A stretch of 55,975 nucleotides of DNA from a virus. The stretch's first letter is position 1. Every line of letters begins with the position of its first letter. The translations under genes were made by a program, and so were the position numbers. The stretch lies in IMG/VR virus record IMGVR_UViG_3300002933_000012, positions 1 to 55,975 of that record. The stretch is one strand, 5' to 3'. The notes beneath the pieces are model-generated. The model was not told where the DNA came from, made no database searches, and saw only the letters and a list, made by a program, of their open reading frames with translations. Below, one piece after another: positions 1 through 55,975 of the stretch.

Positions 1-1
1 T

Positions 2-2335
2 GCTCCTTTACCTCCTGGGCTAAACACCACTTTCGTTCTTCCTGATATGCCTACTGATGGATCCGGCCAAAATAAAGGTTTAGGACCCGCCACTGACGAT
101 CCTTCTCTAATTCAGGTTTATGTAGGAACTCCTTCTGTTCCTAATGATGAAGAATCGGCTCTAGCTAGCGCCCTAGCAAGTGGCCCTGTGACTGTGATTC
201 AACTATCCGGAGCTACCCAGACCTTCAAACTTCTCATTCCACCTACTGCTGGACAAATGGTATTTGCTACTTATACTCGCAACACTATTCAGGAAGCCAC
301 TTATACTTTAACTGTTGACACTCCAGGTATCACTGGTGTTGGAACTTATAGTATTACTGACCAGTATAACAATGAGCTTCCTACATTTGCCTTTGATGAC
401 TCTGCTGCGGTCTTAAATGTCTCTGGAACACAAGTTTCAGACGGAAATTTCTATGTTTCTGGTATTATTTGGCCCTATCAGTCTAATGATGGTGGGGAAT
501 ATTCTGATATGAAGGGTGTTCCCGGTGTAACAGCCCCTGGAGAACTCTTAATTAACTTTATTGCAGATCTAACCCCTGCCCATGTTGTGTCTTCTGGCGC
601 ACCCGCAACTGCTACAGTTGAAGGATTAGTCTTCACAGCTACTACACCTAGTAATGTCGCTAACAACATCACCATTAGTTTTGTTGCTGGGGTTGATGTT
701 ATTGACGCTGATGCCGTTACTGTTAATGGAAGTGCTATCACGGTAAACATTTCCGGACCTTCTTCAACTAGAACTAAAACAGGTATCTCAGGTCTTTTCA
801 CTTCTGGGATTAGCGTGACCATTGGACCCTATACTACGTCCATTACTTGTTCTTCTACCTCCGATTCTACTGTCGCTACTCCTGCTCCAGCGGTCAATTT
901 TGCCGGGGGCAGCACTGGAGTAACTATCCCTGTTTCTCAAACATACACAGTAAATTATCTATCTTCTCCATTAGCTCCCCCCCAATATCTTGGGACTGGT
1001 TATTTGAATCAGACTTTCTCTTCCCCTGCTTTCGGATTAACTTTTACTCTCATTAATCCCGCTGATGCAATCACCATGGGCTTCGTGGACGCTCCTACTC
1101 CTGTTTACTACTATGCCGTTAATGACCAGATTGGTTTCATTATTTCAGCCTCAAGTTTCACTACCTCTGCTGAACCTCAAATTGCTATTCTTGGTCTTTG
1201 GACAACCGTTACAACCACTTATGGTATGAATCCTGGTGATACAGCTACCATCAGCACCCATAATAGAGCAGGAACAGAGCCTAATGTTGGAGACTACTAC
1301 TATGTCTCTTACACTACTCAGAAAACCGCTGCGGATATGGCCCTTCAACTATTTACTAATCCTCAAGACGCTTACACCGCTTATGGCGATCCTACTCCTT
1401 TAAATAGACTTTCCTTAGCTGCAAGTTTATTTACTCAAAATGGAGGTCAGGTCTTCGGATGTATCCAAGTTCCTAAATTAGCTGGCTCCAATTTTGCCTC
1501 GTCTAATACTTACATTTCAGCTATCGCTTCATTAGCTTCCCCAATCCCAGGAACTAATAAGAAAGCTGATATGATTCAAGTTTTAACCACTAATCCAACA
1601 GTTATTCAGTATCTTAATCGTTTCTTAATTACTCAAGCAGCCCCCCGTAATAGTGGAGAAGCTGTTTCGGTTTACGGTTACGGTTTCAACGATACCCCGG
1701 ATACCATGAGATCCTTGGCTACCAGCCTTGTTTCTGACAGAATGATTGGTATTGCAGTTCCAGGTGCTATTTTGACTGTTACTACAAATGGTGCTGCGGT
1801 TCAATACGCTGTTGACGGTTCATTCCTTGCCGCTGCAATGGCTGGAATGATGCTTAACCCTGCTATTGATGTTGCTACTACTCTAACTAAACAATCTATG
1901 ATTGGTTTTAATAGCCTCATTACTCGCTACCCAGATCCTACTCAAGATTTGATGGCTGCTGCTGGTCTAACCTGCCTTTACGAAACCAGCGGTGCCCTCG
2001 TAGTTCGCCACTGGGTTACTACCGATAATACTTCAGTTCTCAAGCGTGAACCTACTTCTCGTTTGATCGTGGATGAGACTAGACAATTAGTTCGTGCCCA
2101 GCTTCAACAATTCATTGGTCGCAAACTTGTTCAATCTGCTCTAAACGCTGTGACTATCGTAGTGACCGCTACTCTGAATAGTTTAGTTGAGAACCAGATT
2201 CTTAACGCCTTTGCTGGATTATCTGTAACTCCAGATGCAAGCGATCCTACATTGCTTCATGTTGCTTTCTCAATTCAGCCAATATTCTCAATTCTATATA
2301 TTGATGTTGAGATCACGGTTACGACTCAATTATAA
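2..2335 (+). CDS. Contractile tail sheath protein (5' end outside window)
   Basis: The frame is open from base 2 without a stop, so the first visible Met (base 47) is probably internal and the true start lies upstream; 777 residues are seen. Sheath subunits form a cylinder round the tail tube and contract to push it through the cell envelope. The conserved C-terminal part of sheath proteins is recognisable: a helix with RQLVRAQLQQFIGRKL and a last strand ending FSIQPIFSILYIDVEITV. The N-terminal two thirds is Thr/Ser/Gly-rich and beta-like, as in sheaths carrying inserted surface domains. It is followed by a terminator, and the tube gene lies two genes downstream, the usual neighbourhood. Confident family call; the size suggests a large-phage version. 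Confidence 0.88.
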   Translation, partial: APLPPGLNTTFVLPDMPTDGSGQNKGLGPATDDPSLIQVYVGTPSVPNDEESALASALASGPVTVIQLSGATQTFKLLIPPTAGQMVFATYTRNTIQEATYTLTVDTPGITGVGTYSITDQYNNELPTFAFDDSAAVLNVSGTQVSDGNFYVSGIIWPYQSNDGGEYSDMKGVPGVTAPGELLINFIADLTPAHVVSSGAPATATVEGLVFTATTPSNVANNITISFVAGVDVIDADAVTVNGSAITVNISGPSSTRTKTGISGLFTSGISVTIGPYTTSITCSSTSDSTVATPAPAVNFAGGSTGVTIPVSQTYTVNYLSSPLAPPQYLGTGYLNQTFSSPAFGLTFTLINPADAITMGFVDAPTPVYYYAVNDQIGFIISASSFTTSAEPQIAILGLWTTVTTTYGMNPGDTATISTHNRAGTEPNVGDYYYVSYTTQKTAADMALQLFTNPQDAYTAYGDPTPLNRLSLAASLFTQNGGQVFGCIQVPKLAGSNFASSNTYISAIASLASPIPGTNKKADMIQVLTTNPTVIQYLNRFLITQAAPRNSGEAVSVYGYGFNDTPDTMRSLATSLVSDRMIGIAVPGAILTVTTNGAAVQYAVDGSFLAAAMAGMMLNPAIDVATTLTKQSMIGFNSLITRYPDPTQDLMAAAGLTCLYETSGALVVRHWVTTDNTSVLKREPTSRLIVDETRQLVRAQLQQFIGRKLVQSALNAVTIVVTATLNSLVENQILNAFAGLSVTPDASDPTLLHVAFSIQPIFSILYIDVEITVTTQL

Positions 2336-2349
2336 GGAATAAGACTAGA

Positions 2350-2382
2350 GCGGGGAGTTACAAAATAACTCCCCGCCTTTAC
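2350..2382 (+). terminator. Rho-independent terminator after tail sheath
   Basis: Perfect 11-bp inverted repeat GCGGGGAGTTA / TAACTCCCCGC with a 5-nt loop (CAAAA), followed by CTTTA. The T-run is short, so termination may be partial and allow some read-through into the following virion genes. Confidence 0.75.
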
Positions 2383-2394
2383 TTGAGGTAAAAT

Positions 2395-2832
2395 ATGCTG
2401 ATTCACCCCTTAGTTCAACAACTAAATTCAATCGTTAGTGTCACTATGCAAGCTTCTTACACAGGAGATTCCACTGATGCCACTGATAAACAACGCATAG
2501 CAGCTTATGGAGATCCAAAAGTTAATCTTGGTGGTAATTATGTTGATCCGGCGTTAACATCTTTTACTTTTAATATGATGGCTAGTGAATATTGGAAGGG
2601 TATTACTTCTGAAATGGGTTTATGCACCGCTAGATTCATGACCCAACTCCCATCCCCTCAACATGGTCAACCAATACCTAAGCAGGGACCTCTAGATTGC
2701 ATCACTTCTGATCCCGTCCATGCCGCTACAGTATGGGCTGCTGCGGTTCAGGCTGACTGTGGAACTACTATGGCTGCACTTAGAGCAGTAATTCCTCCTC
2801 AGCTTTCTACGCTACCTGATAGCCATGTTTAA
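2395..2832 (+). CDS. Unknown protein in virion block (145 aa)
   Basis: Not recognised. It starts at ATG after TTGAGGTAAAAT, which supplies GAGG for ribosome binding. The protein is soluble-looking, has no signal peptide or TM segment, and contains two Cys (CITSDP and DCGTT) plus alternating polar and hydrophobic segments. It lies between the sheath gene and the tube gene, in the same orientation, so a structural or assembly role (for example tail or neck component) is a positional inference only. Confidence 0.6.
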   Translation: MLIHPLVQQLNSIVSVTMQASYTGDSTDATDKQRIAAYGDPKVNLGGNYVDPALTSFTFNMMASEYWKGITSEMGLCTARFMTQLPSPQHGQPIPKQGPLDCITSDPVHAATVWAAAVQADCGTTMAALRAVIPPQLSTLPDSHV

Positions 2833-2844
2833 AAGGCTCCAATA

Positions 2845-5058
2845 ATGAGATCTAAGGCATTCAACAGACGAGCAATGCAGATGAGTGAGTGTAAGGATTG
2901 CAACACTCCAGGTAAGATTTGTGAATTGCATAATCCTCATATTGAAAACTTGGATATATCGACAAAAGGATCACCCGCTAAATTGGCTAATCCTAATGAT
3001 GGAGAATCCGCTCCTTTTAAGGGTAAAGATACTGATTTACAAGTTGATACCATGGGATTTGATTTACAAGCAGCCGGTGAAACTCCCGGTGCTAAGATTC
3101 TTCAATATGTCAAAAATAAGAAAATTCAATTGCAACAATTATTGGCTGTGCGTGGTGAAAATGCTTTGCTTGGTAAAATCACTACGGATTTGAAAGAAAC
3201 TGTTCCTGGTGCTGCTCAAATTAACACTTCTACACTTGCTGGTATCATTGTTAAATACTTAATTCAGTCCGAAGCTACCGCCCATCACCATAAAGCTCCC
3301 ACCCCATTCAATGATAGTCAATTTTTACAAGAAATAGAGCCAGTTTTAGAAAGGAAACAAGCGAGTATGAAACCAGAAATTTATTGTCCTAACTGTGGGG
3401 AAGAAGCGACTTCAACTAAACCCGGATTTGTTTCCTGCTTAGAATGTAATTATAAAGGTCCCGATGAGATTGGTGGTGGAAAAGTGGCCCCCAGAATGAA
3501 AAATGTCAAGGCTTCAGATCTAAATGCTATGAAATTAGCAGAATTTGAAAAAGAAGCTGGTATTCTCAAAAATGTTTTGGTCAGTATGGGTATCGGAGCC
3601 TCCCTTCTTAGTGGCCTTGGTGGTTTAGCCACTATGGATGCTCACCAACAAAAAGCATACGCATCTCAAATTGAAGAAGCAGCTAAAACTAAAGCAGAAG
3701 AAAGAAATTCTCAAATAAAAAGTTACCTTAGTCATGTTGAGCGTACTCCAGAAGGAGTAGAAAAAGCCAAACAAGCACTAAATAAGGAACTATCTCGTAT
3801 TAACGAACGAATTAATACGCTTAAATCTGCCCCTGTTAATGGTAATAAAGATTATTTCGGATATGCACTTAATAGTGCGTTGCTGTCTACTTGCAATGAA
3901 CAGAAAGATTTAGTTACGGAGGAATTAATGCGTTTAGGTGATATTGATACGAACAATGTATCTGATAAGGTTTCAGCCCTCAATCTAGCCAAGGCTGAAA
4001 TTAAAACAGCCCTTCAATTTACTGATGGAGGAAAGGAATTTGATAAACGTTTGAAAGAATATTTTTCTCAAGAAGAAAAAGAAACTGGAAAAACTCGCGC
4101 CGAGATAGCTGCTGAAACTAAAAAGCAGATAGAAGACTACCTTGCCACAAGAGATAAAGAGGACCCTAAGCAAGCTTCTTTGAAATTTGCCGCTGCTGGT
4201 GGTGCTAATGAAGAAGAGGAAGAGGAGCCAGAAGAGGAAGAATCCACTCTAAATTCTTCAGTTGTCTCTCTCCTTGAATCCTGTAAAACCGAATGGACAA
4301 ATCTTGGCGAACCCGTTAATCCTGGAACATGGCCTAAGGAGATTGAACGTGCTGTTTTAGCCCTTAATGATTCAGTAATTAAAGCTATTGAATCTATTCA
4401 AGGCAAACTTGTTGAGGGTGAATATTATATCAAGAATGTAGATGAAGGTGTAGATGCTGCGGGTGGTGGTAGTGATGTTCCAGGTATGAGCGATTTGAAT
4501 ATTGCTCCTTCTGAGCCTGAAACTGAAGAGAAGCCTATTCCAGAACTTCAAACTCGTAATAATGAAAAAATGAGTAACCGTAAAGAAGCAGCTATTGAAG
4601 TAACTTCCACTGAAACCAAAAAGGCTCTTAAATTTGTTGAAGGTCTTCAAGATAGAGTTGCCGATATTTTCTTTGAATATAAGAAAACCGTAGAAACTGC
4701 TAACAATTCTGCTCTAGTTAAGTCGGGTGGAGAGGACATGGTTCGTCTAAAGAGTAAACTTTCCGAAATTGAAAAGGTTCTTGACAAACAATTTACAGTT
4801 CTAGAAACTGCGGAAGAAGCTATTGACGATAAAAAGAAGACTTCTGCTAAAAAGGAACTCCCAGATTTTATTAAAGAGAAGCAGGAAGAAGCTAAAGACA
4901 AAAAAGAAGAACCTAAAAAAGAAGAAAAAAAGTCGGGTTTATCTTGTAAGGCTTGCGGTGAACCCATTAAAATTGTAGGTGAATGCAAAAATTGTGATTC
5001 TAAAAAAGAGAAAACATCTTCTCTTTTCATGGGGTTAAGTTTAGTCGGAATAGAATAA
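2845..5058 (+). CDS. Large acidic/helical protein with zinc-binding clusters
   Basis: 737 residues, family not recognised. Three Cys clusters are visible: C16xxC19...C26xxH29 near the N-terminus; a zinc ribbon CPNCGEE...CLECNYKG at about residues 180-205; and a second ribbon CKACGEP...CKNCDSKK close to the C-terminus. A short Gly-rich hydrophobic stretch (about 245-265) follows the first ribbon. The middle is Lys/Glu-rich and predicted helical, with a run of Glu near residue 455-465. It sits between sheath and tube genes with a good SD (AAAGG). Such multi-ribbon proteins in virion operons may be packaged or act in assembly; this is inference. Confidence 0.6.
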   Translation: MRSKAFNRRAMQMSECKDCNTPGKICELHNPHIENLDISTKGSPAKLANPNDGESAPFKGKDTDLQVDTMGFDLQAAGETPGAKILQYVKNKKIQLQQLLAVRGENALLGKITTDLKETVPGAAQINTSTLAGIIVKYLIQSEATAHHHKAPTPFNDSQFLQEIEPVLERKQASMKPEIYCPNCGEEATSTKPGFVSCLECNYKGPDEIGGGKVAPRMKNVKASDLNAMKLAEFEKEAGILKNVLVSMGIGASLLSGLGGLATMDAHQQKAYASQIEEAAKTKAEERNSQIKSYLSHVERTPEGVEKAKQALNKELSRINERINTLKSAPVNGNKDYFGYALNSALLSTCNEQKDLVTEELMRLGDIDTNNVSDKVSALNLAKAEIKTALQFTDGGKEFDKRLKEYFSQEEKETGKTRAEIAAETKKQIEDYLATRDKEDPKQASLKFAAAGGANEEEEEEPEEEESTLNSSVVSLLESCKTEWTNLGEPVNPGTWPKEIERAVLALNDSVIKAIESIQGKLVEGEYYIKNVDEGVDAAGGGSDVPGMSDLNIAPSEPETEEKPIPELQTRNNEKMSNRKEAAIEVTSTETKKALKFVEGLQDRVADIFFEYKKTVETANNSALVKSGGEDMVRLKSKLSEIEKVLDKQFTVLETAEEAIDDKKKTSAKKELPDFIKEKQEEAKDKKEEPKKEEKKSGLSCKACGEPIKIVGECKNCDSKKEKTSSLFMGLSLVGIE

Positions 5059-5109
5059 GTAAAATCTAGAAATAGTATTTGTAATTATAAGACAGAGGAG
5101 TTTTTAAAT

Positions 5110-5802
5110 ATGGCTACCACAGATTACCTTTACCGTCAAGGGACTTCGGCTCAAACTAAGACAGTTATTAGCTCTAGGTTCAAGATTTTCACCCCTATCG
5201 TCCAGGTGGGGAAGTTTGTTAAAATGGGTGTCACCTCTAATTTCAGTATTAATGAAACTAGAAATGTGGATGCCGTGCGTGGACTTGGGTATGGCGACCA
5301 GATTGCCGAACTAGTCCCCGGCGTGACCCAGCCGATGACCTTGGCTGTGACTCGCCACGCTCTCTATCTTGCTAATATTATGCAGATGTTTGGTTATAAG
5401 GCTGGTGTTGCCGGTCTGGTCCGTTCTCTCAAGCATCACAAGTGGCCCTTTGATATTAAAACCGAGATTGTATTCTCCGAAGTCGCCTCCGAAGACCCCA
5501 ATGTAGCCGATGGTAACCCTGCTGGAGCCATGAAAGCTGACGTTCCCAATGAAGGTGGCCTTAATAACTATGGTAATCCTGGAATTTATGCTGTCATCAC
5601 TGTTTATGAAGGCTGCTGGATGAATAGTTACAGTTCAGCCTTCCAAGTTGAACAAGCTGCTGTGACTGAAGATTGTTCTATCACTGTTTCTGATATTTAT
5701 GATGCTTCTGGCTCAGTCTACGGTGACTTTATTGACTCCGGTAACAATAAGTCTGATGCTACTGGTAGATCTCTCAGATTCTCTAGTAACCCAGCATTCT
5801 AA
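5110..5802 (+). CDS. Tail tube protein
   Basis: 230 residues. Tube subunits stack as hexamers inside the sheath and form the DNA channel. The segment VTSNFSINETRNVDAVRGLG followed by DQIAELVPG and a short helix (ALYLANIMQMFG) matches the pattern of myovirus tube proteins, where a strand pair precedes a conserved R-G-x-G-x-G-D-x-I-x-E-x-VPG loop. Its position downstream of the sheath and before the head genes, and the strong SD (AGAGGAG), agree. Codon use is richer in C-ending codons than its neighbours, as expected of a highly expressed virion gene. A terminator follows at once. Confidence 0.75.
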   Translation: MATTDYLYRQGTSAQTKTVISSRFKIFTPIVQVGKFVKMGVTSNFSINETRNVDAVRGLGYGDQIAELVPGVTQPMTLAVTRHALYLANIMQMFGYKAGVAGLVRSLKHHKWPFDIKTEIVFSEVASEDPNVADGNPAGAMKADVPNEGGLNNYGNPGIYAVITVYEGCWMNSYSSAFQVEQAAVTEDCSITVSDIYDASGSVYGDFIDSGNNKSDATGRSLRFSSNPAF

Positions 5803-5822
5803 TATAAATAAATCTTCGACTT

Positions 5823-5853
5823 TTAGGCCCCTTATTAGAGGGGCCTAAGTTTT
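5823..5853 (+). terminator. Rho-independent terminator after tail tube
   Basis: TTAGGCCCC / GGGGCCTAA stem (9 bp), 8-nt loop, then GTTTT. The next ATG follows directly at 5854, and the only SD-like bases for it (GAGGGG) sit in the 3' arm of this hairpin, so the structure may also limit translation of the next gene. Confidence 0.8.
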
Positions 5854-6489
5854 ATGAAGATAAAAGTCCAAACTAATTTATTAAAGCAAGCTGACACTCT
5901 CAATCATCAAATTGAAGATAGAGATATGTCTAGCGAGAGAGAGGATAGAACTCGCTACAACTATACTAATCCTCTCACCAATAAAAGAAATCAAGAAGAT
6001 CAAATTCACCAAGCTCCTGATCCGGTTAAACCACATCCTAAAAAAGAACCGCTCTCTAAGAAAGACCAAAAATGGATGGGAGAAATGGGTGTTGGTATCG
6101 CATCTTCCTTATTAAAATCCTCAGAATTACATGCCACTATGACCGAACCTGAGTGTAAACCACCCAGAGATAAGAAATTAAAAACAGATGAGAAACCGGA
6201 TGATGAAAGTTTGTCTGATTTAACTCCTCAAGAGAGATTAAGTAAGACCACTAAAACCAGAATGGCGGCTATTAAAACAGCCATACCTTTTAATTCTACT
6301 TTTGATATATTTGATCAGCATATGATAGTTAATATTCCAAAAGTAGCAAAACGATTAGATTTAACCCCTCAAAAAATTAACCAAATGGAAAACCAAATTT
6401 CAAAAGCATTAAATGTAAGGGCAAAATACTCTCACATCACTGTTACTCCAGCGTTTGAAGGTGTTTCTCTTGAATTTTTACTTGTGTGA
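5854..6489 (+). CDS. Unknown charged protein upstream of prohead protease
   Basis: 211 residues, not recognised. The first 110 residues are very polar and Lys/Asp/Glu/Pro-rich and look disordered. The last about 60 residues form a compact mixed domain (VAKRLDLTPQKINQMENQ, then short strands to the end). Its stop (TGA at 6487-6489) overlaps the region where the protease gene starts, indicating translational coupling. It may be a head or tail assembly factor; there is no direct motif support. Confidence 0.55.
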   Translation: MKIKVQTNLLKQADTLNHQIEDRDMSSEREDRTRYNYTNPLTNKRNQEDQIHQAPDPVKPHPKKEPLSKKDQKWMGEMGVGIASSLLKSSELHATMTEPECKPPRDKKLKTDEKPDDESLSDLTPQERLSKTTKTRMAAIKTAIPFNSTFDIFDQHMIVNIPKVAKRLDLTPQKINQMENQISKALNVRAKYSHITVTPAFEGVSLEFLLV

Positions 6490-6494
6490 CCCTA

Positions 6495-7355
6495 ATGCCA
6501 TTTCATAAATCTGCTACTGCTACCCTTCAAGAACCACTCATCTCATTATCTCAATGGGAAAAGCTTCATCCATCTTCTTTTGGACACAAAACCGCTTCTT
6601 TTAGTAAGATCGCTGGGGATACTTCTCGTTTTATGCTCTCCCATTGCACTATTATGGCCTCTGTGATGACTGAAGAAGGATCCCAAGACTGGTTAATTAA
6701 GCCAGAATGTAGCCAATTTTGTAACCAAAATCACGATGCTTGGGAAAATTCCATTTTAAAAGACTCATATCGATCTTTTGTTGGTGCTTTTAACTTTTTA
6801 GAACATAATCAGAATACTAAGCAAGCTAAGGGACACATTATTGATGCAGTTCTTAGAAAAGTTCATCTTACCGCCGATGTTTGGGTCTATTTTGTTGATA
6901 TTTTAGTCGCCACTGATTTAGCTCATAAAGATTTAGTCAAAAAGATTCGCAGTGGTGAAATTAAATATATGTCCATGGGTTGTGTGACTGATTTGGTCAT
7001 CTGCTCTTATTGTGGGCAAAAAGTAAGAGAAGATGGTCAATATTGTAGTCATCTAAAATATAGTAAGGGTCAATTTTTACCCGATGATGACGGTGTAGCT
7101 CGTATTGTCTCTGAATTATGCGGTAGCAAAGAGCTTCCTAACGGTGGCGTTAAGTTCGTTGAAGCTTCATGGGTTGAAATCCCTGCATTTCCCGGTGCAT
7201 CTTTGAGAGAGATTATTTCAAATGATTGGGAAGGGCCAAAAACTAAATTCACCAAAGATGCAAGTGATTTAAAATTAGCTAAAGCCGCATCAACACTCAT
7301 TTTACCTGGACCATCTGCTTTAATGGCAGAAATTAATAATAAACTTAAATGGTAA
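6495..7355 (+). CDS. Putative capsid maturation (prohead) protease
   Basis: 286 residues from ATG 6495; an in-frame GTG at 6486 that overlaps the previous stop is an alternative start. The order of motifs fits phage head-maturation proteases of the type encoded before scaffold and capsid: N-terminal NHDAWENSILKDSYRSF, then FLEHNQN, an invariant-looking SMGC followed by a Cys cluster (CSYCGQ...YCSHLK), and a terminal EASWVEIPAFPGA. The protein would cleave scaffold and capsid N-termini during head expansion. The next genes (acidic scaffold-like, decoration, major capsid) support this. The catalytic residues cannot be assigned from sequence alone. Confidence 0.65.
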   Translation: MPFHKSATATLQEPLISLSQWEKLHPSSFGHKTASFSKIAGDTSRFMLSHCTIMASVMTEEGSQDWLIKPECSQFCNQNHDAWENSILKDSYRSFVGAFNFLEHNQNTKQAKGHIIDAVLRKVHLTADVWVYFVDILVATDLAHKDLVKKIRSGEIKYMSMGCVTDLVICSYCGQKVREDGQYCSHLKYSKGQFLPDDDGVARIVSELCGSKELPNGGVKFVEASWVEIPAFPGASLREIISNDWEGPKTKFTKDASDLKLAKAASTLILPGPSALMAEINNKLKW

Positions 7356-7436
7356 AAACAGTAAAACTACAAAAATTCTGACTTTCTATATCTTAAAGGA
7401 AGTTCAGCCATTTCCCAAAACTAGGAGCTACTTAAC

Positions 7437-8672
7437 ATGAACAATAACAGTAAACCATCTCTCAGAGAACGTATCGCCGCTCTAAAGGCAGAAAAGTCAA
7501 AGAAGACTTCTTCTCGCTCTACTCAAGAAGCTAAAACTCGCGTTGCCGCTTCTTGGACTATTGCCAAGACTCTTCTCCCGACTGCTCCTAATGATGTTCA
7601 GTTTAAACTGGCTTCCTCCCTCCTTGGGAATACCACTCAAGCTCTAACAGCTATGCTACGTCAGACCGCTGTTAATGCTCATTATACTAAGCTAGCTGAG
7701 AAATTTGAGCAGATGCACAAAGTTGAACTTAATGAATTCATCGAAGATCCCTCTTTCTTAGAAAAGATGAAGGGGGAAGTCGAGAAAGAATTAAAGGGTG
7801 AACCTAAGAATGCCAAGCGTAAGAATGCCGGTGAAGGTAACGAGGAAGCCCTTGCTCCAGTAGAAGATAACGAAGAAATGAACAAAGCTCCAGAGGAAGA
7901 AGAGAATTTAGCTCCTGAAGGGGAAGAAGAAGTCGCTCCTGAAGGTGACGACCTTGGTATGGGAGATGACATGGGAGAAGCTGCCGGATCTCCTGCTGAT
8001 GAAAAGAAAGAGGTTATTCAAGAGCAGATTCAAGCCGTTAAAGACGATGTGGATGCTCTTGAAGCTGAAATCTTGGAAGGTGAAGAGCTAGATTTCTCCG
8101 AAGTTTTCAACGAAAGCAATATGGACGATAAGGTTGATAATTTAGCTAATGAAGATGAGAATGAAGAAGGCGAAGAAGGAGAGGAAGATGACTATTTCTC
8201 CCCATCGGATGCTCAAGGGATGGAAGCTGGTATGGACGGAACTCCTGAAGTGACTGATTCCTCCTATTTCTCCCACGGTGCCGCAACTGCCTCCATGGAT
8301 GCTCTTTTTGATGATACTAGAACCGCCGCAAAGGATAAAGTCTATGACCAGGGCGATATTTCTGACACTCTAATGGGTGGAGATGTAGCTGATGCTGAAG
8401 AAGATCATGCTGATGATATTCTTTATGACACTCTTAAGGGACTCAAGATTCTTCCTTTCAATGAAGGTGGTTACAAGCGCGATTCAGAGCCTAAATTTGA
8501 AGAGCCTAAGAAGACCGCCAAGGCTGCTTCTCAGGCTGGTAGAACTCCTGCTCCTGAGAGTAAGAAGCGCCCCATTCGCTCACTTGGTAATGTAAAGACC
8601 TCATCTGCTGAGAGAAGCAAGGAACAGTCCATGTTGGCTTCCTTAGTTTTCCCTGATGACGAAGGTTTTTAA
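7437..8672 (+). CDS. Scaffold-like acidic protein
   Basis: 411 residues with strong SD (ACTAGGAGCT). The N-terminus is basic and helical (RERIAALKAEKSKK). The centre (about 130-280) is extremely acidic with runs of Glu/Asp/Pro, and there is a short predicted coiled coil (EQIQAVKDDVDALEAEILEG). It lies between the prohead protease and the major capsid gene, the standard place for an internal scaffold that is digested during maturation. Sequence gives no family match beyond composition and place, so the role is inferred. A terminator follows. Confidence 0.55.
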   Translation: MNNNSKPSLRERIAALKAEKSKKTSSRSTQEAKTRVAASWTIAKTLLPTAPNDVQFKLASSLLGNTTQALTAMLRQTAVNAHYTKLAEKFEQMHKVELNEFIEDPSFLEKMKGEVEKELKGEPKNAKRKNAGEGNEEALAPVEDNEEMNKAPEEEENLAPEGEEEVAPEGDDLGMGDDMGEAAGSPADEKKEVIQEQIQAVKDDVDALEAEILEGEELDFSEVFNESNMDDKVDNLANEDENEEGEEGEEDDYFSPSDAQGMEAGMDGTPEVTDSSYFSHGAATASMDALFDDTRTAAKDKVYDQGDISDTLMGGDVADAEEDHADDILYDTLKGLKILPFNEGGYKRDSEPKFEEPKKTAKAASQAGRTPAPESKKRPIRSLGNVKTSSAERSKEQSMLASLVFPDDEGF

Positions 8673-8710
8673 TAGTTGATATTTAAACAGTAAGAAATGG
8701 CGTTAGAACT

Positions 8711-8740
8711 AAGCCCCAGGAATAAAATCCTGGGGCTTTT
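8711..8740 (+). terminator. Rho-independent terminator after scaffold-like gene
   Basis: AAGCCCCAGGA / TCCTGGGGCTT perfect 11-bp stem, 6-nt loop, ending in TTTT. Confidence 0.85.
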
Positions 8741-8753
8741 GATTTACAATATA

Positions 8754-8784
8754 CTACCATAAATCTTTAAAAATCAAGTATAAT
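8754..8784 (+). promoter_or_regulatory. Promoter of the shared phage class
   Basis: CTACCATAAA block, 15 nt, then TATAAT at 8779-8784, followed by AAGAGG and a start codon at 8802. The spacing (25 nt from block start to TATAAT) is identical to six other promoters in the window. Confidence 0.6.
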
Positions 8785-8801
8785 AATATAAGAGGTGTTA
8801 A

Positions 8802-8943
8802 ATGGCTAGACCTTTAGGTGAATTTCCATTTGAATTTGACAGCAGAGCGGGTATTTACGGCCTTTTTTGTAAATAAAGATGACGTTAGATTGGCATCTGG
8901 TGAGCTTAAACTAGGTAGACCAAAAAATAAAAAATATAAGTAA
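8802..8943 (+). pseudogene. Small ORF with apparent +1 frame break
   Basis: A promoter and SD (AGAGGTGTTAA) precede ATG 8802. The frame reads MARPLGEFPFEFDSRAGIYG and stops after 24 codons at 8874-8876. At the run GGCCTTTTTTG (8859-8869) the +1 frame opens and continues DDVRLASGELKLGRPKNKK... to a stop at 8941-8943. Either a small gene is broken by an indel in the T-run, a +1 frameshift joins the two parts, or only the short peptide is real. The product is not recognised. Confidence 0.3.
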
Positions 8944-9068
8944 TCATTTTTTCAACTTTACACTCCTTACTATAGAAGAGGTAATTCACTCATACTTCTG
9001 TGATCTCGTCAACGTGACTGATCCGTGAGTTGAGCTACCAAAAAACTAAATGTAAGGAGGAATATAAA

Positions 9069-9620
9069 TTGTTCCTAGAATTACAATATTACGGACAGAA
9101 TGACGGAACTACCGTCCCTGCCATCACTATGACTGGTGACCCCGGTGTAGATAATGCGGCTTTAACTTCCGCTGGTTATCTTTCTGGTCGCATCATGTCA
9201 GTCTCTAACTTCTCCACAGCTACTGCTGCTACGGGACTCGTTGTTGTCCCTTGTGACGGGTCACTACCCCTTCACTCAGCCTCTGTGCCTAGCTCCCACC
9301 TAGCTCCTACTGCTGCCGTTCCTTATGGCACTCTGCTTCTAGGTGCTGGTCAGTTCTCAAGCTCCATTACTCCCTCCGGTTCCGGCAGAACCCCTGTGGT
9401 CCGTGCTTTCGCCAAGTTCAACGTCCCTTCCGGTGCCTTCGTTGCTACTGATACTTTCGTAGTTGGTCAGTATCTTTACTGCGCTGGTGGTGCTAACGCT
9501 GGTCAGTATACCATTACTCCTGGTACCGCTGCAACCGCTGGTGCCATCCCCGTTGGTATTTGCACTCACGTTCCTACCCAGGCCAATGAGCCTTGGGTTG
9601 GCGTTGCTTCGTTGTTATAA
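9069..9620 (+). CDS. Capsid decoration / head stabilisation protein (TTG start)
   Basis: 183 residues from TTG 9069, chosen because a perfect AAGGAGG lies 8 nt upstream; an upstream in-frame TTG at 9030 would place that SD inside the gene. The protein is Ala/Gly/Thr/Pro-rich and beta-like (FVATDTFVVGQYLYC, AIPVGICTHVP), the composition of small capsid decoration proteins, and it lies directly before the major capsid gene with 18 nt spacing. Codons are strongly C-ending like the capsid gene, consistent with high expression. Role inferred from place and composition. Confidence 0.6.
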   Translation: MFLELQYYGQNDGTTVPAITMTGDPGVDNAALTSAGYLSGRIMSVSNFSTATAATGLVVVPCDGSLPLHSASVPSSHLAPTAAVPYGTLLLGAGQFSSSITPSGSGRTPVVRAFAKFNVPSGAFVATDTFVVGQYLYCAGGANAGQYTITPGTAATAGAIPVGICTHVPTQANEPWVGVASLL

Positions 9621-9638
9621 GATAGAGGAGATAAACAC

Positions 9639-10550
9639 ATGGCTAATCTATCCCGCACCCAAGCTCAGACCGCTCAGTTAGGTCAGATCCTTAAGACCGC
9701 TGCTGGTCGCCAGAAACTAGCTACTGCTCTAGGCCCCAGCCTTCGCCGTAGACGCGATTACATGAGTATCGCTCGTAAAGCACTCATGGTCGAAACCCTT
9801 CCCGATGGCGCTCTACCCATCTACGACAAGGAATTTGACGAAACCGGACGCTCCTTCGTGGAAGCCTTCGTAGTTGGTGAACAGGGCGGCGATATCGTGA
9901 AGTTGGTTAATCCTCTTCGTGTTACCGTTCCTACCTTTGAAATCACCGCTAACCCAATGATTCCTATCACTCAGATCAAGGAACGCAGATTCGATATCGT
10001 TTCTCGCGCCCTCAATCTAGCCAAGGCTGAAATTGGAGCCACTGAAGATGCTTACATCTTCTCCCTCTTTGACAATATTGCCACCGCTGCCACTGGTAAA
10101 TCCCCCGATGATCCTGTCTATAACGTTACTCTCGCTGGAGCCTCTGGTGCTGGTGTTGATGTTAACGATCTAGCTGATTGTTTCGGTCAGGTTCAGCGTC
10201 ACGATCTAAGTGTTGCCTACCTTTTCATGAATCCTCGTAACTATACAGATATCCTTAAGTGGACTGATACTACCGTTGATCGTGAAACTCAGCGCCACTT
10301 ACTCAAGACTGGTATCATGGGTTACCTTTGGGGAGCCACCATTCTCCAATCCAGAAAGGTTACTTACGGAAATGTCTACATTCTAGCTGACGCCGAGTTC
10401 CTTGGTGTTATTCCTGAACGTGTGCCTCTTACCGTTCTCTCTGCTGACCGCCCCGACCTTCGCCAGATTGGATTCTCAATCTTTGAAATCGCCGGATTCT
10501 TGGTCTTCAACCCCTCTGGTGTTCAGGTCTTCAACCCCTCCGTTGCCTAA
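9639..10550 (+). CDS. Major capsid protein (HK97 fold type)
   Basis: 303 residues with SD GATAGAGGAG. Basic N-terminus, then ALPIYDKEFDETGR and a long spine-helix region, and a C-terminal half containing GIMGYLWGATILQSRKV, VYILADAEFLGVIPER and PLTVLSADRPD, a combination typical of tailed-phage major capsid proteins. Subunits assemble into the icosahedral shell. It is flanked by the decoration gene and a strong terminator, and shows the biased codon use of very highly expressed genes. No delta domain is obvious because the scaffold is encoded separately. Confidence 0.85.
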   Translation: MANLSRTQAQTAQLGQILKTAAGRQKLATALGPSLRRRRDYMSIARKALMVETLPDGALPIYDKEFDETGRSFVEAFVVGEQGGDIVKLVNPLRVTVPTFEITANPMIPITQIKERRFDIVSRALNLAKAEIGATEDAYIFSLFDNIATAATGKSPDDPVYNVTLAGASGAGVDVNDLADCFGQVQRHDLSVAYLFMNPRNYTDILKWTDTTVDRETQRHLLKTGIMGYLWGATILQSRKVTYGNVYILADAEFLGVIPERVPLTVLSADRPDLRQIGFSIFEIAGFLVFNPSGVQVFNPSVA

Positions 10551-10573
10551 CTACCAACTTATCATAACTGAAT

Positions 10574-10610
10574 AAAAAATTGGCCCCTTAAAATGGGGCC
10601 AATTTTTTAT
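10574..10610 (+). terminator. Strong Rho-independent terminator after major capsid
   Basis: ATTGGCCCC / GGGGCCAAT stem extended by flanking A/T runs (AAAAA before, TTTTTT after), 7-nt loop. It ends the capsid transcription unit. Confidence 0.88.
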
Positions 10611-10665
10611 TTTAGATAACTAGTTTTCTTTCCTGACTTTGAGTAATATACTGTATGGGGGTTCT

Positions 10666-11130
10666 ATGCATCAACAAAGAGAGTATGTAGCTAATACTTC
10701 TGTAAATTTTTCCGATTTTCGCTTTTTTGTGAAACCAGGGGATTTGTGTCGCCATCTTGAAGATACAGGAGATTTCATTATTTTTCGTAATGGAGCTTTA
10801 TTAGCTAAATTGAGAATATCTACTATGGCTTTGAGAAATATGATGACTCCAGAGACAAAATTTTTTACTGAGATTAAATCCATCTCTGTCTCAGATCTTC
10901 CTAAATTAACTGAACCAGAGTCAGGCCCCCACATTGTTGTTATTGAAGAAGAGGCGGAAAAAGAGGAAGTTATTGTTATTAATGATTCAATTCCCCCTAT
11001 TAAAGACGAAATAGTTAGCATCACCAATGACACTCCCCTTCTTGATGAACAGCTTGAAGAAGAAGTGGACGAAGAATCCACAGATGAAGCCGGAACTGTC
11101 ACTATCGTTAAGAAGAAACGTAAAAAGTAA
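10666..11130 (+). CDS. Unknown acidic protein after major capsid
   Basis: 154 residues from ATG 10666 (preceded by GGGGG); an upstream TTG at 10639 is less likely because a promoter-like TTTGAGTAATATACT lies across it. The first 70 residues form a small mixed domain (DFRFFVKPGDLCRHLEDTGD). The C-terminal half is acidic and ends in KKKRKK. Position between the capsid and neck-type genes suggests a virion or assembly role; no family recognised. Confidence 0.55.
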   Translation: MHQQREYVANTSVNFSDFRFFVKPGDLCRHLEDTGDFIIFRNGALLAKLRISTMALRNMMTPETKFFTEIKSISVSDLPKLTEPESGPHIVVIEEEAEKEEVIVINDSIPPIKDEIVSITNDTPLLDEQLEEEVDEESTDEAGTVTIVKKKRKK

Positions 11131-11159
11131 CTTTTCCTTACATTAATGAGGCGAAGTTC

Positions 11160-11846
11160 ATGGCTGATCGTATTTGGGTATCAATTCCACTATCAAAATT
11201 ATCAAAATTGCATTATAAGATTGCCATTTCTATTAAGGATCTGGTTAGTCAGAGCAATGAATTTAGCAAAAAATACGTGGGAGGTTGCGTCCCTTCTCTT
11301 ATTAAATCAAACCCTAAAAAATTGTTCATGCAGTACAAAGTCGTATGCTCCAAAGCTGATTCTGATCCCCAAGGGCATGAAGTTCGTATTCAATTTGATT
11401 TATCAAAAGTGACTACTACATCCAATTTGAACAATTTAGATGTCAGATGTTCCTGTTCCTGCCCTGCTTATCTCTATTGGGGGGCACAATGGAATAGCCA
11501 TCAGGTTGATGCATTAGAAGGCCCCCCAAGACCTCTCTTACAAGCCCCTACAGAGCAATTAGACAAACGCAATGGGTATATGGTCTGCAAACATATTCAT
11601 GTCGTAGCGAAGCGTATAGCCCCTTCTGTGATGAATATTCTAAACAGAATGAAAGAAAAACTTATTCTTGAAAAGATTCATCAAGACCAAAAAGATGAAG
11701 CTGAGAGAAAAATGCAGGAAGTTAAGAAAGTGGAGAAAACGATTGCTCCAGCCAAACCCGAACTTAAAAAGAAACCTTCCGTTGAGCATAAGGATTTGGG
11801 TATGTCTAATGCCCCTAGTCGCTCTCGTCCAGGAGTGCTGAAATAA
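11160..11846 (+). CDS. SWIM-like zinc-finger protein
   Basis: 228 residues. A Cys/His cluster CSCSCPAYLY ... YMVCKHIHVVAKR resembles the SWIM zinc finger (CxC...CxH), which binds DNA or proteins. Between the two halves is a phage-specific insert (WNSHQVDALEGPPRPLL). The C-terminal 70 residues are Lys/Glu-rich and disordered. The stop overlaps the next ATG (TAATG), so the two are coupled. Proteins with this layout occur in phage structural operons, but their role in particles is not known to me. Confidence 0.6.
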   Translation: MADRIWVSIPLSKLSKLHYKIAISIKDLVSQSNEFSKKYVGGCVPSLIKSNPKKLFMQYKVVCSKADSDPQGHEVRIQFDLSKVTTTSNLNNLDVRCSCSCPAYLYWGAQWNSHQVDALEGPPRPLLQAPTEQLDKRNGYMVCKHIHVVAKRIAPSVMNILNRMKEKLILEKIHQDQKDEAERKMQEVKKVEKTIAPAKPELKKKPSVEHKDLGMSNAPSRSRPGVLK

Positions 11847-13120
11847 TGATTTCCAATCTAATGGTTTTAGACAGCAGCCTAAATAATAGCCGAGATTTGA
11901 CTTGGAATGATGATCCTGACCCTAAAGTCATTGGATACAATGTCTATCGTGCTTTTGATGCTCCTGTAAATTGGAAACTTTTGAATCCGTCTTTTCCTAC
12001 TCCGGGTCATTTCTATAGAGATGAAACAACTTTAACCCCTATGAAATACACGCTTCAGGATAAAGATTGGATTAGCCTTGGATCTAATGGACAATGGATT
12101 TTCAAACTCCCAGAAGCGCCCATTTGGTCCTCCATTTTAAAGGGTAGAAGTATAGTTTCTAATCATCCAGATGATATAACTCTGACTATAAACGGGGAGT
12201 ATTTAAGGGTTGGAAAAGTTGATGGTCAAGATGGCTTAGTAACCCTAACAAATTTTAATACTTTATACACCGATGCTAAAACTTGGACTGAACCTTCAAA
12301 TCCTTTTGTTAATAGTCCTAATGTACCTTTGTCAGAACTTGGTATTGAAGCAGTAGTCATTTATAAAAGATTGACAAACTATGTTGATATTTCTATTACT
12401 GGAATTAGAACTTATTACAGTGTTGTTCCAGTTTTTGAAGGTGGAAAAATAGCACATAATCCTGGTATCCCAGAATCACTATCAAATTCTCAAGAAGTTG
12501 ATTCCCTGGATTTTATGTACGCTGAAATGGTTAGACGTAATGCTTGGATATTTGAGCAAGTAGGGGAACCTGCATTGCTTATGATTAGGAAAACTAAAGG
12601 TATCCCTTGCGCTTGCACAGTAGCTAACGGAGAACCTAGAACCGGCTGTAATGCTTGTTACGAAACTGGTATTATCGGAGGCTATTATGGACCTTTTGAT
12701 TTGTTATTTATTGATCCAGATACCGCTGCCGTTAGAACTTTAGATGAGGGTGGCGCAAAAGTGGAACGTTCTGCTAGATCATATTTGGGAAGAAATCCAA
12801 TAATTTCCTCTGGAGATTTAATTGTGAGAAGGAACGGTGATCGGATGGTCATTCATAATGTTGTTTACAAAAGTCCCAGAGGTGTTTTACTTCAGCAAGA
12901 TTTTGATTCAGAATTACTACAGAGAAAAGATACTCGCTATAGAATTCCATTAAGTCAAAATACTCCTCAGTTTCCCCCTGTGCTTTATGATCCTCGTTTT
13001 GAACCGGCGAATCCTCATGAAGAGCCGGTTACTAATCCTCTCGCTGATCCTACTAAAGTTTGGGAGAATCCTATTGTTCCAAAAGGCCGCACTATTACGT
13101 TTGGAAACATCCAGTCTTAA
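11846..13120 (+). CDS. Probable neck/virion protein with N-terminal FN3-like segment and Cys cluster
   Basis: 424 residues. The start VLDSSLNNSRDLTWN then GYNVYRAFD looks like a fibronectin-III/Ig strand pattern. Around residues 250-280 is a Cys cluster IPCACT...GCNACYETG that would bind a metal. The C-terminal domain (IISSGDLIVRRNGDRMVIHN) is beta-rich, like head-tail connector proteins. Position after the capsid gene and coupling to the SWIM-like gene suggest a connector or neck component. The assignment is by context and fold-like patterns only. Confidence 0.5.
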   Translation: MISNLMVLDSSLNNSRDLTWNDDPDPKVIGYNVYRAFDAPVNWKLLNPSFPTPGHFYRDETTLTPMKYTLQDKDWISLGSNGQWIFKLPEAPIWSSILKGRSIVSNHPDDITLTINGEYLRVGKVDGQDGLVTLTNFNTLYTDAKTWTEPSNPFVNSPNVPLSELGIEAVVIYKRLTNYVDISITGIRTYYSVVPVFEGGKIAHNPGIPESLSNSQEVDSLDFMYAEMVRRNAWIFEQVGEPALLMIRKTKGIPCACTVANGEPRTGCNACYETGIIGGYYGPFDLLFIDPDTAAVRTLDEGGAKVERSARSYLGRNPIISSGDLIVRRNGDRMVIHNVVYKSPRGVLLQQDFDSELLQRKDTRYRIPLSQNTPQFPPVLYDPRFEPANPHEEPVTNPLADPTKVWENPIVPKGRTITFGNIQS

Positions 13121-13128
13121 GGTATATT

Positions 13129-14574
13129 ATGAAGCAAGCTTATGTTAGTGAAAAATTTGGTATAGTTACATTATCCATTATTCGTGATAATCGACCTTCT
13201 ATGCAAATTTCTATCGATATGGGTTTTACGCCAGTTTTTGCGATAAATCTGCCTTTTCCAGAAGATGAAATTCACAATTCAGATATTATATTCAATCAGG
13301 GTATTGGAATTCTCCTAGAACAAATTCATTTATTTTTGAATGATAGAGGTTTTCCAGAAGATGATATTACTGCAATAATAAGCACCATTATAGGATCTAT
13401 GGATGAATATAGAGAAGAAGAGGGTTCTGAGAAAGCTGTAGCAGAAAGAGCTTCGGATATAGATGAAGGGGGCCAAGTTCAATTTCATGAAATTTATTTC
13501 CCCTTGGCGTCCTCTTTTACGAAACAGGTTCAAGACCATATTATTAGTAATAAAACGGCTTCCGAGTATATTAATCGCGCTGTTGAATTTGAGAAAAGGC
13601 TTAAAGAAAGAGATCAAAATCAAAGAGCTAAAGAAGATGCAGCGGAAATTATCAATCGTTACAAGGGAACTATCAAAAAAACCGTCCCAGGTCCCCTCTA
13701 TGTCACTCTTTATGATCGTTTTGGGAAACCTTCTGGGGTTGCTAGAGTGACTAATCAAGGAGTAACCAAATGGGCCGATGAAAAGAAATCTGCTATGAAG
13801 AAAATATCCTATGTTGTACATATGCCTGGGCATAAAAACTCTAAAGGTGAAGCCGCTCCTTGGGTAATTAAATCTCATGAAACTGGTAAGATTTTGAGTA
13901 GTCATAAGAGTCAAGCTGAAGCTAAAAAACATTTACAAGAAATGCATATTTTTAAGAATTCCCTTTTTAATCACGATACTTTTAATTTCTCTAATGATTA
14001 CAAAACCAATACCGGAAAAATCCCAAGTAGCAACCCTAGTTTATTCCCCGAAGATGACGATAATATTCCTTTTCTTGAATCTCCAAAGACGAAAATCAAG
14101 GCCGCTGTAGAATATGACATAGATACTGGTCCTGGGACAAAACGTGATATTTCTTTCAATATTAAAGGAAAGTTAGGCCCTAATTTCAAGATATATGTTA
14201 ATCCGGTTCCAGATGGGGGTTTAGAAGGTGAAGTATGGGTAGAATTTGAAGGAGAGGAATTAAATAGAGGGTATCCACCATTTAAACCTTCTGCCAAGTT
14301 TAAAGAAACACCACTAAAAACTGCTCAAAATTTTGCTTTTGAACTAAAAAATATTATTGATCAAGAATATGATGAATTAATCTATGATGCTAAAGCTAAA
14401 AATGATAAAAATCGTATGGGAAGCTTAAAAGCAGAAGCAAATTTAAAATATCAGGAGGTTTTAGCTGATATCATGAAAAAATTTGTGCCTCAACCTCCCC
14501 CTCGAAAGTGGTCTAAACTATTAAATGTAAAACAATCCCTACTTTCCCCTTCTTTTATAAAGGATCAGCTATGA
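13129..14574 (+). CDS. Unknown virion-block protein (481 aa)
   Basis: Start ATG 13129 is chosen after TAAGGTATATT; a longer in-frame version from 13060 would overlap the previous gene by 60 bases. N-terminal 110 residues form a mixed domain. The centre contains APWVIKSHETGKILSSHKSQ followed by AEAKKHLQEMH, a pattern like the small W-x-V-x-x-x-x-T-G-K...S-H-x-x-x-x-A repeat module found in phage and bacterial proteins. An acidic beta domain follows (IKGKLGPNFKIYVNPVPDGG). Stop overlaps the next ATG. Confidence 0.5.
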   Translation: MKQAYVSEKFGIVTLSIIRDNRPSMQISIDMGFTPVFAINLPFPEDEIHNSDIIFNQGIGILLEQIHLFLNDRGFPEDDITAIISTIIGSMDEYREEEGSEKAVAERASDIDEGGQVQFHEIYFPLASSFTKQVQDHIISNKTASEYINRAVEFEKRLKERDQNQRAKEDAAEIINRYKGTIKKTVPGPLYVTLYDRFGKPSGVARVTNQGVTKWADEKKSAMKKISYVVHMPGHKNSKGEAAPWVIKSHETGKILSSHKSQAEAKKHLQEMHIFKNSLFNHDTFNFSNDYKTNTGKIPSSNPSLFPEDDDNIPFLESPKTKIKAAVEYDIDTGPGTKRDISFNIKGKLGPNFKIYVNPVPDGGLEGEVWVEFEGEELNRGYPPFKPSAKFKETPLKTAQNFAFELKNIIDQEYDELIYDAKAKNDKNRMGSLKAEANLKYQEVLADIMKKFVPQPPPRKWSKLLNVKQSLLSPSFIKDQL

Positions 14575-17500
14575 AATTAAGTGCGCTCACTATATTTGAT
14601 GCCATGCAGAAGCAAAAATTCATGCTTCTAGCTGCCATGACCCCTCAGAAAAAAGAATTTTTAATGGGGAGATACCATGCCACTGAAGAACAGCTTGCTG
14701 AAGTTGATGCCGCTGATCCTACTCCCAATGGTGCCTATGCCGAATGGATTGTTCAGAGATGGCTTAGGGATGCGCAATTCCATCTACCTGAAGATGCCTT
14801 AGGCCCCAATGGTTTGAAGGCGGCTCTTAGCAAATTTAATAGAGATAGGAACAAAGCAGCCTGGAGAGGGTTGGTGACACCTGATTTTCCTACTGGACTT
14901 TCCAATAACATTCAAGAATATTCCTACCAGACCCTTCTTTCTTCAGTTTTGGCCTTTAAAGATCCCAATGAAGTCTCTATTCCGGAAGTTTCCGCTCCTA
15001 TCATTTACGAAGGTCAGGGAGCAATCCTCTGGAAAGTGCCAAAAGATGATTGGCAGAGCTTGTGGGAATTAGGCAAGGCAGGAAAAGCTAGTTGGTGTAC
15101 GGCTCGTCCTGGTGATCCTAGTTTTGCAAAGCATTATATCACTACCGGTCCAATTTATGTTTGTTTCGTAGATGGGAAGCCTTATTTTCAATATATGCCT
15201 GGAGGAAGAACCGCTAACGGTGGTCATGAAAACCCTCAATTCATGGATCGCTTTAATACTGCCTTCATGAAAACCACTATGATTGACCAAAGAGCTTATG
15301 ATATTCTTAAGGCGGTACCTAGTGAGCCTGATTTAGTTAAAGTTACTGAGCAATTCAGTCCCCCTAATATGGATGGAGCTGAAACTTTAAAATATTTGAG
15401 TGAGGTTCTTTCTCTTGACAAAGATTACTGGAAACGTAGTCCGGAATTTAGAGAAAAAGAACTATTATTCGTTAAGAGTAAATATATTCATGCCGACCCT
15501 GATGAACTCACTGCCCTTATCCTAAAATACCCAAGAACCGGAGAGTTGATCAAAGATTTTGCCGATGAGAACCCACATGTAAAGAAGCTTAATGAAAAAT
15601 TGTCCACCTACCCGACCATGGCCGATTTCAAAAAAGATTTTTTTGATAAGGGGGCTACCAATATAGTCGGAGTTACTGGAAGGGGTGTATTTGATGATGA
15701 TCAAAGGGCCATGATGGTTAATCTCCCTCCTTTATTTGATAAAATTTTTGCTTTATACCGTAAAGAGACAAACTTTGATGCTACGTTTGCTGAAATGAAG
15801 TCCCTGGCTGCTGCTAAAGATCCCAAAGCCTTAGAGATCGCCAGAACTTTAGTGGGGGGTATCCGAGATTCTTTTTATGGGCAAAGTTGGAGATCAGACG
15901 CTTCTGGTAAAGGTCTTAATTATGCTGGGGCAGATAAAGCAGCGGGACGTTTTATTGACATTATCAAATCAGTGGTTCGTCCCATCATCAAAGGCATCTA
16001 CACTAATTTAGAAACGGAACTATCTACTTACACCCCCACCAATTATATGACTCTCAGAGAGAAACTTAACGATATCAAGGGAAGTATTCAACATGCCTTT
16101 CCTTCTGACGAAAACGTTAATATCATCATTAGAGAAAAAGAAACAGAAATTAAGAAAAAGGTCATGGCAAATTTCTATGCCGAGATCCCTTCGGATCTGA
16201 TTATTTCTGATTTAATGAAAAAGATGAAAGAAATGGAAGTTGTTGCCATAAATCTAGCAGGAGATTTGGCCCAAGAAACAGTTGAAACAGGTTGTAATCA
16301 GATTCTTGGCCCAAAACTTAAGCAAGCTATTGATAAATTAGTCTCAGAAAACGTGGATGATCCTGCCAAGCTCACATCTGAGCTAATGGCTCTTAAAACA
16401 TCCTTTCGTACTCCTGAAGATCCCTATATTAGAGGAAATTATACCACTAATGCTGTCACTACTGCTTTCGCTAAGGAAGCAGAACCAATAATCCAAAAAA
16501 GATATATCGATTTAGGCACAAAGGGTTTATCAACTGAGCAACTTCTTTCTCAGGGCACTCAAATTCAAGATGAAGCTACTGTGTTGGGGGTTAAGGGGAT
16601 AAATGCCCACTCAGAATTTATCAATTCTTTTGTAATTCCTCAAATTACAAGAGAATTTAATATGATTCAAGAACAACAAGAAACTCTAAGTAACACAGAT
16701 TATCTAGCCCTGCTTATCAATGCTCAATATAAGCTTATTCAAATAAGCACCAATGGCAGAGTTCAAGAAACGGCCAGAACAGAATTTAAACGTCTTGCCG
16801 AAGAACCAATTAAGGAACATCTTGCTTCTCTTACTAAATTGAAACATGTTAAAGACCAAATTGAAGCTTGGGATATGGAAGAAGTTGGTTGGATAAACGC
16901 TTTAGCCGAAGAGAGAATGACAGAGATTAGAGAAGGAAGGGCCGCTAGACAAGTAGATAGACCCGGAGGTGCTGCAACCAGAACTCGTTTCGCTCCTAAG
17001 GCTGAATTTGAAAAGTGGGGACAGGAAGTCCGTGCTTGGGAACAAACTAAACGTCAACAACCTCAACAGCTTAATCCAGATGGCACTACTGGTCCAGCCC
17101 CACTTCCTCCCAAACCAAAAGTTAGTGAGAAGACTGAAGCTTTTATTATGACTTCACCCTCTATCGAACAGAGCGAAGTATCAGAATATTATGAATTTAT
17201 TGATGAAGTTTCTCCCGCATATCAAGCCTGGATTATTGACAGAAATCCTTCAGCCGCTTTTGTTTATTTGAAAAATAAGGCAAAGACTTGGCCTCAATTG
17301 GGAGAAAAACTTATATTTATCAGTGGTATAGGAAACACTACATTAGAGGCTTATAGAAAATTCATCTATAAAGACACCGTTTGGCCTGAATACGAGGCCA
17401 GCGTGCTAGCCCTCTCTCTCGCCAACCGTAATGATGGTGGCAATTTGGAGAAGATGGTTAATTATAGCATTGAAATGAAAAAAGGGCACTGGCAACCTTT

Positions 17501-17807
17501 GGATGATAAACTTAAAACCCTTATCACCGGCCCTAATTGGACCAGCATTTTCACAAGTCATTATTTTGGAAATTACTGGAAAGACCCCATCTTCAGATAT
17601 ATTGGAGCTACTGGTCGCTTGGCCGATAAGGATGTGGAAAAAATCCTTTGTGGAAACGCTGATTTCGCTATTGAATATCTTCGTAAGCTTATTCCAGCCG
17701 ACAAGATTTCAGAACTTCTAGATAAATTTAATGAGAAAAAAGAAGCCGGTAAGAGAAATATAATTTCAGTATTATTAAGAGAACTGGAGAAATCGCATGA
17801 ATTGTAA
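14571..17807 (+). CDS. Very large protein with W-C-T / YIxxGPxYV domain
   Basis: 1078 residues, SD AAAGGATCAGCT, ATGA overlap with the previous gene. At about residues 145-205 is GAILWKVPKDDWQ, then GKASWCTARPGD, HYITTGPIYVCFVDGKPYFQY: a domain that recurs in the gene at 18393. The rest is mainly helical with long charged segments and many short coiled coils, suggesting an extended internal or tail-associated protein. Function is not known; it may be an enzyme-like domain carried by a virion protein. It is the longest gene in the window. Confidence 0.55.
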   Translation: MKLSALTIFDAMQKQKFMLLAAMTPQKKEFLMGRYHATEEQLAEVDAADPTPNGAYAEWIVQRWLRDAQFHLPEDALGPNGLKAALSKFNRDRNKAAWRGLVTPDFPTGLSNNIQEYSYQTLLSSVLAFKDPNEVSIPEVSAPIIYEGQGAILWKVPKDDWQSLWELGKAGKASWCTARPGDPSFAKHYITTGPIYVCFVDGKPYFQYMPGGRTANGGHENPQFMDRFNTAFMKTTMIDQRAYDILKAVPSEPDLVKVTEQFSPPNMDGAETLKYLSEVLSLDKDYWKRSPEFREKELLFVKSKYIHADPDELTALILKYPRTGELIKDFADENPHVKKLNEKLSTYPTMADFKKDFFDKGATNIVGVTGRGVFDDDQRAMMVNLPPLFDKIFALYRKETNFDATFAEMKSLAAAKDPKALEIARTLVGGIRDSFYGQSWRSDASGKGLNYAGADKAAGRFIDIIKSVVRPIIKGIYTNLETELSTYTPTNYMTLREKLNDIKGSIQHAFPSDENVNIIIREKETEIKKKVMANFYAEIPSDLIISDLMKKMKEMEVVAINLAGDLAQETVETGCNQILGPKLKQAIDKLVSENVDDPAKLTSELMALKTSFRTPEDPYIRGNYTTNAVTTAFAKEAEPIIQKRYIDLGTKGLSTEQLLSQGTQIQDEATVLGVKGINAHSEFINSFVIPQITREFNMIQEQQETLSNTDYLALLINAQYKLIQISTNGRVQETARTEFKRLAEEPIKEHLASLTKLKHVKDQIEAWDMEEVGWINALAEERMTEIREGRAARQVDRPGGAATRTRFAPKAEFEKWGQEVRAWEQTKRQQPQQLNPDGTTGPAPLPPKPKVSEKTEAFIMTSPSIEQSEVSEYYEFIDEVSPAYQAWIIDRNPSAAFVYLKNKAKTWPQLGEKLIFISGIGNTTLEAYRKFIYKDTVWPEYEASVLALSLANRNDGGNLEKMVNYSIEMKKGHWQPLDDKLKTLITGPNWTSIFTSHYFGNYWKDPIFRYIGATGRLADKDVEKILCGNADFAIEYLRKLIPADKISELLDKFNEKKEAGKRNIISVLLRELEKSHEL

Positions 17808-18381
17808 AGATTACTATACCCAAGGCTTGACTGGTCGAATTAGAATTTTCGAGGAAGAAAATCCTTCCAATATTCTTTTAGATGAAAAAAATCTTATTCT
17901 AAACGGAACATCTTGGCTATTCTCTCAACTTATGATGAATGCAAGCTCTGTCACCAATTCTGTATGGGGTCTAGCCATGGGTGCTGGGGATCCTAATTGG
18001 GATGAAAGTGGTCTAGTTCTCCCTATTGCCACTGATTACTCCCTTTTAGCCCAATTTCCTGTCCCCGGTCCAGGAAGAATTGCCTTCTCCGCTAAAAATT
18101 TTATAGATGCTAACGGAGTAGCAACCGCTTGGTCCACTACTATTGATTTTCAAACTAATGTATCTACGACTATTTTCCCAGCCCTTCAAGGAACCGCCAT
18201 TCGTGAATTAGGTTTGATTGGTGGGGTTGCCCCAACTTCGGGGGATTTTTCCTCTGCACCGTTTTTTAATCCAGCCAGCCCTTCTCCAGCTTCTGTAGTC
18301 TTAATTAATTCCAAAAGATTTCAATCTCTGGTTCTTCCTGATGGGGTTAGTTTCACAATTTCTTGGCAATTAGCCTTCTAA
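17797..18381 (+). CDS. Probable virion protein (194 aa)
   Basis: Begins inside the end of the 1078-residue gene (11-nt overlap), SD GGAG. The protein is beta-rich, with NGTSWLFSQLMMN, AMGAGDPNWDESG and IRELGLIGGV, a pattern seen in phage tail or fibre-type structural proteins that attach to particles. No TM or signal peptide. Flanked by the two genes with the W-C-T domain, so the three may belong to one assembly. Confidence 0.55.
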   Translation: MNCKDYYTQGLTGRIRIFEEENPSNILLDEKNLILNGTSWLFSQLMMNASSVTNSVWGLAMGAGDPNWDESGLVLPIATDYSLLAQFPVPGPGRIAFSAKNFIDANGVATAWSTTIDFQTNVSTTIFPALQGTAIRELGLIGGVAPTSGDFSSAPFFNPASPSPASVVLINSKRFQSLVLPDGVSFTISWQLAF

Positions 18382-18392
18382 CGGAGCCTTAT

Positions 18393-19547
18393 ATGTTTAA
18401 ATTTACTGCTGATTATCTTATCAAAAAAGCTTGGTCCAAAGCTATAAAGACTGAAATTCAACGTCTTTATCAAGATAAACCAGCTTATCCCAATTTTCCT
18501 GAGGACGAAGCTAAACTAGACTCTGTTATGACCACTCTAGAGAGTTGGCTTCCTGCTGGTCTAGGAACTAAGGTTAAGCCTTACTTAATTTACCTTTGTA
18601 AAAAGCTGTTTCAAGCTCAACCAGAATTTCAAATTTCAGAAAATGGTCAAGATGAAGACGGTATTCAGGAACTTCTTGCAAAACACCGTGAAAAATTTCC
18701 TACTGGTCCTGATTCTGATTGCGGTCAGTTTAGAAAAACTATCGCTGAGTTAAAGAGTGAGATTGATGAAGAGGCCGAAGTTGAAAGACCTGGATTTACT
18801 CCAGAAGACATGGCAATAGTTAATGCTGGTGCTACAGTCATCGCTCATGTGGGTGATTGGGAACTTTATAAATGTGATGAGCAAACAAAAGGCGCCGCCG
18901 CCATTAAAGCTATGGGAAGACTTTGTAATAATAGCAAGACAGGAGTTACATGGTGTACTGGTGAAGATAGAGGACCAGCGACCACCTATATTAATAACGG
19001 ACCCTTTTATGTAGCTCTTAAAGGAGGAAGGACTCGCTATGCTTTAGCCCATCAGAAAGGTCCAAATCAAATTGATATTATTCCTCCTGAGAATGTGGTA
19101 GTCTGGACAACTGGAGATGAACAAGCCGCAGGAAGATTTACCAATCTTGAAGCTGTATCTGTTGAAAGAGGTGTAGATTTTGATTTTTCCACAATTAGCT
19201 CAATTCCTGCTGAACTAGTTCCCCTCTTAACCCAAGCTGAGACAGTCGATCCCCATTTGGCTGAGATGGTCCCGATTCCTCCTCCTTTTGATAAGGATCA
19301 GCTAAAGGCGTTGGTCCGTGTCACTCCCCAAGAAAAATTAGTTGAAGATTGGAATAGGAATAGCAGTAATGATAAAGGGAGAGTTCAGACCATTATGGCA
19401 GTCTCCATTGATCTTCGCCAAGAGCTAAAAGATGTGTATGATAAGTTTAACACTGAAACTCTGAATAGCTATATCATTTCCCTGGCTGCTGCGGGTTACA
19501 CCTCTCTTCCAAAATCCCTTGAAGATTTTATTGTAGATAATTTTTAA
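18393..19547 (+). CDS. Second protein with W-C-T / YIxxGPxYV domain
   Basis: 384 residues from ATG 18393 (SD CGGAG). An N-terminal helical part is followed at about residues 145-215 by GDWELYKC, KTGVTWCTGEDRG, TYINNGPFYVALKGGRTRY. It aligns with the domain of the 1078-residue protein: a short strand, K-x-G-x-x-W-C-T, 8-10 residues, Y-I-x-x-G-P-x-Y-V. The remainder differs. This is a paralogous or shuffled domain; function unknown. Last gene of the left operon before a promoter. Confidence 0.55.
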   Translation: MFKFTADYLIKKAWSKAIKTEIQRLYQDKPAYPNFPEDEAKLDSVMTTLESWLPAGLGTKVKPYLIYLCKKLFQAQPEFQISENGQDEDGIQELLAKHREKFPTGPDSDCGQFRKTIAELKSEIDEEAEVERPGFTPEDMAIVNAGATVIAHVGDWELYKCDEQTKGAAAIKAMGRLCNNSKTGVTWCTGEDRGPATTYINNGPFYVALKGGRTRYALAHQKGPNQIDIIPPENVVVWTTGDEQAAGRFTNLEAVSVERGVDFDFSTISSIPAELVPLLTQAETVDPHLAEMVPIPPPFDKDQLKALVRVTPQEKLVEDWNRNSSNDKGRVQTIMAVSIDLRQELKDVYDKFNTETLNSYIISLAAAGYTSLPKSLEDFIVDNF

Positions 19548-19598
19548 GTATTGAAATTGGTTTACTTACTTTGGAACCATAAGAATTTCTTATACTAA

Positions 19599-19629
19599 CC
19601 GCTACAAAATTTCAAAATCCTAGTATAAT
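19599..19629 (+). promoter_or_regulatory. Promoter of the shared phage class
   Basis: CCGCTACAAA block, 15 nt, TATAAT at 19624-19629, then AAGTGTAAGGAGG leading to the ATG at 19650. Same 25-nt spacing as the other members. Confidence 0.7.
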
Positions 19630-19649
19630 AAGTGTAAGGAGGTTTCCTT

Positions 19650-20378
19650 ATGCTGAAGCCAAAACCAAAGTGGCTGCAAAGGGTAACCCCATCTGGCACA
19701 TGGGTTACACTTGCCCCACATATATACTATCCAACTTATATTACTAAACCTGAGTTGTATCCGGACATTATTGCTCATGAAGAAGTTCATGTTCGCCAAC
19801 AGACCGCCATGGGACTTAAGAAATGGCTCTCTCGTTATCTTGTTGATAAAGAGTTTAGAATGCACCAGGAATGCGAAGCCGCCGCCGCTCAAGTAATTGA
19901 AGGGACGGATGACGAGGAATATATCATTAAGATGTTCCAGTCAATGCTTAACACATCAACTTATTTCTTCTGTGATGCCAGTCCTGAATCCGTAAAGGAG
20001 ACAATTAAGCATTATGTCGGCCTATATCATACAGTAGCAGAAAATCCTGTTATTAAAAAACAGAAGAAATTGGATGCTTTGTGGGCTGCTACTTCTTGGT
20101 ATACTCCAACTTGGACCAAAAATACTTATCCACTAGCAACTTGGGAGAGCAAGTATAAAACTACTCCTTCCTCTAGATCTCTCTATGAAGATGTTTATGA
20201 GGATCTGTACCCGGTCTTACAGAAAGATGGTACCACCGGCTACTACTCCCACTCTGAATTGAGTAATAATCAAAATAGGAGGACAGATGAAGATGGTCAA
20301 GACGCCAATGGAAAAACCGATAAGTATTCTTGGTATCAGGATCCCATCCTTATGGAAAATTACCTGGACAGATACTGA
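19650..20378 (+). CDS. Putative zinc metallopeptidase (HExxH)
   Basis: 242 residues, own promoter and SD (AAGGAGG). IIAHEEVHVRQQ at about residues 47-58 has the HExxH zinc motif, and QECEAAAAQ at about residues 76-84 supplies a possible third ligand Glu in a second helix, the gluzincin layout. No signal peptide, so it probably acts in the infected cell or particle. The C-terminal 100 residues are Tyr/Trp-rich and unknown. The substrate cannot be inferred; alternatively a structural protein that has kept the zinc fold. Confidence 0.6.
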   Translation: MLKPKPKWLQRVTPSGTWVTLAPHIYYPTYITKPELYPDIIAHEEVHVRQQTAMGLKKWLSRYLVDKEFRMHQECEAAAAQVIEGTDDEEYIIKMFQSMLNTSTYFFCDASPESVKETIKHYVGLYHTVAENPVIKKQKKLDALWAATSWYTPTWTKNTYPLATWESKYKTTPSSRSLYEDVYEDLYPVLQKDGTTGYYSHSELSNNQNRRTDEDGQDANGKTDKYSWYQDPILMENYLDRY

Positions 20379-20447
20379 GAGTAATTCAGATATAAATTTT
20401 ATATACGGGTTAAAATAGCAAAGAACTTAGTAAAGAATCATTATCAG

Positions 20448-20462
20448 ATGGTAAAATACCAT
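20448..20462. repeat. Perfect inverted repeat overlapping a -10-like box
   Basis: ATGGTA-AAA-TACCAT, directly upstream of the SD (AAAGGAG) of the gene at 20479. The centre contains TAAAAT. It could be an operator site for a dimeric repressor or a weak hairpin in the leader. Confidence 0.4.
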
Positions 20463-20478
20463 TTTAAAGGAGAAATAA

Positions 20479-20787
20479 ATGGATCACGGTGTCCCTCTTA
20501 AGCACGAAATCAAGCAGTATCTTCACGGAAAGAACGGAGAACGAACAGCCCTATTCGTGGCCTTCGCTGATGAACAGGGTCAAGTTCGTTGTGGCTATTC
20601 CAAGAGAGCCAAGGCTGACAAGAAGTGGGATGATGTCCTCTCCCATCAGATTGCCTATGGACGAGCTTATAAGCGCAATTTTACCCCGCTTGACAAGATT
20701 CCCCCTAGTATTAAGAACGATTATATTAAGTTCTTAAATCGCGTGGTCGGATATTTCAAGCTGGCCGAGGACACAAACGTTAAATAA
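20479..20787 (+). CDS. Unknown small basic protein (102 aa)
   Basis: Good SD (AAAGGAGAAATAA). The protein is basic and soluble; segments FVAFADEQGQVRCGYSKRAK and VLSHQIAYGRAYKRN suggest a small alpha/beta fold. Codons are C/G-ending more often than neighbours, suggesting high expression. Family not recognised. Confidence 0.55.
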   Translation: MDHGVPLKHEIKQYLHGKNGERTALFVAFADEQGQVRCGYSKRAKADKKWDDVLSHQIAYGRAYKRNFTPLDKIPPSIKNDYIKFLNRVVGYFKLAEDTNVK

Positions 20788-20819
20788 ACAAACTATAGGA
20801 ATATTCATTAAGGCACGTT

Positions 20820-21215
20820 ATGAACATTCCACTGACAGGGGTTAGACATATTGACATGGATCACTCTGCCATCATTAATATGTTGGATGAGTTGAATAAC
20901 CACCTTGATGGTGCATTTAATTTGAATGAAACAGAATATACTGACATCCTGCTTCACATTTTGGACTATTGCTCTCGACATTGCAGAGAAGAAGAGTCTA
21001 CTATGCACAAGATTAACTATCCAGGAATATCTTTTCACCATGATAAACACACGGAGATGATCTTTGCTATAAAAGATTGTCTCCGTGCTACAATGGAGAG
21101 AAAGATTACCAGGAAAGAAAACGTTCAAAAATGCAGAGAAATTATTTACGATCATATTACCAGATGTGACTCGTCTTTTGCCACTTTTTGTAAGGAACAT
21201 GACATTTATTTATAA
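20820..21215 (+). CDS. Hemerythrin-like di-iron protein
   Basis: 131 residues. All seven ligands of the hemerythrin four-helix bundle are present with textbook spacing: H15 in DMDHSAI, H54 and E58 in HCREE, H73 and H77 in HHDKH, and H112 with D117 in DHITRCD. Such proteins bind O2 reversibly at a di-iron centre, or sense or buffer oxygen, iron or NO. No extra domains or signal peptide, so a single-domain cytoplasmic bacteriohemerythrin. It lies in a string of accessory genes between the metallopeptidase and the lysis-type genes. SD is weak (AAGG). A phage-borne complete hemerythrin is uncommon. Confidence 0.88.
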   Translation: MNIPLTGVRHIDMDHSAIINMLDELNNHLDGAFNLNETEYTDILLHILDYCSRHCREEESTMHKINYPGISFHHDKHTEMIFAIKDCLRATMERKITRKENVQKCREIIYDHITRCDSSFATFCKEHDIYL

Positions 21216-21225
21216 GGGTTTACCA

Positions 21226-21603
21226 ATGACTTGGATTTCAGATCTAAAAATTAAATATCCTATGTTTAAAGACATTTATCCTTACAACTTTGGTGTTGGA
21301 GATGGTTGGCGAGATCTTATAGAACAATTATGCTTTGATCTTAGTAAATTAAATATCAAAGTTGTGCAAGTAAAAGAAAAATTTGGTGGTTTGCGTTTCT
21401 ATGTAGACGCTAAGAGTCAGAAGACCTCCGAAAAAGCCTACAAACTCATTTCTGCCGCAGAAGATAAATCCTTTATCATTTGTGAAACTTGTGGCGCAGC
21501 GGGTTCTCTGAGAAATCGAAGGGGTTGGCTCTCGACTCTTTGCGATGACTGCTTTAAGAAAGGCCCCAAATATGACCACGATAGCGAATCTAACAATAAC
21601 TGA
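21226..21603 (+). CDS. Small zinc-ribbon protein (EKFGGLRFY family)
   Basis: 125 residues from ATG 21226 (SD AAGGG). Contains VKEKFGGLRFYVD, a helix with KLISAAEDKS, and a zinc ribbon CETCGAAGSLRNRRGW...CDDC. This layout is common in phage and bacterial hypothetical proteins; function unknown. Its end overlaps the start of the next gene. Confidence 0.6.
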   Translation: MTWISDLKIKYPMFKDIYPYNFGVGDGWRDLIEQLCFDLSKLNIKVVQVKEKFGGLRFYVDAKSQKTSEKAYKLISAAEDKSFIICETCGAAGSLRNRRGWLSTLCDDCFKKGPKYDHDSESNNN

Positions 21604-22246
21604 TTTAACTATGCTTGCGGTAGTTGAAACATTTGAGAATGGTAGACCCAATCTCTTTGGTCAGACTTACTTTAATCCAAATACTCATGAACTTTCTGGG
21701 GGATTACTCATGGCCTCCTTTCTTTCTGGGACTATGGGTAAGTTATTGACCGCTTATCAGCTTGCAGGAGGTTCTCATATTGATTCCCCTTTTATCGATT
21801 CAGCTACTTCAAAAATACCTGATCCGACCAAAATTGATGTGGTGACATTCCGAAATCAATTCAAGGAAGCCGCCGCTGATCCTATTATGATGACTACCCA
21901 GAAAAATTTTTTCGCTTCTCAATTTCTTGATACAGCCAAAGGAAGAGCCGCTCAGATGGGTATTACAGAACCTCTAGGAGTTCTCACAATCTTAGACTCA
22001 ACGGTTCAAGGTGGATTGCATTCGGTGATTTCGTTTATGAAGGCCCAAGATCTTAATCAGTGGGAATGGGTCCGTCAATATGTAGCGGCTCGTAAGATTT
22101 GGCTTTCTTCCAGGACTACTACGGTTGGAACAGTATATAGAATGAATGTCATTCAAAGTTTCATTGACGCGAACAACTGGAAATTGGGTTTACCCTTGAA
22201 TGTTTTCTCTCAGAGATATATAATTACTGAACAGGACGTTTTATGA
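21572..22246 (+). CDS. GH46 chitosanase-like glycoside hydrolase, candidate endolysin
   Basis: 224 residues from ATG 21572 (AAAGG, 8 nt spacing); an upstream ATG at 21545 would deepen the overlap with the preceding gene. The start LTMLAVVETFENGRPN resembles the GH46 motif in which the Glu of FENG is the catalytic acid. The middle MTTQKNFFASQFLDTAKGRA and GVLTILDSTVQGG match the lysozyme-like core (Q-x-x-F, L-D-x-x-V-Q-G-G). It would cut glucosaminyl bonds, here most likely in cell-wall material. No signal peptide. The next gene overlaps by ATGA and encodes a small membrane protein, as in lysis cassettes. Confidence 0.6.
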   Translation: MTTIANLTITDLTMLAVVETFENGRPNLFGQTYFNPNTHELSGGLLMASFLSGTMGKLLTAYQLAGGSHIDSPFIDSATSKIPDPTKIDVVTFRNQFKEAAADPIMMTTQKNFFASQFLDTAKGRAAQMGITEPLGVLTILDSTVQGGLHSVISFMKAQDLNQWEWVRQYVAARKIWLSSRTTTVGTVYRMNVIQSFIDANNWKLGLPLNVFSQRYIITEQDVL

Positions 22247-22416
22247 TTTCTTTTTATCAGAAGATGTTAGAGAACCCTTGGCAGACGATTGAGATTGCTT
22301 CTATCATTATTCTTCTTGTCAATGTTCATTTTCTTCAAAAAAGGCTTCTGTTTATTGAGAGTTTGACCCATCAGCATCGTTCGGACCAACTCCTGATAGA
22401 AGAAAATCAAAAATAA
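22243..22416 (+). CDS. Small single-TM protein, candidate holin/lysis accessory
   Basis: 57 residues: MISFYQKMLENPWQ, then a hydrophobic helix IEIASIIILLVNVHFL (about residues 16-31), then a charged tail ending EENQK. It starts by ATGA overlap with the hydrolase stop, a classical lysis-gene arrangement. One TM with N-out or N-in topology would fit a class III-type holin or pinholin. Role inferred from size, topology and neighbour. Confidence 0.5.
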   Translation: MISFYQKMLENPWQTIEIASIIILLVNVHFLQKRLLFIESLTHQHRSDQLLIEENQK

Positions 22417-22417
22417 A

Positions 22418-22448
22418 CTGCCACAAATTTTCAGACTTTGAGTATAAT
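22418..22448 (+). promoter_or_regulatory. Promoter of the shared phage class, drives RNA island
   Basis: CTGCCACAAA block, 15 nt, TATAAT at 22443-22448. No start codon with an SD follows; what follows is structured RNA and tRNA genes. Confidence 0.75.
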
Positions 22449-22454
22449 ACATAC

Positions 22455-22797
22455 AGAGGGCAGCATCAGGGTGCAGCACTCATTCCTTGACAACATTATA
22501 TGATAAGTGTAATAAATTTTGCTTGGTGCGCTAATTCGCACCTAAATCGCTGATGTTTTGCGTCTAGCTAAAGAGAGTCGCGTTCTCTAGCATTCACTAA
22601 TTAGTCCACCCAACCGTAACTCCAGACTGCTCGACCTTCCCGGTTGAAGTAGGTGCATAAGTGGAGCTAGTGGATATCAGCACATGACGGTGAATTTTTA
22701 ACTCTTACTGATTCCTGTAAGCAACAGGGTATGGTTCATTCGGTAGACCGGATGCCAAAAGTTATGCAGACATAGGGCCTGTCCAGTAAGATTCCTC
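22455..22797 (+). ncRNA. Structured noncoding RNA upstream of tRNAs
   Basis: About 340 nt between a strong promoter and the first tRNA with no supported ORF. Helices seen directly: GGTGCG (22525-22530) with CGCACC (22537-22542); GCTGAT (22549-22554) with ATCAGC (22676-22681), enclosing AGAGA/TCTCT (22572-22588) and CTCCA/TGGAG (22620-22666); CTTAC/GTAAG near 22705-22721; and CATTCGG-TAGA-CCGGATG (22737-22754), a 7-bp tetraloop hairpin. The set forms a multi-branched RNA. It may be an independent RNA, a leader processed off the tRNAs, or the 5' part of the large RNA downstream. Confidence 0.6.
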
Positions 22798-22883
22798 CCT
22801 CCCTTTGCCACACGGTGATGGCAGTGGCCTTTTAAGTCACCTTCCGTAAGGAATAGCGGGTTCAACTCCCGTGGGGAGGACCA
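22798..22883 (+). tRNA. tRNA-Lys(UUU) with an extended variable arm
   Basis: Acceptor CCTCCCT pairs with GGGGAGG, followed by A and encoded CCA. D-arm GCC...GGC; anticodon stem GTGGC/GTCAC with loop CTTTTAA gives anticodon UUU; T-arm GCGGG-TTCAACT-CCCGT. The variable region is about 15 nt and forms TTCC-GTAA-GGAA, a class II-type arm not expected for tRNA-Lys, which normally has a 4-5 nt variable loop. A second, ordinary tRNA-Lys(UUU) is at 29353. Confidence 0.75.
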
Positions 22884-22889
22884 TTCAAT

Positions 22890-22992
22890 GCGCCTATAGT
22901 TTAATGGTAGAACAGTTGGCCTATACCCAACCACCGAAAGGTAGCCGCTAGATGTGCGGAGTGTCTTGGTTCAAATCCAGGTGGGCGTACCA
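22890..22992 (+). tRNA. tRNA (anticodon UAU, Ile-like) with ~33-nt variable-region insertion
   Basis: Acceptor GCGCCTA / TGGGCGT plus A-CCA; D-arm GTTT-AATGGTA-GAAC; anticodon stem GTTGG/CCAAC with loop CCTATAC; T-arm CTTGG-TTCAAAT-CCAGG. The loop reads UAU as anticodon but position 33 is C, not the near-universal U. Between CCAAC and the T-stem lie about 33 nt with two mini-hairpins, ACC-GAAA-GGT and CCGC-TAGATGT-GCGG. Either a tRNA with an extraordinary variable arm, an unprocessed insertion, or a tRNA-shaped RNA with another job. Confidence 0.65.
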
Positions 22993-23044
22993 AAATAAGG
23001 AATCGAACTTCTAGACTTTCTGATTCATAATTAATGAGGTTCGT

Positions 23045-23617
23045 ATGCAATGTAAAAAATGTGGGGCAGAGTTCACTCCAGGAAAAGGGCTAAAGAGCTT
23101 CTGTAGCTTAAAATGTAGAAATTCTCAAAATTTTAGTGAAGAGAGTAAAAAACTCAAATCATTAAAAAATAAAGAGTTTCATGCTTCTTTAACTGAAGAG
23201 GAACTTGTAAGACTAAAAGATAAACTAGATAAAATGAGAGAAAAGAGAACCACCAGATTTGATTACCTGTTTTCCAAAAAGTTTGAAGACTTGGCTTGGG
23301 ATTCTAAAAGAGCCAGAGTTATTGTTGAACAAGAGTTGAAATGTAATAGATGTAAGATTGATTCTTGGTTTGGCCTTCCAATTACTCTAGAAGTAGATCA
23401 TAAAAATGGGAACAACAATGATGATTCAAGAGAAAATCTTGAGGGTCTGTGCCCAAACTGCCATAGTCAAACTCCAACTTGGAGAGGTAGGCATGAAAAT
23501 AATAAACAAAAGAATCTTAAAATGATTAGAGTTCAGAAAGTTCTTGAAGAGATCGTTGCTAGAGATAGTGACCCAGCAGCATTTTCCAGTACACAGCAGC
23601 ACAAAAGCAAAAAGTGA
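23045..23617 (+). CDS. HNH endonuclease (probable homing type)
   Basis: 190 residues. N-terminal zinc ribbon CKKCGAEF...CSLKCRNSQN, a Lys/Glu-rich linker, then an HNH module: CNRC, EVDHKNGNNNDD with the DH pair, N in ENLEGLCPNCHSQT. The CxxC pairs bind structural zinc. HNH nucleases nick or cut DNA and often move genes near tRNAs. Located between tRNAs and the large noncoding RNA, with a weak SD (GAGG) before ATG 23045. It is likely an invading mobile gene. Confidence 0.82.
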   Translation: MQCKKCGAEFTPGKGLKSFCSLKCRNSQNFSEESKKLKSLKNKEFHASLTEEELVRLKDKLDKMREKRTTRFDYLFSKKFEDLAWDSKRARVIVEQELKCNRCKIDSWFGLPITLEVDHKNGNNNDDSRENLEGLCPNCHSQTPTWRGRHENNKQKNLKMIRVQKVLEEIVARDSDPAAFSSTQQHKSKK

Positions 23618-23619
23618 AG

Positions 23620-24275
23620 GAGAAACAACAGACCTCCCTTTTGTCGGGAATAACGCCATGTTGTAAAGGTCAATGGCTTGCTTTTGTGAAACTGGACGAG
23701 AACTAGCGCGATAGCAAATGAGCAGGTTTGCGACCTAGCCGCTAGCTAGTCAGGAGCCTTCGCAAAGCCACCTGGAGCAACTCGTAAAACTCCAAAAAGT
23801 ATCTTGGTGCTACACTGAGGGAGGCACGTTGTAAGCTCCCGGTCACAGGAACTACGCTGCAAAATCCAAGACTCACCCTGGACAGGCATGAAGACCAGGG
23901 ATGTAAATCAGGGTGCCATAACTCGTAAGGGCTGGCGATGAGAAAGGAAGTTGATAGATCGGCAACCACCCAAAAAAATCTAAGGTCGGATGTTTCAGTT
24001 GAGAGGCTGAAATGAGCAAAATGACAGTGGGGGAGAGGTCAACAAGACTCAAACGAGAACTCACCATCCGACTAACACGTTTCTTACTGGTCCCATTCAC
24101 GGTAAGCTGGAGAAAACGGCTACTTGTTCCTGAAACGATAGGGAACTAACAATCCAGAACCAAGCTGATTGATGCAAAGAAGTTGAATGGGTAATCGTAA
24201 CGGATACTTGGGACGGAGAAAATGGGGGACCGTGATTACATGAAGCCCATAACAGAGAAACCCAAGACAAATCTT
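23620..24275 (+). ncRNA. Large (~650 nt) highly structured noncoding RNA
   Basis: No supported ORF, visibly more GC-rich than neighbours, many complementary pairs. Seen directly: GCCAT/ATGGC (23655/23673); GGGAG/CTCCC (23819/23836); CACCCTG/CAGGGTG (23874/23909) with CCTGG/CCAGG as an alternative; an 8-bp perfect helix GTCGGATG/CATCCGAC (23985/24065) that encloses TTTCAG/CTGAAA; CTTAC/GTAAG (about 24083/24101); GTTCC/GGAAC (about 24126/24142); GTAATC-(gta)-ACGG with CCGT-GATTAC (24191/24230); and CTTGGG (24207) with CCCAAG (24261), which crosses the last helix as a pseudoknot. The setting (phage, beside tRNAs and an HNH gene) resembles GOLLD/ROOL RNAs. Boundaries are approximate. Confidence 0.7.
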
Positions 24276-24282
24276 TCCGCTA

Positions 24283-24312
24283 CGTTTATTTTTCTAAAAA
24301 TTGGGTATTAAC
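24283..24312 (+). promoter_or_regulatory. Promoter-like element with TTGGGTATTAAC
   Basis: TATTAA at 24306-24311 in the context AATTGGGTATTAAC. Close copies (AATTGAGTATTAAC) stand before genes at 29021 and 32119. A TACGTTT stretch lies about 23 nt upstream and is partly matched in front of the 28974 copy. Probably an extended -10 variant. Confidence 0.45.
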
Positions 24313-24329
24313 ACACATAGGAGCAATAC

Positions 24330-24347
24330 ATGAGTCGTTTCACCTGA
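24330..24347 (+). CDS. Five-codon leader ORF
   Basis: ATG-AGT-CGT-TTC-ACC-TGA (MSRFT) with a fitting SD (TAGGAG). It ends 3 nt before a hairpin that covers the SD of the next gene, so ribosomes translating it could open or leave that hairpin. Confidence 0.35.
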   Translation: MSRFT

Positions 24348-24350
24348 ATA

Positions 24351-24376
24351 ACCTCCAACGCTTAACGTTTGGAGGT
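24351..24376 (+). promoter_or_regulatory. SD-sequestering hairpin
   Basis: ACCTCCAA (24351-24358) pairs perfectly with TTGGAGGT (24369-24376). The 3' arm holds the GGAGG used by the ATG at 24382. The hairpin would keep the start closed unless melted or reached by an upstream ribosome. Confidence 0.6.
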
Positions 24377-24381
24377 GCCTT

Positions 24382-24519
24382 ATGGCCCAATCAGCAAAGC
24401 ACAGCAAGTCTGTGCAAAAGATGTCCGATGAGCAGTTGCAGTCGGTCATCAGTAGTGGCTCTCTTCTTCACGCTGCGGCTCGTTTTGAGTTGCAGAGAAG
24501 GGGGGCTAGCAGGAAGTAA
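24382..24519 (+). CDS. Small basic protein (45 aa)
   Basis: MAQSAKHSKSVQKMSDEQLQ continues to a basic end (RRGASRK). It has a perfect SD (GGAGG, 6 nt spacing) inside the 3' arm of a hairpin. The helical core LQSVISSGSLLHAAARFEL is amphipathic. Family unknown. It lies between the large RNA and tRNA-Gln. Confidence 0.6.
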   Translation: MAQSAKHSKSVQKMSDEQLQSVISSGSLLHAAARFELQRRGASRK

Positions 24520-24525
24520 CACAAG

Positions 24526-24599
24526 TGGGGTGTAGGCTAATGGTAAACCAGAACCCTTTGAAGGTTCCCTTACAGGTTCAAGTCCTGTCGCCCTAACCA
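24526..24599 (+). tRNA. tRNA-Gln(UUG)
   Basis: 74 nt: acceptor TGGGGTG / CGCCCTA, A-CCA encoded; D-arm GGCT...AACC; anticodon stem GAACC/GGTTC with loop CTTTGAA, anticodon UUG; variable loop CCTT; T-arm ACAGG-TTCAAGT-CCTGT. A normal class I tRNA. Confidence 0.85.
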
Positions 24600-24836
24600 T
24601 CAATGTCGCTGAGTTGTTGAATCCTGAAGGATTTGTATCTGCATCGCCTCAGTGGGATGAATGCTGTGAAAACATGATAAAAGGCATTGTGCATTCTCCC
24701 AATCGGTATATCCGATTCTCAGCAGCTCCATTTCTACCAAGATACCACCCCAAGTCTTACTAGACTGTTATAATGAAGGGGTTGGAACACGTTAATGGTG
24801 AACAGTTTCCAGCTTCCTGCTAAAAAGCTGGCTTAT
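24600..24836 (+). other. Spacer between tRNA-Gln and tRNA-Leu
   Basis: 237 nt with no gene that can be supported. It contains AATCGG/CCGATT (about 24703-24718), a -10-like TATAAT at 24769-24774, and CCAGC/GCTGG just before tRNA-Leu. A frame open across 24536-24763 has no usable start codon with an SD. Confidence 0.45.
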
Positions 24837-24927
24837 GGCCCCATGGTGAAATTGGTAGACACGTTGGCTTCAAATTCCAATGCGAAATAACAGTAGCGTC
24901 CCGGTTCGATTCCGGGTGGGGCTACCA
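24837..24927 (+). tRNA. tRNA-Leu(CAA)
   Basis: 91 nt class II tRNA: acceptor GGCCCCA / TGGGGCT, A-CCA; Leu-type D-arm GTGAAATTGGTAGACAC; anticodon arm TTGGC-TTCAAAT-TCCAA (one C-T mismatch at the loop end), anticodon CAA; variable arm about 19 nt (TGCGAAATAACAGTAGCGT); T-arm CCCGG-TTCGATT-CCGGG. Confidence 0.87.
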
Positions 24928-24931
24928 ACAA

Positions 24932-25627
24932 TCATCTTTTCAAGTATTTTCTGATAGCATTATCAGACACCCCAAGCTCTTTGGCTAATGCTGTGAAGTT
25001 AGAAATTTTTAGTTTATTCAATATCTCTTCTTTTGAGGGCCATTGAATTTTTGGGGAAGTTGCTCTTGAACACAAAACGCAATTATTAGCTCTTGGGCTA
25101 ATAATTTTTCCACAGACACACACTTTATGCACCTTTTGCTCTTTTGTCATTTTTATCATTTTTGGTGTCTTACGTTTATTTCTTCCAGCATGATTCACAG
25201 TTTGAGCATGACAGTTAGGGCAAATAATTCTGAGATTAGAAATAAGATTATTCTGAGGGTTGCCATCTATATGATCTAATTCAAGGGGGGCCTCTTCTCC
25301 GTTCCATTCTGTAAGGTTACAAACAGAACACTCTCTTCTAAATATACCTTCCTGGAACAATCTATTTTTTAGTTTAAACGATTGAATGGTGAATTTATTA
25401 GATAAATAGTCTTGAATATCTCTTTTTGGTTCAAATTTTCTTCCCTTGCTCCAAAGTTGACCAGTGAAATGAGAGGTATCCACATTCCACTCTTCCACGG
25501 CTCTTTTGAATCCTAAGTAAGCTCCCCCGCTTCCTGCTAAATTTAAAGTTAGCAGCACTTGACGGATACTTAATGAGTTTGCTACAACTTCTTTAAATTG
25601 TTCTTCTGTATAGCTTCTTATTTTCAT
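24932..25627 (-). CDS. HNH endonuclease on minus strand (probable homing type)
   Basis: 231 residues, one of two supported genes on the minus strand; SD GGAGGG before its ATG. Core: CSVCNLTEWNGEEAPLELDH, then IDGNPQNNLISNLRIICPNCHAQT, a complete zinc-backed HNH module. The N-terminal 90 residues contain SYTEEQFKEVVANSLSIRQV, a helix-turn-helix-like recognition region, and the C-terminus (FTALAKELGVSDNAIRKYLKR) is a second HTH. Inserted between tRNA-Leu and the next tRNA with 4 nt to spare, as expected for a tRNA-targeting mobile endonuclease. Confidence 0.85.
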   Translation of the reverse strand: MKIRSYTEEQFKEVVANSLSIRQVLLTLNLAGSGGAYLGFKRAVEEWNVDTSHFTGQLWSKGRKFEPKRDIQDYLSNKFTIQSFKLKNRLFQEGIFRRECSVCNLTEWNGEEAPLELDHIDGNPQNNLISNLRIICPNCHAQTVNHAGRNKRKTPKMIKMTKEQKVHKVCVCGKIISPRANNCVLCSRATSPKIQWPSKEEILNKLKISNFTALAKELGVSDNAIRKYLKR

Positions 25628-25679
25628 GGTAAACCCTCCATATTACATTGGAAAGTTTGTTTACCTTTTCTTTTACAAC

Positions 25680-25797
25680 GCCCGAATAGCAGAATTGGCA
25701 TATGCAATGGACTTATCGACTCCTCTAATGTAGGTGGATGGAGGTAGTCACACCCAAAATCCATGGTTTGCGGGTTCGACTCCCGCTTCGGGCACCA
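25680..25797 (+). tRNA. tRNA with ~41-nt insertion in the anticodon loop
   Basis: Acceptor GCCCGAA/TTCGGGC is perfect, with A-CCA; D-arm GCAGAATTGGCATATGC; anticodon stem ATGGA/TCCAT is perfect; variable loop GGTTT; T-arm GCGGG-TTCGACT-CCCGC is perfect. The anticodon loop is 48 nt instead of 7. The extra part folds as GACTCCTC / GAGG-T-AGTC (8 bp, one bulged T) with a 15-nt loop. If the insert were removed, loops such as CTTAAAA would be possible, but no anticodon can be assigned. It is too small for a group I intron. Confidence 0.7.
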
Positions 25798-25804
25798 ATT
25801 TCAA

Positions 25805-25889
25805 GGGTGAGTAGCTCAGAGAAAGAGCATCTAGTGGTGATTGAGTTCATCTTAGAAGGTCGGTGGTTCAAGTCCACCCTCATCCACCA
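25805..25889 (+). tRNA. tRNA with extended anticodon arm
   Basis: Acceptor GGGTGAG/CTCATCC, A-CCA; D-arm GCTC-AGAGAAA-GAGC; T-arm GGTGG-TTCAAGT-CCACC; variable loop AGGTC. The anticodon stem TCTAG/TTAGA is followed by 17 nt instead of 7, and these 17 can pair further (GGTGA/TCATC) to leave loop TTGAGT, giving a double-length anticodon helix. Anticodon not assigned. Confidence 0.65.
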
Positions 25890-25937
25890 ATTTTTGATAT
25901 TTTCGACTTCTGATCTACTAGTAGAGGTCACTTTAAA

Positions 25938-26132
25938 ATGACTCAGATAAGAAGGTCAGTCGAAGAAAAAATGATAGCAAAAGCTCACTTAGAGTTTGAA
26001 AAAAGAATCACGTTTGCTGCTAAAGAAGCTATTCGTGTGCGTAGAGCTATGAAATTATGGGGAATCTTAACTACGATAGGTTCTCTTTGCAGCATTCTTC
26101 TTTTATTCTTGTATATTTTTAGTAAAAAATAA
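25938..26132 (+). CDS. Small membrane protein (64 aa)
   Basis: Cytoplasmic-looking basic N-terminus (MTQIRRSVEEKMIAK), an amphipathic helix, then one TM segment ILTTIGSLCSILLLFLYIF ending KK. SD is weak. Positioned after the tRNAs. Function unknown. Confidence 0.55.
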   Translation: MTQIRRSVEEKMIAKAHLEFEKRITFAAKEAIRVRRAMKLWGILTTIGSLCSILLLFLYIFSKK

Positions 26133-26137
26133 ACAAA

Positions 26138-26255
26138 TTTGCGGGTCTTAACTCAGAAATGAACAGAGACAGTCGTAACGTGTGGGCCAAGAGGGAAGCA
26201 CCCTCTCCATCCCGGCAAAATTAGAAAGTCTAGCTAGCTTATCTAAACCCGCAAA
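26138..26255 (+). ncRNA. Structured leader closed by a 9-bp helix
   Basis: TTTGCGGGT (26138-26146) pairs perfectly with ACCCGCAAA (26247-26255) and encloses GAGGG-aagca-CCCTC (26191-26205). It lies 32 nt before the ATG at 26287. Either a regulatory leader or a small RNA. Confidence 0.5.
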
Positions 26256-26286
26256 CTTTTCAGTATTAACGCTTATAGGAGAAGGA

Positions 26287-26802
26287 ATGCCAACCAAGGA
26301 TTTCATTCAAGCAGTGAATACTGAATATGCTAAGAGACAATCTTTCTCTCGTAAAAAATTGGAGAAACCATACAGTTACAGATTCTGGTACCCAATTTTC
26401 CCATCTAGCTGGCGTTTGTTTTGCTCTCGCTGGTGGTTACATTGGTTCACTCTTCATAATTATACACAGTTCTTCTCTATCAAATGGCAGAGAATGACCA
26501 GAGGCTACGCCGATGTGGATCTCTGGAACATGAACGACACATTGGCCTATCTTCTTCATGAGATGGCTGCTGATTTTACGGAAACCCATCACGGTTGTCC
26601 TTTCGGAACTACTTCTGAAGAATACCAGGAGCAACTGATTGTTATGGTTAGTGGTTTTGAAGCCATGTATGAGATGCTTTCAGAAGAAGGGATGCCTGAC
26701 TACAACACTCCTGAATACAAAGTATGGATAGCTGACAAAGAGACTCGTTGGGAAGTTGGGATGAAGATCTTCAAAGAAGAATTTTCAGGACTGTGGGACT
26801 GA
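26287..26802 (+). CDS. Conserved phage hypothetical protein (RGYADVDLWN type)
   Basis: 171 residues from ATG 26287 (SD AGGAGAAGG). Hallmarks are a Trp/Phe-rich middle, MTRGYADVDLWNMNDTLAYL, HEMAADFTETHHGCP, and VMVSGFEAMYEMLSEEG, a pattern often seen in phage accessory proteins of unknown function. No TM despite aromatic patches. Confidence 0.6.
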   Translation: MPTKDFIQAVNTEYAKRQSFSRKKLEKPYSYRFWYPIFPSSWRLFCSRWWLHWFTLHNYTQFFSIKWQRMTRGYADVDLWNMNDTLAYLLHEMAADFTETHHGCPFGTTSEEYQEQLIVMVSGFEAMYEMLSEEGMPDYNTPEYKVWIADKETRWEVGMKIFKEEFSGLWD

Positions 26803-26820
26803 AAAATTTCTGAAAATAAG

Positions 26821-26851
26821 TTGCCACAAAACTCTTAGAACACGGTATAAT
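26821..26851 (+). promoter_or_regulatory. Promoter of the shared phage class (best consensus)
   Basis: TTGCCACAAA, 15 nt ending CGG, TATAAT at 26846-26851. Drives the HTH gene at 26898. Confidence 0.75.
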
Positions 26852-26897
26852 AAAGTATGACAACGAGGCCGATGCCTCTAACTTAAAGGAGCCAACA

Positions 26898-27278
26898 ATG
26901 GCGAAGCGTTTTCTTATCAACGGTGTGGAAGTCCTGGCTGAAGATCTTGGCAGTGGGAAGTGGTGTGCGGTCCCGGTGGATCTCCCTGGCACTATTCTCA
27001 AGGTGCTGAGTGGGAAGATCAACATCAATGATTTCCTCAACCCCAGCAATCTCAACATCCAGCCTCTTGGGGACAAGGAAGAGGCCCAGGATGAGTGTGA
27101 GGGTTGCGCGTGTGAACAGGAGGCCCCGGCTCGTAGCAAGTCTAGCAAGACCGTGCGCGAGTATCGCAAGGCCGAAGGTATGAACAAGACCGAGATGGCT
27201 GATTATCTGGGTGTCAGTCGCCGCACTCTTGGCCGCTGGGAAGATGCTGGCAAGCTGGCCTCTGAGGTCGGTCTGTAA
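26898..27278 (+). CDS. HTH transcription-regulator-like protein
   Basis: 126 residues with own promoter and SD (AAGGAGCC). The C-terminal half, EYRKAEGMNKTEMADYLGVS then RRTLGRWEDAGKL, is a helix-turn-helix that should bind DNA. A Cys motif CEGCACEQ joins it to an N-terminal about 60-residue domain. Codons are more GC-rich than in neighbours, possibly reflecting recent acquisition or high expression. Candidate regulator of phage or host transcription. Confidence 0.65.
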   Translation: MAKRFLINGVEVLAEDLGSGKWCAVPVDLPGTILKVLSGKININDFLNPSNLNIQPLGDKEEAQDECEGCACEQEAPARSKSSKTVREYRKAEGMNKTEMADYLGVSRRTLGRWEDAGKLASEVGL

Positions 27279-27285
27279 GTAGAAC

Positions 27286-27368
27286 TTCAGTGCTAGGGGC
27301 AAGAGGGACGCAAGAGTAGCGCTTGGCTGCGTCCTTCTGGAACGGCAAGTGCAAATCCGTCAACTGAA
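27286..27368 (+). ncRNA. Small structured RNA before a terminator
   Basis: TTCAGT (27286-27291) pairs with ACTGAA (27363-27368); inside are GGACGCA/TGCGTCC (27306-27334) and ACGG/CCGT (27342-27360). The layout is cloverleaf-like but there is no T-loop or CCA, and a terminator follows. Possible small RNA or decayed tRNA. Confidence 0.4.
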
Positions 27369-27372
27369 CTTC

Positions 27373-27399
27373 AAGACCCCAGGAAACTGGGGTCTTTTT
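27373..27399 (+). terminator. Rho-independent terminator after HTH gene
   Basis: AAGACCCCAG-GAAA-CTGGGGTCTT followed by TTT: 10-bp perfect stem with a GNRA loop. Confidence 0.88.
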
Positions 27400-27435
27400 G
27401 TAGTATTAAGCATAGAGGCTAATATGGAGGAGAGT

Positions 27436-27618
27436 ATGGAGATTATTAAAAAAGGAAAATTGCCAGATGACATCGCCTATAAGGGTGAATGCCACTACTG
27501 CGGCACCATAGTTCGCTTCAAACGTTCTGAGGGTCATGTGGTATATGACCAAAGAGATGGTAACTCTGTCTCTGTCTGCTGCCCCCTCTGCCACAACAAT
27601 ATTTACGTAAGCCTTTAA
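27436..27618 (+). CDS. Small zinc-ribbon protein (60 aa)
   Basis: Start at ATG 27436 (SD GGAGGAG); ATG 27424 is in frame but would overlap the SD. CHYCGTIVRFK and CCPLCHNN supply four zinc ligands, a compact ribbon. Function unknown. Confidence 0.55.
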   Translation: MEIIKKGKLPDDIAYKGECHYCGTIVRFKRSEGHVVYDQRDGNSVSVCCPLCHNNIYVSL

Positions 27619-27628
27619 AGGAGAGAAA

Positions 27629-27859
27629 ATGTTAAGTCTTGAATCAGTCATGAAACGAACCGAAATTGAGTATGAAAAGGTCACTGGGGTAAAAGGAGTT
27701 CATTCTGAGCAAATAAAGGCCCTTGCTGCCGCTCTGGTAGGTGAAATCAACATAGAGCTTCAAGGTATTCACGATAGTCTTACCGGGGCTTACAAGCTAG
27801 CCAGGAAGCTAGATGGTGAGATAGCTGGTTCTGTTAGAATCATAGGGGGAAGACATTAA
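27629..27859 (+). CDS. Small protein (76 aa), unknown
   Basis: Strong SD (AAAGGAGAG). A soluble, mainly helical product (EQIKALAAALVGEINIELQ). Its stop overlaps the next ATG (TAATG), so it is coupled with the gene at 27859. No family recognised. Confidence 0.5.
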   Translation: MLSLESVMKRTEIEYEKVTGVKGVHSEQIKALAAALVGEINIELQGIHDSLTGAYKLARKLDGEIAGSVRIIGGRH

Positions 27860-28140
27860 TGTTAGATGGAACTGAATACTTTGAATGTGCTTGCGGGGGT
27901 GATGAACACACTCTCCGTTTCATTATTGATAAAGAAGATAAAAGACTATACACTTCTGTATTCCTTAATGATTACCAATCTATTTGGAAGCGTGTTTGGA
28001 TCGCCATTAAATATATTTTTGGCTATAAGTGCCAGTATGGTCATTGGGATTACTGGATCATGCGTTACGAAGATATTCCTAGAATGAGAGAGATGCTAGA
28101 CAAAATGGATGGGGCAGACCCAACTAAGGAGAAATCGTGA
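27859..28140 (+). CDS. Small protein (93 aa), unknown
   Basis: Starts in TAATG overlap. Contains ECACGGDEHTLRFIIDKED and IFGYKCQYGHWDYWIMRYED, a small alpha/beta fold with possible metal-binding Cys/His (CACGGDEH, C..GH). Ends overlapping the next GTG. Confidence 0.5.
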   Translation: MLDGTEYFECACGGDEHTLRFIIDKEDKRLYTSVFLNDYQSIWKRVWIAIKYIFGYKCQYGHWDYWIMRYEDIPRMREMLDKMDGADPTKEKS

Positions 28141-28502
28141 TAGGTTCAATCTTAGCTTTAATCTGGCTCCATTTCATTGCTGATTTTGTGCTTCAGACTG
28201 ATAAGATGGCTATCAATAAGAGTTCCAACAATCTGTGGCTCGGTTTTCATGTTCTGGTTTACACAACGGTCCTTCTTCTTTTTGGTTGGCAGTTTGCCCT
28301 GTTGAATGGAGTTGCTCACTTCTTAACAGATTGGATAACTTCTAGGGTAACTTCCTATCTTTGGAAAAAAGAAAAGCGTCATTGGTTTTTTACAGTTATA
28401 GGCTTGGATCAGGCCATTCACATGACCACTCTTATCCTTATATTTAACTACTTTTTTAAGAATTTCATCCATATGCCTCTAGTCAGTTGGATAATGAAGT
28501 AA
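28137..28502 (+). CDS. DUF3307-type membrane protein (GTG start)
   Basis: 121 residues, SD AAGGAG, GTG start overlapping the previous stop. LIWLHFIADFVLQTDKMA is the characteristic start of DUF3307 proteins; further segments LGFHVLVYTTVLLLFGW and HFLTDWITSR complete it. Three to four TM helices. The family occurs in bacteria and phages; function unknown. Confidence 0.75.
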   Translation: MIGSILALIWLHFIADFVLQTDKMAINKSSNNLWLGFHVLVYTTVLLLFGWQFALLNGVAHFLTDWITSRVTSYLWKKEKRHWFFTVIGLDQAIHMTTLILIFNYFFKNFIHMPLVSWIMK

Positions 28503-28538
28503 GTATACAACTTTTCTCTCCTTTTATTGGAGGGAAAA

Positions 28539-28931
28539 ATGTTGAGTCATATAATTAATGTAGTTTATAGTGTTTTTAGGGAAAAATTAGTAAAAAAGGT
28601 AACAAGAAGTCCTGAATGGCCGAAAGTCGAGAAAGAACATCTTGAGTCTCAACCATTTTGTGCAGCGTGTGGGGGAAAGGACCGACTTCAAGTTCATCAT
28701 CAGCAGCCTTTCCACTCTGATCCAGCTTTGGAACTTGATCCTCATAATCTTATAACTCTTTGTATGTCTACATTAGAGTGCCACCTCCGAATCGGCCACG
28801 GTGGCTCATTTAAGCAATATAACCCAAACGTTGTAGCTGATTGTATAACTCTCACCCTTCACCCCGATCAGAGATCTGTTATTGAAAAGAAAGCTTTTGA
28901 CTCAAGAAAACCGAATGAACCTGGAGATTAA
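28539..28931 (+). CDS. HNH nuclease domain protein
   Basis: 130 residues from ATG 28539 (SD GGAGGG in a weak hairpin). CAACGGKDRLQVHHQQPFH then DPHNLITLC and CHLRIGHGG form a zinc-backed HNH (H-H, N, H). It lacks the extra DNA-binding regions of homing enzymes and resembles phage packaging-associated or McrA-like HNH proteins. The product would cut or nick DNA. Confidence 0.75.
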   Translation: MLSHIINVVYSVFREKLVKKVTRSPEWPKVEKEHLESQPFCAACGGKDRLQVHHQQPFHSDPALELDPHNLITLCMSTLECHLRIGHGGSFKQYNPNVVADCITLTLHPDQRSVIEKKAFDSRKPNEPGD

Positions 28932-28950
28932 GGCTTAAAATTTGCGTATC

Positions 28951-28980
28951 GTTTTTTCTTCTCGGTAATTGAGTATTAAC
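28951..28980 (+). promoter_or_regulatory. Promoter-like element with TTGAGTATTAAC
   Basis: AATTGAGTATTAAC at 28967-28980 (TATTAA box 28974-28979), 40 nt before the HTH-like gene at 29021, which has a strong SD. Confidence 0.5.
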
Positions 28981-29020
28981 ACAAGAGGGACGAGTTCCCC
29001 CCATTTTAAAGGAGCATTAC

Positions 29021-29233
29021 ATGGCAAGACATACTGGTAACCGCTGGACTAATTACAGCACTGCTACACTCGTTGATATGGCTGCGGCTGGCTACACTCG
29101 CTCTGAGATCGCCACCCGCCTTCAGCGCACTCCCATCGCTATCAAGCGTAAGATGCATTCCTTGAAGTATCATTTTGTTCGTAATTTGAATTTCGGTCAG
29201 TTTGCAAATATTGTCCTTAATTCTAATGAGTAA
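29021..29233 (+). CDS. Small HTH (Myb/SANT-like) protein
   Basis: 70 residues, SD AAAGGAG. NRWTNYSTATLVDMAAAGY then TRSEIATRLQRTPIAIKRKM looks like a SANT/sigma-4-like helix-turn-helix. Very basic, so probably binds DNA. GC-biased codons suggest high expression. Confidence 0.6.
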   Translation: MARHTGNRWTNYSTATLVDMAAAGYTRSEIATRLQRTPIAIKRKMHSLKYHFVRNLNFGQFANIVLNSNE

Positions 29234-29241
29234 ATTTTTTG

Positions 29242-29338
29242 CCTTGGGCGGCGTGGACAGATCAGCCTTCAAGCACAGTAAGGCCAGCCTTGTGCTGGTT
29301 ACGGACTAACGCTGGTGTAAACGAAACCCGCTCCAAGG
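29242..29338 (+). ncRNA. Structured RNA closed by a 10-bp helix, upstream of tRNA-Lys
   Basis: CCTTGGGCGG (29242-29251) pairs with CCCGC-T-CCAAGG (29327-29338; one bulged T). Inside, GTAA..CCAGC-CTTGT-GCTGG-TTAC (29278-29302) is a strong hairpin. It ends 14 nt before tRNA-Lys, so could be a processing leader or a separate small RNA. Confidence 0.5.
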
Positions 29339-29352
29339 TAAAAGACTACTAT

Positions 29353-29430
29353 GGTCCCATAACTCAGGCCGGATAGAGTACCGCCCTTTTAAGGCGAAAG
29401 TCACAGGTTCAAATCCTGTTGGGATCACCA
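29353..29430 (+). tRNA. tRNA-Lys(UUU), normal architecture
   Basis: 78 nt: acceptor GGTCCCA/TGGGATC, A-CCA; D-arm ACTC...GAGT; anticodon arm CCGCC-CTTTTAA-GGCGA (C-A mismatch at the outer pair); variable loop AAGTC; T-arm ACAGG-TTCAAAT-CCTGT. The second UUU tRNA of the window. Confidence 0.88.
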
Positions 29431-29449
29431 TTTTTCTTATGGGGAAGTC

Positions 29450-30874
29450 ATGAAGCTGAATTTGGGTTGCGGATTTAACCATTTAGAAGGATTTGTCAAT
29501 GTAGATCAGCACCCTTCAACCGGTGCTGATTTCATTTGGAATCTTGAAACTCTCCCTTGGCCGTGGGAGGATAGCTCTGTAGAAGAAATTCAATTAACTC
29601 ATGTTCTTGAGCATATTGGACAGCAAACAAATAAATACTTGGCTATCATTAAAGAAATCTATAGAGTTTGTGCCCCGGATGCTAGGGTTACTATTGAAGT
29701 CCCTCATCCTTTGCACCCCGATTACTTAGGTGATCCTACTCATTGTAGACCAGTGACTTATGAAAGTCTTCGTCTGTTTGATTTAGATTTTGCTGATATG
29801 CTTATTGCTCATCATAGCCCTGGAACCCCCTTAGCTAGGTTTATGAAAGTTGATCTTCAAGTAGTAGACCATTTACAATTTTTTGATTCAGACAGAGGGA
29901 TTCTTCAAGTAAGCAGAATGATTTTGAGAGTTAAGAAGCCATTTAGGGAATTACCAGAAGAAATTTCTATCTGTGAAATGAGTATGGGCCTAGGGGATAT
30001 TTGCATGGCTTTGTGTGTAGCTAAAGCTCTGGCTCATAAAAATTACAAGATACATTTTGTTACGATACCTAAATGGCACGATCTTATCAAGGCTTGCCCA
30101 CACGTTAGTTCCGTTAGTTCTAAACAGACTGCTAAGGATATTTATCTTTCCCCTGCTTGGTTCCAACTTCAAGCTGCCCATCAGGTAGACACTTTATTAA
30201 AAGCTTGCGGAGTGACTGATGTTTCTAACCATTTTAAATCTTTAGATTTAAATATTTCCCCTTCTGTTCTTGAAAATATTCAAACAAGATTTCCTGGAAA
30301 TAAAAGAATAGCCATTAATCCTGCTTGTAATACAGAGAATCGTAGGTGGCCTATTGAATATTGGAAAGAATTAGTTCGTTTACTTCAAACTTCAGGAATA
30401 GAAGTATGTTCTTTAGGGATGACATCTTGGTATGGAGTTAATAATTCTCATCAATTTGAAGGAGTCACTAATGTTTTTGATCTCTCTACTTTTGAAGCTA
30501 TAGCTTTTTTACGACAATGTAAAGTATTAGTTTCGGGAGATTCAGGTCCAATTCAACTGGCCGGGGCTACTGATTGCGGTATTGTAGGATTATACTCAGT
30601 TGTCTCGTCCCAATGGAGGCTACCTTTCCGTCATGGAGAATTAGGATGGAACGCTATTGGATTAAATTCTACCTGTCCTCATGCTCCCTGCTTCCCTAAA
30701 TTAGTGAAGGATACAAATTTTTTATGGTCCAATGAAGCTCAAGCTTCTCTCAATTCTGGGGTATCTATGGGTGATCTTGTTAGAAATTGGTGCCCCAACG
30801 GTGCTATCACTTGTATGCAAGAAATTCCGGTATCTATGGTATATGATTCGGTTATGAAATTATGGAATACTTAA
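29450..30874 (+). CDS. Methyltransferase - GT9 glycosyltransferase fusion
   Basis: 474 residues, SD GGGGAAG. Residues 1-155 have a class I SAM-methyltransferase start (MKLNLGCGFNHLEGFVNVD), then LTHVLEHIG and VTIEVPHPLHPDY, as in small methyltransferases of sugar or glycan clusters. Residues 165-470 match the heptosyltransferase/GT9 GT-B fold: MGLGDICMALCVAKAL, INPACNTENRRWP, and VSGDSGPIQLAGATDCGIVG, the conserved donor-binding C-terminal loop. It may modify host surface glycans or phage components. Fusions of these two activities in one phage gene are unusual. Confidence 0.8.
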   Translation: MKLNLGCGFNHLEGFVNVDQHPSTGADFIWNLETLPWPWEDSSVEEIQLTHVLEHIGQQTNKYLAIIKEIYRVCAPDARVTIEVPHPLHPDYLGDPTHCRPVTYESLRLFDLDFADMLIAHHSPGTPLARFMKVDLQVVDHLQFFDSDRGILQVSRMILRVKKPFRELPEEISICEMSMGLGDICMALCVAKALAHKNYKIHFVTIPKWHDLIKACPHVSSVSSKQTAKDIYLSPAWFQLQAAHQVDTLLKACGVTDVSNHFKSLDLNISPSVLENIQTRFPGNKRIAINPACNTENRRWPIEYWKELVRLLQTSGIEVCSLGMTSWYGVNNSHQFEGVTNVFDLSTFEAIAFLRQCKVLVSGDSGPIQLAGATDCGIVGLYSVVSSQWRLPFRHGELGWNAIGLNSTCPHAPCFPKLVKDTNFLWSNEAQASLNSGVSMGDLVRNWCPNGAITCMQEIPVSMVYDSVMKLWNT

Positions 30875-30878
30875 TTTC

Positions 30879-30899
30879 CACCTCTTTATAAGAGAGGTG
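30879..30899 (+). promoter_or_regulatory. SD-sequestering hairpin
   Basis: CACCTCT (30879-30885) pairs with AGAGGTG (30893-30899), which is the SD of the ATG at 30904. Confidence 0.55.
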
Positions 30900-30903
30900 A
30901 ACT

Positions 30904-31176
30904 ATGACCGATCAAACTAAATTTACTTGGGTCTGTCAGAAGATTTTGGCTGATGACCCTGGATCTGTGGTTGTGGAGTGGGACACTTTTAACGTGGGTC
31001 TTCTAGAGGATGGCTCTTTTAGAACGGTTTATTCCTGTTGGTCCCAGGAAGATGCAGATTTTCTTTTAGCTTCCCTCCGCTGGTACTCCGATTTTCAAGA
31101 ACAGGGAATTATGTCTTCCTTGCCTAAAACTATTAGACCAAAAAGAGTAATATCTAAAAGAGTGAGGAAAACTTAA
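30904..31176 (+). CDS. Small protein (90 aa), unknown
   Basis: The SD is in the hairpin at 30879-30899. Soluble product, CWSQEDADFLLASLRWYSD then a basic tail ending KRVRKT. Family not recognised. Confidence 0.5.
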   Translation: MTDQTKFTWVCQKILADDPGSVVVEWDTFNVGLLEDGSFRTVYSCWSQEDADFLLASLRWYSDFQEQGIMSSLPKTIRPKRVISKRVRKT

Positions 31177-31186
31177 AGGAGTTTTT

Positions 31187-31408
31187 ATGCCAATGGAACA
31201 CTATTATATTCAAGTAGACTCGGAAACTAAAGAAGGGAGACTTGAATTACGTTTTGGCACTAAAGTTGAATGTCAGCCAATTAGAAATTTCAAATTAATT
31301 GAAAGTCGGGAGATTACTTACCACACTACTGAAGGTGATGTGATCTGTACGGATTCCGGCCCCAAGAATATTAGTCTCTCAATGATGGGAGTAGACCTAG
31401 AGGAGTAA
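31187..31408 (+). CDS. Small protein (73 aa), unknown
   Basis: SD AAAGGAG. Beta-rich product (YIQVDSETKEGRLELRFGTK) with no motif known to me. Ends 2 nt before the next gene, so part of an operon with the SLOG protein. Confidence 0.5.
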   Translation: MPMEHYYIQVDSETKEGRLELRFGTKVECQPIRNFKLIESREITYHTTEGDVICTDSGPKNISLSMMGVDLEE

Positions 31409-31410
31409 CT

Positions 31411-31809
31411 ATGAAAGTAGCTATTATTGGTTCAAGGAATTTCATTGATAAAATGCTACTAGAACAAGCTATTCAAGAATCAGGTTTTAATATTACTGAA
31501 GAATGTTGTGGCGAAGCTCCAGGTGCAGATACTTTGGGTAGAGTATGGGCTGAAGAAAAAGGAATCCCAGTAGTCTCTTTCCCTGCTGATTGGGATAATC
31601 TAGATGTTCCAGGTGCAATAATTAGAGTTAACGCATGGGGTAAAAAATATAATGTTAGAGCGGGAAAAGATCGAAATACTAAGATGATCACGTACGCCGA
31701 TGCTATCATAGCCTTCTGGGATGGATCTTCTCCTGGGACACGCCATAGTATTAGAGAGGCTGAACGTTTGAAGAAACCTATTTTTATAAAACAATTTCAT
31801 ACGGATTAA
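31411..31809 (+). CDS. SLOG/DUF2493-type Rossmann protein
   Basis: 132 residues. MKVAIIGSRNFIDK, GEAPGADTLGRVWAEEKGI, GKDRNTKMITYADAIIAFWD and SSPGTRHSIREAE are the hallmark motifs of the YspA-like SLOG family, which binds nucleotides or nucleic-acid-derived ligands and may act in signalling or defence. Common in phages. SD is AGGAG. Confidence 0.8.
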   Translation: MKVAIIGSRNFIDKMLLEQAIQESGFNITEECCGEAPGADTLGRVWAEEKGIPVVSFPADWDNLDVPGAIIRVNAWGKKYNVRAGKDRNTKMITYADAIIAFWDGSSPGTRHSIREAERLKKPIFIKQFHTD

Positions 31810-31822
31810 TTTTCGATAAGAA

Positions 31823-31851
31823 ATGGATTGAAACTAGTTTTTTATTATAAT
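31823..31851 (+). promoter_or_regulatory. Probable promoter with TATAAT, not of the shared class
   Basis: TATAAT at 31846-31851 followed by AGAGAAGAGG and ATG 31869. There is no ACAAA block; the -35 is poor (ATGGAT at 17-nt spacing), so it may need an activator. Confidence 0.4.
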
Positions 31852-31868
31852 AGAGAAGAGGAAATTAT

Positions 31869-32093
31869 ATGATTCATCAACATGAAAAACGCACTATCGA
31901 AATTCTAAGGATGATTCAAAGAGGAAATGGTCTGATTCGTGAGGCGGCTCTTCCCCATAAAGATGATTTAATTATGTTTCGTTTGACCAGTAAGGGGTTT
32001 ATAAAAGCTATTGGATCTAACGTTGATACCGGAGAATCCCTTTTTAGCATTACTAAAGAGGGTGAAAAAGAAGCCGGAAGAAACGAAAATTGA
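31869..32093 (+). CDS. Small winged-helix-like protein (74 aa)
   Basis: MIHQHEKRTIEILRMIQRG then LIMFRLTSKGFIKAI and SLFSITKEGEKEAG suggest a winged helix (the wing ends with the typical T-x-E-G-x-x-x). Own promoter; lies before the replication block and may regulate it. Confidence 0.5.
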   Translation: MIHQHEKRTIEILRMIQRGNGLIREAALPHKDDLIMFRLTSKGFIKAIGSNVDTGESLFSITKEGEKEAGRNEN

Positions 32094-32101
32094 GTATTAA
32101 C
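32088..32101 (+). promoter_or_regulatory. Promoter-like element with TTGAGTATTAAC
   Basis: AATTGAGTATTAAC, third copy of the element, overlapping the stop of the small winged-helix-like gene and 17 nt before the helicase start. It would open the replication/recombination block. Confidence 0.45.
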
Positions 32102-32118
32102 TAGGTAGAAGGAAGTCT

Positions 32119-34074
32119 ATGGACCCGCTTGAAGAAGAGGTATGCCCTCTGATTACTCCCTATACTGAAAAATTAAATGTCCCCCATAAGACATTAGAAC
32201 TTCTGTATAGTATCAGAACCCATGATCCTGAAACTGGTCCTATCCCCATTACTTACCCTCCAACTGTTCGCACCATTATGAAGAATGGTAAAGAACTCAA
32301 AATTCGTAACTATCAAACTCAGTCCATTGCTCATTTCATCAAAATGCCTCGACATATTGATGGTCACGGAGTCGGGCTAGGGAAGTCACTTATGGCGATT
32401 GTGGCATCAGCTTACAAAATATCTAAAAACCCTAATTTAAAAGTTATAGTTATGGGAACCAAATCCACCACTTATCAGTGGAAGGGAGAATACGAAAATT
32501 TCACCACTTTAAACGTTGAAGTTCTTCAGGATACCTATAACAAAATGAAGGGGTCTGAAGCTCGACTGGCTCAGATAGAAAATTTTCTAAAATCTAAAAC
32601 TCAGAACATTTTGATTTGCAAATACACCTCCTTAGTTGGTCGAAGGCGCACTATTGAAGGGGAGTTTGATCAAGATGGCAATCCGCTTACTAAAGGTGCT
32701 AAAGAGGAGATTTCTCCAGAGGTCCAAGCTCTCATTGATCTCATGAAAAGTTATGGTGAGAATGTCATTTTAGTGTGTGATGAGGCCCAAAAATTTAAAT
32801 CCACTACTTCTCAAATTAGGCGTATGATTCTTAAATTGCAGCCGCATATTGGCGTGATATGGGCCATGACCGCTACTATCATTCAAAATTCTCTTGAAGA
32901 AATGTATTCAATCGCCTGTGCCATAGGGATTCGTCCCTTTGGTGCCATGACTCTATTTCGTGATCGTTTCTGTATATATAAGCAAGTTCATGTGGGTAGA
33001 GGGGTAATGAAGGATGTTTTGGTCGGTTATAAAAATGTAAAAGAATTTAAGATTGGGATGAGGCCATTTTATTATGGACGTTCACAGGCACAAGTAAAAG
33101 AACCTTTACCGAAATTAACTACTATTTATCACCCTGTTGATTTGGATAAGAAGCAATCTAAATTGCTCCTTGAAGACATCCCTAATGGTAATTTTATTTT
33201 ACCTCCATCCATTCGTAAAAAAGGGGGCGAACTCTACGAAAAAGAGCGTGACCCCAATAATATGATGACTCAACTCTCTGTTTATCAGTTAGTTGCTAAT
33301 CACCCTGCACTCCTTGATCCAGGTAACAAAGCTGAATTTTACACAAAGAAGTTATCTCCCAAGGAAGAAATGCTTCTGGACCTTCTGGACGGTGATCTTG
33401 AGGGAGAGAAGGTCATTGTCTTTACCAAAAGTAGATCCTGGATTGACCGTTTTGAAAAACTTTTTGAAATGGGTGAATTTGGAGATAGAAAATTTCTTCG
33501 CATTACCGGGGCTGAAAATGAAAAAGAACGAGATGTTGTTAAGAAACTATTCCAAGAAAATCCAAACCATACCCTTTTATTTATCAATAGCGCAGCCTCA
33601 GAGGGGGTCAATCTCCAACAGGCGGCTCATATGGTCATGCTGGACGCTCCCTGGTCCTGGGGTCAATTGCTGCAAACTGTGGGCCGTATGGTGAGAATGG
33701 CTAGTCCTCACTCAGCTTGCTCCCTTCATATTATCCCGGCCAGAGGTACTATTGACGAATATGCCATTGAAGCTCTCAAAGGGAAGGGTCAGTTATTTGA
33801 AATTATCCTTGGGGAATCCTATTCGGCGGGAGTATTATCAGAAGATGGTAATGATCTTGATCTTGCCTCCGGAATGGAAAAATTGAATGACGATGAAGAA
33901 TTTAAAAAATTATTGAAGGTTCATGTTAAGACAACTAAAATGGGGGATTTCTTGAATGGCTCTATGTTAGAAGAAGCTCAAGATCAGGAAGGTTACAAAA
34001 TGGCCTTTGAAAAGGGTAAGAAGAAGTCAGTAATAATAAAGGAAGAGCTAGATTTCTCTAAATGGAACTTCTAA
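32119..34074 (+). CDS. SNF2-like superfamily II DNA helicase/ATPase
   Basis: 651 residues. Walker A GVGLGKSLMAI (about 84-94), DEAQ box VCDEAQKF (about 219-226), motif III MTATIIQN, and C-terminal helicase motifs IVFTKSRSWIDRF, INSAASEGVNLQQA and QTVGRMVRM. These are the signature of SNF2-type DNA translocases (as in UvsW-like or branch-migration roles). It heads the recombination block, so fork remodelling or recombination is likely. SD is AGAAGGAAG. Confidence 0.85.
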   Translation: MDPLEEEVCPLITPYTEKLNVPHKTLELLYSIRTHDPETGPIPITYPPTVRTIMKNGKELKIRNYQTQSIAHFIKMPRHIDGHGVGLGKSLMAIVASAYKISKNPNLKVIVMGTKSTTYQWKGEYENFTTLNVEVLQDTYNKMKGSEARLAQIENFLKSKTQNILICKYTSLVGRRRTIEGEFDQDGNPLTKGAKEEISPEVQALIDLMKSYGENVILVCDEAQKFKSTTSQIRRMILKLQPHIGVIWAMTATIIQNSLEEMYSIACAIGIRPFGAMTLFRDRFCIYKQVHVGRGVMKDVLVGYKNVKEFKIGMRPFYYGRSQAQVKEPLPKLTTIYHPVDLDKKQSKLLLEDIPNGNFILPPSIRKKGGELYEKERDPNNMMTQLSVYQLVANHPALLDPGNKAEFYTKKLSPKEEMLLDLLDGDLEGEKVIVFTKSRSWIDRFEKLFEMGEFGDRKFLRITGAENEKERDVVKKLFQENPNHTLLFINSAASEGVNLQQAAHMVMLDAPWSWGQLLQTVGRMVRMASPHSACSLHIIPARGTIDEYAIEALKGKGQLFEIILGESYSAGVLSEDGNDLDLASGMEKLNDDEEFKKLLKVHVKTTKMGDFLNGSMLEEAQDQEGYKMAFEKGKKKSVIIKEELDFSKWNF

Positions 34075-34769
34075 TGGAAACAAAATTTGGTGTCTGCCCA
34101 ATTTGTAATGGAACTGGGTTAAAAATTACCAACAAAGAATTTAGTATGGAAGAGTGCGAATGTATTCAAATTGAAAAAATTCGTAATCATGTAAAAGAAT
34201 TAAAAGCATCTAAATTCTTAACTAGCACTCCTCTTTTACACTATTTGAATGAAGGAAGGGATATAATTATAGAGTCTGACGATTTTGAAGCAGTTCGATG
34301 TCATTTAAAAACCGCTTTAGTTCTAAATAGAGGATTTAAATCTTTTAAGATTGTAAACCCCGGCCATTTGGTAGCTCTCTCTATTGAAAATCCTACTCTT
34401 ATTGAAAATATCGACTTACTTGTTATTGAATGTTCTGTATTTCCTCATTATGATAATGCCGCAAAACGACACGAATTTACTATGGCAACTAGAAATTCTC
34501 TTGGGAAGCCTACTTGGTTCGTCATTAAAGGAAATTTCCCTGCATTTAAATGTGTAAAAAACAACATTTATACACCTGGATTTCTGGACGTTTTAAACAA
34601 ATATGCTGTAGTGAGAATTAGCAGAGAAAAAACTAATAGCTTGATTAAATCTCCTAATGTAAAAGATGAAATTAAAACCAATAGGGGTGCAGGAATAATG
34701 GGAGTAACAAGTCGATTGTTAGACTTTAATCCTGAGATTGACAAACGATTACATGATATCAAGGAGTAA
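34074..34769 (+). CDS. Zinc-finger protein with degenerate AAA-like core (loader-like)
   Basis: 231 residues from ATG 34074 (TAATG coupling; an ATG at 34062 is in frame). Begins CPICNGTGLKI ... ECECIQ, a DnaC/DnaJ-like Cys cluster, followed by a helical segment, and IDLLVIECSVFP, which reads as a Walker B strand. Walker A is missing. The layout (zinc finger plus AAA-like core) is that of DnaC/IstB-type helicase loaders. Loader function is inferred. Confidence 0.5.
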   Translation: METKFGVCPICNGTGLKITNKEFSMEECECIQIEKIRNHVKELKASKFLTSTPLLHYLNEGRDIIIESDDFEAVRCHLKTALVLNRGFKSFKIVNPGHLVALSIENPTLIENIDLLVIECSVFPHYDNAAKRHEFTMATRNSLGKPTWFVIKGNFPAFKCVKNNIYTPGFLDVLNKYAVVRISREKTNSLIKSPNVKDEIKTNRGAGIMGVTSRLLDFNPEIDKRLHDIKE

Positions 34770-34771
34770 CA

Positions 34772-35119
34772 ATGCCAGAGAAACGTTTACTGGTGACAGG
34801 AATGACTCTTAGCCTAGATTTGAAAGACCTTAATTATGGCGCTGGGCAGAGTCGGTTTATAAACATTAAGAGTGAGGTTCCTGAAGGGGCAGAAGGTGTC
34901 CCCATTGAGGAAATGGACTATCTAGTTGATCAAAGTCTAGATATGCATTTGATCATGTGGGAAAGCATTCAAATCGCCAAATATAGTGCAGGAGAACTAA
35001 CTGGAAAAGATGCTTTGGCCTCTATTGACAAAGCTAAATCTAGAATTAGGAAAATCAGAGAATTTATGAAATCTGAATCCAAAGAAAAACAGAGTATTGA
35101 TGAATCAGGGGAGAAATAA
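34772..35119 (+). CDS. Unknown replication-block protein (115 aa)
   Basis: SD AAGGAG. N-terminal beta strands (RLLVTGMTLSLDLKDLNYG) then a helical C-terminus with basic residues (IDKAKSRIRKIREFMK). No family recognised. Adjacent to the loader-like gene and the SSB-tail protein. Confidence 0.5.
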   Translation: MPEKRLLVTGMTLSLDLKDLNYGAGQSRFINIKSEVPEGAEGVPIEEMDYLVDQSLDMHLIMWESIQIAKYSAGELTGKDALASIDKAKSRIRKIREFMKSESKEKQSIDESGEK

Positions 35120-36421
35120 ATGAGTACGGAAATTTTAAATGCACTTAAAGCTGAAACCATTCTAAATGGAACTACTATCTTAGGTCAAACTCAGAATTTG
35201 AATAGCACTCTAAAGTATAAGACTGACAAAAATTCTTATAGTTTTGAGGATTACTTCCATATCTTAAACGCTGAATTACAGGGGATAGAGCGAATCGAAC
35301 TCTCTCCCGTAATCCCTCCAGGGGGCGCACAGTCTTATCTCGCAGAGCTTTCCACCGCTCTCCAACTTATAACAGACAAAATCGAATCTGCTCATACTAA
35401 GGCTATTTATTTTGAGGGGAAATTAAAATCTGCGGCTCATTTACGTGATAATCTTCAAGCTACTTTCTCCGCTTGGTACCTTATTGCTATCTCTGAAAGA
35501 CTAAAATTTTATGATATAAAACTCCCAGCCTCTACTCAAAGGGCTTTAGCTGAATCCGAATTTTCAAGGTTGGTGGGAGATGAAGATTTAAATATAGACG
35601 GTCTTATTTCGGCAGTTGAAGTTATGATTGTTCACCTAAAAGAAATGAAGAAGATCGCTAACGAAAAATATAAGCTTGGGGCGGATCAAGCTAATGCCTC
35701 TATTACTAATCTTCCGTTTAATGGGGTATCCGAAGGTAGTCAATTCTCCCTTCTTAAGCAACGTTGGGATATGAAATCAGAAATTAAATCAGATCCGGAA
35801 TATGATGATATTATAACCGAAGAAGAACCAGCATATATTCAAAAACAGGAACGCCAACATACGGAAATTCCAGAAGGTATTCACAAGATTATCAGTTCTC
35901 CTTCAGTGTTATTTGATGATGAAGTAACTGCTGAAGACCTAGAAACCAAAGCTCAAGAATGGCGCGAACAAGTAGAAAGAACTGCTGAAGGTGCCTATAG
36001 TAAGGCTGAGGATATGTTTCGTAGTTTATCCGAAGAAGAGTTAGCTAAGGTTAAGCCTATCACAGAGGAACAAGTTCATCAAGCTTTAGAAGAAGGAGCT
36101 AGGGATGTTGCTATAGCGACAGGAAAGACAGTGATTATAGAAGATTCTTTTGCAGGAACTGTCAAAATTACTGATACTAAAGCTGAATTAGTCCCATTAA
36201 AGAAGCGCACCATTAGTTTTGATGATGAAGATGACATGGAAGTTATTTCTGAATCAAAGCCAGCGAAAAAACCAGTAATAGAAGAAGTAATCTCTCCCAA
36301 AAAGAAGAAAGTAATTTCTTTTGATGATGAGGATATAGATTTTGGAATGGCTATTCCTGAACCAAAGTCGCCAGTAAGTAGGAAGAAAATTGATTTTGAT
36401 GCGGAAGAATCCCCTTTTTAA
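35120..36421 (+). CDS. Helical protein with SSB-like acidic C-terminal tip and repeated acidic motifs
   Basis: 433 residues, SD GGGAGAAA. The first 200 residues are helical (TALQLITDKIESAHTK). The C-terminal tail holds three copies of a motif: KKRTISFDDEDDMEV, KKKVISFDDEDIDFG and RKKIDFDAEESPF; the last is the very C-terminus. The end D-F-D-x-E-x-x-P-F is strikingly like the bacterial SSB tip (ending DFDDDIPF), which recruits replication and repair proteins. It sits beside the probable ssDNA-binding gene. Perhaps a hub for host SSB-interacting proteins. Confidence 0.55.
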   Translation: MSTEILNALKAETILNGTTILGQTQNLNSTLKYKTDKNSYSFEDYFHILNAELQGIERIELSPVIPPGGAQSYLAELSTALQLITDKIESAHTKAIYFEGKLKSAAHLRDNLQATFSAWYLIAISERLKFYDIKLPASTQRALAESEFSRLVGDEDLNIDGLISAVEVMIVHLKEMKKIANEKYKLGADQANASITNLPFNGVSEGSQFSLLKQRWDMKSEIKSDPEYDDIITEEEPAYIQKQERQHTEIPEGIHKIISSPSVLFDDEVTAEDLETKAQEWREQVERTAEGAYSKAEDMFRSLSEEELAKVKPITEEQVHQALEEGARDVAIATGKTVIIEDSFAGTVKITDTKAELVPLKKRTISFDDEDDMEVISESKPAKKPVIEEVISPKKKKVISFDDEDIDFGMAIPEPKSPVSRKKIDFDAEESPF

Positions 36422-36449
36422 TTAGTAATAACCTAACAGGAGGCCACTA

Positions 36450-37211
36450 ATGGCAAAGCATTTTGAAGATGAGGATGAACTACCTAAGAAGTCCAGCAAG
36501 AAGGCGGCTGTGATGGATGATGAGGATGAAGTTACAGATAAGAAGACATCGACTCCTGCTATTGTAGTTTCAGAAGACGATGATTGCGAGTTCGGTGATC
36601 AGAAGTTGATGCGCCGTGGGGACGGTCTTGATCGTGTTCGTCCTGCTAAGGGAGATGCGGTTCGTTTCGCCATCTATCCTGGAATCAAACCTAAGAAGGC
36701 CATGAACCATTACATTGACAAGAAGGGCACCTATCGTTGCCTCACTACTGAAGAAGCAGAGGGTATTTGTTGTAAACAACTTGGTCAACCCAACCTTCAA
36801 ATCGTGGCTATCGTGGTGCATTATACTAATGCTAATACCAAGACCGGAAAGTACGCTCCAGACAATCACGATACAGAGTTTGAAATCAAATATGTGAACC
36901 TTTCCAGAACCAACTTTGCAGACATTTCTGCTTTGGTTCAGGAAGATGAGAAAGCCGATGATTTTGATATCGTCATGACTCATCGTGAGAACGGTATTGG
37001 TTATAAGATGGCGAGAGTAAGTAAGGAAGCTCGTTGGAAGAAAGATAAGACCGTGACTAAAGCGGTTATTGAAGCTGTGGCTAAGTTTGAAGATGGGGCC
37101 TTGCTCACTAAGAAGCTTGGTAAGTACCTTAATCCTATTGAATGGAAGCAATTCCTCTCTACTCTGGATACCACCTCTGAAGATGAGGATGGTGATAACA
37201 GCGATCTGTAA
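36450..37211 (+). CDS. Probable ssDNA-binding protein
   Basis: 253 residues, SD AGGAGG. Acidic, Lys-flanked N-terminus; a core with RRGDGLDRVRPAKGDAVRFA then IYPGIKPKKAMNHYI and a possible metal-binding pair GICCKQLG, and an acidic tail ending SEDEDGDNSDL, as in T4 gp32-type and other phage SSBs. Codons are highly C-ending (abundant protein). Position between the SSB-tail protein and recombination genes agrees. Fold not proved. Confidence 0.5.
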   Translation: MAKHFEDEDELPKKSSKKAAVMDDEDEVTDKKTSTPAIVVSEDDDCEFGDQKLMRRGDGLDRVRPAKGDAVRFAIYPGIKPKKAMNHYIDKKGTYRCLTTEEAEGICCKQLGQPNLQIVAIVVHYTNANTKTGKYAPDNHDTEFEIKYVNLSRTNFADISALVQEDEKADDFDIVMTHRENGIGYKMARVSKEARWKKDKTVTKAVIEAVAKFEDGALLTKKLGKYLNPIEWKQFLSTLDTTSEDEDGDNSDL

Positions 37212-37326
37212 AAATTTAAAAAGACGCAATCAGCAATCTACCTCCTTAATAATGGTAAAAGCGTCTTGAATTATCTAAACCGTGTCATCTGAGAAGGCCA
37301 GCCCGGTTTCTTCATTTGGAGTCAAA

Positions 37327-37899
37327 GTGGATTGGCAAGATCGAATTGAAAATTATAAGAAGGAAACTGGTTTTCCTGAAGCTCTTTTTATTGGAGCAGA
37401 TGGCCGTGTTGTTGGAACGTGGATAATGGGCAATAATTACGCTGTTAAATCCACTTTTTATGGTGGATATCCCCACGGTTATTTAAAACGTATTAAGTCC
37501 TTATTTCCTGATAAACAAAATGTTCTCCATCTGTTTTCAGGTAAAGTGGACACTGTTCTTTTCCCAGGTAAAACTGTGGACATAAACGCTGAAAATAAAC
37601 CTGACTATGTGGATGACGCTCAAACTTTAGTTAATGTTCCATTGGAGGAATTTGATTTAGTTCTGGCTGATCCTCCTTATAGTATAGAAGACTGTGACCA
37701 CTACCAGACTTCCATGGTAAAAAGAACAGTAGTTATGAGAACTCTTGGAAAAAGATTGACTTCAGGAACTCATGTAATTTGGCTCGACCAAGTACTTCCT
37801 CAATATCGTAAAGACCAATTTTCTATGGAAGCGGTTATTGGTATGGTTAAATCGACTAATCATCGTTTTAGAGTTATTACCATTTTTAGAAAGTTATAA
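37327..37899 (+). CDS. DNA adenine/cytosine-N4 methyltransferase-like protein (GTG start)
   Basis: 190 residues from GTG 37327, chosen for the SD (GGAG, 7 nt); a GTG at 37282 has no SD. FDLVLADPPYSIEDCDHY carries the DPPY catalytic motif of N6-adenine or N4-cytosine methyltransferases, and NVLHLFSGKVD is motif I-like (F-x-G). Short, without an obvious target-recognition domain. May protect phage DNA from restriction or mark replicated DNA. Confidence 0.7.
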   Translation: MDWQDRIENYKKETGFPEALFIGADGRVVGTWIMGNNYAVKSTFYGGYPHGYLKRIKSLFPDKQNVLHLFSGKVDTVLFPGKTVDINAENKPDYVDDAQTLVNVPLEEFDLVLADPPYSIEDCDHYQTSMVKRTVVMRTLGKRLTSGTHVIWLDQVLPQYRKDQFSMEAVIGMVKSTNHRFRVITIFRKL

Positions 37900-37900
37900 T

Positions 37901-38728
37901 ATGGTTAGAGCAAAGAAAATTAAACCAACTTTGGCAGAATTAATTAAAATCCCCCCTATTCATGATATAGAGGAATGGGTAGTGGTGGGGATTGATCCTT
38001 CATTATCCCGCACTGGCCTTTGTCTTCTTAATAATTTAGGGGATCATTGGCGTTGGAGCCACATTGCATCTCTGAAACCTTTTGATGCCTCCTATCCGAC
38101 TTGGGTTCGTGCAATCATGATGGCAGAGTATATTCTTGCTTCAGTAAATAAACTAGATGGCTGTATTCCTGATATTCTTGGGGATTTTACTCCAACTAAA
38201 GGTTTAATTATAACTCTGGAAGCTCCAACCCCCATGAATGACCATCTCAATATTGTGAATAAAATCCTTCATACTATTATTGTTCCTGGTTTGAATATAC
38301 ATTTTAAAGAGGTGTATATTCAACACGTTAATGCCATGACTATGAGATCTTGTTTTGGCCTTAAAGCTACCGGCAATAACAAATATGAGAACATTCAGAA
38401 GGCTCAAGAATTTGCCCCTGCTGCTATCTATCCTGGCATTGATTCTGATTCCTGTGATGCTATTCTTTTATCTCAGTTTGGGCGTTATACGGCTGACTTC
38501 TTTTTGGGTAAAGAGTTATCAGAAATCCCCGATAGGATAGCCTTAGCCCTTTGCGACTTCACTGATGTAGAGAAAGGTAAGGGGAGAAATGCTTATGTAG
38601 TCAAAAAAGGAATTCTTTATAACCCTGCTTACTGGTTTAAATATGAACCCACAGAATACAGTATTAGTATAAAGGACGCACGAATCCCGCCTAAGAAAAG
38701 GCTGGAAGTTATCAAGACCATCATATAG
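37901..38728 (+). CDS. RuvC-like Holliday-junction resolvase / RNase H-fold nuclease
   Basis: 275 residues from ATG 37901, almost joined to the methyltransferase stop. RNase H-fold acidic residues: VVVGIDPSLSRTGLCLL (first Asp), GLIITLEAPTP (Glu), and DSDSCDAILLSQFG (Asp pair), as in RuvC. It would resolve branched recombination intermediates and supports the block's role. Metal-dependent activity inferred. Confidence 0.75.
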   Translation: MVRAKKIKPTLAELIKIPPIHDIEEWVVVGIDPSLSRTGLCLLNNLGDHWRWSHIASLKPFDASYPTWVRAIMMAEYILASVNKLDGCIPDILGDFTPTKGLIITLEAPTPMNDHLNIVNKILHTIIVPGLNIHFKEVYIQHVNAMTMRSCFGLKATGNNKYENIQKAQEFAPAAIYPGIDSDSCDAILLSQFGRYTADFFLGKELSEIPDRIALALCDFTDVEKGKGRNAYVVKKGILYNPAYWFKYEPTEYSISIKDARIPPKKRLEVIKTII

Positions 38729-38736
38729 GAGAAAAA

Positions 38737-39984
38737 ATGGCAAGGAAGACACTAAAGACAGCGACATTCAGTTCTGGGGATAAAAAGGCCGCATTTCTTG
38801 AAGCTATGGGAATGATGGATGATTCTGATGCGACTACCTTAAAGATGGATATTGAAGAGAAATTCACCCCCACTCGTTCCATTGTCCTGGATAACGTCTT
38901 ACGCCTTAGAGGACTTCCTCGCGGTGGAAGAATGATTCATATTCATGGTAAAGAGCATGGTGGTAAGTCCACCCTCTGCTACTCTATGGTCAAGGCTTAT
39001 CAGCAACAAGAAGACGAGCCTGTTGTTATCTTTGATTTTGAAGGTACTGCAACTCCCGGCTATCTCCGTGGTCTAGGTGTAGATTGTTCCCGCGATGCTT
39101 TGGCTGTCATGAAGCCAACTTGCGTAGAAGATGCTATCAAGCAGACCATTACTTTCATGAAGGCAGGAGTTAAACTGTTTATTTATGACTCTATTCCTCG
39201 TATGAAATCCATGGTTGACGAAAAAGAAATTTTCAATGGTGGAGCCTTCAAGCAATCTATTGGTGATCATCCTAAGGTCATGCAAAAATTTTTTGATATC
39301 TTACTTCCTTACGCCATTAAGTACGATTGCTTATTTATTATGGTTAATCAGATTCGTGCAAGAATTGAAATGACCCAAGAGGCATTACAGGCTCAAAAAT
39401 ATGCTTCAATCACCAATGTGAATTACTCCCTTCCTGGTGGTTACTCAGTTCGTTTCACTTCTTCGCTTTCTATTGAAGTTAACGTAGCTAAAGCTTTTCG
39501 TGCGGGAGGTTACGCTAATGACCCATTTGTTCTTGAACCAGGAGATAACAAGGGGGACTATGTAGCCACCAAAATTAAAATTCGTATCATCAAGAACAAA
39601 GCCACCACCGGAGGTTATCGTGAATTCCATCTCTGGCTTCGTCCTGGTTTGGGTCTTGATGATTGGATTTCAGTCCGTGAGTTGGCCCGTAATTATGGCC
39701 TTATCACCAATAAGGGGAAGAAATATATTGTTGGGAACGAAGATAATCCAATCAAGGTATACGATTCAAAAGACGATGCTATTGAAGGTCTAGTTGTTAA
39801 CCCTGATTATGAAGTTCTAAGCCGTTTGAAAGTAATTGTCGCTGCCGCGATTGAAAGCGACCATGGCGCGTATACTACTGAACTTACTGATGGAGATAAA
39901 TATGCCGCTGGTGAGAAGGATATTGAAACTTCTACAGTTACAGTAGCCTCTTTTGAAGAGGATGATGATGACTCATTTAGCTAA
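38737..39984 (+). CDS. uvsX: UvsX/RecA-like recombinase
   Basis: 415 residues, SD AGGAGAAAA. Walker A GKEHGGKST (71-79), VVIFDFEGTATPGYL, Walker B-like KLFIYDSIPRM, and an L1-like MVNQIRA match RecA/UvsX. The end is acidic (SFEEDDDDSFS). It coats ssDNA and drives strand exchange. Placed beside the resolvase and SbcC/D-like genes. The acidic tail overlaps the start of the next gene. Codons suggest good expression. Confidence 0.85.
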   Translation: MARKTLKTATFSSGDKKAAFLEAMGMMDDSDATTLKMDIEEKFTPTRSIVLDNVLRLRGLPRGGRMIHIHGKEHGGKSTLCYSMVKAYQQQEDEPVVIFDFEGTATPGYLRGLGVDCSRDALAVMKPTCVEDAIKQTITFMKAGVKLFIYDSIPRMKSMVDEKEIFNGGAFKQSIGDHPKVMQKFFDILLPYAIKYDCLFIMVNQIRARIEMTQEALQAQKYASITNVNYSLPGGYSVRFTSSLSIEVNVAKAFRAGGYANDPFVLEPGDNKGDYVATKIKIRIIKNKATTGGYREFHLWLRPGLGLDDWISVRELARNYGLITNKGKKYIVGNEDNPIKVYDSKDDAIEGLVVNPDYEVLSRLKVIVAAAIESDHGAYTTELTDGDKYAAGEKDIETSTVTVASFEEDDDDSFS

Positions 39985-40147
39985 TAGCACTCATATTTAT
40001 TACGATCCAAAGTTCAAGCCCCAAGATGATCAAGGCTGTATGCACAAGGCTTGTCCTGAGTGTCATGGAACAGGTAGAAAAACGGACGGTTCTATGTGTA
40101 TCCACTTTATCTCTTGTCCGTGTCCCAAATGCACCCCATATTGTTAA
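39968..40147 (+). CDS. Small Cys-rich zinc-binding protein (59 aa)
   Basis: Start ATG 39968 inside the UvsX tail (SD GAAGAGG). HKACPECHGTGRK and CPCPKC form a DnaJ-type zinc knuckle. Overlap with UvsX indicates coupling; role unknown, maybe a recombinase or chaperone cofactor. Confidence 0.55.
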   Translation: MTHLANSTHIYYDPKFKPQDDQGCMHKACPECHGTGRKTDGSMCIHFISCPCPKCTPYC

Positions 40148-40156
40148 GGAGAACAG

Positions 40157-40792
40157 ATGAAAGATGCAACTGATATCGCAGTAGTACTAGACCGTTCCGG
40201 CTCCATGCAAAATATTCAACATGATACGGAAGGGGGATTTAACACTTTTGTTAAAGAACAGAAGGAGCAACCGGGTGAGGCTAAATTAAGTCTTTACCAA
40301 TTTGATGATAAGTATGAGGTAGTTTACGAGAATATGGATCTGAATAATGTTCCTGCTCTTTCTCTTATTCCTCGCGGCTACACCGCCCTTCTGGATGCTG
40401 TTGGTAAAACCATTCAGAGCCGTGGAGAGTATTATGCTTCTCTGGCTGAAGAAGATCGCCCTGAACGAATTGTTTTCGTTATCATCACTGATGGAGAAGA
40501 GAATCATTCAACTGAGTATACTCTGGATGCCGTTAAGAGCCTGATTACACTCCAGAAAGAGACTTACAAATGGCAATTTGTGTTCCTTGGGGCCGATATC
40601 AATTCTGTCGCTGTCGGAAGCTCCATGGGTATTTCCAAAGGATCTACAATGGATTTTGCTAAATCTCCTGTTGGAGTGGCTAACACTTACTCCAATCTAT
40701 CGAAGAATATTTCCAGCTATCGTTCTTGTGCTAGTAGAGAGGTGTCCTTCTCTGATGCTGATCGTATTGATTCCATGAAGACTGATAATTAA
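40157..40792 (+). CDS. VWA-domain protein
   Basis: 211 residues, SD AAGGAG. DIAVVLDRSGSMQNIQ is a full MIDAS (D-x-S-x-S), followed by GYTALLDAV and FVIITDGEENHST (D of MIDAS). VWA domains bind proteins through a metal. No signal peptide or TM, so intracellular. In bacteria such proteins often pair with AAA+ ATPases; none adjoins here, though an SbcC-like gene follows. Confidence 0.8.
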   Translation: MKDATDIAVVLDRSGSMQNIQHDTEGGFNTFVKEQKEQPGEAKLSLYQFDDKYEVVYENMDLNNVPALSLIPRGYTALLDAVGKTIQSRGEYYASLAEEDRPERIVFVIITDGEENHSTEYTLDAVKSLITLQKETYKWQFVFLGADINSVAVGSSMGISKGSTMDFAKSPVGVANTYSNLSKNISSYRSCASREVSFSDADRIDSMKTDN

Positions 40793-40803
40793 GGTGCCTT
40801 TGA

Positions 40804-41955
40804 ATGGCTAAGATTTACACGTTGTCAGCAAGAAATTTCCAGTCATGGCGAGAATTTAATCTCCCCATGACTGGATTTACGGTTATTATTGGTCCCTCTG
40901 ATCGGGGTAAATCAGCTATCATTCGTTCCTTGCGTGGAATTTTACGTAATCAAGTAGGGGCCAACCATATTACCTACGGAGAAAAAGAAGTATCTGTAAA
41001 GTTGTCTTCGATTGATGGAGATGTAAAACTTTCTCGTAATGCTAAAACCACTGCTTATACTGTAAACGATGAAGAATATAGTAAGCTAGCGGGTGCGGTC
41101 CCCCCTATTGTAGAGGCAATGAAGTTTAATGAGGTAGAAGTTAATGGAGTTAAGCTTGATCCTATTTTTGCTGGGCAGTTTGATTCTCAATTTATGCTTG
41201 ATCTTAGTCCAGCCGAGTTAAACTCCATTTTTGGGTTATTTTCTTCTACAGAGAAATTGAATTCCGGAAAGAAAAATGCCGCTTCTAAGAATCTAGAATT
41301 TAATGCTACGGCTAAATTTCTAGCTTCTGAAATCCAAGAAGCTGAAGCTAAGAGTGGCCTACTAGAAACCTTAAATGATGAAATGGAACAGCAGAGCCAA
41401 GAAATTTTTAAATTAGAAGATTCTTACAACTCTGCATTGACCTCTCTAAATCTTTTAGATCTGTTAAACGCTGGTCAAAAGAGAAAAAGACTCTTGAAAA
41501 AGGCAGTCGGCTTTCCCCTACCATTTACTGAAGTATTAGTTAACACTTTAAATTCTGGTAGAAAATTGGTTCAATATACTAGAAGGAAGCAAAATCTCGA
41601 AACGATCAAAAAAGCTGCTTTAATAGACATTCCTTTTGGAAAAATTTTAGAACAGCAGTTTTTGATCATCACTAAATTAATAAAAACTAAAAAACTTATC
41701 CAAAGAGTAGCGGCTTACAAACAGCTACCTATGGATCCAATTCAGAACGAACTTAATCCTCTTTTCTCTCTTGTCAGCAAATTGACTACTTTTTCCAAAT
41801 TGAATAAAAGTGTCATCAATAGGAAATTGGAATTGGATCTAAGTATTAAACAAATAACCGAAATCACCAAACAGCTTGATGATTTACAAGGTAAGAGTAT
41901 TCAGTGTCCTAAGTGTGGGCACTTTTTCACTGGAGTCACCCATGGGCATGAATGA
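40804..41955 (+). CDS. Half-length SbcC/Rad50-like ATPase ending at the zinc hook
   Basis: 383 residues, SD TAAGGTG. Walker A IGPSDRGKSAIIRSL (about 29-43) and SbcC-type N-lobe, then a coiled-coil-like region (ESEIQEAEAKSG-type helices), ending in CPKCGHFFTG (C368xxC371), the zinc hook. In Rad50 the chain normally returns through a second coil to a C-terminal lobe with signature and Walker B motifs; here it stops at the hook and no other gene in the window supplies it. Adjacent to Mre11-like gene at 42232. A reduced form, or partner elsewhere. Confidence 0.65.
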   Translation: MAKIYTLSARNFQSWREFNLPMTGFTVIIGPSDRGKSAIIRSLRGILRNQVGANHITYGEKEVSVKLSSIDGDVKLSRNAKTTAYTVNDEEYSKLAGAVPPIVEAMKFNEVEVNGVKLDPIFAGQFDSQFMLDLSPAELNSIFGLFSSTEKLNSGKKNAASKNLEFNATAKFLASEIQEAEAKSGLLETLNDEMEQQSQEIFKLEDSYNSALTSLNLLDLLNAGQKRKRLLKKAVGFPLPFTEVLVNTLNSGRKLVQYTRRKQNLETIKKAALIDIPFGKILEQQFLIITKLIKTKKLIQRVAAYKQLPMDPIQNELNPLFSLVSKLTTFSKLNKSVINRKLELDLSIKQITEITKQLDDLQGKSIQCPKCGHFFTGVTHGHE

Positions 41956-42232
41956 AGATATTGCTGAATTGAATAAGAGGCTTTCCTCCTTGGCTAAGAC
42001 CCAAGATGAAGCTAAGAAAATGTTAGCCGTAGAGGAACACAAGCTTGGAGAGCTTACTACCTCTTTGGAAGCTGAGGGTTATGATGTGGCAAATATGACA
42101 GAGGAACAGATCGCTGCCTTGGTTGTAGAATTAACTGATAAGTTTCATTCAACTAAGGAAACGATTGAAGATAAACTTTCTGAAGTGGAAAAGCTATTCG
42201 CCAAGTTAGAAGAAATTAATCAGAAATCCTAA
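41943..42232 (+). CDS. Small coiled-coil protein between SbcC- and SbcD-like genes
   Basis: 96 residues; ATG 41943 (or 41949) overlaps the SbcC-like stop, SD GGAG. Fully helical with heptads (DIAELNKRLSSLAKTQDEAK and KLSEVEKLFAKLEEINQK). Its stop overlaps the next ATG. It may complete or bind the Rad50-type coiled coil. Confidence 0.55.
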
Positions 42233-43242
42233 TGAAACCGAAAATTGTCAAACTACCTTGGGAGAAAGTGACCTTTACTTGGATCACTGATATCCATCTA
42301 TCTGCCATTCCTCCTGGTAAGCGTTCCCCTGATTACGAAGATCAGATGTTCAGCAAACTAGAATTTGTTAAAAATTTAACCACCAGTAGAGAAGCGGTGT
42401 GTTTGTGCGGTGGAGATATTTTTCATGTAAAGGGACCAAAAAGTTCTGCGAATCCTCTTCGTATGATCAATCGACTCATTGGCTTAATTAAAACTTATCC
42501 TCTAGGCAAATGGTTTTCTTGTATTGGTAACCACGATATTCAATATGATCGAATGGACACAGTGACAAATCAACCTATCGGAGTGCTAATTGAATCTAAT
42601 GTTCTCCATCCGATTAATTGGGAGCCTGTAATTTTTACCAATAAAAATGAATCAGTTAAAGTTCTAGTGGAATCTTTTGACTATGCGGAGGGAGCAGAAA
42701 CTTGTGCCGCTATTAAGGCGGCTGGGATGCGCCCAGAGGGTATCGATTATCGTATTGCTATAGTTCATGCCAGTGGAAGTCCAGGCGACTCTAGGGACAG
42801 TTTTGGTTCATGGATGATCGGCTACAATCAATTGAAGAACGAGGATTTTGATCTCATCCTGTGGGGTCATGACCATTCTAGATTGGAAACTATGAGAGTC
42901 GGCAACGTCACCCATATTCATCTAGGAGCTTTGTCTAGAGCCGCTCTGACTGAAACTGAAATTACTCGTAAGATCACCGTCCCGATCTTAACCTTTACTC
43001 CAGAAAAAGCCAGTATCAAAGAGATAGATGTTCCTGTTCTCCCTGCTGAACAAATTTTTAGGAAAGAGGATAAAGTCATTGAGAAAATTGATGAAGATAA
43101 TGCCGAAGTTAAGAAATTTTTCAACGCTATGAACGATTCTGTGGATGGCATTACCAGCGAGAATCCGATTGAAATCATTGAAGTTTTGTGTGAAAAAGAC
43201 AGTAAGCTGTCTTCTCTTATAAAGGATTTGTGTGAATACTGA
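42232..43242 (+). CDS. SbcD/Mre11-like metallophosphoesterase nuclease
   Basis: 336 residues. Calcineurin-like phosphoesterase motifs in order: WITDIHLSA (D20, H22), CGGDIFHVKG (G-D), IGNHDIQYDR, HASGSP, and WGHDHSRLE. With the neighbouring SbcC-like ATPase it should form a Mre11-Rad50 type end-processing nuclease (3'-5' exo and endonuclease) that makes ends for UvsX. The tail (about 270-336) is charged and helical and may bind Rad50. Confidence 0.82.
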   Translation: MKPKIVKLPWEKVTFTWITDIHLSAIPPGKRSPDYEDQMFSKLEFVKNLTTSREAVCLCGGDIFHVKGPKSSANPLRMINRLIGLIKTYPLGKWFSCIGNHDIQYDRMDTVTNQPIGVLIESNVLHPINWEPVIFTNKNESVKVLVESFDYAEGAETCAAIKAAGMRPEGIDYRIAIVHASGSPGDSRDSFGSWMIGYNQLKNEDFDLILWGHDHSRLETMRVGNVTHIHLGALSRAALTETEITRKITVPILTFTPEKASIKEIDVPVLPAEQIFRKEDKVIEKIDEDNAEVKKFFNAMNDSVDGITSENPIEIIEVLCEKDSKLSSLIKDLCEY

Positions 43243-44116
43243 TTCCGTTTATTCCAGGGCGAGTAGCAATCTATTGACTTTGATCAATCATGTATGGATT
43301 TCTGAAGAAGCTATGGTAGATTGGACTAAATCTCATATTTTTATTGAGTTGGATCGAACTACTAGAGCTTTTCTTATGGTTGGTAAATTGATAGATACTT
43401 CTCTTGTTGACTCAGGAATGAATAGTGGGTCAATTATGCCTCACGATAGACTTATGACAGTTCTGGCTCTTGCTCCCAAGCTTAATGATTTTAATATTAT
43501 AACTCAATTGCTTTTAAATTTAAAGACAGGAACTCCAGGAGTTGATGATGCTAAAATGTATTCGGATTTAACAGCGGCGGAAGAAAAATATAAAGATTCT
43601 GAGGATTCTCCATTTTCTAAAAAAGCAAAATTCAAAACTGGAGAGAATGTAACTGATTACAATAACACTCTTGCTCTCGCCAAGAACTACAAAATTCTTT
43701 CAAATATACAAAAAGGAGTTAATTCGTACCGCATAACCCCTATTGGAAAAACTCCAGCTTTAGCCGACCTCAATAATTTATCCAACTTATCTATTAATTC
43801 TCTTCTCCCTTACTTGAAAGGTTCTGAGCTTTATTTATTTGATACAACGGCTGTGTTGTTACATATTAGAGCAAAAGAGACAACCGATGGGATAATCGCT
43901 GATGGTCTTCAGTATTATATTAAGAGTGAGAGTGGAGGGGATATTGTAAAAAAGGCAATTGCCTCTAGATATTTAACTTGGGAGATTTTAAAGGAAAAAG
44001 GTGTTATGAATATTGTTCCTCGTTATGAATCATTATTAGTAACTGGAATGTCAGATGGGCTAAAAAATCTTTTGGATATCGGATTATTGGTGAAACTAAA
44101 TGGACCTGAAAAATGA
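43232..44116 (+). CDS. Unknown protein after SbcD-like gene (GTG start)
   Basis: 294 residues from GTG 43232 (SD AAAGGA), overlapping the end of SbcD by 11 nt. Alpha-rich with conserved-looking LDRTTRAFLMVGKLIDT. No DNA-binding or nuclease motif seen; it does not look like the missing C-terminal lobe of the Rad50-like protein (no Walker B or signature motif). Role in recombination is by position only. Confidence 0.5.
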   Translation: MNTDSVYSRASSNLLTLINHVWISEEAMVDWTKSHIFIELDRTTRAFLMVGKLIDTSLVDSGMNSGSIMPHDRLMTVLALAPKLNDFNIITQLLLNLKTGTPGVDDAKMYSDLTAAEEKYKDSEDSPFSKKAKFKTGENVTDYNNTLALAKNYKILSNIQKGVNSYRITPIGKTPALADLNNLSNLSINSLLPYLKGSELYLFDTTAVLLHIRAKETTDGIIADGLQYYIKSESGGDIVKKAIASRYLTWEILKEKGVMNIVPRYESLLVTGMSDGLKNLLDIGLLVKLNGPEK

Positions 44117-44324
44117 AGTTAAGGCTAAAATTCTTGCCAGAGATAACTCCTGGAAAGAATTTGTCAAAGAAAATGGCTCTGAGAAAATTAAAGACGCTTT
44201 CGTTGAATTAGTCGTTTCCTCCTTGAGAGAGGGTAAGTCCCCTATTTCTAAAGAAGTTCTAAAATCCATTATATTCGATGGAGCGACTATTACGGAAGCT
44301 GATATATTTATGAGATTAAAATAA
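44100..44324 (+). CDS. Small protein (74 aa), unknown
   Basis: Starts within the end of the previous gene (17-nt overlap). Helical and charged (NSWKEFVKENGSEKIKDAFV). No good SD, so likely translated by coupling. Last gene of the recombination operon; a promoter follows. Confidence 0.45.
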   Translation: MDLKNEVKAKILARDNSWKEFVKENGSEKIKDAFVELVVSSLREGKSPISKEVLKSIIFDGATITEADIFMRLK

Positions 44325-44325
44325 T

Positions 44326-44356
44326 TCACCTCACTTCTGCCAATATCCGGTATAAT
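44326..44356 (+). promoter_or_regulatory. Promoter of the shared phage class (divergent upstream block)
   Basis: TCACCTCACT block, 15 nt ending CCGG, TATAAT at 44351-44356, then AGACAGAGG before ATG 44373. Same spacing as the others; the ACAAA part is less conserved. Confidence 0.55.
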
Positions 44357-44372
44357 ATAGACAGAGGTGTAT

Positions 44373-45092
44373 ATGAACGAACTGATCAAACTCGCCAACG
44401 CCAAGCTTGATTCTGAAGAGAAGGCTTGTGCTAGGGAGCGAGAAGAAGTGCTTAAGGAACAAAGTATTATGGCCGAAGCCATGTATACAGATTACCAATC
44501 TACCTTAAGTTCTATTCTGACTGCTACTTTGAAAAATGAGCTTCAGTTAAACAGAGTGTATCGTTCTGACCAAGCTCCAGATGAATGTCCTTATATGGAT
44601 TGGAGATTGAAAAATGAAATTATCCCAGGTTCTTTAGTTTGTTTTGGAGAATTTAAGTATGAAAGAGAAGCCGATGGGAAGATTTATGTATTTCCAGTGA
44701 GGCTTATTCTGACTAAAGAATATGGGGACTTTAAAATTCTTTTCTGGCTCTACAATTCCTATACAGGTGTGCGAAGAGAAGAATTAAATATAAAAAATAA
44801 TTTGGAAGAGCAAATCGGTCTGATTCTTTTGGAACGGGCGGGGTGTGTTAATAATCAATTTATTAAAAATCCTGGAACTCCTTTTAGAACAACTGTTGAG
44901 TTCCTTGCTTGGGCTTGTTGGACCGCTATGTTGGTTGGTGCAAGCATGGCTTTCTACGCTGTTTGGGGAAGGAATATAATAGAGAATACGTTGAATACCG
45001 GGAAGATTATCGCTGAGTACGGATTTTTTGGGAATTTGGTAGTCCTCCCTCTCAGTGTCATTGCATCTCTCATTGAACGAAAAAAGGAGTAA
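44373..45092 (+). CDS. Membrane protein with N-terminal helical cytoplasmic domain
   Basis: 239 residues from ATG 44373 (SD AGAGG). About 165 soluble residues are followed by two TM segments (WACWTAMLVGASMAFYAVW and FFGNLVVLPLSVIASLI) with the C-terminus RKKE. Forms an operon with the next membrane gene (4 nt apart). Function unknown. Confidence 0.6.
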   Translation: MNELIKLANAKLDSEEKACAREREEVLKEQSIMAEAMYTDYQSTLSSILTATLKNELQLNRVYRSDQAPDECPYMDWRLKNEIIPGSLVCFGEFKYEREADGKIYVFPVRLILTKEYGDFKILFWLYNSYTGVRREELNIKNNLEEQIGLILLERAGCVNNQFIKNPGTPFRTTVEFLAWACWTAMLVGASMAFYAVWGRNIIENTLNTGKIIAEYGFFGNLVVLPLSVIASLIERKKE

Positions 45093-45096
45093 ATAT

Positions 45097-45342
45097 ATGA
45101 AAAGCTGCCTGTTGTCTATCCTTTATACTTTTCTAGCTATGTTCCTGCTAGTTGATTTGGCCCTAGCTATTAAGATAGGTCTGACTGAAGGATGGAAGGC
45201 TGGTATTCTAATCGGTATACCAGCCTATATTGGACTCAGCCTCACTGCCCCTTTTATTCTTTTGTTTGCCATTCTTATTCCATTGATGCTTTTAAACAAA
45301 ATAGAAGAAAAGATCAAACGAAGTAAGAAATATCAATACTAG
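45097..45342 (+). CDS. Small membrane protein (81 aa, two TM)
   Basis: ATG 45097 with SD AAAGGAGT. Two hydrophobic helices (LLSILYTFLAMFLLVDLALA and LTAPFILLFAILIPLMLL) and a basic tail. Likely acts with the previous membrane protein; role unknown. Confidence 0.55.
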   Translation: MKSCLLSILYTFLAMFLLVDLALAIKIGLTEGWKAGILIGIPAYIGLSLTAPFILLFAILIPLMLLNKIEEKIKRSKKYQY

Positions 45343-45349
45343 GAGTCTC

Positions 45350-45781
45350 ATGAAAAAATTTAAGAAGCCTAAGCCAGTAAAGAAAATCCGTAGGTCAGGA
45401 CGTTGGATCAAGTGGAATAATAAACTTGATCAGTATGGCATTTTGATTGAATTGGCTGATGTGTCTCACCTCAGTAAGAGAGCTTTTTCCACAGGCTATC
45501 TCTCTCCAAAAGTCCTTAAAAAATGGCGGAATAAGAGCAAGAAAAGGCTGGATTCTGGCTATTGTAAACGTCCCAATAAATGTGTTTGGTTACCCGCGAC
45601 TATTTTTAAGAAAGAGATTTTTAGTAAATATTCCCCTCCTAAATTTTGGTGGAGATGTCTGAAATGTGGTTGTGTTACTAATTATGTATGGGAACACGAA
45701 CTATCTGAGCCTATGCTCAATGCTTATCGAAAACACACTAGAGTTTTTGGTGAAGAGGCAGAGGAACTCATTGAGGAATGA
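45350..45781 (+). CDS. Basic protein with Cys pair (143 aa), unknown
   Basis: SD AGGAG. N-terminus very basic (KKFKKPKPVKKIRRSGRW), RCLKCGCVTNY suggests a half zinc ribbon. Trp-rich. Possibly nucleic-acid binding; no family recognised. Confidence 0.5.
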   Translation: MKKFKKPKPVKKIRRSGRWIKWNNKLDQYGILIELADVSHLSKRAFSTGYLSPKVLKKWRNKSKKRLDSGYCKRPNKCVWLPATIFKKEIFSKYSPPKFWWRCLKCGCVTNYVWEHELSEPMLNAYRKHTRVFGEEAEELIEE

Positions 45782-45812
45782 GTATTAGATATATAGGTTC
45801 TAAGGAGATTAC

Positions 45813-45932
45813 ATGAAGGCGATTTGGGAGTTTGTTATCAGTGGGTTGACTCTCATTGGGGGCGCAATCTTAGCTGGTGCTATTGTTCATACAGTAGTTA
45901 AATGTTTTATGCTCGGATGGGGTATTTTATGA
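45813..45932 (+). CDS. Very small single-TM protein (39 aa)
   Basis: MKAIWEFVISGLTLIGGAIL and on to VKCFMLGWGIL: one TM, strong SD (TAAGGAG). Its TGA overlaps the ligase ATG (ATGA), so ribosomes may hand over. Function unknown. Confidence 0.6.
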   Translation: MKAIWEFVISGLTLIGGAILAGAIVHTVVKCFMLGWGIL

Positions 45933-48082
45933 AAACTACAGAGAAAGTTGGAAAAGAATTAATCATTCAAATTAATAATGAGTTAATTGCAGCAAGACAT
46001 AGCTATTATGCTGACGCTAACCCGATCATGGCCGATGTGGAATATGATTCTTTAGAGAAGCAGCTTCGCGGGATGGTTACTGCTATGCCTGAGTTTGTCA
46101 CTCTAGCTACAGTGCTGACCTCTGTAGGATCTGATTTAACTAATGAGTCCGGTCGCATGAAGCACATCTCCCCAATGCTATCTTTGGAAAATCTTTACTC
46201 ATTTGATGATGTTAAACTATGGTGCGCTCAGTTTCCAGAAGGGACAGCTTTTGTTGTAGAGCCAAAGATTGATGGTGCCTCCCTGTCTTGCCATTACATT
46301 AATCGCCAATTGGTTAAGGCAGTTACTCGCGGTGATGGTCAATATGGAGAAGATGTTACTAAAGTTATGTTGGCCTCTGGAGCCATCCCCGCTACCCTCC
46401 CCCAAGAATTCTATCCTGAATCTTTAGTGGAAGTTAGAGGGGAGGTCTTTATGTCTCAAGCTCAATTTGAAAAGATTAATGCTTCGTCAGAAAAGAAATT
46501 TGCCTCCCCTCGTAATTTGGCCGCTGGTACTATGAAACTCCAAGATCTTGAACTAGTTAAGTCTAGAGGGTTACAATTTTATCCTTGGCAAGTGGAGGGT
46601 ATTTCCGATGAATTTTTGACCAAGAAAAATTTATCGGGAGATTTTGCACACCATTCTATTGAGTATTTTTGTCTAACTTCAGGGACTTTCCCTAAACCTT
46701 TTGACGCTACTTTCTATACTGCTGACACTTTGATTACAGCGATTGATGGCTATCTTAAAACTTATCGGGATACAGTTCTTCACAAAGGTTGCGGAATTGG
46801 GACAGATGGTTATGTGATTAAGCTAGCTTCCGTAAAACTTCGTAAGGAAGCTGGTCTAAAGACAACTACCCCTCGTTGGGCCTTTGCTTGGAAATATCCT
46901 TCTCAATTAGTGGAAACTACTTTGGAGGCGGTGACTTGGTATGTTGGTCGCTCTGGAGGGTTAACCCCTGTTGCTTCGGTAACTCCCGTTAATGTTTCGG
47001 GAGCTACGGTTAGTAAGATTAATTTGAATAATTTTTCATGGATTACTCAAAAGGGGGTAAAGATTGGAGATAAGGTTGCCATCTCGCGTGGTGGTGAGGT
47101 TATTCCTTATCTTAATGAAGTTGTAGCTACTTATCAAACTTCAATTCCTATTTTAGAGCCGACTTCTTGCCCTGCTTGTGGGGAAAACATTACAGTGGAA
47201 GCAGATGTTAAATCGGGTATTCTAACTCATTCTTGCACTAATGATAAATGTCCAGGTCGCCTCGCTGCTTACTTAGAATATGTAGCGGGTAGAGATATGT
47301 TGGAGATAGACGAACTTGGTCCTGAAACTATCACCCAATTGATTAAAGATGGTTACATTACCAGTCTTCCTGATTTATTCGATTTTTCTAATAGGACTTT
47401 AGAAGGAATTCAAGCTAAGGGCGAAGAAATAATTTTGAATAGACTTACAAGAATGGGTTACTCAGGAGTCCTACTTATTAAAATGTGCAAATCTCTAGAA
47501 AAAGTTAAGACTAGAGATTGGGATCGTTGGCTAGCTGCATTAGGTATTCCAGGAATTGCTAAATCTCTCTCTAAGTTGCTCTCTACCCACTTCAGACTCG
47601 GAGAGAAGGACATGGATATTCTTCCTTCCATTCTTTCAAAAGGAGATTACTCTTTGATTGAAGGAATTGGAGATAAGAAAGAAGCTGAGATTCGTAAAGC
47701 ACTTCCTCGTATTACAGAAACTTGCAAAGCTCTTTATGAATATGGAGTTCGTCCTAAATCTATTTTAGCACCACAGGCTGATCCATCTAAGTTGCTCCCT
47801 CTTGCTGGCTATGCTATATGCATTACAGGAGAGTTCCCTACTGAACGAGATCCTCTTTCCAAGATGCTCACTTCTTTAGGCGCACAGATGAAGAGTGGGG
47901 TTAGTAAAAAACTTACTCATTTGTTAGTTGGAGAGGGAGCGGGGCAATCAAAATTAGCTAAGGCCAGAGAGTTGAATATACCACTTCTTCATCAAGATTG
48001 GCTGGAAAAAATATTGACTGCTAATGGTATGGTTATGGAAAAAACCGAAGGGAAGTTTGAAACAGAATGGGATGATTTATAA
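45929..48082 (+). CDS. ligA: NAD+-dependent DNA ligase (LigA)
   Basis: 717 residues, full length. Domain Ia YYADANPIMADVEYDSL; adenylation motif EPKIDGASLSC (lysine at 113 is the AMP-accepting residue); ASPRNLAAGTMK; OB fold; zinc finger CPACGE...CTNDKCPG; HhH region; BRCT at the end (AGYAICITGEFPTERD). All parts of bacterial LigA are present. Phages more often use ATP-dependent ligases, so a complete LigA is less usual. Starts by ATGA overlap at 45929. Confidence 0.92.
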   Translation: MKTTEKVGKELIIQINNELIAARHSYYADANPIMADVEYDSLEKQLRGMVTAMPEFVTLATVLTSVGSDLTNESGRMKHISPMLSLENLYSFDDVKLWCAQFPEGTAFVVEPKIDGASLSCHYINRQLVKAVTRGDGQYGEDVTKVMLASGAIPATLPQEFYPESLVEVRGEVFMSQAQFEKINASSEKKFASPRNLAAGTMKLQDLELVKSRGLQFYPWQVEGISDEFLTKKNLSGDFAHHSIEYFCLTSGTFPKPFDATFYTADTLITAIDGYLKTYRDTVLHKGCGIGTDGYVIKLASVKLRKEAGLKTTTPRWAFAWKYPSQLVETTLEAVTWYVGRSGGLTPVASVTPVNVSGATVSKINLNNFSWITQKGVKIGDKVAISRGGEVIPYLNEVVATYQTSIPILEPTSCPACGENITVEADVKSGILTHSCTNDKCPGRLAAYLEYVAGRDMLEIDELGPETITQLIKDGYITSLPDLFDFSNRTLEGIQAKGEEIILNRLTRMGYSGVLLIKMCKSLEKVKTRDWDRWLAALGIPGIAKSLSKLLSTHFRLGEKDMDILPSILSKGDYSLIEGIGDKKEAEIRKALPRITETCKALYEYGVRPKSILAPQADPSKLLPLAGYAICITGEFPTERDPLSKMLTSLGAQMKSGVSKKLTHLLVGEGAGQSKLAKARELNIPLLHQDWLEKILTANGMVMEKTEGKFETEWDDL

Positions 48083-48113
48083 TTTTAACAGTAATAACAT
48101 TTATAGGAGGCCA

Positions 48114-48281
48114 ATGATGGCACTTACGGAAGAAATGAAGCAACGCCTTAAAAATAACATTCTTTTTAGGGATGACAAGGAAGCGGTGGGGGCCATTACG
48201 CTACTTGTCAAAAATGAGCCAAATAAAGAAGCCGCAGAGGAATTAGTTTTGGCTCTTGAAGATTTACTTAAGGAATTATAA
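48114..48281 (+). CDS. Small acidic helical protein (55 aa)
   Basis: SD ATAGGAGG. MMALTEEMKQRLKNNI and an acidic tail (AEELVLALEDLLKEL). Helical; unknown. One base before the next gene. Confidence 0.5.
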   Translation: MMALTEEMKQRLKNNILFRDDKEAVGAITLLVKNEPNKEAAEELVLALEDLLKEL

Positions 48282-48282
48282 T

Positions 48283-48522
48283 ATGGCGACATTACATTTA
48301 GCTCAATCTGCCTCGACTTCTCTCAGAGGATGGTTCTGCCCAAAAGGCACTGTGGGTGTTAGAGCCGAACATATTACTTCTGTAAAGGTTGCTCCAACTT
48401 CTGCTCATTTTATTCTTACGGTTGAATCATTAGGAGGAAAACAAGAATTTCGTTTTACGACTTTAGAACTCTTGAATGAAGCCCTTTCCCTTCTTCACCT
48501 AGAAATGACGGATTTGGATTAA
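48283..48522 (+). CDS. Small protein (79 aa), unknown
   Basis: ATG 48283 directly after the previous stop; SD in the previous coding end (AAGGAATTATA). Beta-rich (AHFILTVESLGGKQEFRFT) with a C-terminal helix. No family seen. Confidence 0.45.
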   Translation: MATLHLAQSASTSLRGWFCPKGTVGVRAEHITSVKVAPTSAHFILTVESLGGKQEFRFTTLELLNEALSLLHLEMTDLD

Positions 48523-48543
48523 GGATAACTCAGGAGTCTACAA

Positions 48544-49074
48544 ATGGCTGTTACTATTACGTCTTTTACTGCTGGCTCATCTAGCATATCTATTGGTTCT
48601 TCTACCACTATTACTCCAGTTTTTTCAGGCGGTGTTGGTTGTATTTTGATTGGAGTCACTGGATCTCGTCAAGTTCAGCAAACTCTACCTGTTTCCAGCG
48701 GGGAAGTTATCTCTATTACTCCAACAATTTCAACCACTTATGTCTTGACTGTCACAGATCCTGATGGGTCAGGAACTCTAACTGCTTCCCTTCCTATAAC
48801 TGTAGTGATCCCAACTGCTAGGAAATTAAGTGTAACTACTGGCTCTGGCGTTGTTGATTCAGGCTCCAGCACTTATTTCTGTAATGGCCCTGTTTTCTCA
48901 ATTAATGTTTCAGTTGATCCAGCGTCCTTAGCTAATAATATTGCTCAAGTTAATGAGAGTACAATTAGATACCAAATAATTTTTAACAATAATTTAGCCG
49001 ATGGCCCTATATACATTGTAGGTATAACTAATTTGAACTTGGTTCTCGCTACTTTTGGGTTAACTTGGTCCTAA
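48544..49074 (+). CDS. Ig-like beta-sandwich protein (176 aa)
   Basis: SD AGGAGTC. Ser/Thr/Gly-rich repeats ITPTISTTYVLTVTDPDG then LPITVVIPTARKLSVTT are typical of bacterial Ig-like or phage surface decoration domains. No signal peptide. Could decorate capsid or tail fibres, although the genes around it are not virion genes. Confidence 0.55.
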   Translation: MAVTITSFTAGSSSISIGSSTTITPVFSGGVGCILIGVTGSRQVQQTLPVSSGEVISITPTISTTYVLTVTDPDGSGTLTASLPITVVIPTARKLSVTTGSGVVDSGSSTYFCNGPVFSINVSVDPASLANNIAQVNESTIRYQIIFNNNLADGPIYIVGITNLNLVLATFGLTWS

Positions 49075-49087
49075 GTTCTTTCTTTTC

Positions 49088-49125
49088 ATACTCCTTAAAA
49101 TTAATAAATTTAAGGTAGGAGTAAT
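49088..49125 (+). terminator. Intergenic hairpin (possible weak terminator)
   Basis: ACTCCT...AGGAGT with inner TTAAA/TTTAA around an AT-rich loop; no clear T-run. May end the upstream transcript or fold in the leader of the next gene. Confidence 0.35.
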
Positions 49126-49181
49126 TCTAGTTTAAATTTGTCCATTTTACGAGTAATAAAGATTAAAGGAGTTAAATTAAG

Positions 49182-50408
49182 ATGAGTTCTATCGAAATTA
49201 GAAATTTTTTAGGCTTACACGATAGCGAAAAACGTATTTATTATATTGATAGCACCCACGTTTCTCAAGAAGAATTTGAGTTTTGTGTGGTGCTTCATAA
49301 TATTCTATGGGGTGATAAGGGAATGGTTCAAACTCTTGGTCCCACATGGAATATGATTATGGACCCACGTTTTGAAACTCTTGAAAATTATTTTATTGAA
49401 AATAGGCAAGCAGTTTTTGGAGGGGATGCCAGATTAGGCAAACAATACATTGACGGATCTTCTATTCTTAGTTCCTCTATGTCAGAACTAGAGACTTATT
49501 CTGAAATTTTAGGGGAAGGTCGCTATTTTCATGGAATTGTCTCTGATGCTGGATTAGACCCAAAAAGCTTTAAAGACCAATCGGAAGAAGTTATTTGGAA
49601 GTTCATTCGTCAAGAATGTCCTAATTATTTTGATAATAAAGAAGGGCTACCTAATAAGAGAGCGCAACGACTGTTTTATCTTTTCAAAGCAGATCTTCTT
49701 GGATTAATCGATGATTTTGCCGAAATAGCTTTGGTTCAAGAGTGGATACACCTTGAAACAGGGGAAAAAGCCGATCCTACTAATATGACAAATATTGAAA
49801 CTGCCCCTATTGTTTATGCTGAAGTTGATATGCTAGAAAGAGCCTTAACTTTCCGCTCTTCATTGAAAGTGACTGCGGCTAAAATTTTAGAAAAGACTGG
49901 ATTAAAAGATCAATTAGAAAGAAATTATCAATTGACTGATTGGGAGGTTGACCATATCCTTAAACTCCTTTATTCAACACCTTTTGATAAACTCTATACC
50001 GCAACAACAAGTATAATGAATTATGCGAGACAGCAATGTCAGATTCCTTTTGAAAAGAGATTAGAGAAAGAGCTTAATATTCTCTCTACAGCATCTAAGG
50101 CTACTATTTCACTTTTAAAAGATGGCTCTCTATTACCCTTAACAGTAACAGAAGAAGAAGAAGTTGACAGAGAACTCACCATAGAAGAAAAACAAATTGT
50201 AGCTTTAAAGCGCAACCCATTTCGTCTAGAATTATTTACTATCTATGTGGAAGCTGAACAGCATAACGATCAAGCCACCATGGAACTTATCCAACCTTAT
50301 TTGGATGATCTTGACAATGAAATAACCGAAGAAATAGTAGTTCGTATAAAAAATGCTACTCGTTTTAATCGCACCGGCTCTATTGCTAGAGATATCCTGA
50401 ATACCTGA
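49182..50408 (+). CDS. Unknown protein (408 aa)
   Basis: SD AAAGGAG. Soluble, helical, with Trp and Glu-rich stretches (EEEEVDRELTIEEKQIVALK). No TM, catalytic or zinc motif. It stands alone after an intergenic hairpin, so may be transcribed separately. No family recognised. Confidence 0.5.
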   Translation: MSSIEIRNFLGLHDSEKRIYYIDSTHVSQEEFEFCVVLHNILWGDKGMVQTLGPTWNMIMDPRFETLENYFIENRQAVFGGDARLGKQYIDGSSILSSSMSELETYSEILGEGRYFHGIVSDAGLDPKSFKDQSEEVIWKFIRQECPNYFDNKEGLPNKRAQRLFYLFKADLLGLIDDFAEIALVQEWIHLETGEKADPTNMTNIETAPIVYAEVDMLERALTFRSSLKVTAAKILEKTGLKDQLERNYQLTDWEVDHILKLLYSTPFDKLYTATTSIMNYARQQCQIPFEKRLEKELNILSTASKATISLLKDGSLLPLTVTEEEEVDRELTIEEKQIVALKRNPFRLELFTIYVEAEQHNDQATMELIQPYLDDLDNEITEEIVVRIKNATRFNRTGSIARDILNT

Positions 50409-50438
50409 AATTTTTTTTAAAAAAGGAAGGAATGCCTT

Positions 50439-50822
50439 ATGACAAATATATTTACTTTTGGATCTAACGAGATAGGACGCCACGGAGCGGGTGCCGCTAA
50501 GTATGCTGTGGACCATCATGGTGCTATTTTTGGGAAGGGAAACGGGATGCAAGGCTCTAGTTATGGTATCCCAACTAAAGATGGGAATCTAAAACCCCTT
50601 CCTCTCAATTCTATTAAAGAGTATGTTAGGCAGTTTATTCAATTTGCCCGAAGAAGTCAAAATCTTACATTTGATGTAACTAGAATCGGGTGTGGACTTG
50701 CGGGTTACACTGATGAACAAATAGCCCCGATGTTCCTCAATGCACCTAAAAATTGCCACTTTCCCCTGGAGTGGAAGTCAATTTTGGGTGAGGATTTTCA
50801 GTATCATGAATTAAGAGGGTAA
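50439..50822 (+). CDS. Macro-domain-like phage protein
   Basis: 127 residues, SD AAAGGAAGG. FTFGSNEIGRHGAGAAKYA, SSYGIPTKDG and FDVTRIGCGLAGYTDEQIA are the hallmarks of a widespread phage/bacterial family whose glycine-rich loops resemble macro (ADP-ribose-binding) domains. Possibly binds ADP-ribose-type nucleotides; biochemical role unknown. Confidence 0.65.
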   Translation: MTNIFTFGSNEIGRHGAGAAKYAVDHHGAIFGKGNGMQGSSYGIPTKDGNLKPLPLNSIKEYVRQFIQFARRSQNLTFDVTRIGCGLAGYTDEQIAPMFLNAPKNCHFPLEWKSILGEDFQYHELRG

Positions 50823-50895
50823 AGTCATATCTTCACTTTTTGACTTTTAAGTTCTTATGTGGGCGTAGGTGTGCCCACTTTCACCGGGAGTGTAG

Positions 50896-52041
50896 ATGAC
50901 AGATCCTAAGGAAAAGAAGTTAGCCATGAGCGAAGTGGCGTTATTATCAGAAAAAGCCAAGAAGTATGACCCCTTGGCTACGGAAGCAGAGGTAGTAGCA
51001 GATATTCGCAGAGTGCAGGAAGATTACCCGACTAAGCATATTACTCGTAATTTCTATCGTATTTATGGTAAGTACTCTGATGGCACTTGGAACAAATATT
51101 TTGGTACATGGTTAGAGGCGAGAAGGCAAGCAGGGCTGGAACTCAATCGCTTCCAGCATGGAGTTGAACGTGATGTGGCTAAACATGCCCATCTAGATTT
51201 ATATCGTCAATTTCAAAAAGATGAAATTGATCCTTGGGTTGGTAACTATACGCTTCCCCCCGAAAACGGGGAGCGTTTTAAGAAAATCTTAATTTGCTCA
51301 GACCTTCATGATAAGCAGCTAGATCCCTTCTGTTGGTCAGTTTTTCTTGATACCGCCGCCAGAGTCCAGCCAGATGTTATTGTTTTAGCAGGGGATGTTT
51401 ATGATGAGGCAGAGTTCTCCAGATTTGATCAAGATCCTCGTCAATATAGCATCAAGGAAGCCTCTGATTTTGTTAAAGAAAAGATTTTTAAGCCCTTGAG
51501 AGAAGTTTGCCCAACTACTCAAATTGACTTTATTATTGGCAACCATGATCTCCGCATCCTTAAATATCTAGCTAATAAATGTGCTAATATGAGGGTATTG
51601 CTATCTGATGTTATGGATCTTACTCTAGAAGATCTCCTTGGGTTGAAGGAATTCAACATCAAGCTAGTTTCTAGATTTGATCTAAGTGCCTTTACCCCTG
51701 CTGAAAAGAGGTCTGAGATCAAGACCAACTATAAAATTTACTACAATTCACTAGTAGTAGACCACCATGGCCTCCAAACTTTTGGCCTCTCAGTTTGCTA
51801 CGGGCATACTCACAGGACTAAGATGGACTCCAGTGCCAATCTAATCGTTGGCCCCATTCATGCGGTGAATATGGGTTGCATGGCAAAGATTGACTTTGAG
51901 TATCAAGAACGTATGAACAAGTCTCACCAATCTTTCTGTCTTTGGCATATTGATACTAAAACCAAACAATGCCAACCCGAACATTTCATTTTCACTGATG
52001 AAATGATCTGTGTGGCAGGTAAATTCTATACTAGAGGCTGA
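50896..52041 (+). CDS. Metallophosphoesterase with homing-endonuclease-associated repeat N-terminus
   Basis: 381 residues. Residues about 20-80 (VADIRRVQEDYP...SDGTWNKYFGTWLEARRQAG) match the DNA-binding repeat often seen in homing endonucleases. Then calcineurin-like motifs: LICSDLHDKQ, LAGDVYDEAEF, IGNHDLR, VDHHGL and YGHTHRT. The combination would tether a phosphoesterase or nuclease to DNA. Alternatively a plain nuclease with a repeat. Upstream is a GTGGGC/GCCCAC hairpin (50857-50880). Confidence 0.72.
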   Translation: MTDPKEKKLAMSEVALLSEKAKKYDPLATEAEVVADIRRVQEDYPTKHITRNFYRIYGKYSDGTWNKYFGTWLEARRQAGLELNRFQHGVERDVAKHAHLDLYRQFQKDEIDPWVGNYTLPPENGERFKKILICSDLHDKQLDPFCWSVFLDTAARVQPDVIVLAGDVYDEAEFSRFDQDPRQYSIKEASDFVKEKIFKPLREVCPTTQIDFIIGNHDLRILKYLANKCANMRVLLSDVMDLTLEDLLGLKEFNIKLVSRFDLSAFTPAEKRSEIKTNYKIYYNSLVVDHHGLQTFGLSVCYGHTHRTKMDSSANLIVGPIHAVNMGCMAKIDFEYQERMNKSHQSFCLWHIDTKTKQCQPEHFIFTDEMICVAGKFYTRG

Positions 52042-52042
52042 C

Positions 52043-52591
52043 ATGACTTGCGTTGTAGGAATAGCTCTTAATGGTAAAATATATATGGGGGCAGATTCTT
52101 GCTCCTCTGATGTGTCTGAAAAATATGGAAGAAAAGATGCTAAAGTGTTTGAATCCCATGATATGCTTTTAGGGTATAGCGGCTCATGGAGATTTGGTAA
52201 CCTTTTTCGTTTTAAATTTGATCCTCCCGCTCAAAGATCTGACAAAGAAGATTTTGAGTTTTTAGTCACAGATTGGGTGGATGCTCTCAGAACTGTATGT
52301 AAGAGTGAGGGGTACACTAAAATAGAAGATAATGAAGAATCTTTCGATGGAAGTGCTTTAATCGGCTATAAAGGTAAGCTGTACGTTTTAGAGGGCGATT
52401 GGAATATTGGAGAACCCAATATGGACTACGCTGCTATTGGTTCCGGTTCCGCTGTGGCATTAGGGGCCTTATATGCTTCTGTTAAAGCATCAAAGTCTAT
52501 GACTCCCAAGGCTAGAATCGAAGCCGCTCTTGAAGCCGCCTCAGAATATGCTGTAGGAGTAGCCCCTCCTTTTGTTTTTTTAAGCAAGTGA
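52043..52591 (+). CDS. Proteasome beta / HslV-like Ntn-hydrolase peptidase
   Basis: 182 residues from ATG 52043. After Met removal the sequence starts T-C-V-V-G; Thr1, Asp17 (in GADSCSS) and Lys33 (in KDAKVF) fall exactly on proteasome/HslV catalytic positions. Later AIGSGSAVALGALYAS and PKARIEAALEAASEYAVG are the conserved helix region. It has no propeptide, like HslV. It would form a ring protease, alone or with a host or phage ATPase not seen here. Function in infection (for example host-protein breakdown or prohead processing) is inferred. Confidence 0.82.
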   Translation: MTCVVGIALNGKIYMGADSCSSDVSEKYGRKDAKVFESHDMLLGYSGSWRFGNLFRFKFDPPAQRSDKEDFEFLVTDWVDALRTVCKSEGYTKIEDNEESFDGSALIGYKGKLYVLEGDWNIGEPNMDYAAIGSGSAVALGALYASVKASKSMTPKARIEAALEAASEYAVGVAPPFVFLSK

Positions 52592-52598
52592 AAATAGT

Positions 52599-52629
52599 TT
52601 ACTACAAACTCCTTCATTTTCGGTATAAT
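52599..52629 (+). promoter_or_regulatory. Promoter of the shared phage class
   Basis: TTACTACAAA block, 15 nt ending CGG, TATAAT at 52624-52629, then CTATGAGGGAG and ATG 52650. Confidence 0.72.
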
Positions 52630-52649
52630 ACCTATGAGGGAGTTTATAT

Positions 52650-53273
52650 ATGAGTGTTTTTCTAACATCAGATCTCCATTTCGGCCATGAACGCATAATT
52701 GAGATGTGTGATCGTCCTTTTGGCTCCGTGGATGAAATGAACGAAGCTCTGATTGCCAATCATAATAATCTCGTTAATCCTATGGATACCGTATATTTCC
52801 TGGGTGATGTAGCTATGGGTAAGATTGCTGATTCCCTTCCTTTAGTTGATAGGATGAATGGGGTTAAGATCCTTATCGCTGGTAATCATGATCGCTGCTC
52901 TCCTTACTATAAGCATAAGCGAGAGGATATTCGGGAGACTTGGTATCAAGAGTACCGTAAGTATTTCTCTCTAATTATACCTAGTATTGAGCTTATGCTT
53001 GGTCCTCATGGGCAATCGATTCTTTTACACCATTTCCCTTATGCCGATCCTTCCTACAAAGATCATTCTTATGAAGGGCGTTATCAAGAGTTTCAGCCTG
53101 AGAACAATAATCTTTGGTTACTTCATGGTCATGTTCATACTGGTTGGAAGATTAAGGGAAAACAAATCAATTGTGGAGTTGATGTTTGGAACTTCTGTCC
53201 GGTAGAGATTGCAGCCGTTCAGCAGCTTATGCTAGAGCAATCACAGGAGGTTCAAAATGAGCAAGAAAGCTAA
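52650..53273 (+). CDS. Calcineurin-like metallophosphoesterase
   Basis: 207 residues with own promoter and SD (GAGGGAG). LTSDLHFGHERII, FLGDVAMG, AGNHDRCS, LHHFPYAD and LHGHVHTG are all conserved. It resembles small phage phosphoesterases acting on nucleotides or RNA ends. Third member of the fold in the window, unrelated in length to the other two. Overlaps the next gene by 17 nt. Confidence 0.82.
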   Translation: MSVFLTSDLHFGHERIIEMCDRPFGSVDEMNEALIANHNNLVNPMDTVYFLGDVAMGKIADSLPLVDRMNGVKILIAGNHDRCSPYYKHKREDIRETWYQEYRKYFSLIIPSIELMLGPHGQSILLHHFPYADPSYKDHSYEGRYQEFQPENNNLWLLHGHVHTGWKIKGKQINCGVDVWNFCPVEIAAVQQLMLEQSQEVQNEQES

Positions 53274-53904
53274 GAAGGAAGTCAAACCAGTTGAAACATT
53301 TGTTAAGCCAGATGCGCGAGATGAGTATGATGATTCTGGCAGTAAGCGAAAGAAGTCAGAGTATCGTTCAGGTTGCGTGAATTTCCCAGTAGAAGGTGAA
53401 GTCTTTCTTGGTGGGATTGATTACAAGAATGAAGCCACAGGTGGAATGTATGTCCAGCTTGTAGCGATTGAGAAACGTTCTTCCATTGAAAATTGGTGGG
53501 AAGACATGTTTGTAGTTTGTTTTGGTGGTGGTAATACTTCTCTTGAATATCAGGAGGGAATGGCTGGAACAGATACTTTGAAGGATGAATGGGTTCCCTA
53601 TTACCCCCAACTTGATGCTGAATGGGAAGAGATGACCGCTGATAAGGCTTTTGCCACCAAGTATTTTTTCCCAAATTTTTATGACAAGGGGAAGCCTCGT
53701 AATGTGCGAGAACGTAGCGTTCCTCTGCTGGCTTCTGTGATTTTAGGCTCATCTGGTGGGACATGGTGTAAGGGTGAACGAGATTACTTCCGTTGCACTT
53801 ATGATGACCTCACAGATGAAGGTAAGGCCATTTATGACTCTTTCAAAAAGTTATATGGTGAGAAGGCTGAACTTCATCTAATTACTTGGATCGATGAGGG
53901 TTAA
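53257..53904 (+). CDS. Unknown protein (215 aa)
   Basis: SD ACAGGAGG inside the end of the phosphoesterase gene. Basic N-terminus (MSKKAKKEVKPVETF), then beta-rich MYVQLVAIEKRSSIENWW and CFGGGNTSLEYQEG. No TM. Coupled to the next gene by TAATG. Confidence 0.5.
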   Translation: MSKKAKKEVKPVETFVKPDARDEYDDSGSKRKKSEYRSGCVNFPVEGEVFLGGIDYKNEATGGMYVQLVAIEKRSSIENWWEDMFVVCFGGGNTSLEYQEGMAGTDTLKDEWVPYYPQLDAEWEEMTADKAFATKYFFPNFYDKGKPRNVRERSVPLLASVILGSSGGTWCKGERDYFRCTYDDLTDEGKAIYDSFKKLYGEKAELHLITWIDEG

Positions 53905-54545
53905 TGATGAATGTCTGTTTTAAGCTTATTGAAGTTGGGGGTTTCATTGCCTCTATTGAAGGAATGAGATTTCCCACTAAATCTATTGGTGATTCTCAAC
54001 TTTCGCATGAACGACTTCCTAAAGAGCCGGGTATTTTTCTTGGACCTAAGGATATTAAGCTGGCTACTAGTCTGATTAAGCAAGGACCAGTTCATGCCAA
54101 GTTTCAACGTGGTATTACAGCTTGGTTCAACATCAATATGCCAAGAAGTATATGGTCTGAATTAGACACTTATTCAGTGGGTGTTGATATGATTTCATCC
54201 GAATCCACTATGTATACTTTAGTTAAAGAATGCAAACAAATTAAGTCCACTATGTTCGTGGACTATACTCCTAGTTTTGTGGTGGATCAGTTTGAGGATG
54301 CTGTGAATTCTTTAACGACTGAGTATGGTTCTCGACAGGCCATTCCAATTGAAGTTCTTAAATCTTGCCTTCCTGAAGGTTGGCTCCAGGCTCGTAATCG
54401 CGGATTCAGCTATCAAGCTTTAGCCTCAATGTACAATTATCGAAAAGATCATAGAATGCCTGAGTGGCGAGAAGTCATTTGCCCCGCCATTGAAAAACTT
54501 CCTTATTTTAAAGAATTAATTCTTGGTATTTATCCAGAAAATTAG
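53904..54545 (+). CDS. Unknown protein (213 aa)
   Basis: Starts in TAATGATG (a second ATG at 53907 is possible). Mixed alpha/beta product; middle VDMISSESTMYTLVKECKQI resembles T4-type phage proteins of unknown function. SD is GAGGG. Confidence 0.5.
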   Translation: MMNVCFKLIEVGGFIASIEGMRFPTKSIGDSQLSHERLPKEPGIFLGPKDIKLATSLIKQGPVHAKFQRGITAWFNINMPRSIWSELDTYSVGVDMISSESTMYTLVKECKQIKSTMFVDYTPSFVVDQFEDAVNSLTTEYGSRQAIPIEVLKSCLPEGWLQARNRGFSYQALASMYNYRKDHRMPEWREVICPAIEKLPYFKELILGIYPEN

Positions 54546-54551
54546 TATAAT
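54523..54551 (+). promoter_or_regulatory. Sigma-70-like promoter
   Basis: TTGGTA (54523-54528), 17 nt, TATAAT (54546-54551), 42 nt before the ATG at 54594. It overlaps the end of the preceding gene and lacks the CACAAA block of the shared class. Confidence 0.5.
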
Positions 54552-54593
54552 ATGAATAGAGTGATACTCTCATCTGCTAAAGGAGCAACAACG

Positions 54594-54872
54594 ATGTCAC
54601 ACCCCTTTCTGGTTTCTTCTCAATCATGGGGGACCAGATACCAAACCGCCCTTAATAATTTACTGGCAACCTGGGCCGAAGCTTTAAAGTCTTTTGAGGG
54701 GAATAGAATTGATATGGATCTATTCACTCAGGAGTTCATGAAGAAACCGTGTAACCGTCCCCTCATTAGAACCTTCATCTATAACATCAAAAATGATATG
54801 GAAGAGGTGGATGTGGAGGATATGCTAATTGAAATTGGCAAAAAGGAAAAGGGAGTGAAGGATCATGACTAA
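54594..54872 (+). CDS. Small protein (92 aa), unknown
   Basis: ATG 54594 with SD AAAGGAG, chosen over in-frame ATG 54552, which lies in the promoter. Helical and acidic at the C-terminus (VDVEDMLIEIGKKEKG). Overlaps the next gene by 8 nt. Confidence 0.5.
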   Translation: MSHPFLVSSQSWGTRYQTALNNLLATWAEALKSFEGNRIDMDLFTQEFMKKPCNRPLIRTFIYNIKNDMEEVDVEDMLIEIGKKEKGVKDHD

Positions 54873-55374
54873 AACCGTAGTCATCTCTGCCTTCCCCGGC
54901 ATTGGAAAAACTTATTACCAGCAACATTCTGATTTAAAAGTCCTGGATTCTGACTCAAGTGGCTATTCTTGGGCTATTATTGATGGAGTAAAATCTAGGA
55001 ACCCCGATTTTCCAATGAATTATGTTGAACATATCAAGGAAAATATCGGGAAAGTAGATGTGATTTTGGTGTCTTCTCACAAGGAAGTCCGTAAGGCTCT
55101 GGTGAAAGCCAATATTCCTTATGTTATAGTATATCCAGCATCCTCATTAAAAAATGAATATCTCAATCGCTATAAGAAACGTGGTAATGACGAAGGCTTC
55201 ATTGATATGATGAAGAAAAATTACAGTTCCTTTATCTCTGAAATTGAAAAAGAAAATGGATATAGCAAGGTCAGGCTTCATGATGATGAAGCTTATCTTA
55301 CGGATATTATTGATACTATCTTCGCTAAAGAAACAGAGGCGACTAAACCTTACTCTCTTGCTATTTTAGCTTAA
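54865..55374 (+). CDS. P-loop nucleotide/polynucleotide kinase-like protein
   Basis: 169 residues, SD GAAGGATC. Walker A VVISAFPGIGKTYY, LDSDSSGYSW as a second acidic strand, VILVSSHKEVRKALV, and RYKKRGNDEGFIDMM lid-like segment, a combination of deoxynucleotide-kinase-like P-loop proteins in phages. Substrate unknown. Ends 4 nt into the convergent gene. Confidence 0.65.
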   Translation: MTKTVVISAFPGIGKTYYQQHSDLKVLDSDSSGYSWAIIDGVKSRNPDFPMNYVEHIKENIGKVDVILVSSHKEVRKALVKANIPYVIVYPASSLKNEYLNRYKKRGNDEGFIDMMKKNYSSFISEIEKENGYSKVRLHDDEAYLTDIIDTIFAKETEATKPYSLAILA

Positions 55375-55745
55375 GCTTTGATGATTCTGTATTTGGAAAT
55401 GTGGATTTCCCCAACGGCTGACCCTTTGGGTTTAGACAGATCCCCAGCCTTTCCTAAGACAACTTTAACTCCTGCCTGTCCCTTTGCCTTGGAGTTTTCT
55501 ACAGCGGCTCTTACGGCCTCCTGTAGCACTTCAGAGGGTATTTCAGATAAGTTCTCAGGGTTCCTAATGACAATATGGCTACCTGGGCAATCTGCGGTAT
55601 GAAGCCACCAATCATTTGGTTGTGCAATCTCCATAGACAAAATATCATTATCAGCGGCTGATCTTCCAATTAGGATAGTGAAGCCGTTGAATTCTTTAGT
55701 TTTGTATGGGGCTTTAGCTGTGAGAAAGTGGGAATGAAAATTCAT
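55371..55745 (-). CDS. Stand-alone NFACT-R (RqcH-type RNA-binding) domain protein
   Basis: 124 residues on the minus strand; SD AGGG before its ATG. The fold signature is complete: FTILIGRSAADNDILSM, the invariant-like DWWLHTADCPGSHIVIRN, a helix with EAVRAAVENSKAKGQ, and KPKGSAVGEIHISKYRI at the end. In RqcH/Rqc2 and Tae2 this domain binds tRNA and ribosomal RNA in ribosome-associated quality control; lone versions are known in prokaryotes. Here it lacks the other NFACT domains. It converges on the kinase-like gene and is transcribed separately. A role in ribosome rescue or tRNA handling is inferred. Confidence 0.8.
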   Translation of the reverse strand: MNFHSHFLTAKAPYKTKEFNGFTILIGRSAADNDILSMEIAQPNDWWLHTADCPGSHIVIRNPENLSEIPSEVLQEAVRAAVENSKAKGQAGVKVVLGKAGDLSKPKGSAVGEIHISKYRIIKA

Positions 55746-55783
55746 ATAACCCTCAATAGAATAGTTAGAAAGTCAAAATAAAG

Positions 55784-55814
55784 TTGCCTCAAATTGTGAC
55801 CATATTGGTATAAT
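55784..55814 (+). promoter_or_regulatory. Promoter of the shared phage class
   Basis: TTGCCTCAAA block, 15 nt ending TTGG, TATAAT at 55809-55814, then AGGAGG and ATG 55832. Confidence 0.74.
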
Positions 55815-55831
55815 AGTATAGGAGGTTAGAA

Positions 55832-55975
55832 ATGAACAAGACAATTTCTATCCATCCGGTGCCAGAGCTTATTTCTCAACCCGATGGATATTCGTGCGGA
55901 GCAACAGCCGCTAAGATGATGCTTAATGTATATGCTCCAGCTAATGACCTTACGTTAGAAGAGGTCAAGCAGCTT
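55832..55975 (+). CDS. C39-like cysteine peptidase domain (3' end outside window)
   Basis: 48 codons visible, SD AGGAGG. LISQPDGYSCGATAAKMML matches the C39/papain-like start: Gln, D-x-x-S-C-G with Cys as nucleophile. C39 domains process leader peptides or act as stand-alone proteases. The rest is missing, so the His and Asp are not seen. Confidence 0.6.
   Translation, partial: MNKTISIHPVPELISQPDGYSCGATAAKMMLNVYAPANDLTLEEVKQL

Follow-up and report, generated by a model that had tools for sequence, protein, structure and literature searches.

The stretch of virus DNA analysed here, which we call the window, is an IMG/VR virus record of 55,975 bases, and positions 23618-24290 of its plus strand probably encode a large non-coding RNA that represents a new class, carried by tRNA-rich phages. 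From comparison of the sequences and of the helices that they can form, we put this reading at roughly two chances in three. We read the class as like GOLLD and ROOL in its setting, but as a member of neither. A sequence-only reading of the window had pictured a structured non-coding RNA beside phage tRNAs in such a setting, and that picture has held: a core domain within the RNA (hereafter W) covaries among homologues, is free of any long frame and lies on the strand of the tRNAs.

The locus and its surroundings

The limits of W are putative, the 5' end being the stop codon of an HNH endonuclease gene (23045-23617, plus strand; phrog_10822, 1.4e-22) and the 3' end a guess at a T-rich stretch. 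Open runs on the plus strand across 23618-24290 are of 48 codons at most, and no ORF of at least 85 codons lies between the HNH gene and the tRNA-Gln gene that starts at 24526; the minus strand carries two 75-codon ORFs (23742-23969 and 23873-24100) that are unsupported. The GC content of W, 0.474, which had been noticed as higher than in the neighbours, is high for the whole stretch, being equalled or exceeded in only 3 of 83 windows, and its A-over-T skew of 0.237 is extreme, being reached in 1 of 83, where either count may include an overlapping window.

Genes for tRNAs lie on both sides, at 22798-22883 and 22890-22989 upstream and at 24526-24599 (the tRNA-Gln, plus strand, found by both ARAGORN and Rfam) and 24837-24927 downstream, and in this placement within virus DNA W resembles GOLLD. 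The sequence-only reading had named an HNH gene as well as tRNAs among the neighbours; the HNH gene does lie upstream, but it is not a constant direct neighbour among the relatives, whereas the tRNAs are, and an HNH-partnered reading of W was dropped for this reason. A reading of W as an intron in a tRNA was also dropped, there being no Rfam match. The HNH gene and a small ORF are common to the loci of W and of the RNA type T described below, and one gene is common to T and a further type, M; the sequenced part of the neighbourhood of M gave no tblastx hit to the window. The tRNA at 22890-22989 (100 nt, plus strand; Rfam, 51.1 bits) was missed by standard ARAGORN, has a region ahead of the T arm that is unusually long and is reported as a tRNA-Leu with an intron once introns are allowed.

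Downstream of W lies a small conserved ORF of 45 aa (24382-24519, plus strand), with 74.6% nucleotide identity over 122 nt in loci L092 and L057 and 71% over 167 nt in L203. The region 24320-24519, in which this ORF is preceded by a shared AGGAGCAATACA and accompanied by a tiny upstream ORF and a GGAGGT hairpin, is kept in all three loci and looks like a leader-regulated small protein gene. The non-coding stretches upstream of the same ORF in L092 (7502-8496) and L057 (6755-7694, minus strand) have ends that are 97% and 100% identical around a middle that has been replaced. Elsewhere in the window, at 20820-21215, the phage encodes a hemerythrin-like protein (Pfam PF01814, 7.7e-07).

W is rich in complementary segments, and all of those named in the sequence-only reading were found in place. 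They can be drawn as a candidate helix of 8 bp (GTCGGATG at 23985 with CATCCGAC at 24065), as GGGAG (23819) with CTCCC (23836) and CACCCTG (23874) with CAGGGTG (23909), and as a candidate 3' pseudoknot (24191-24266, plus strand) in which GTAATC 24191/GATTAC 24234 would be combined with CTTGGG 24207/CCCAAG 24261. A further candidate helix of 8 bp pairs CCCATTCA at 24092 with TGAATGGG at 24184. Short local helices are in excess over shuffled sequence, with 32 of at least 5 bp within 60 nt against 19.6 +/- 4.7 (0 of 60 shuffles) and 15 of at least 6 bp within 120 nt against 10.2 (2 of 60). Helices of at least 7 bp within 300 nt show no excess, their number being reached by 13 of 60 shuffles, nor do those of at least 8 bp (2 against 1.8; 33 of 60 shuffles), and the plus-strand fold of W is not unusually stable (z of +0.28 with 20 shuffles and +0.34 with 100; -0.93 for the minus strand). 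Among the other RNA types, folding z is not striking for T (-1.35), A (-1.43) and M (-0.98) and clearly low for C (-3.08). Since neither the long helices nor the folding energy of W departs from chance, complementarity by itself decides little, and it is the comparative evidence that is strong.

A core domain in five RNA types

The comparison began with a match of 16 bases between W and non-coding DNA next to tRNAs in phage G010; at E=0.199 this match means nothing by itself, and it served as a search pattern. The spread of the class was assessed by scanning IMG/VR, and in one case GTDB genomes, for exact patterns. A 15-mer scan returned 30 contigs, four of them real (the window phage twice, G010, and L092 from record G016), lying beside tRNAs, outside long open stretches and in the same orientation; none of the other 26 has a tRNA in its locus, and 24 fall in open stretches of at least 100 codons. 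From a refined loop-pattern scan came 11 contigs, of which nine are real, adding types T (L203/L205) and M (L209) as well as RNA C in two more contigs; the other two, L202 and L204, lie inside a 163-codon open stretch. Two further pattern scans gave 35 new viral and 21 bacterial loci (tRNA within 4 kb in 0/56) and a last scan gave 38 contigs, eight known and 30 new, and all of these new loci were judged to be chance matches. The core is present in nine IMG/VR contigs besides the window record, with RNAs A and C together in G010 and G016; the contigs of T and M and two of those of C are 15-62 kb long.

The core of W, of about 100 nt, recurs in the four other RNA types (A, C, T and M). Its consensus order is helix P1 of 5-6 bp, GCUACAC, helix P2 with a variable tip, AACUWCGCUGCAAARU, the 3' strand of P1 (P1'), a spacer, and hairpin P3 with AGGCAU in its loop, and in the window this signature, with no long frame and on the tRNA strand, lies at 23802-23900 (plus strand), where the covariance model built from all types (R3) places it. 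In W, P1 pairs TCTTGG (23802-23807) with CCAAGA (23866-23871); the 5' strand reads GTCAGG, TCTGGT, GACTGA or GTCGG in the other RNAs, with compensatory changes in the 3' strand. GCTACAC (23809-23815), whose last C starts P2, forms the 5' side of the conserved internal loop and is identical in W, A, T, C and M. The 3' side, AACTACGCTGCAAAAT (23850-23865), conforms to (G)AACUWCGCUGCAAARU, with A(A/T)CTWCGCTGCAAART in 5/5 types and one extra base in A of G010. P2 (23815-23848; CTG 23815-23817 with CAG 23846-23848) has outer pairs that vary yet stay paired and a tip, holding GGGAG and CTCCC in W, that differs between types in sequence and in length (a few nt up to about 70). In RNA M (the L209 core) the P2 tip resembles, by eye, a tRNA T arm plus the acceptor 3' strand (AGGGGTTCAACTCCCTTGGGCTAGCCA).

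P3 (23876-23900) pairs CCCTGG at 23876 with CCAGGG at 23895 around the loop ACAGGCATGAAGA, in which AGGCAT occupies 23884-23889, and both the pairing and AGGCAT are kept in all five types. The CACCCTG/CAGGGTG helix of the sequence-only reading survives in part: its segments are present and models R1 and R2 fitted CACCC/GGGTG as P3, but, as an outer alternative, it shares bases with P3 drawn as CCCTGG/CCAGGG. The latter pairing is preferred, though not settled, because it gives AGGCAT the small loop that it has in the other RNAs.

The core loops hardly change from type to type. The helices do change but remain paired: across the five types, each of P1, P2 and P3 occurs in 5 to 6 distinct versions. 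In a three-sequence alignment (A7), which was fitted to its own structure and in which the third helix of the window is CACCC/GGGTG and not CCCTGG/CCAGGG, 12 of 17 pairs have changed on both sides, against a mean of 4.9 after shuffling (0/500) and at most 1 in slid controls. Across the five types all 65 helix pairs, picked by eye on the same sequences, are kept, where 38.0 would be expected after swapping partners (0/20,000 shuffles). Both counts are flattered by the way in which the helices and the alignment were obtained; the covariation in homologues that had been proposed as a check of W is nevertheless found for the core. G-U pairs in P2 of A and in P3 of A1 and M are possible only on the plus strand, since the complementary bases would not pair, and this identifies the plus strand as the RNA. 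All tRNAs that ARAGORN finds within 3 kb of a core are on the strand of that core, and the longest open stretch through any core is of 98 codons.

Of the three covariance models, R1 was built from the G010 RNA alone, R2 from the window, L092 and G010, and R3 from all types. R1, run on 603 kb, gives window positions 23802-23915 as its third hit with E=0.0018, the first two being G010, its own source, and L092, and the fourth having E=8.6; R2 finds RNA C in G010 with E=0.016 in 1.24 Mb, before any pattern showed it. These two matches are the most independent evidence for the family. R2 also scores T at 3e-6 and M at 0.042 in 239 kb, on contigs that had been preselected by the letters of the loop pattern, and not by GCUACAC or any helix. 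With R3, complete copies score 60.9-83.8 bits and two copies truncated at the end of their locus 41.7 and 35.4, the next best being 13.9 bits in 1.18 Mb with nothing new above 13.8 in a further 538 kb, and the 30 chance matches of the last pattern scan reach 19.5 bits at most; given that R3 includes all types, its scores are not independent. A first-pass genome profile search with R1 missed the window itself, so the negatives of that search, including those of the single-model GOLLD and ROOL searches, are weak, and those of cmscan and of cmsearch on fetched stretches are stronger.

A second motif, UGAAACGAUA, lies in the same RNA at 24131-24140, in the loop of a hairpin GTTCC-TGAAACGATAG-GGAAC (24126-24146, plus strand), and is present in W, T, M and C. 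The 13-mer CTGAAACGATAGG is common to W, T and M, and the 10-mer TGAAACGATA is found in C as well; the 11-mer GAAACGATAGG has exactly three copies in 1.12 Mb of these phages and their relatives, in W, T and M, and is absent from 0.98 Mb of 112 other loci. By eye, the two bases flanking the motif on either side pair as CC/GG in W and as GC/GC in T and M, and in C, with a shift of two bases outwards on one side, as GG/CC. Elsewhere in G010 and G016 there is one copy of TGAAACGATA that has no core with it.

The distribution of the element is patchy. Two larger IMG/VR contigs of the window phage (100.9 and 139.8 kb) are identical to the window over the 20.7 kb compared and hence useless for covariation, and ARAGORN finds no tmRNA in the 139.8-kb contig. 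The nearest named relative is Tunturiibacter phage Tunturi_5 (PP885688.1; 309 kb, acidobacterium host), in which the SNF2-type helicase is 54.5% and UvsX 45% identical. Its genome is given 43 tRNAs in PMC11924767 and ARAGORN finds 41 in the array that we fetched, which, unlike the window, contains neither a core nor an exact copy of the second motif. A tRNA splicing ligase is annotated inside that array. Alignment of the helicase brought in 18 viral loci (three of them weak, at 21-28% identity); their records reach 314 kb, and some have dozens of tRNAs. It is the lack of a core in the whole of G005, G006, G011 and G015, in parts of G013 and in the Tunturi_5 array, tRNA-rich relatives all, that marks the element as patchy. 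G004, with a 70% identical helicase, was set aside; collinearity is confined to the downstream part, the first 8.4 kb carrying different genes and neither a tRNA nor anything that matches W. Neither W, by blastn against named phages and plasmids, nor RNAs T, M, C and A, against named phages, gave a match.

The proposed large RNA and its alternatives

Between types only the core and the second motif are conserved, and they occur in both orders, 152-367 nt apart, with the motif 3' of the core in W (322 nt) and M (179 nt) and 5' of it in T (367 nt) and C (152 nt); RNA A has the core without the motif. This would suit a small RNA domain of about 100-130 nt, the rest of the 650 nt being ordinary tRNA-cluster spacer and not part of any giant RNA. 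Outside the core W has no significant similarity to RNA A (four dinucleotide-shuffle tests, p 0.24-0.87), and its 3' part, unaligned with A, shares only the second motif with T, M and C in exact words of 12; that W and A do not align beyond these elements counts against a single RNA of about 650 nt. Local alignments of whole RNAs, W against 17 non-coding stretches on both strands with two scorings, mostly gave z below 3 (single-base shuffles), and the G010 stretch holding RNA A gave -0.2 to 0.4. Five values exceed 3, among them 3.3 for L057 5522-6345 (minus strand), which overlaps RNA C, and 3.6 for L057 6755-7630 on the wrong strand. A non-coding stretch of the G010 tRNA array, L057 10075-11156 (minus strand), gave 3.9 and 3.7 against W, and no core was found in it. 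The flanks, however, run for hundreds of bases without long frames, and in W they are A-rich with the excess of short helices described above. RNA A, moreover, is 84-86% identical between G010 and L092, setting aside about 250 nt that are inserted in G010, and of its 172 consensus pairs five have changed on both sides, 15 on one side and none is broken. A TATAAT-like sequence upstream of RNA A is kept in both phages. We regard the small domain as a possible but unlikely reading, and prefer the large RNA.

Every member of the family lies on the tRNA strand among tRNA genes, and RNA C of G010 ends 7 nt upstream of the phage tmRNA, which is what one might expect if the core acted only in cis, in the processing or regulation of the tRNA/tmRNA transcript (as a site for a protein or nuclease of phage or host, for example), with no function in trans. 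Against such an element stand the spacing between P3 and the tRNA or tmRNA that follows, which ranges from 7 nt in C to about 625 nt in the window, and a copy number of one or two per record against 5 to 49 tRNAs, and we consider it improbable, at long odds.

Several other features of these arrays were recorded. Phage tmRNA genes lie in the tRNA arrays of L057 (5527-5930, minus strand), L179 (136-539), L207 (1596-1999) and L203 (1763-2163, minus strand), with a further one, by Rfam only, in L209 (2982-3397, minus strand). Sub-threshold Rfam matches include a wcaG RNA upstream of the RNA C core (L092 8670-8770 and L057 6481-6581, minus strand; 30.9 bits against a threshold of 42) and a skipping-rope RNA near the tmRNA of T (L203 1431-1559, minus strand; 31 against 36.7). 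At L092 3903-4070 and at about L057 11980-11830 (minus strand) there are tRNA-like genes that appear, by eye, to contain, close to the anticodon, a structured insert of some 60-90 nt; ARAGORN with introns allowed does not report them.

The sequence-only reading had placed W, by inference from setting and style, with GOLLD or ROOL, and that membership is not supported: neither covariance model matches in the window phage at E <= 10, and a cmscan of 23500-24520 with permissive filters gave no match at E <= 10 to any of 4227 Rfam 15 families. OLE, HEARO and other families there are in some cases also large and highly structured, and none matches W. The GOLLD model (RF02032), which was run without a positive control, found nothing in G000 or G002, a single noise hit of 5.8 bits in G013, and nothing at E <= 1 in the records of A, C, T and M. 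For the ROOL model (RF03087), which found nothing in the window phage, there is a positive control, in that 2 of 295 other genomes match, at 339 and 366 bits, and R3 in turn finds nothing in these two true ROOL loci. Neither RNA is among the Rfam matches of L092 and L057 (E <= 1) or of L203 and L209 (E <= 0.1). In PMC12286853 GOLLD is described as a large, structured RNA with conserved and less conserved parts that occurs in phages and prophages, often near tRNA islands, and ROOL too is often near tRNA islands. The conserved region of GOLLD is 3' and its model has 416 positions, whereas the core found here is of about 100 nt and varies in its place within the RNA; ROOL is a phage and prophage RNA with a model of 574 positions. 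A divergent GOLLD or ROOL RNA would fit the same phage tRNA-cluster setting and a similar size, the likeness of the M tip to a T arm and the facts that GOLLD has a less conserved part and that its linker sometimes carries tRNAs (PMC12286853), but we hold it to be highly improbable and, at the level of sequence and structure, already largely refuted. No such RNA was found in the open-licence papers searched or in Rfam 15.

What the RNA may do

On the preferred reading of a large RNA of a new class, W would be transcribed together with the tRNA cluster, with RNA A also having a promoter-like conserved sequence of its own, and would be released, at least in part, by the enzymes that process the ends of tRNAs and tmRNA. 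It may then fold into a stable, compact particle. That the loops are fixed while the helices are rewritten is as expected of tertiary or intermolecular contacts, and the near-invariant loops (GCUACAC/AACUWCGCUGCAAARU, AGGCAU and UGAAACGAUA) could be sites of contact with other copies of the RNA, with a protein or with the translation machinery. The remainder would be scaffold that is freely replaced, and these RNAs do seem to evolve by module exchange. By analogy, the RNA may work as GOLLD and ROOL do, as a structural RNA that is abundant in the lytic phase; according to PMC12286853 both form RNA-only cages, and GOLLD rises during lysis and is reported to bind ribosomes.

One may go further and imagine a modular RNA family of tRNA-tmRNA arrays, with fixed contact loops, an exchanged scaffold and either order of the two motifs as a natural permutation, that would build an RNA particle serving phage tRNAs, tmRNA or ribosomes in the lytic phase. 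Natural RNAs can be permuted, according to PMC10085705. We consider this extension speculative and distinctly unlikely. With one copy of the core directly before a tmRNA, the search for a function points to translation, and the two fixed motifs give defined bases to mutate.

Few large ornate RNA classes of bacteria and phages have been described, three of them being treated in PMC12286853, and their functions are unsettled. Metagenomes could be scanned with a first covariance model of the core described here, which is sufficiently short and strict for that. A separate class, with an unrelated core and two fixed motifs in the same setting, would make large RNAs next to phage tRNA genes a recurrent solution and not the oddity of one family.
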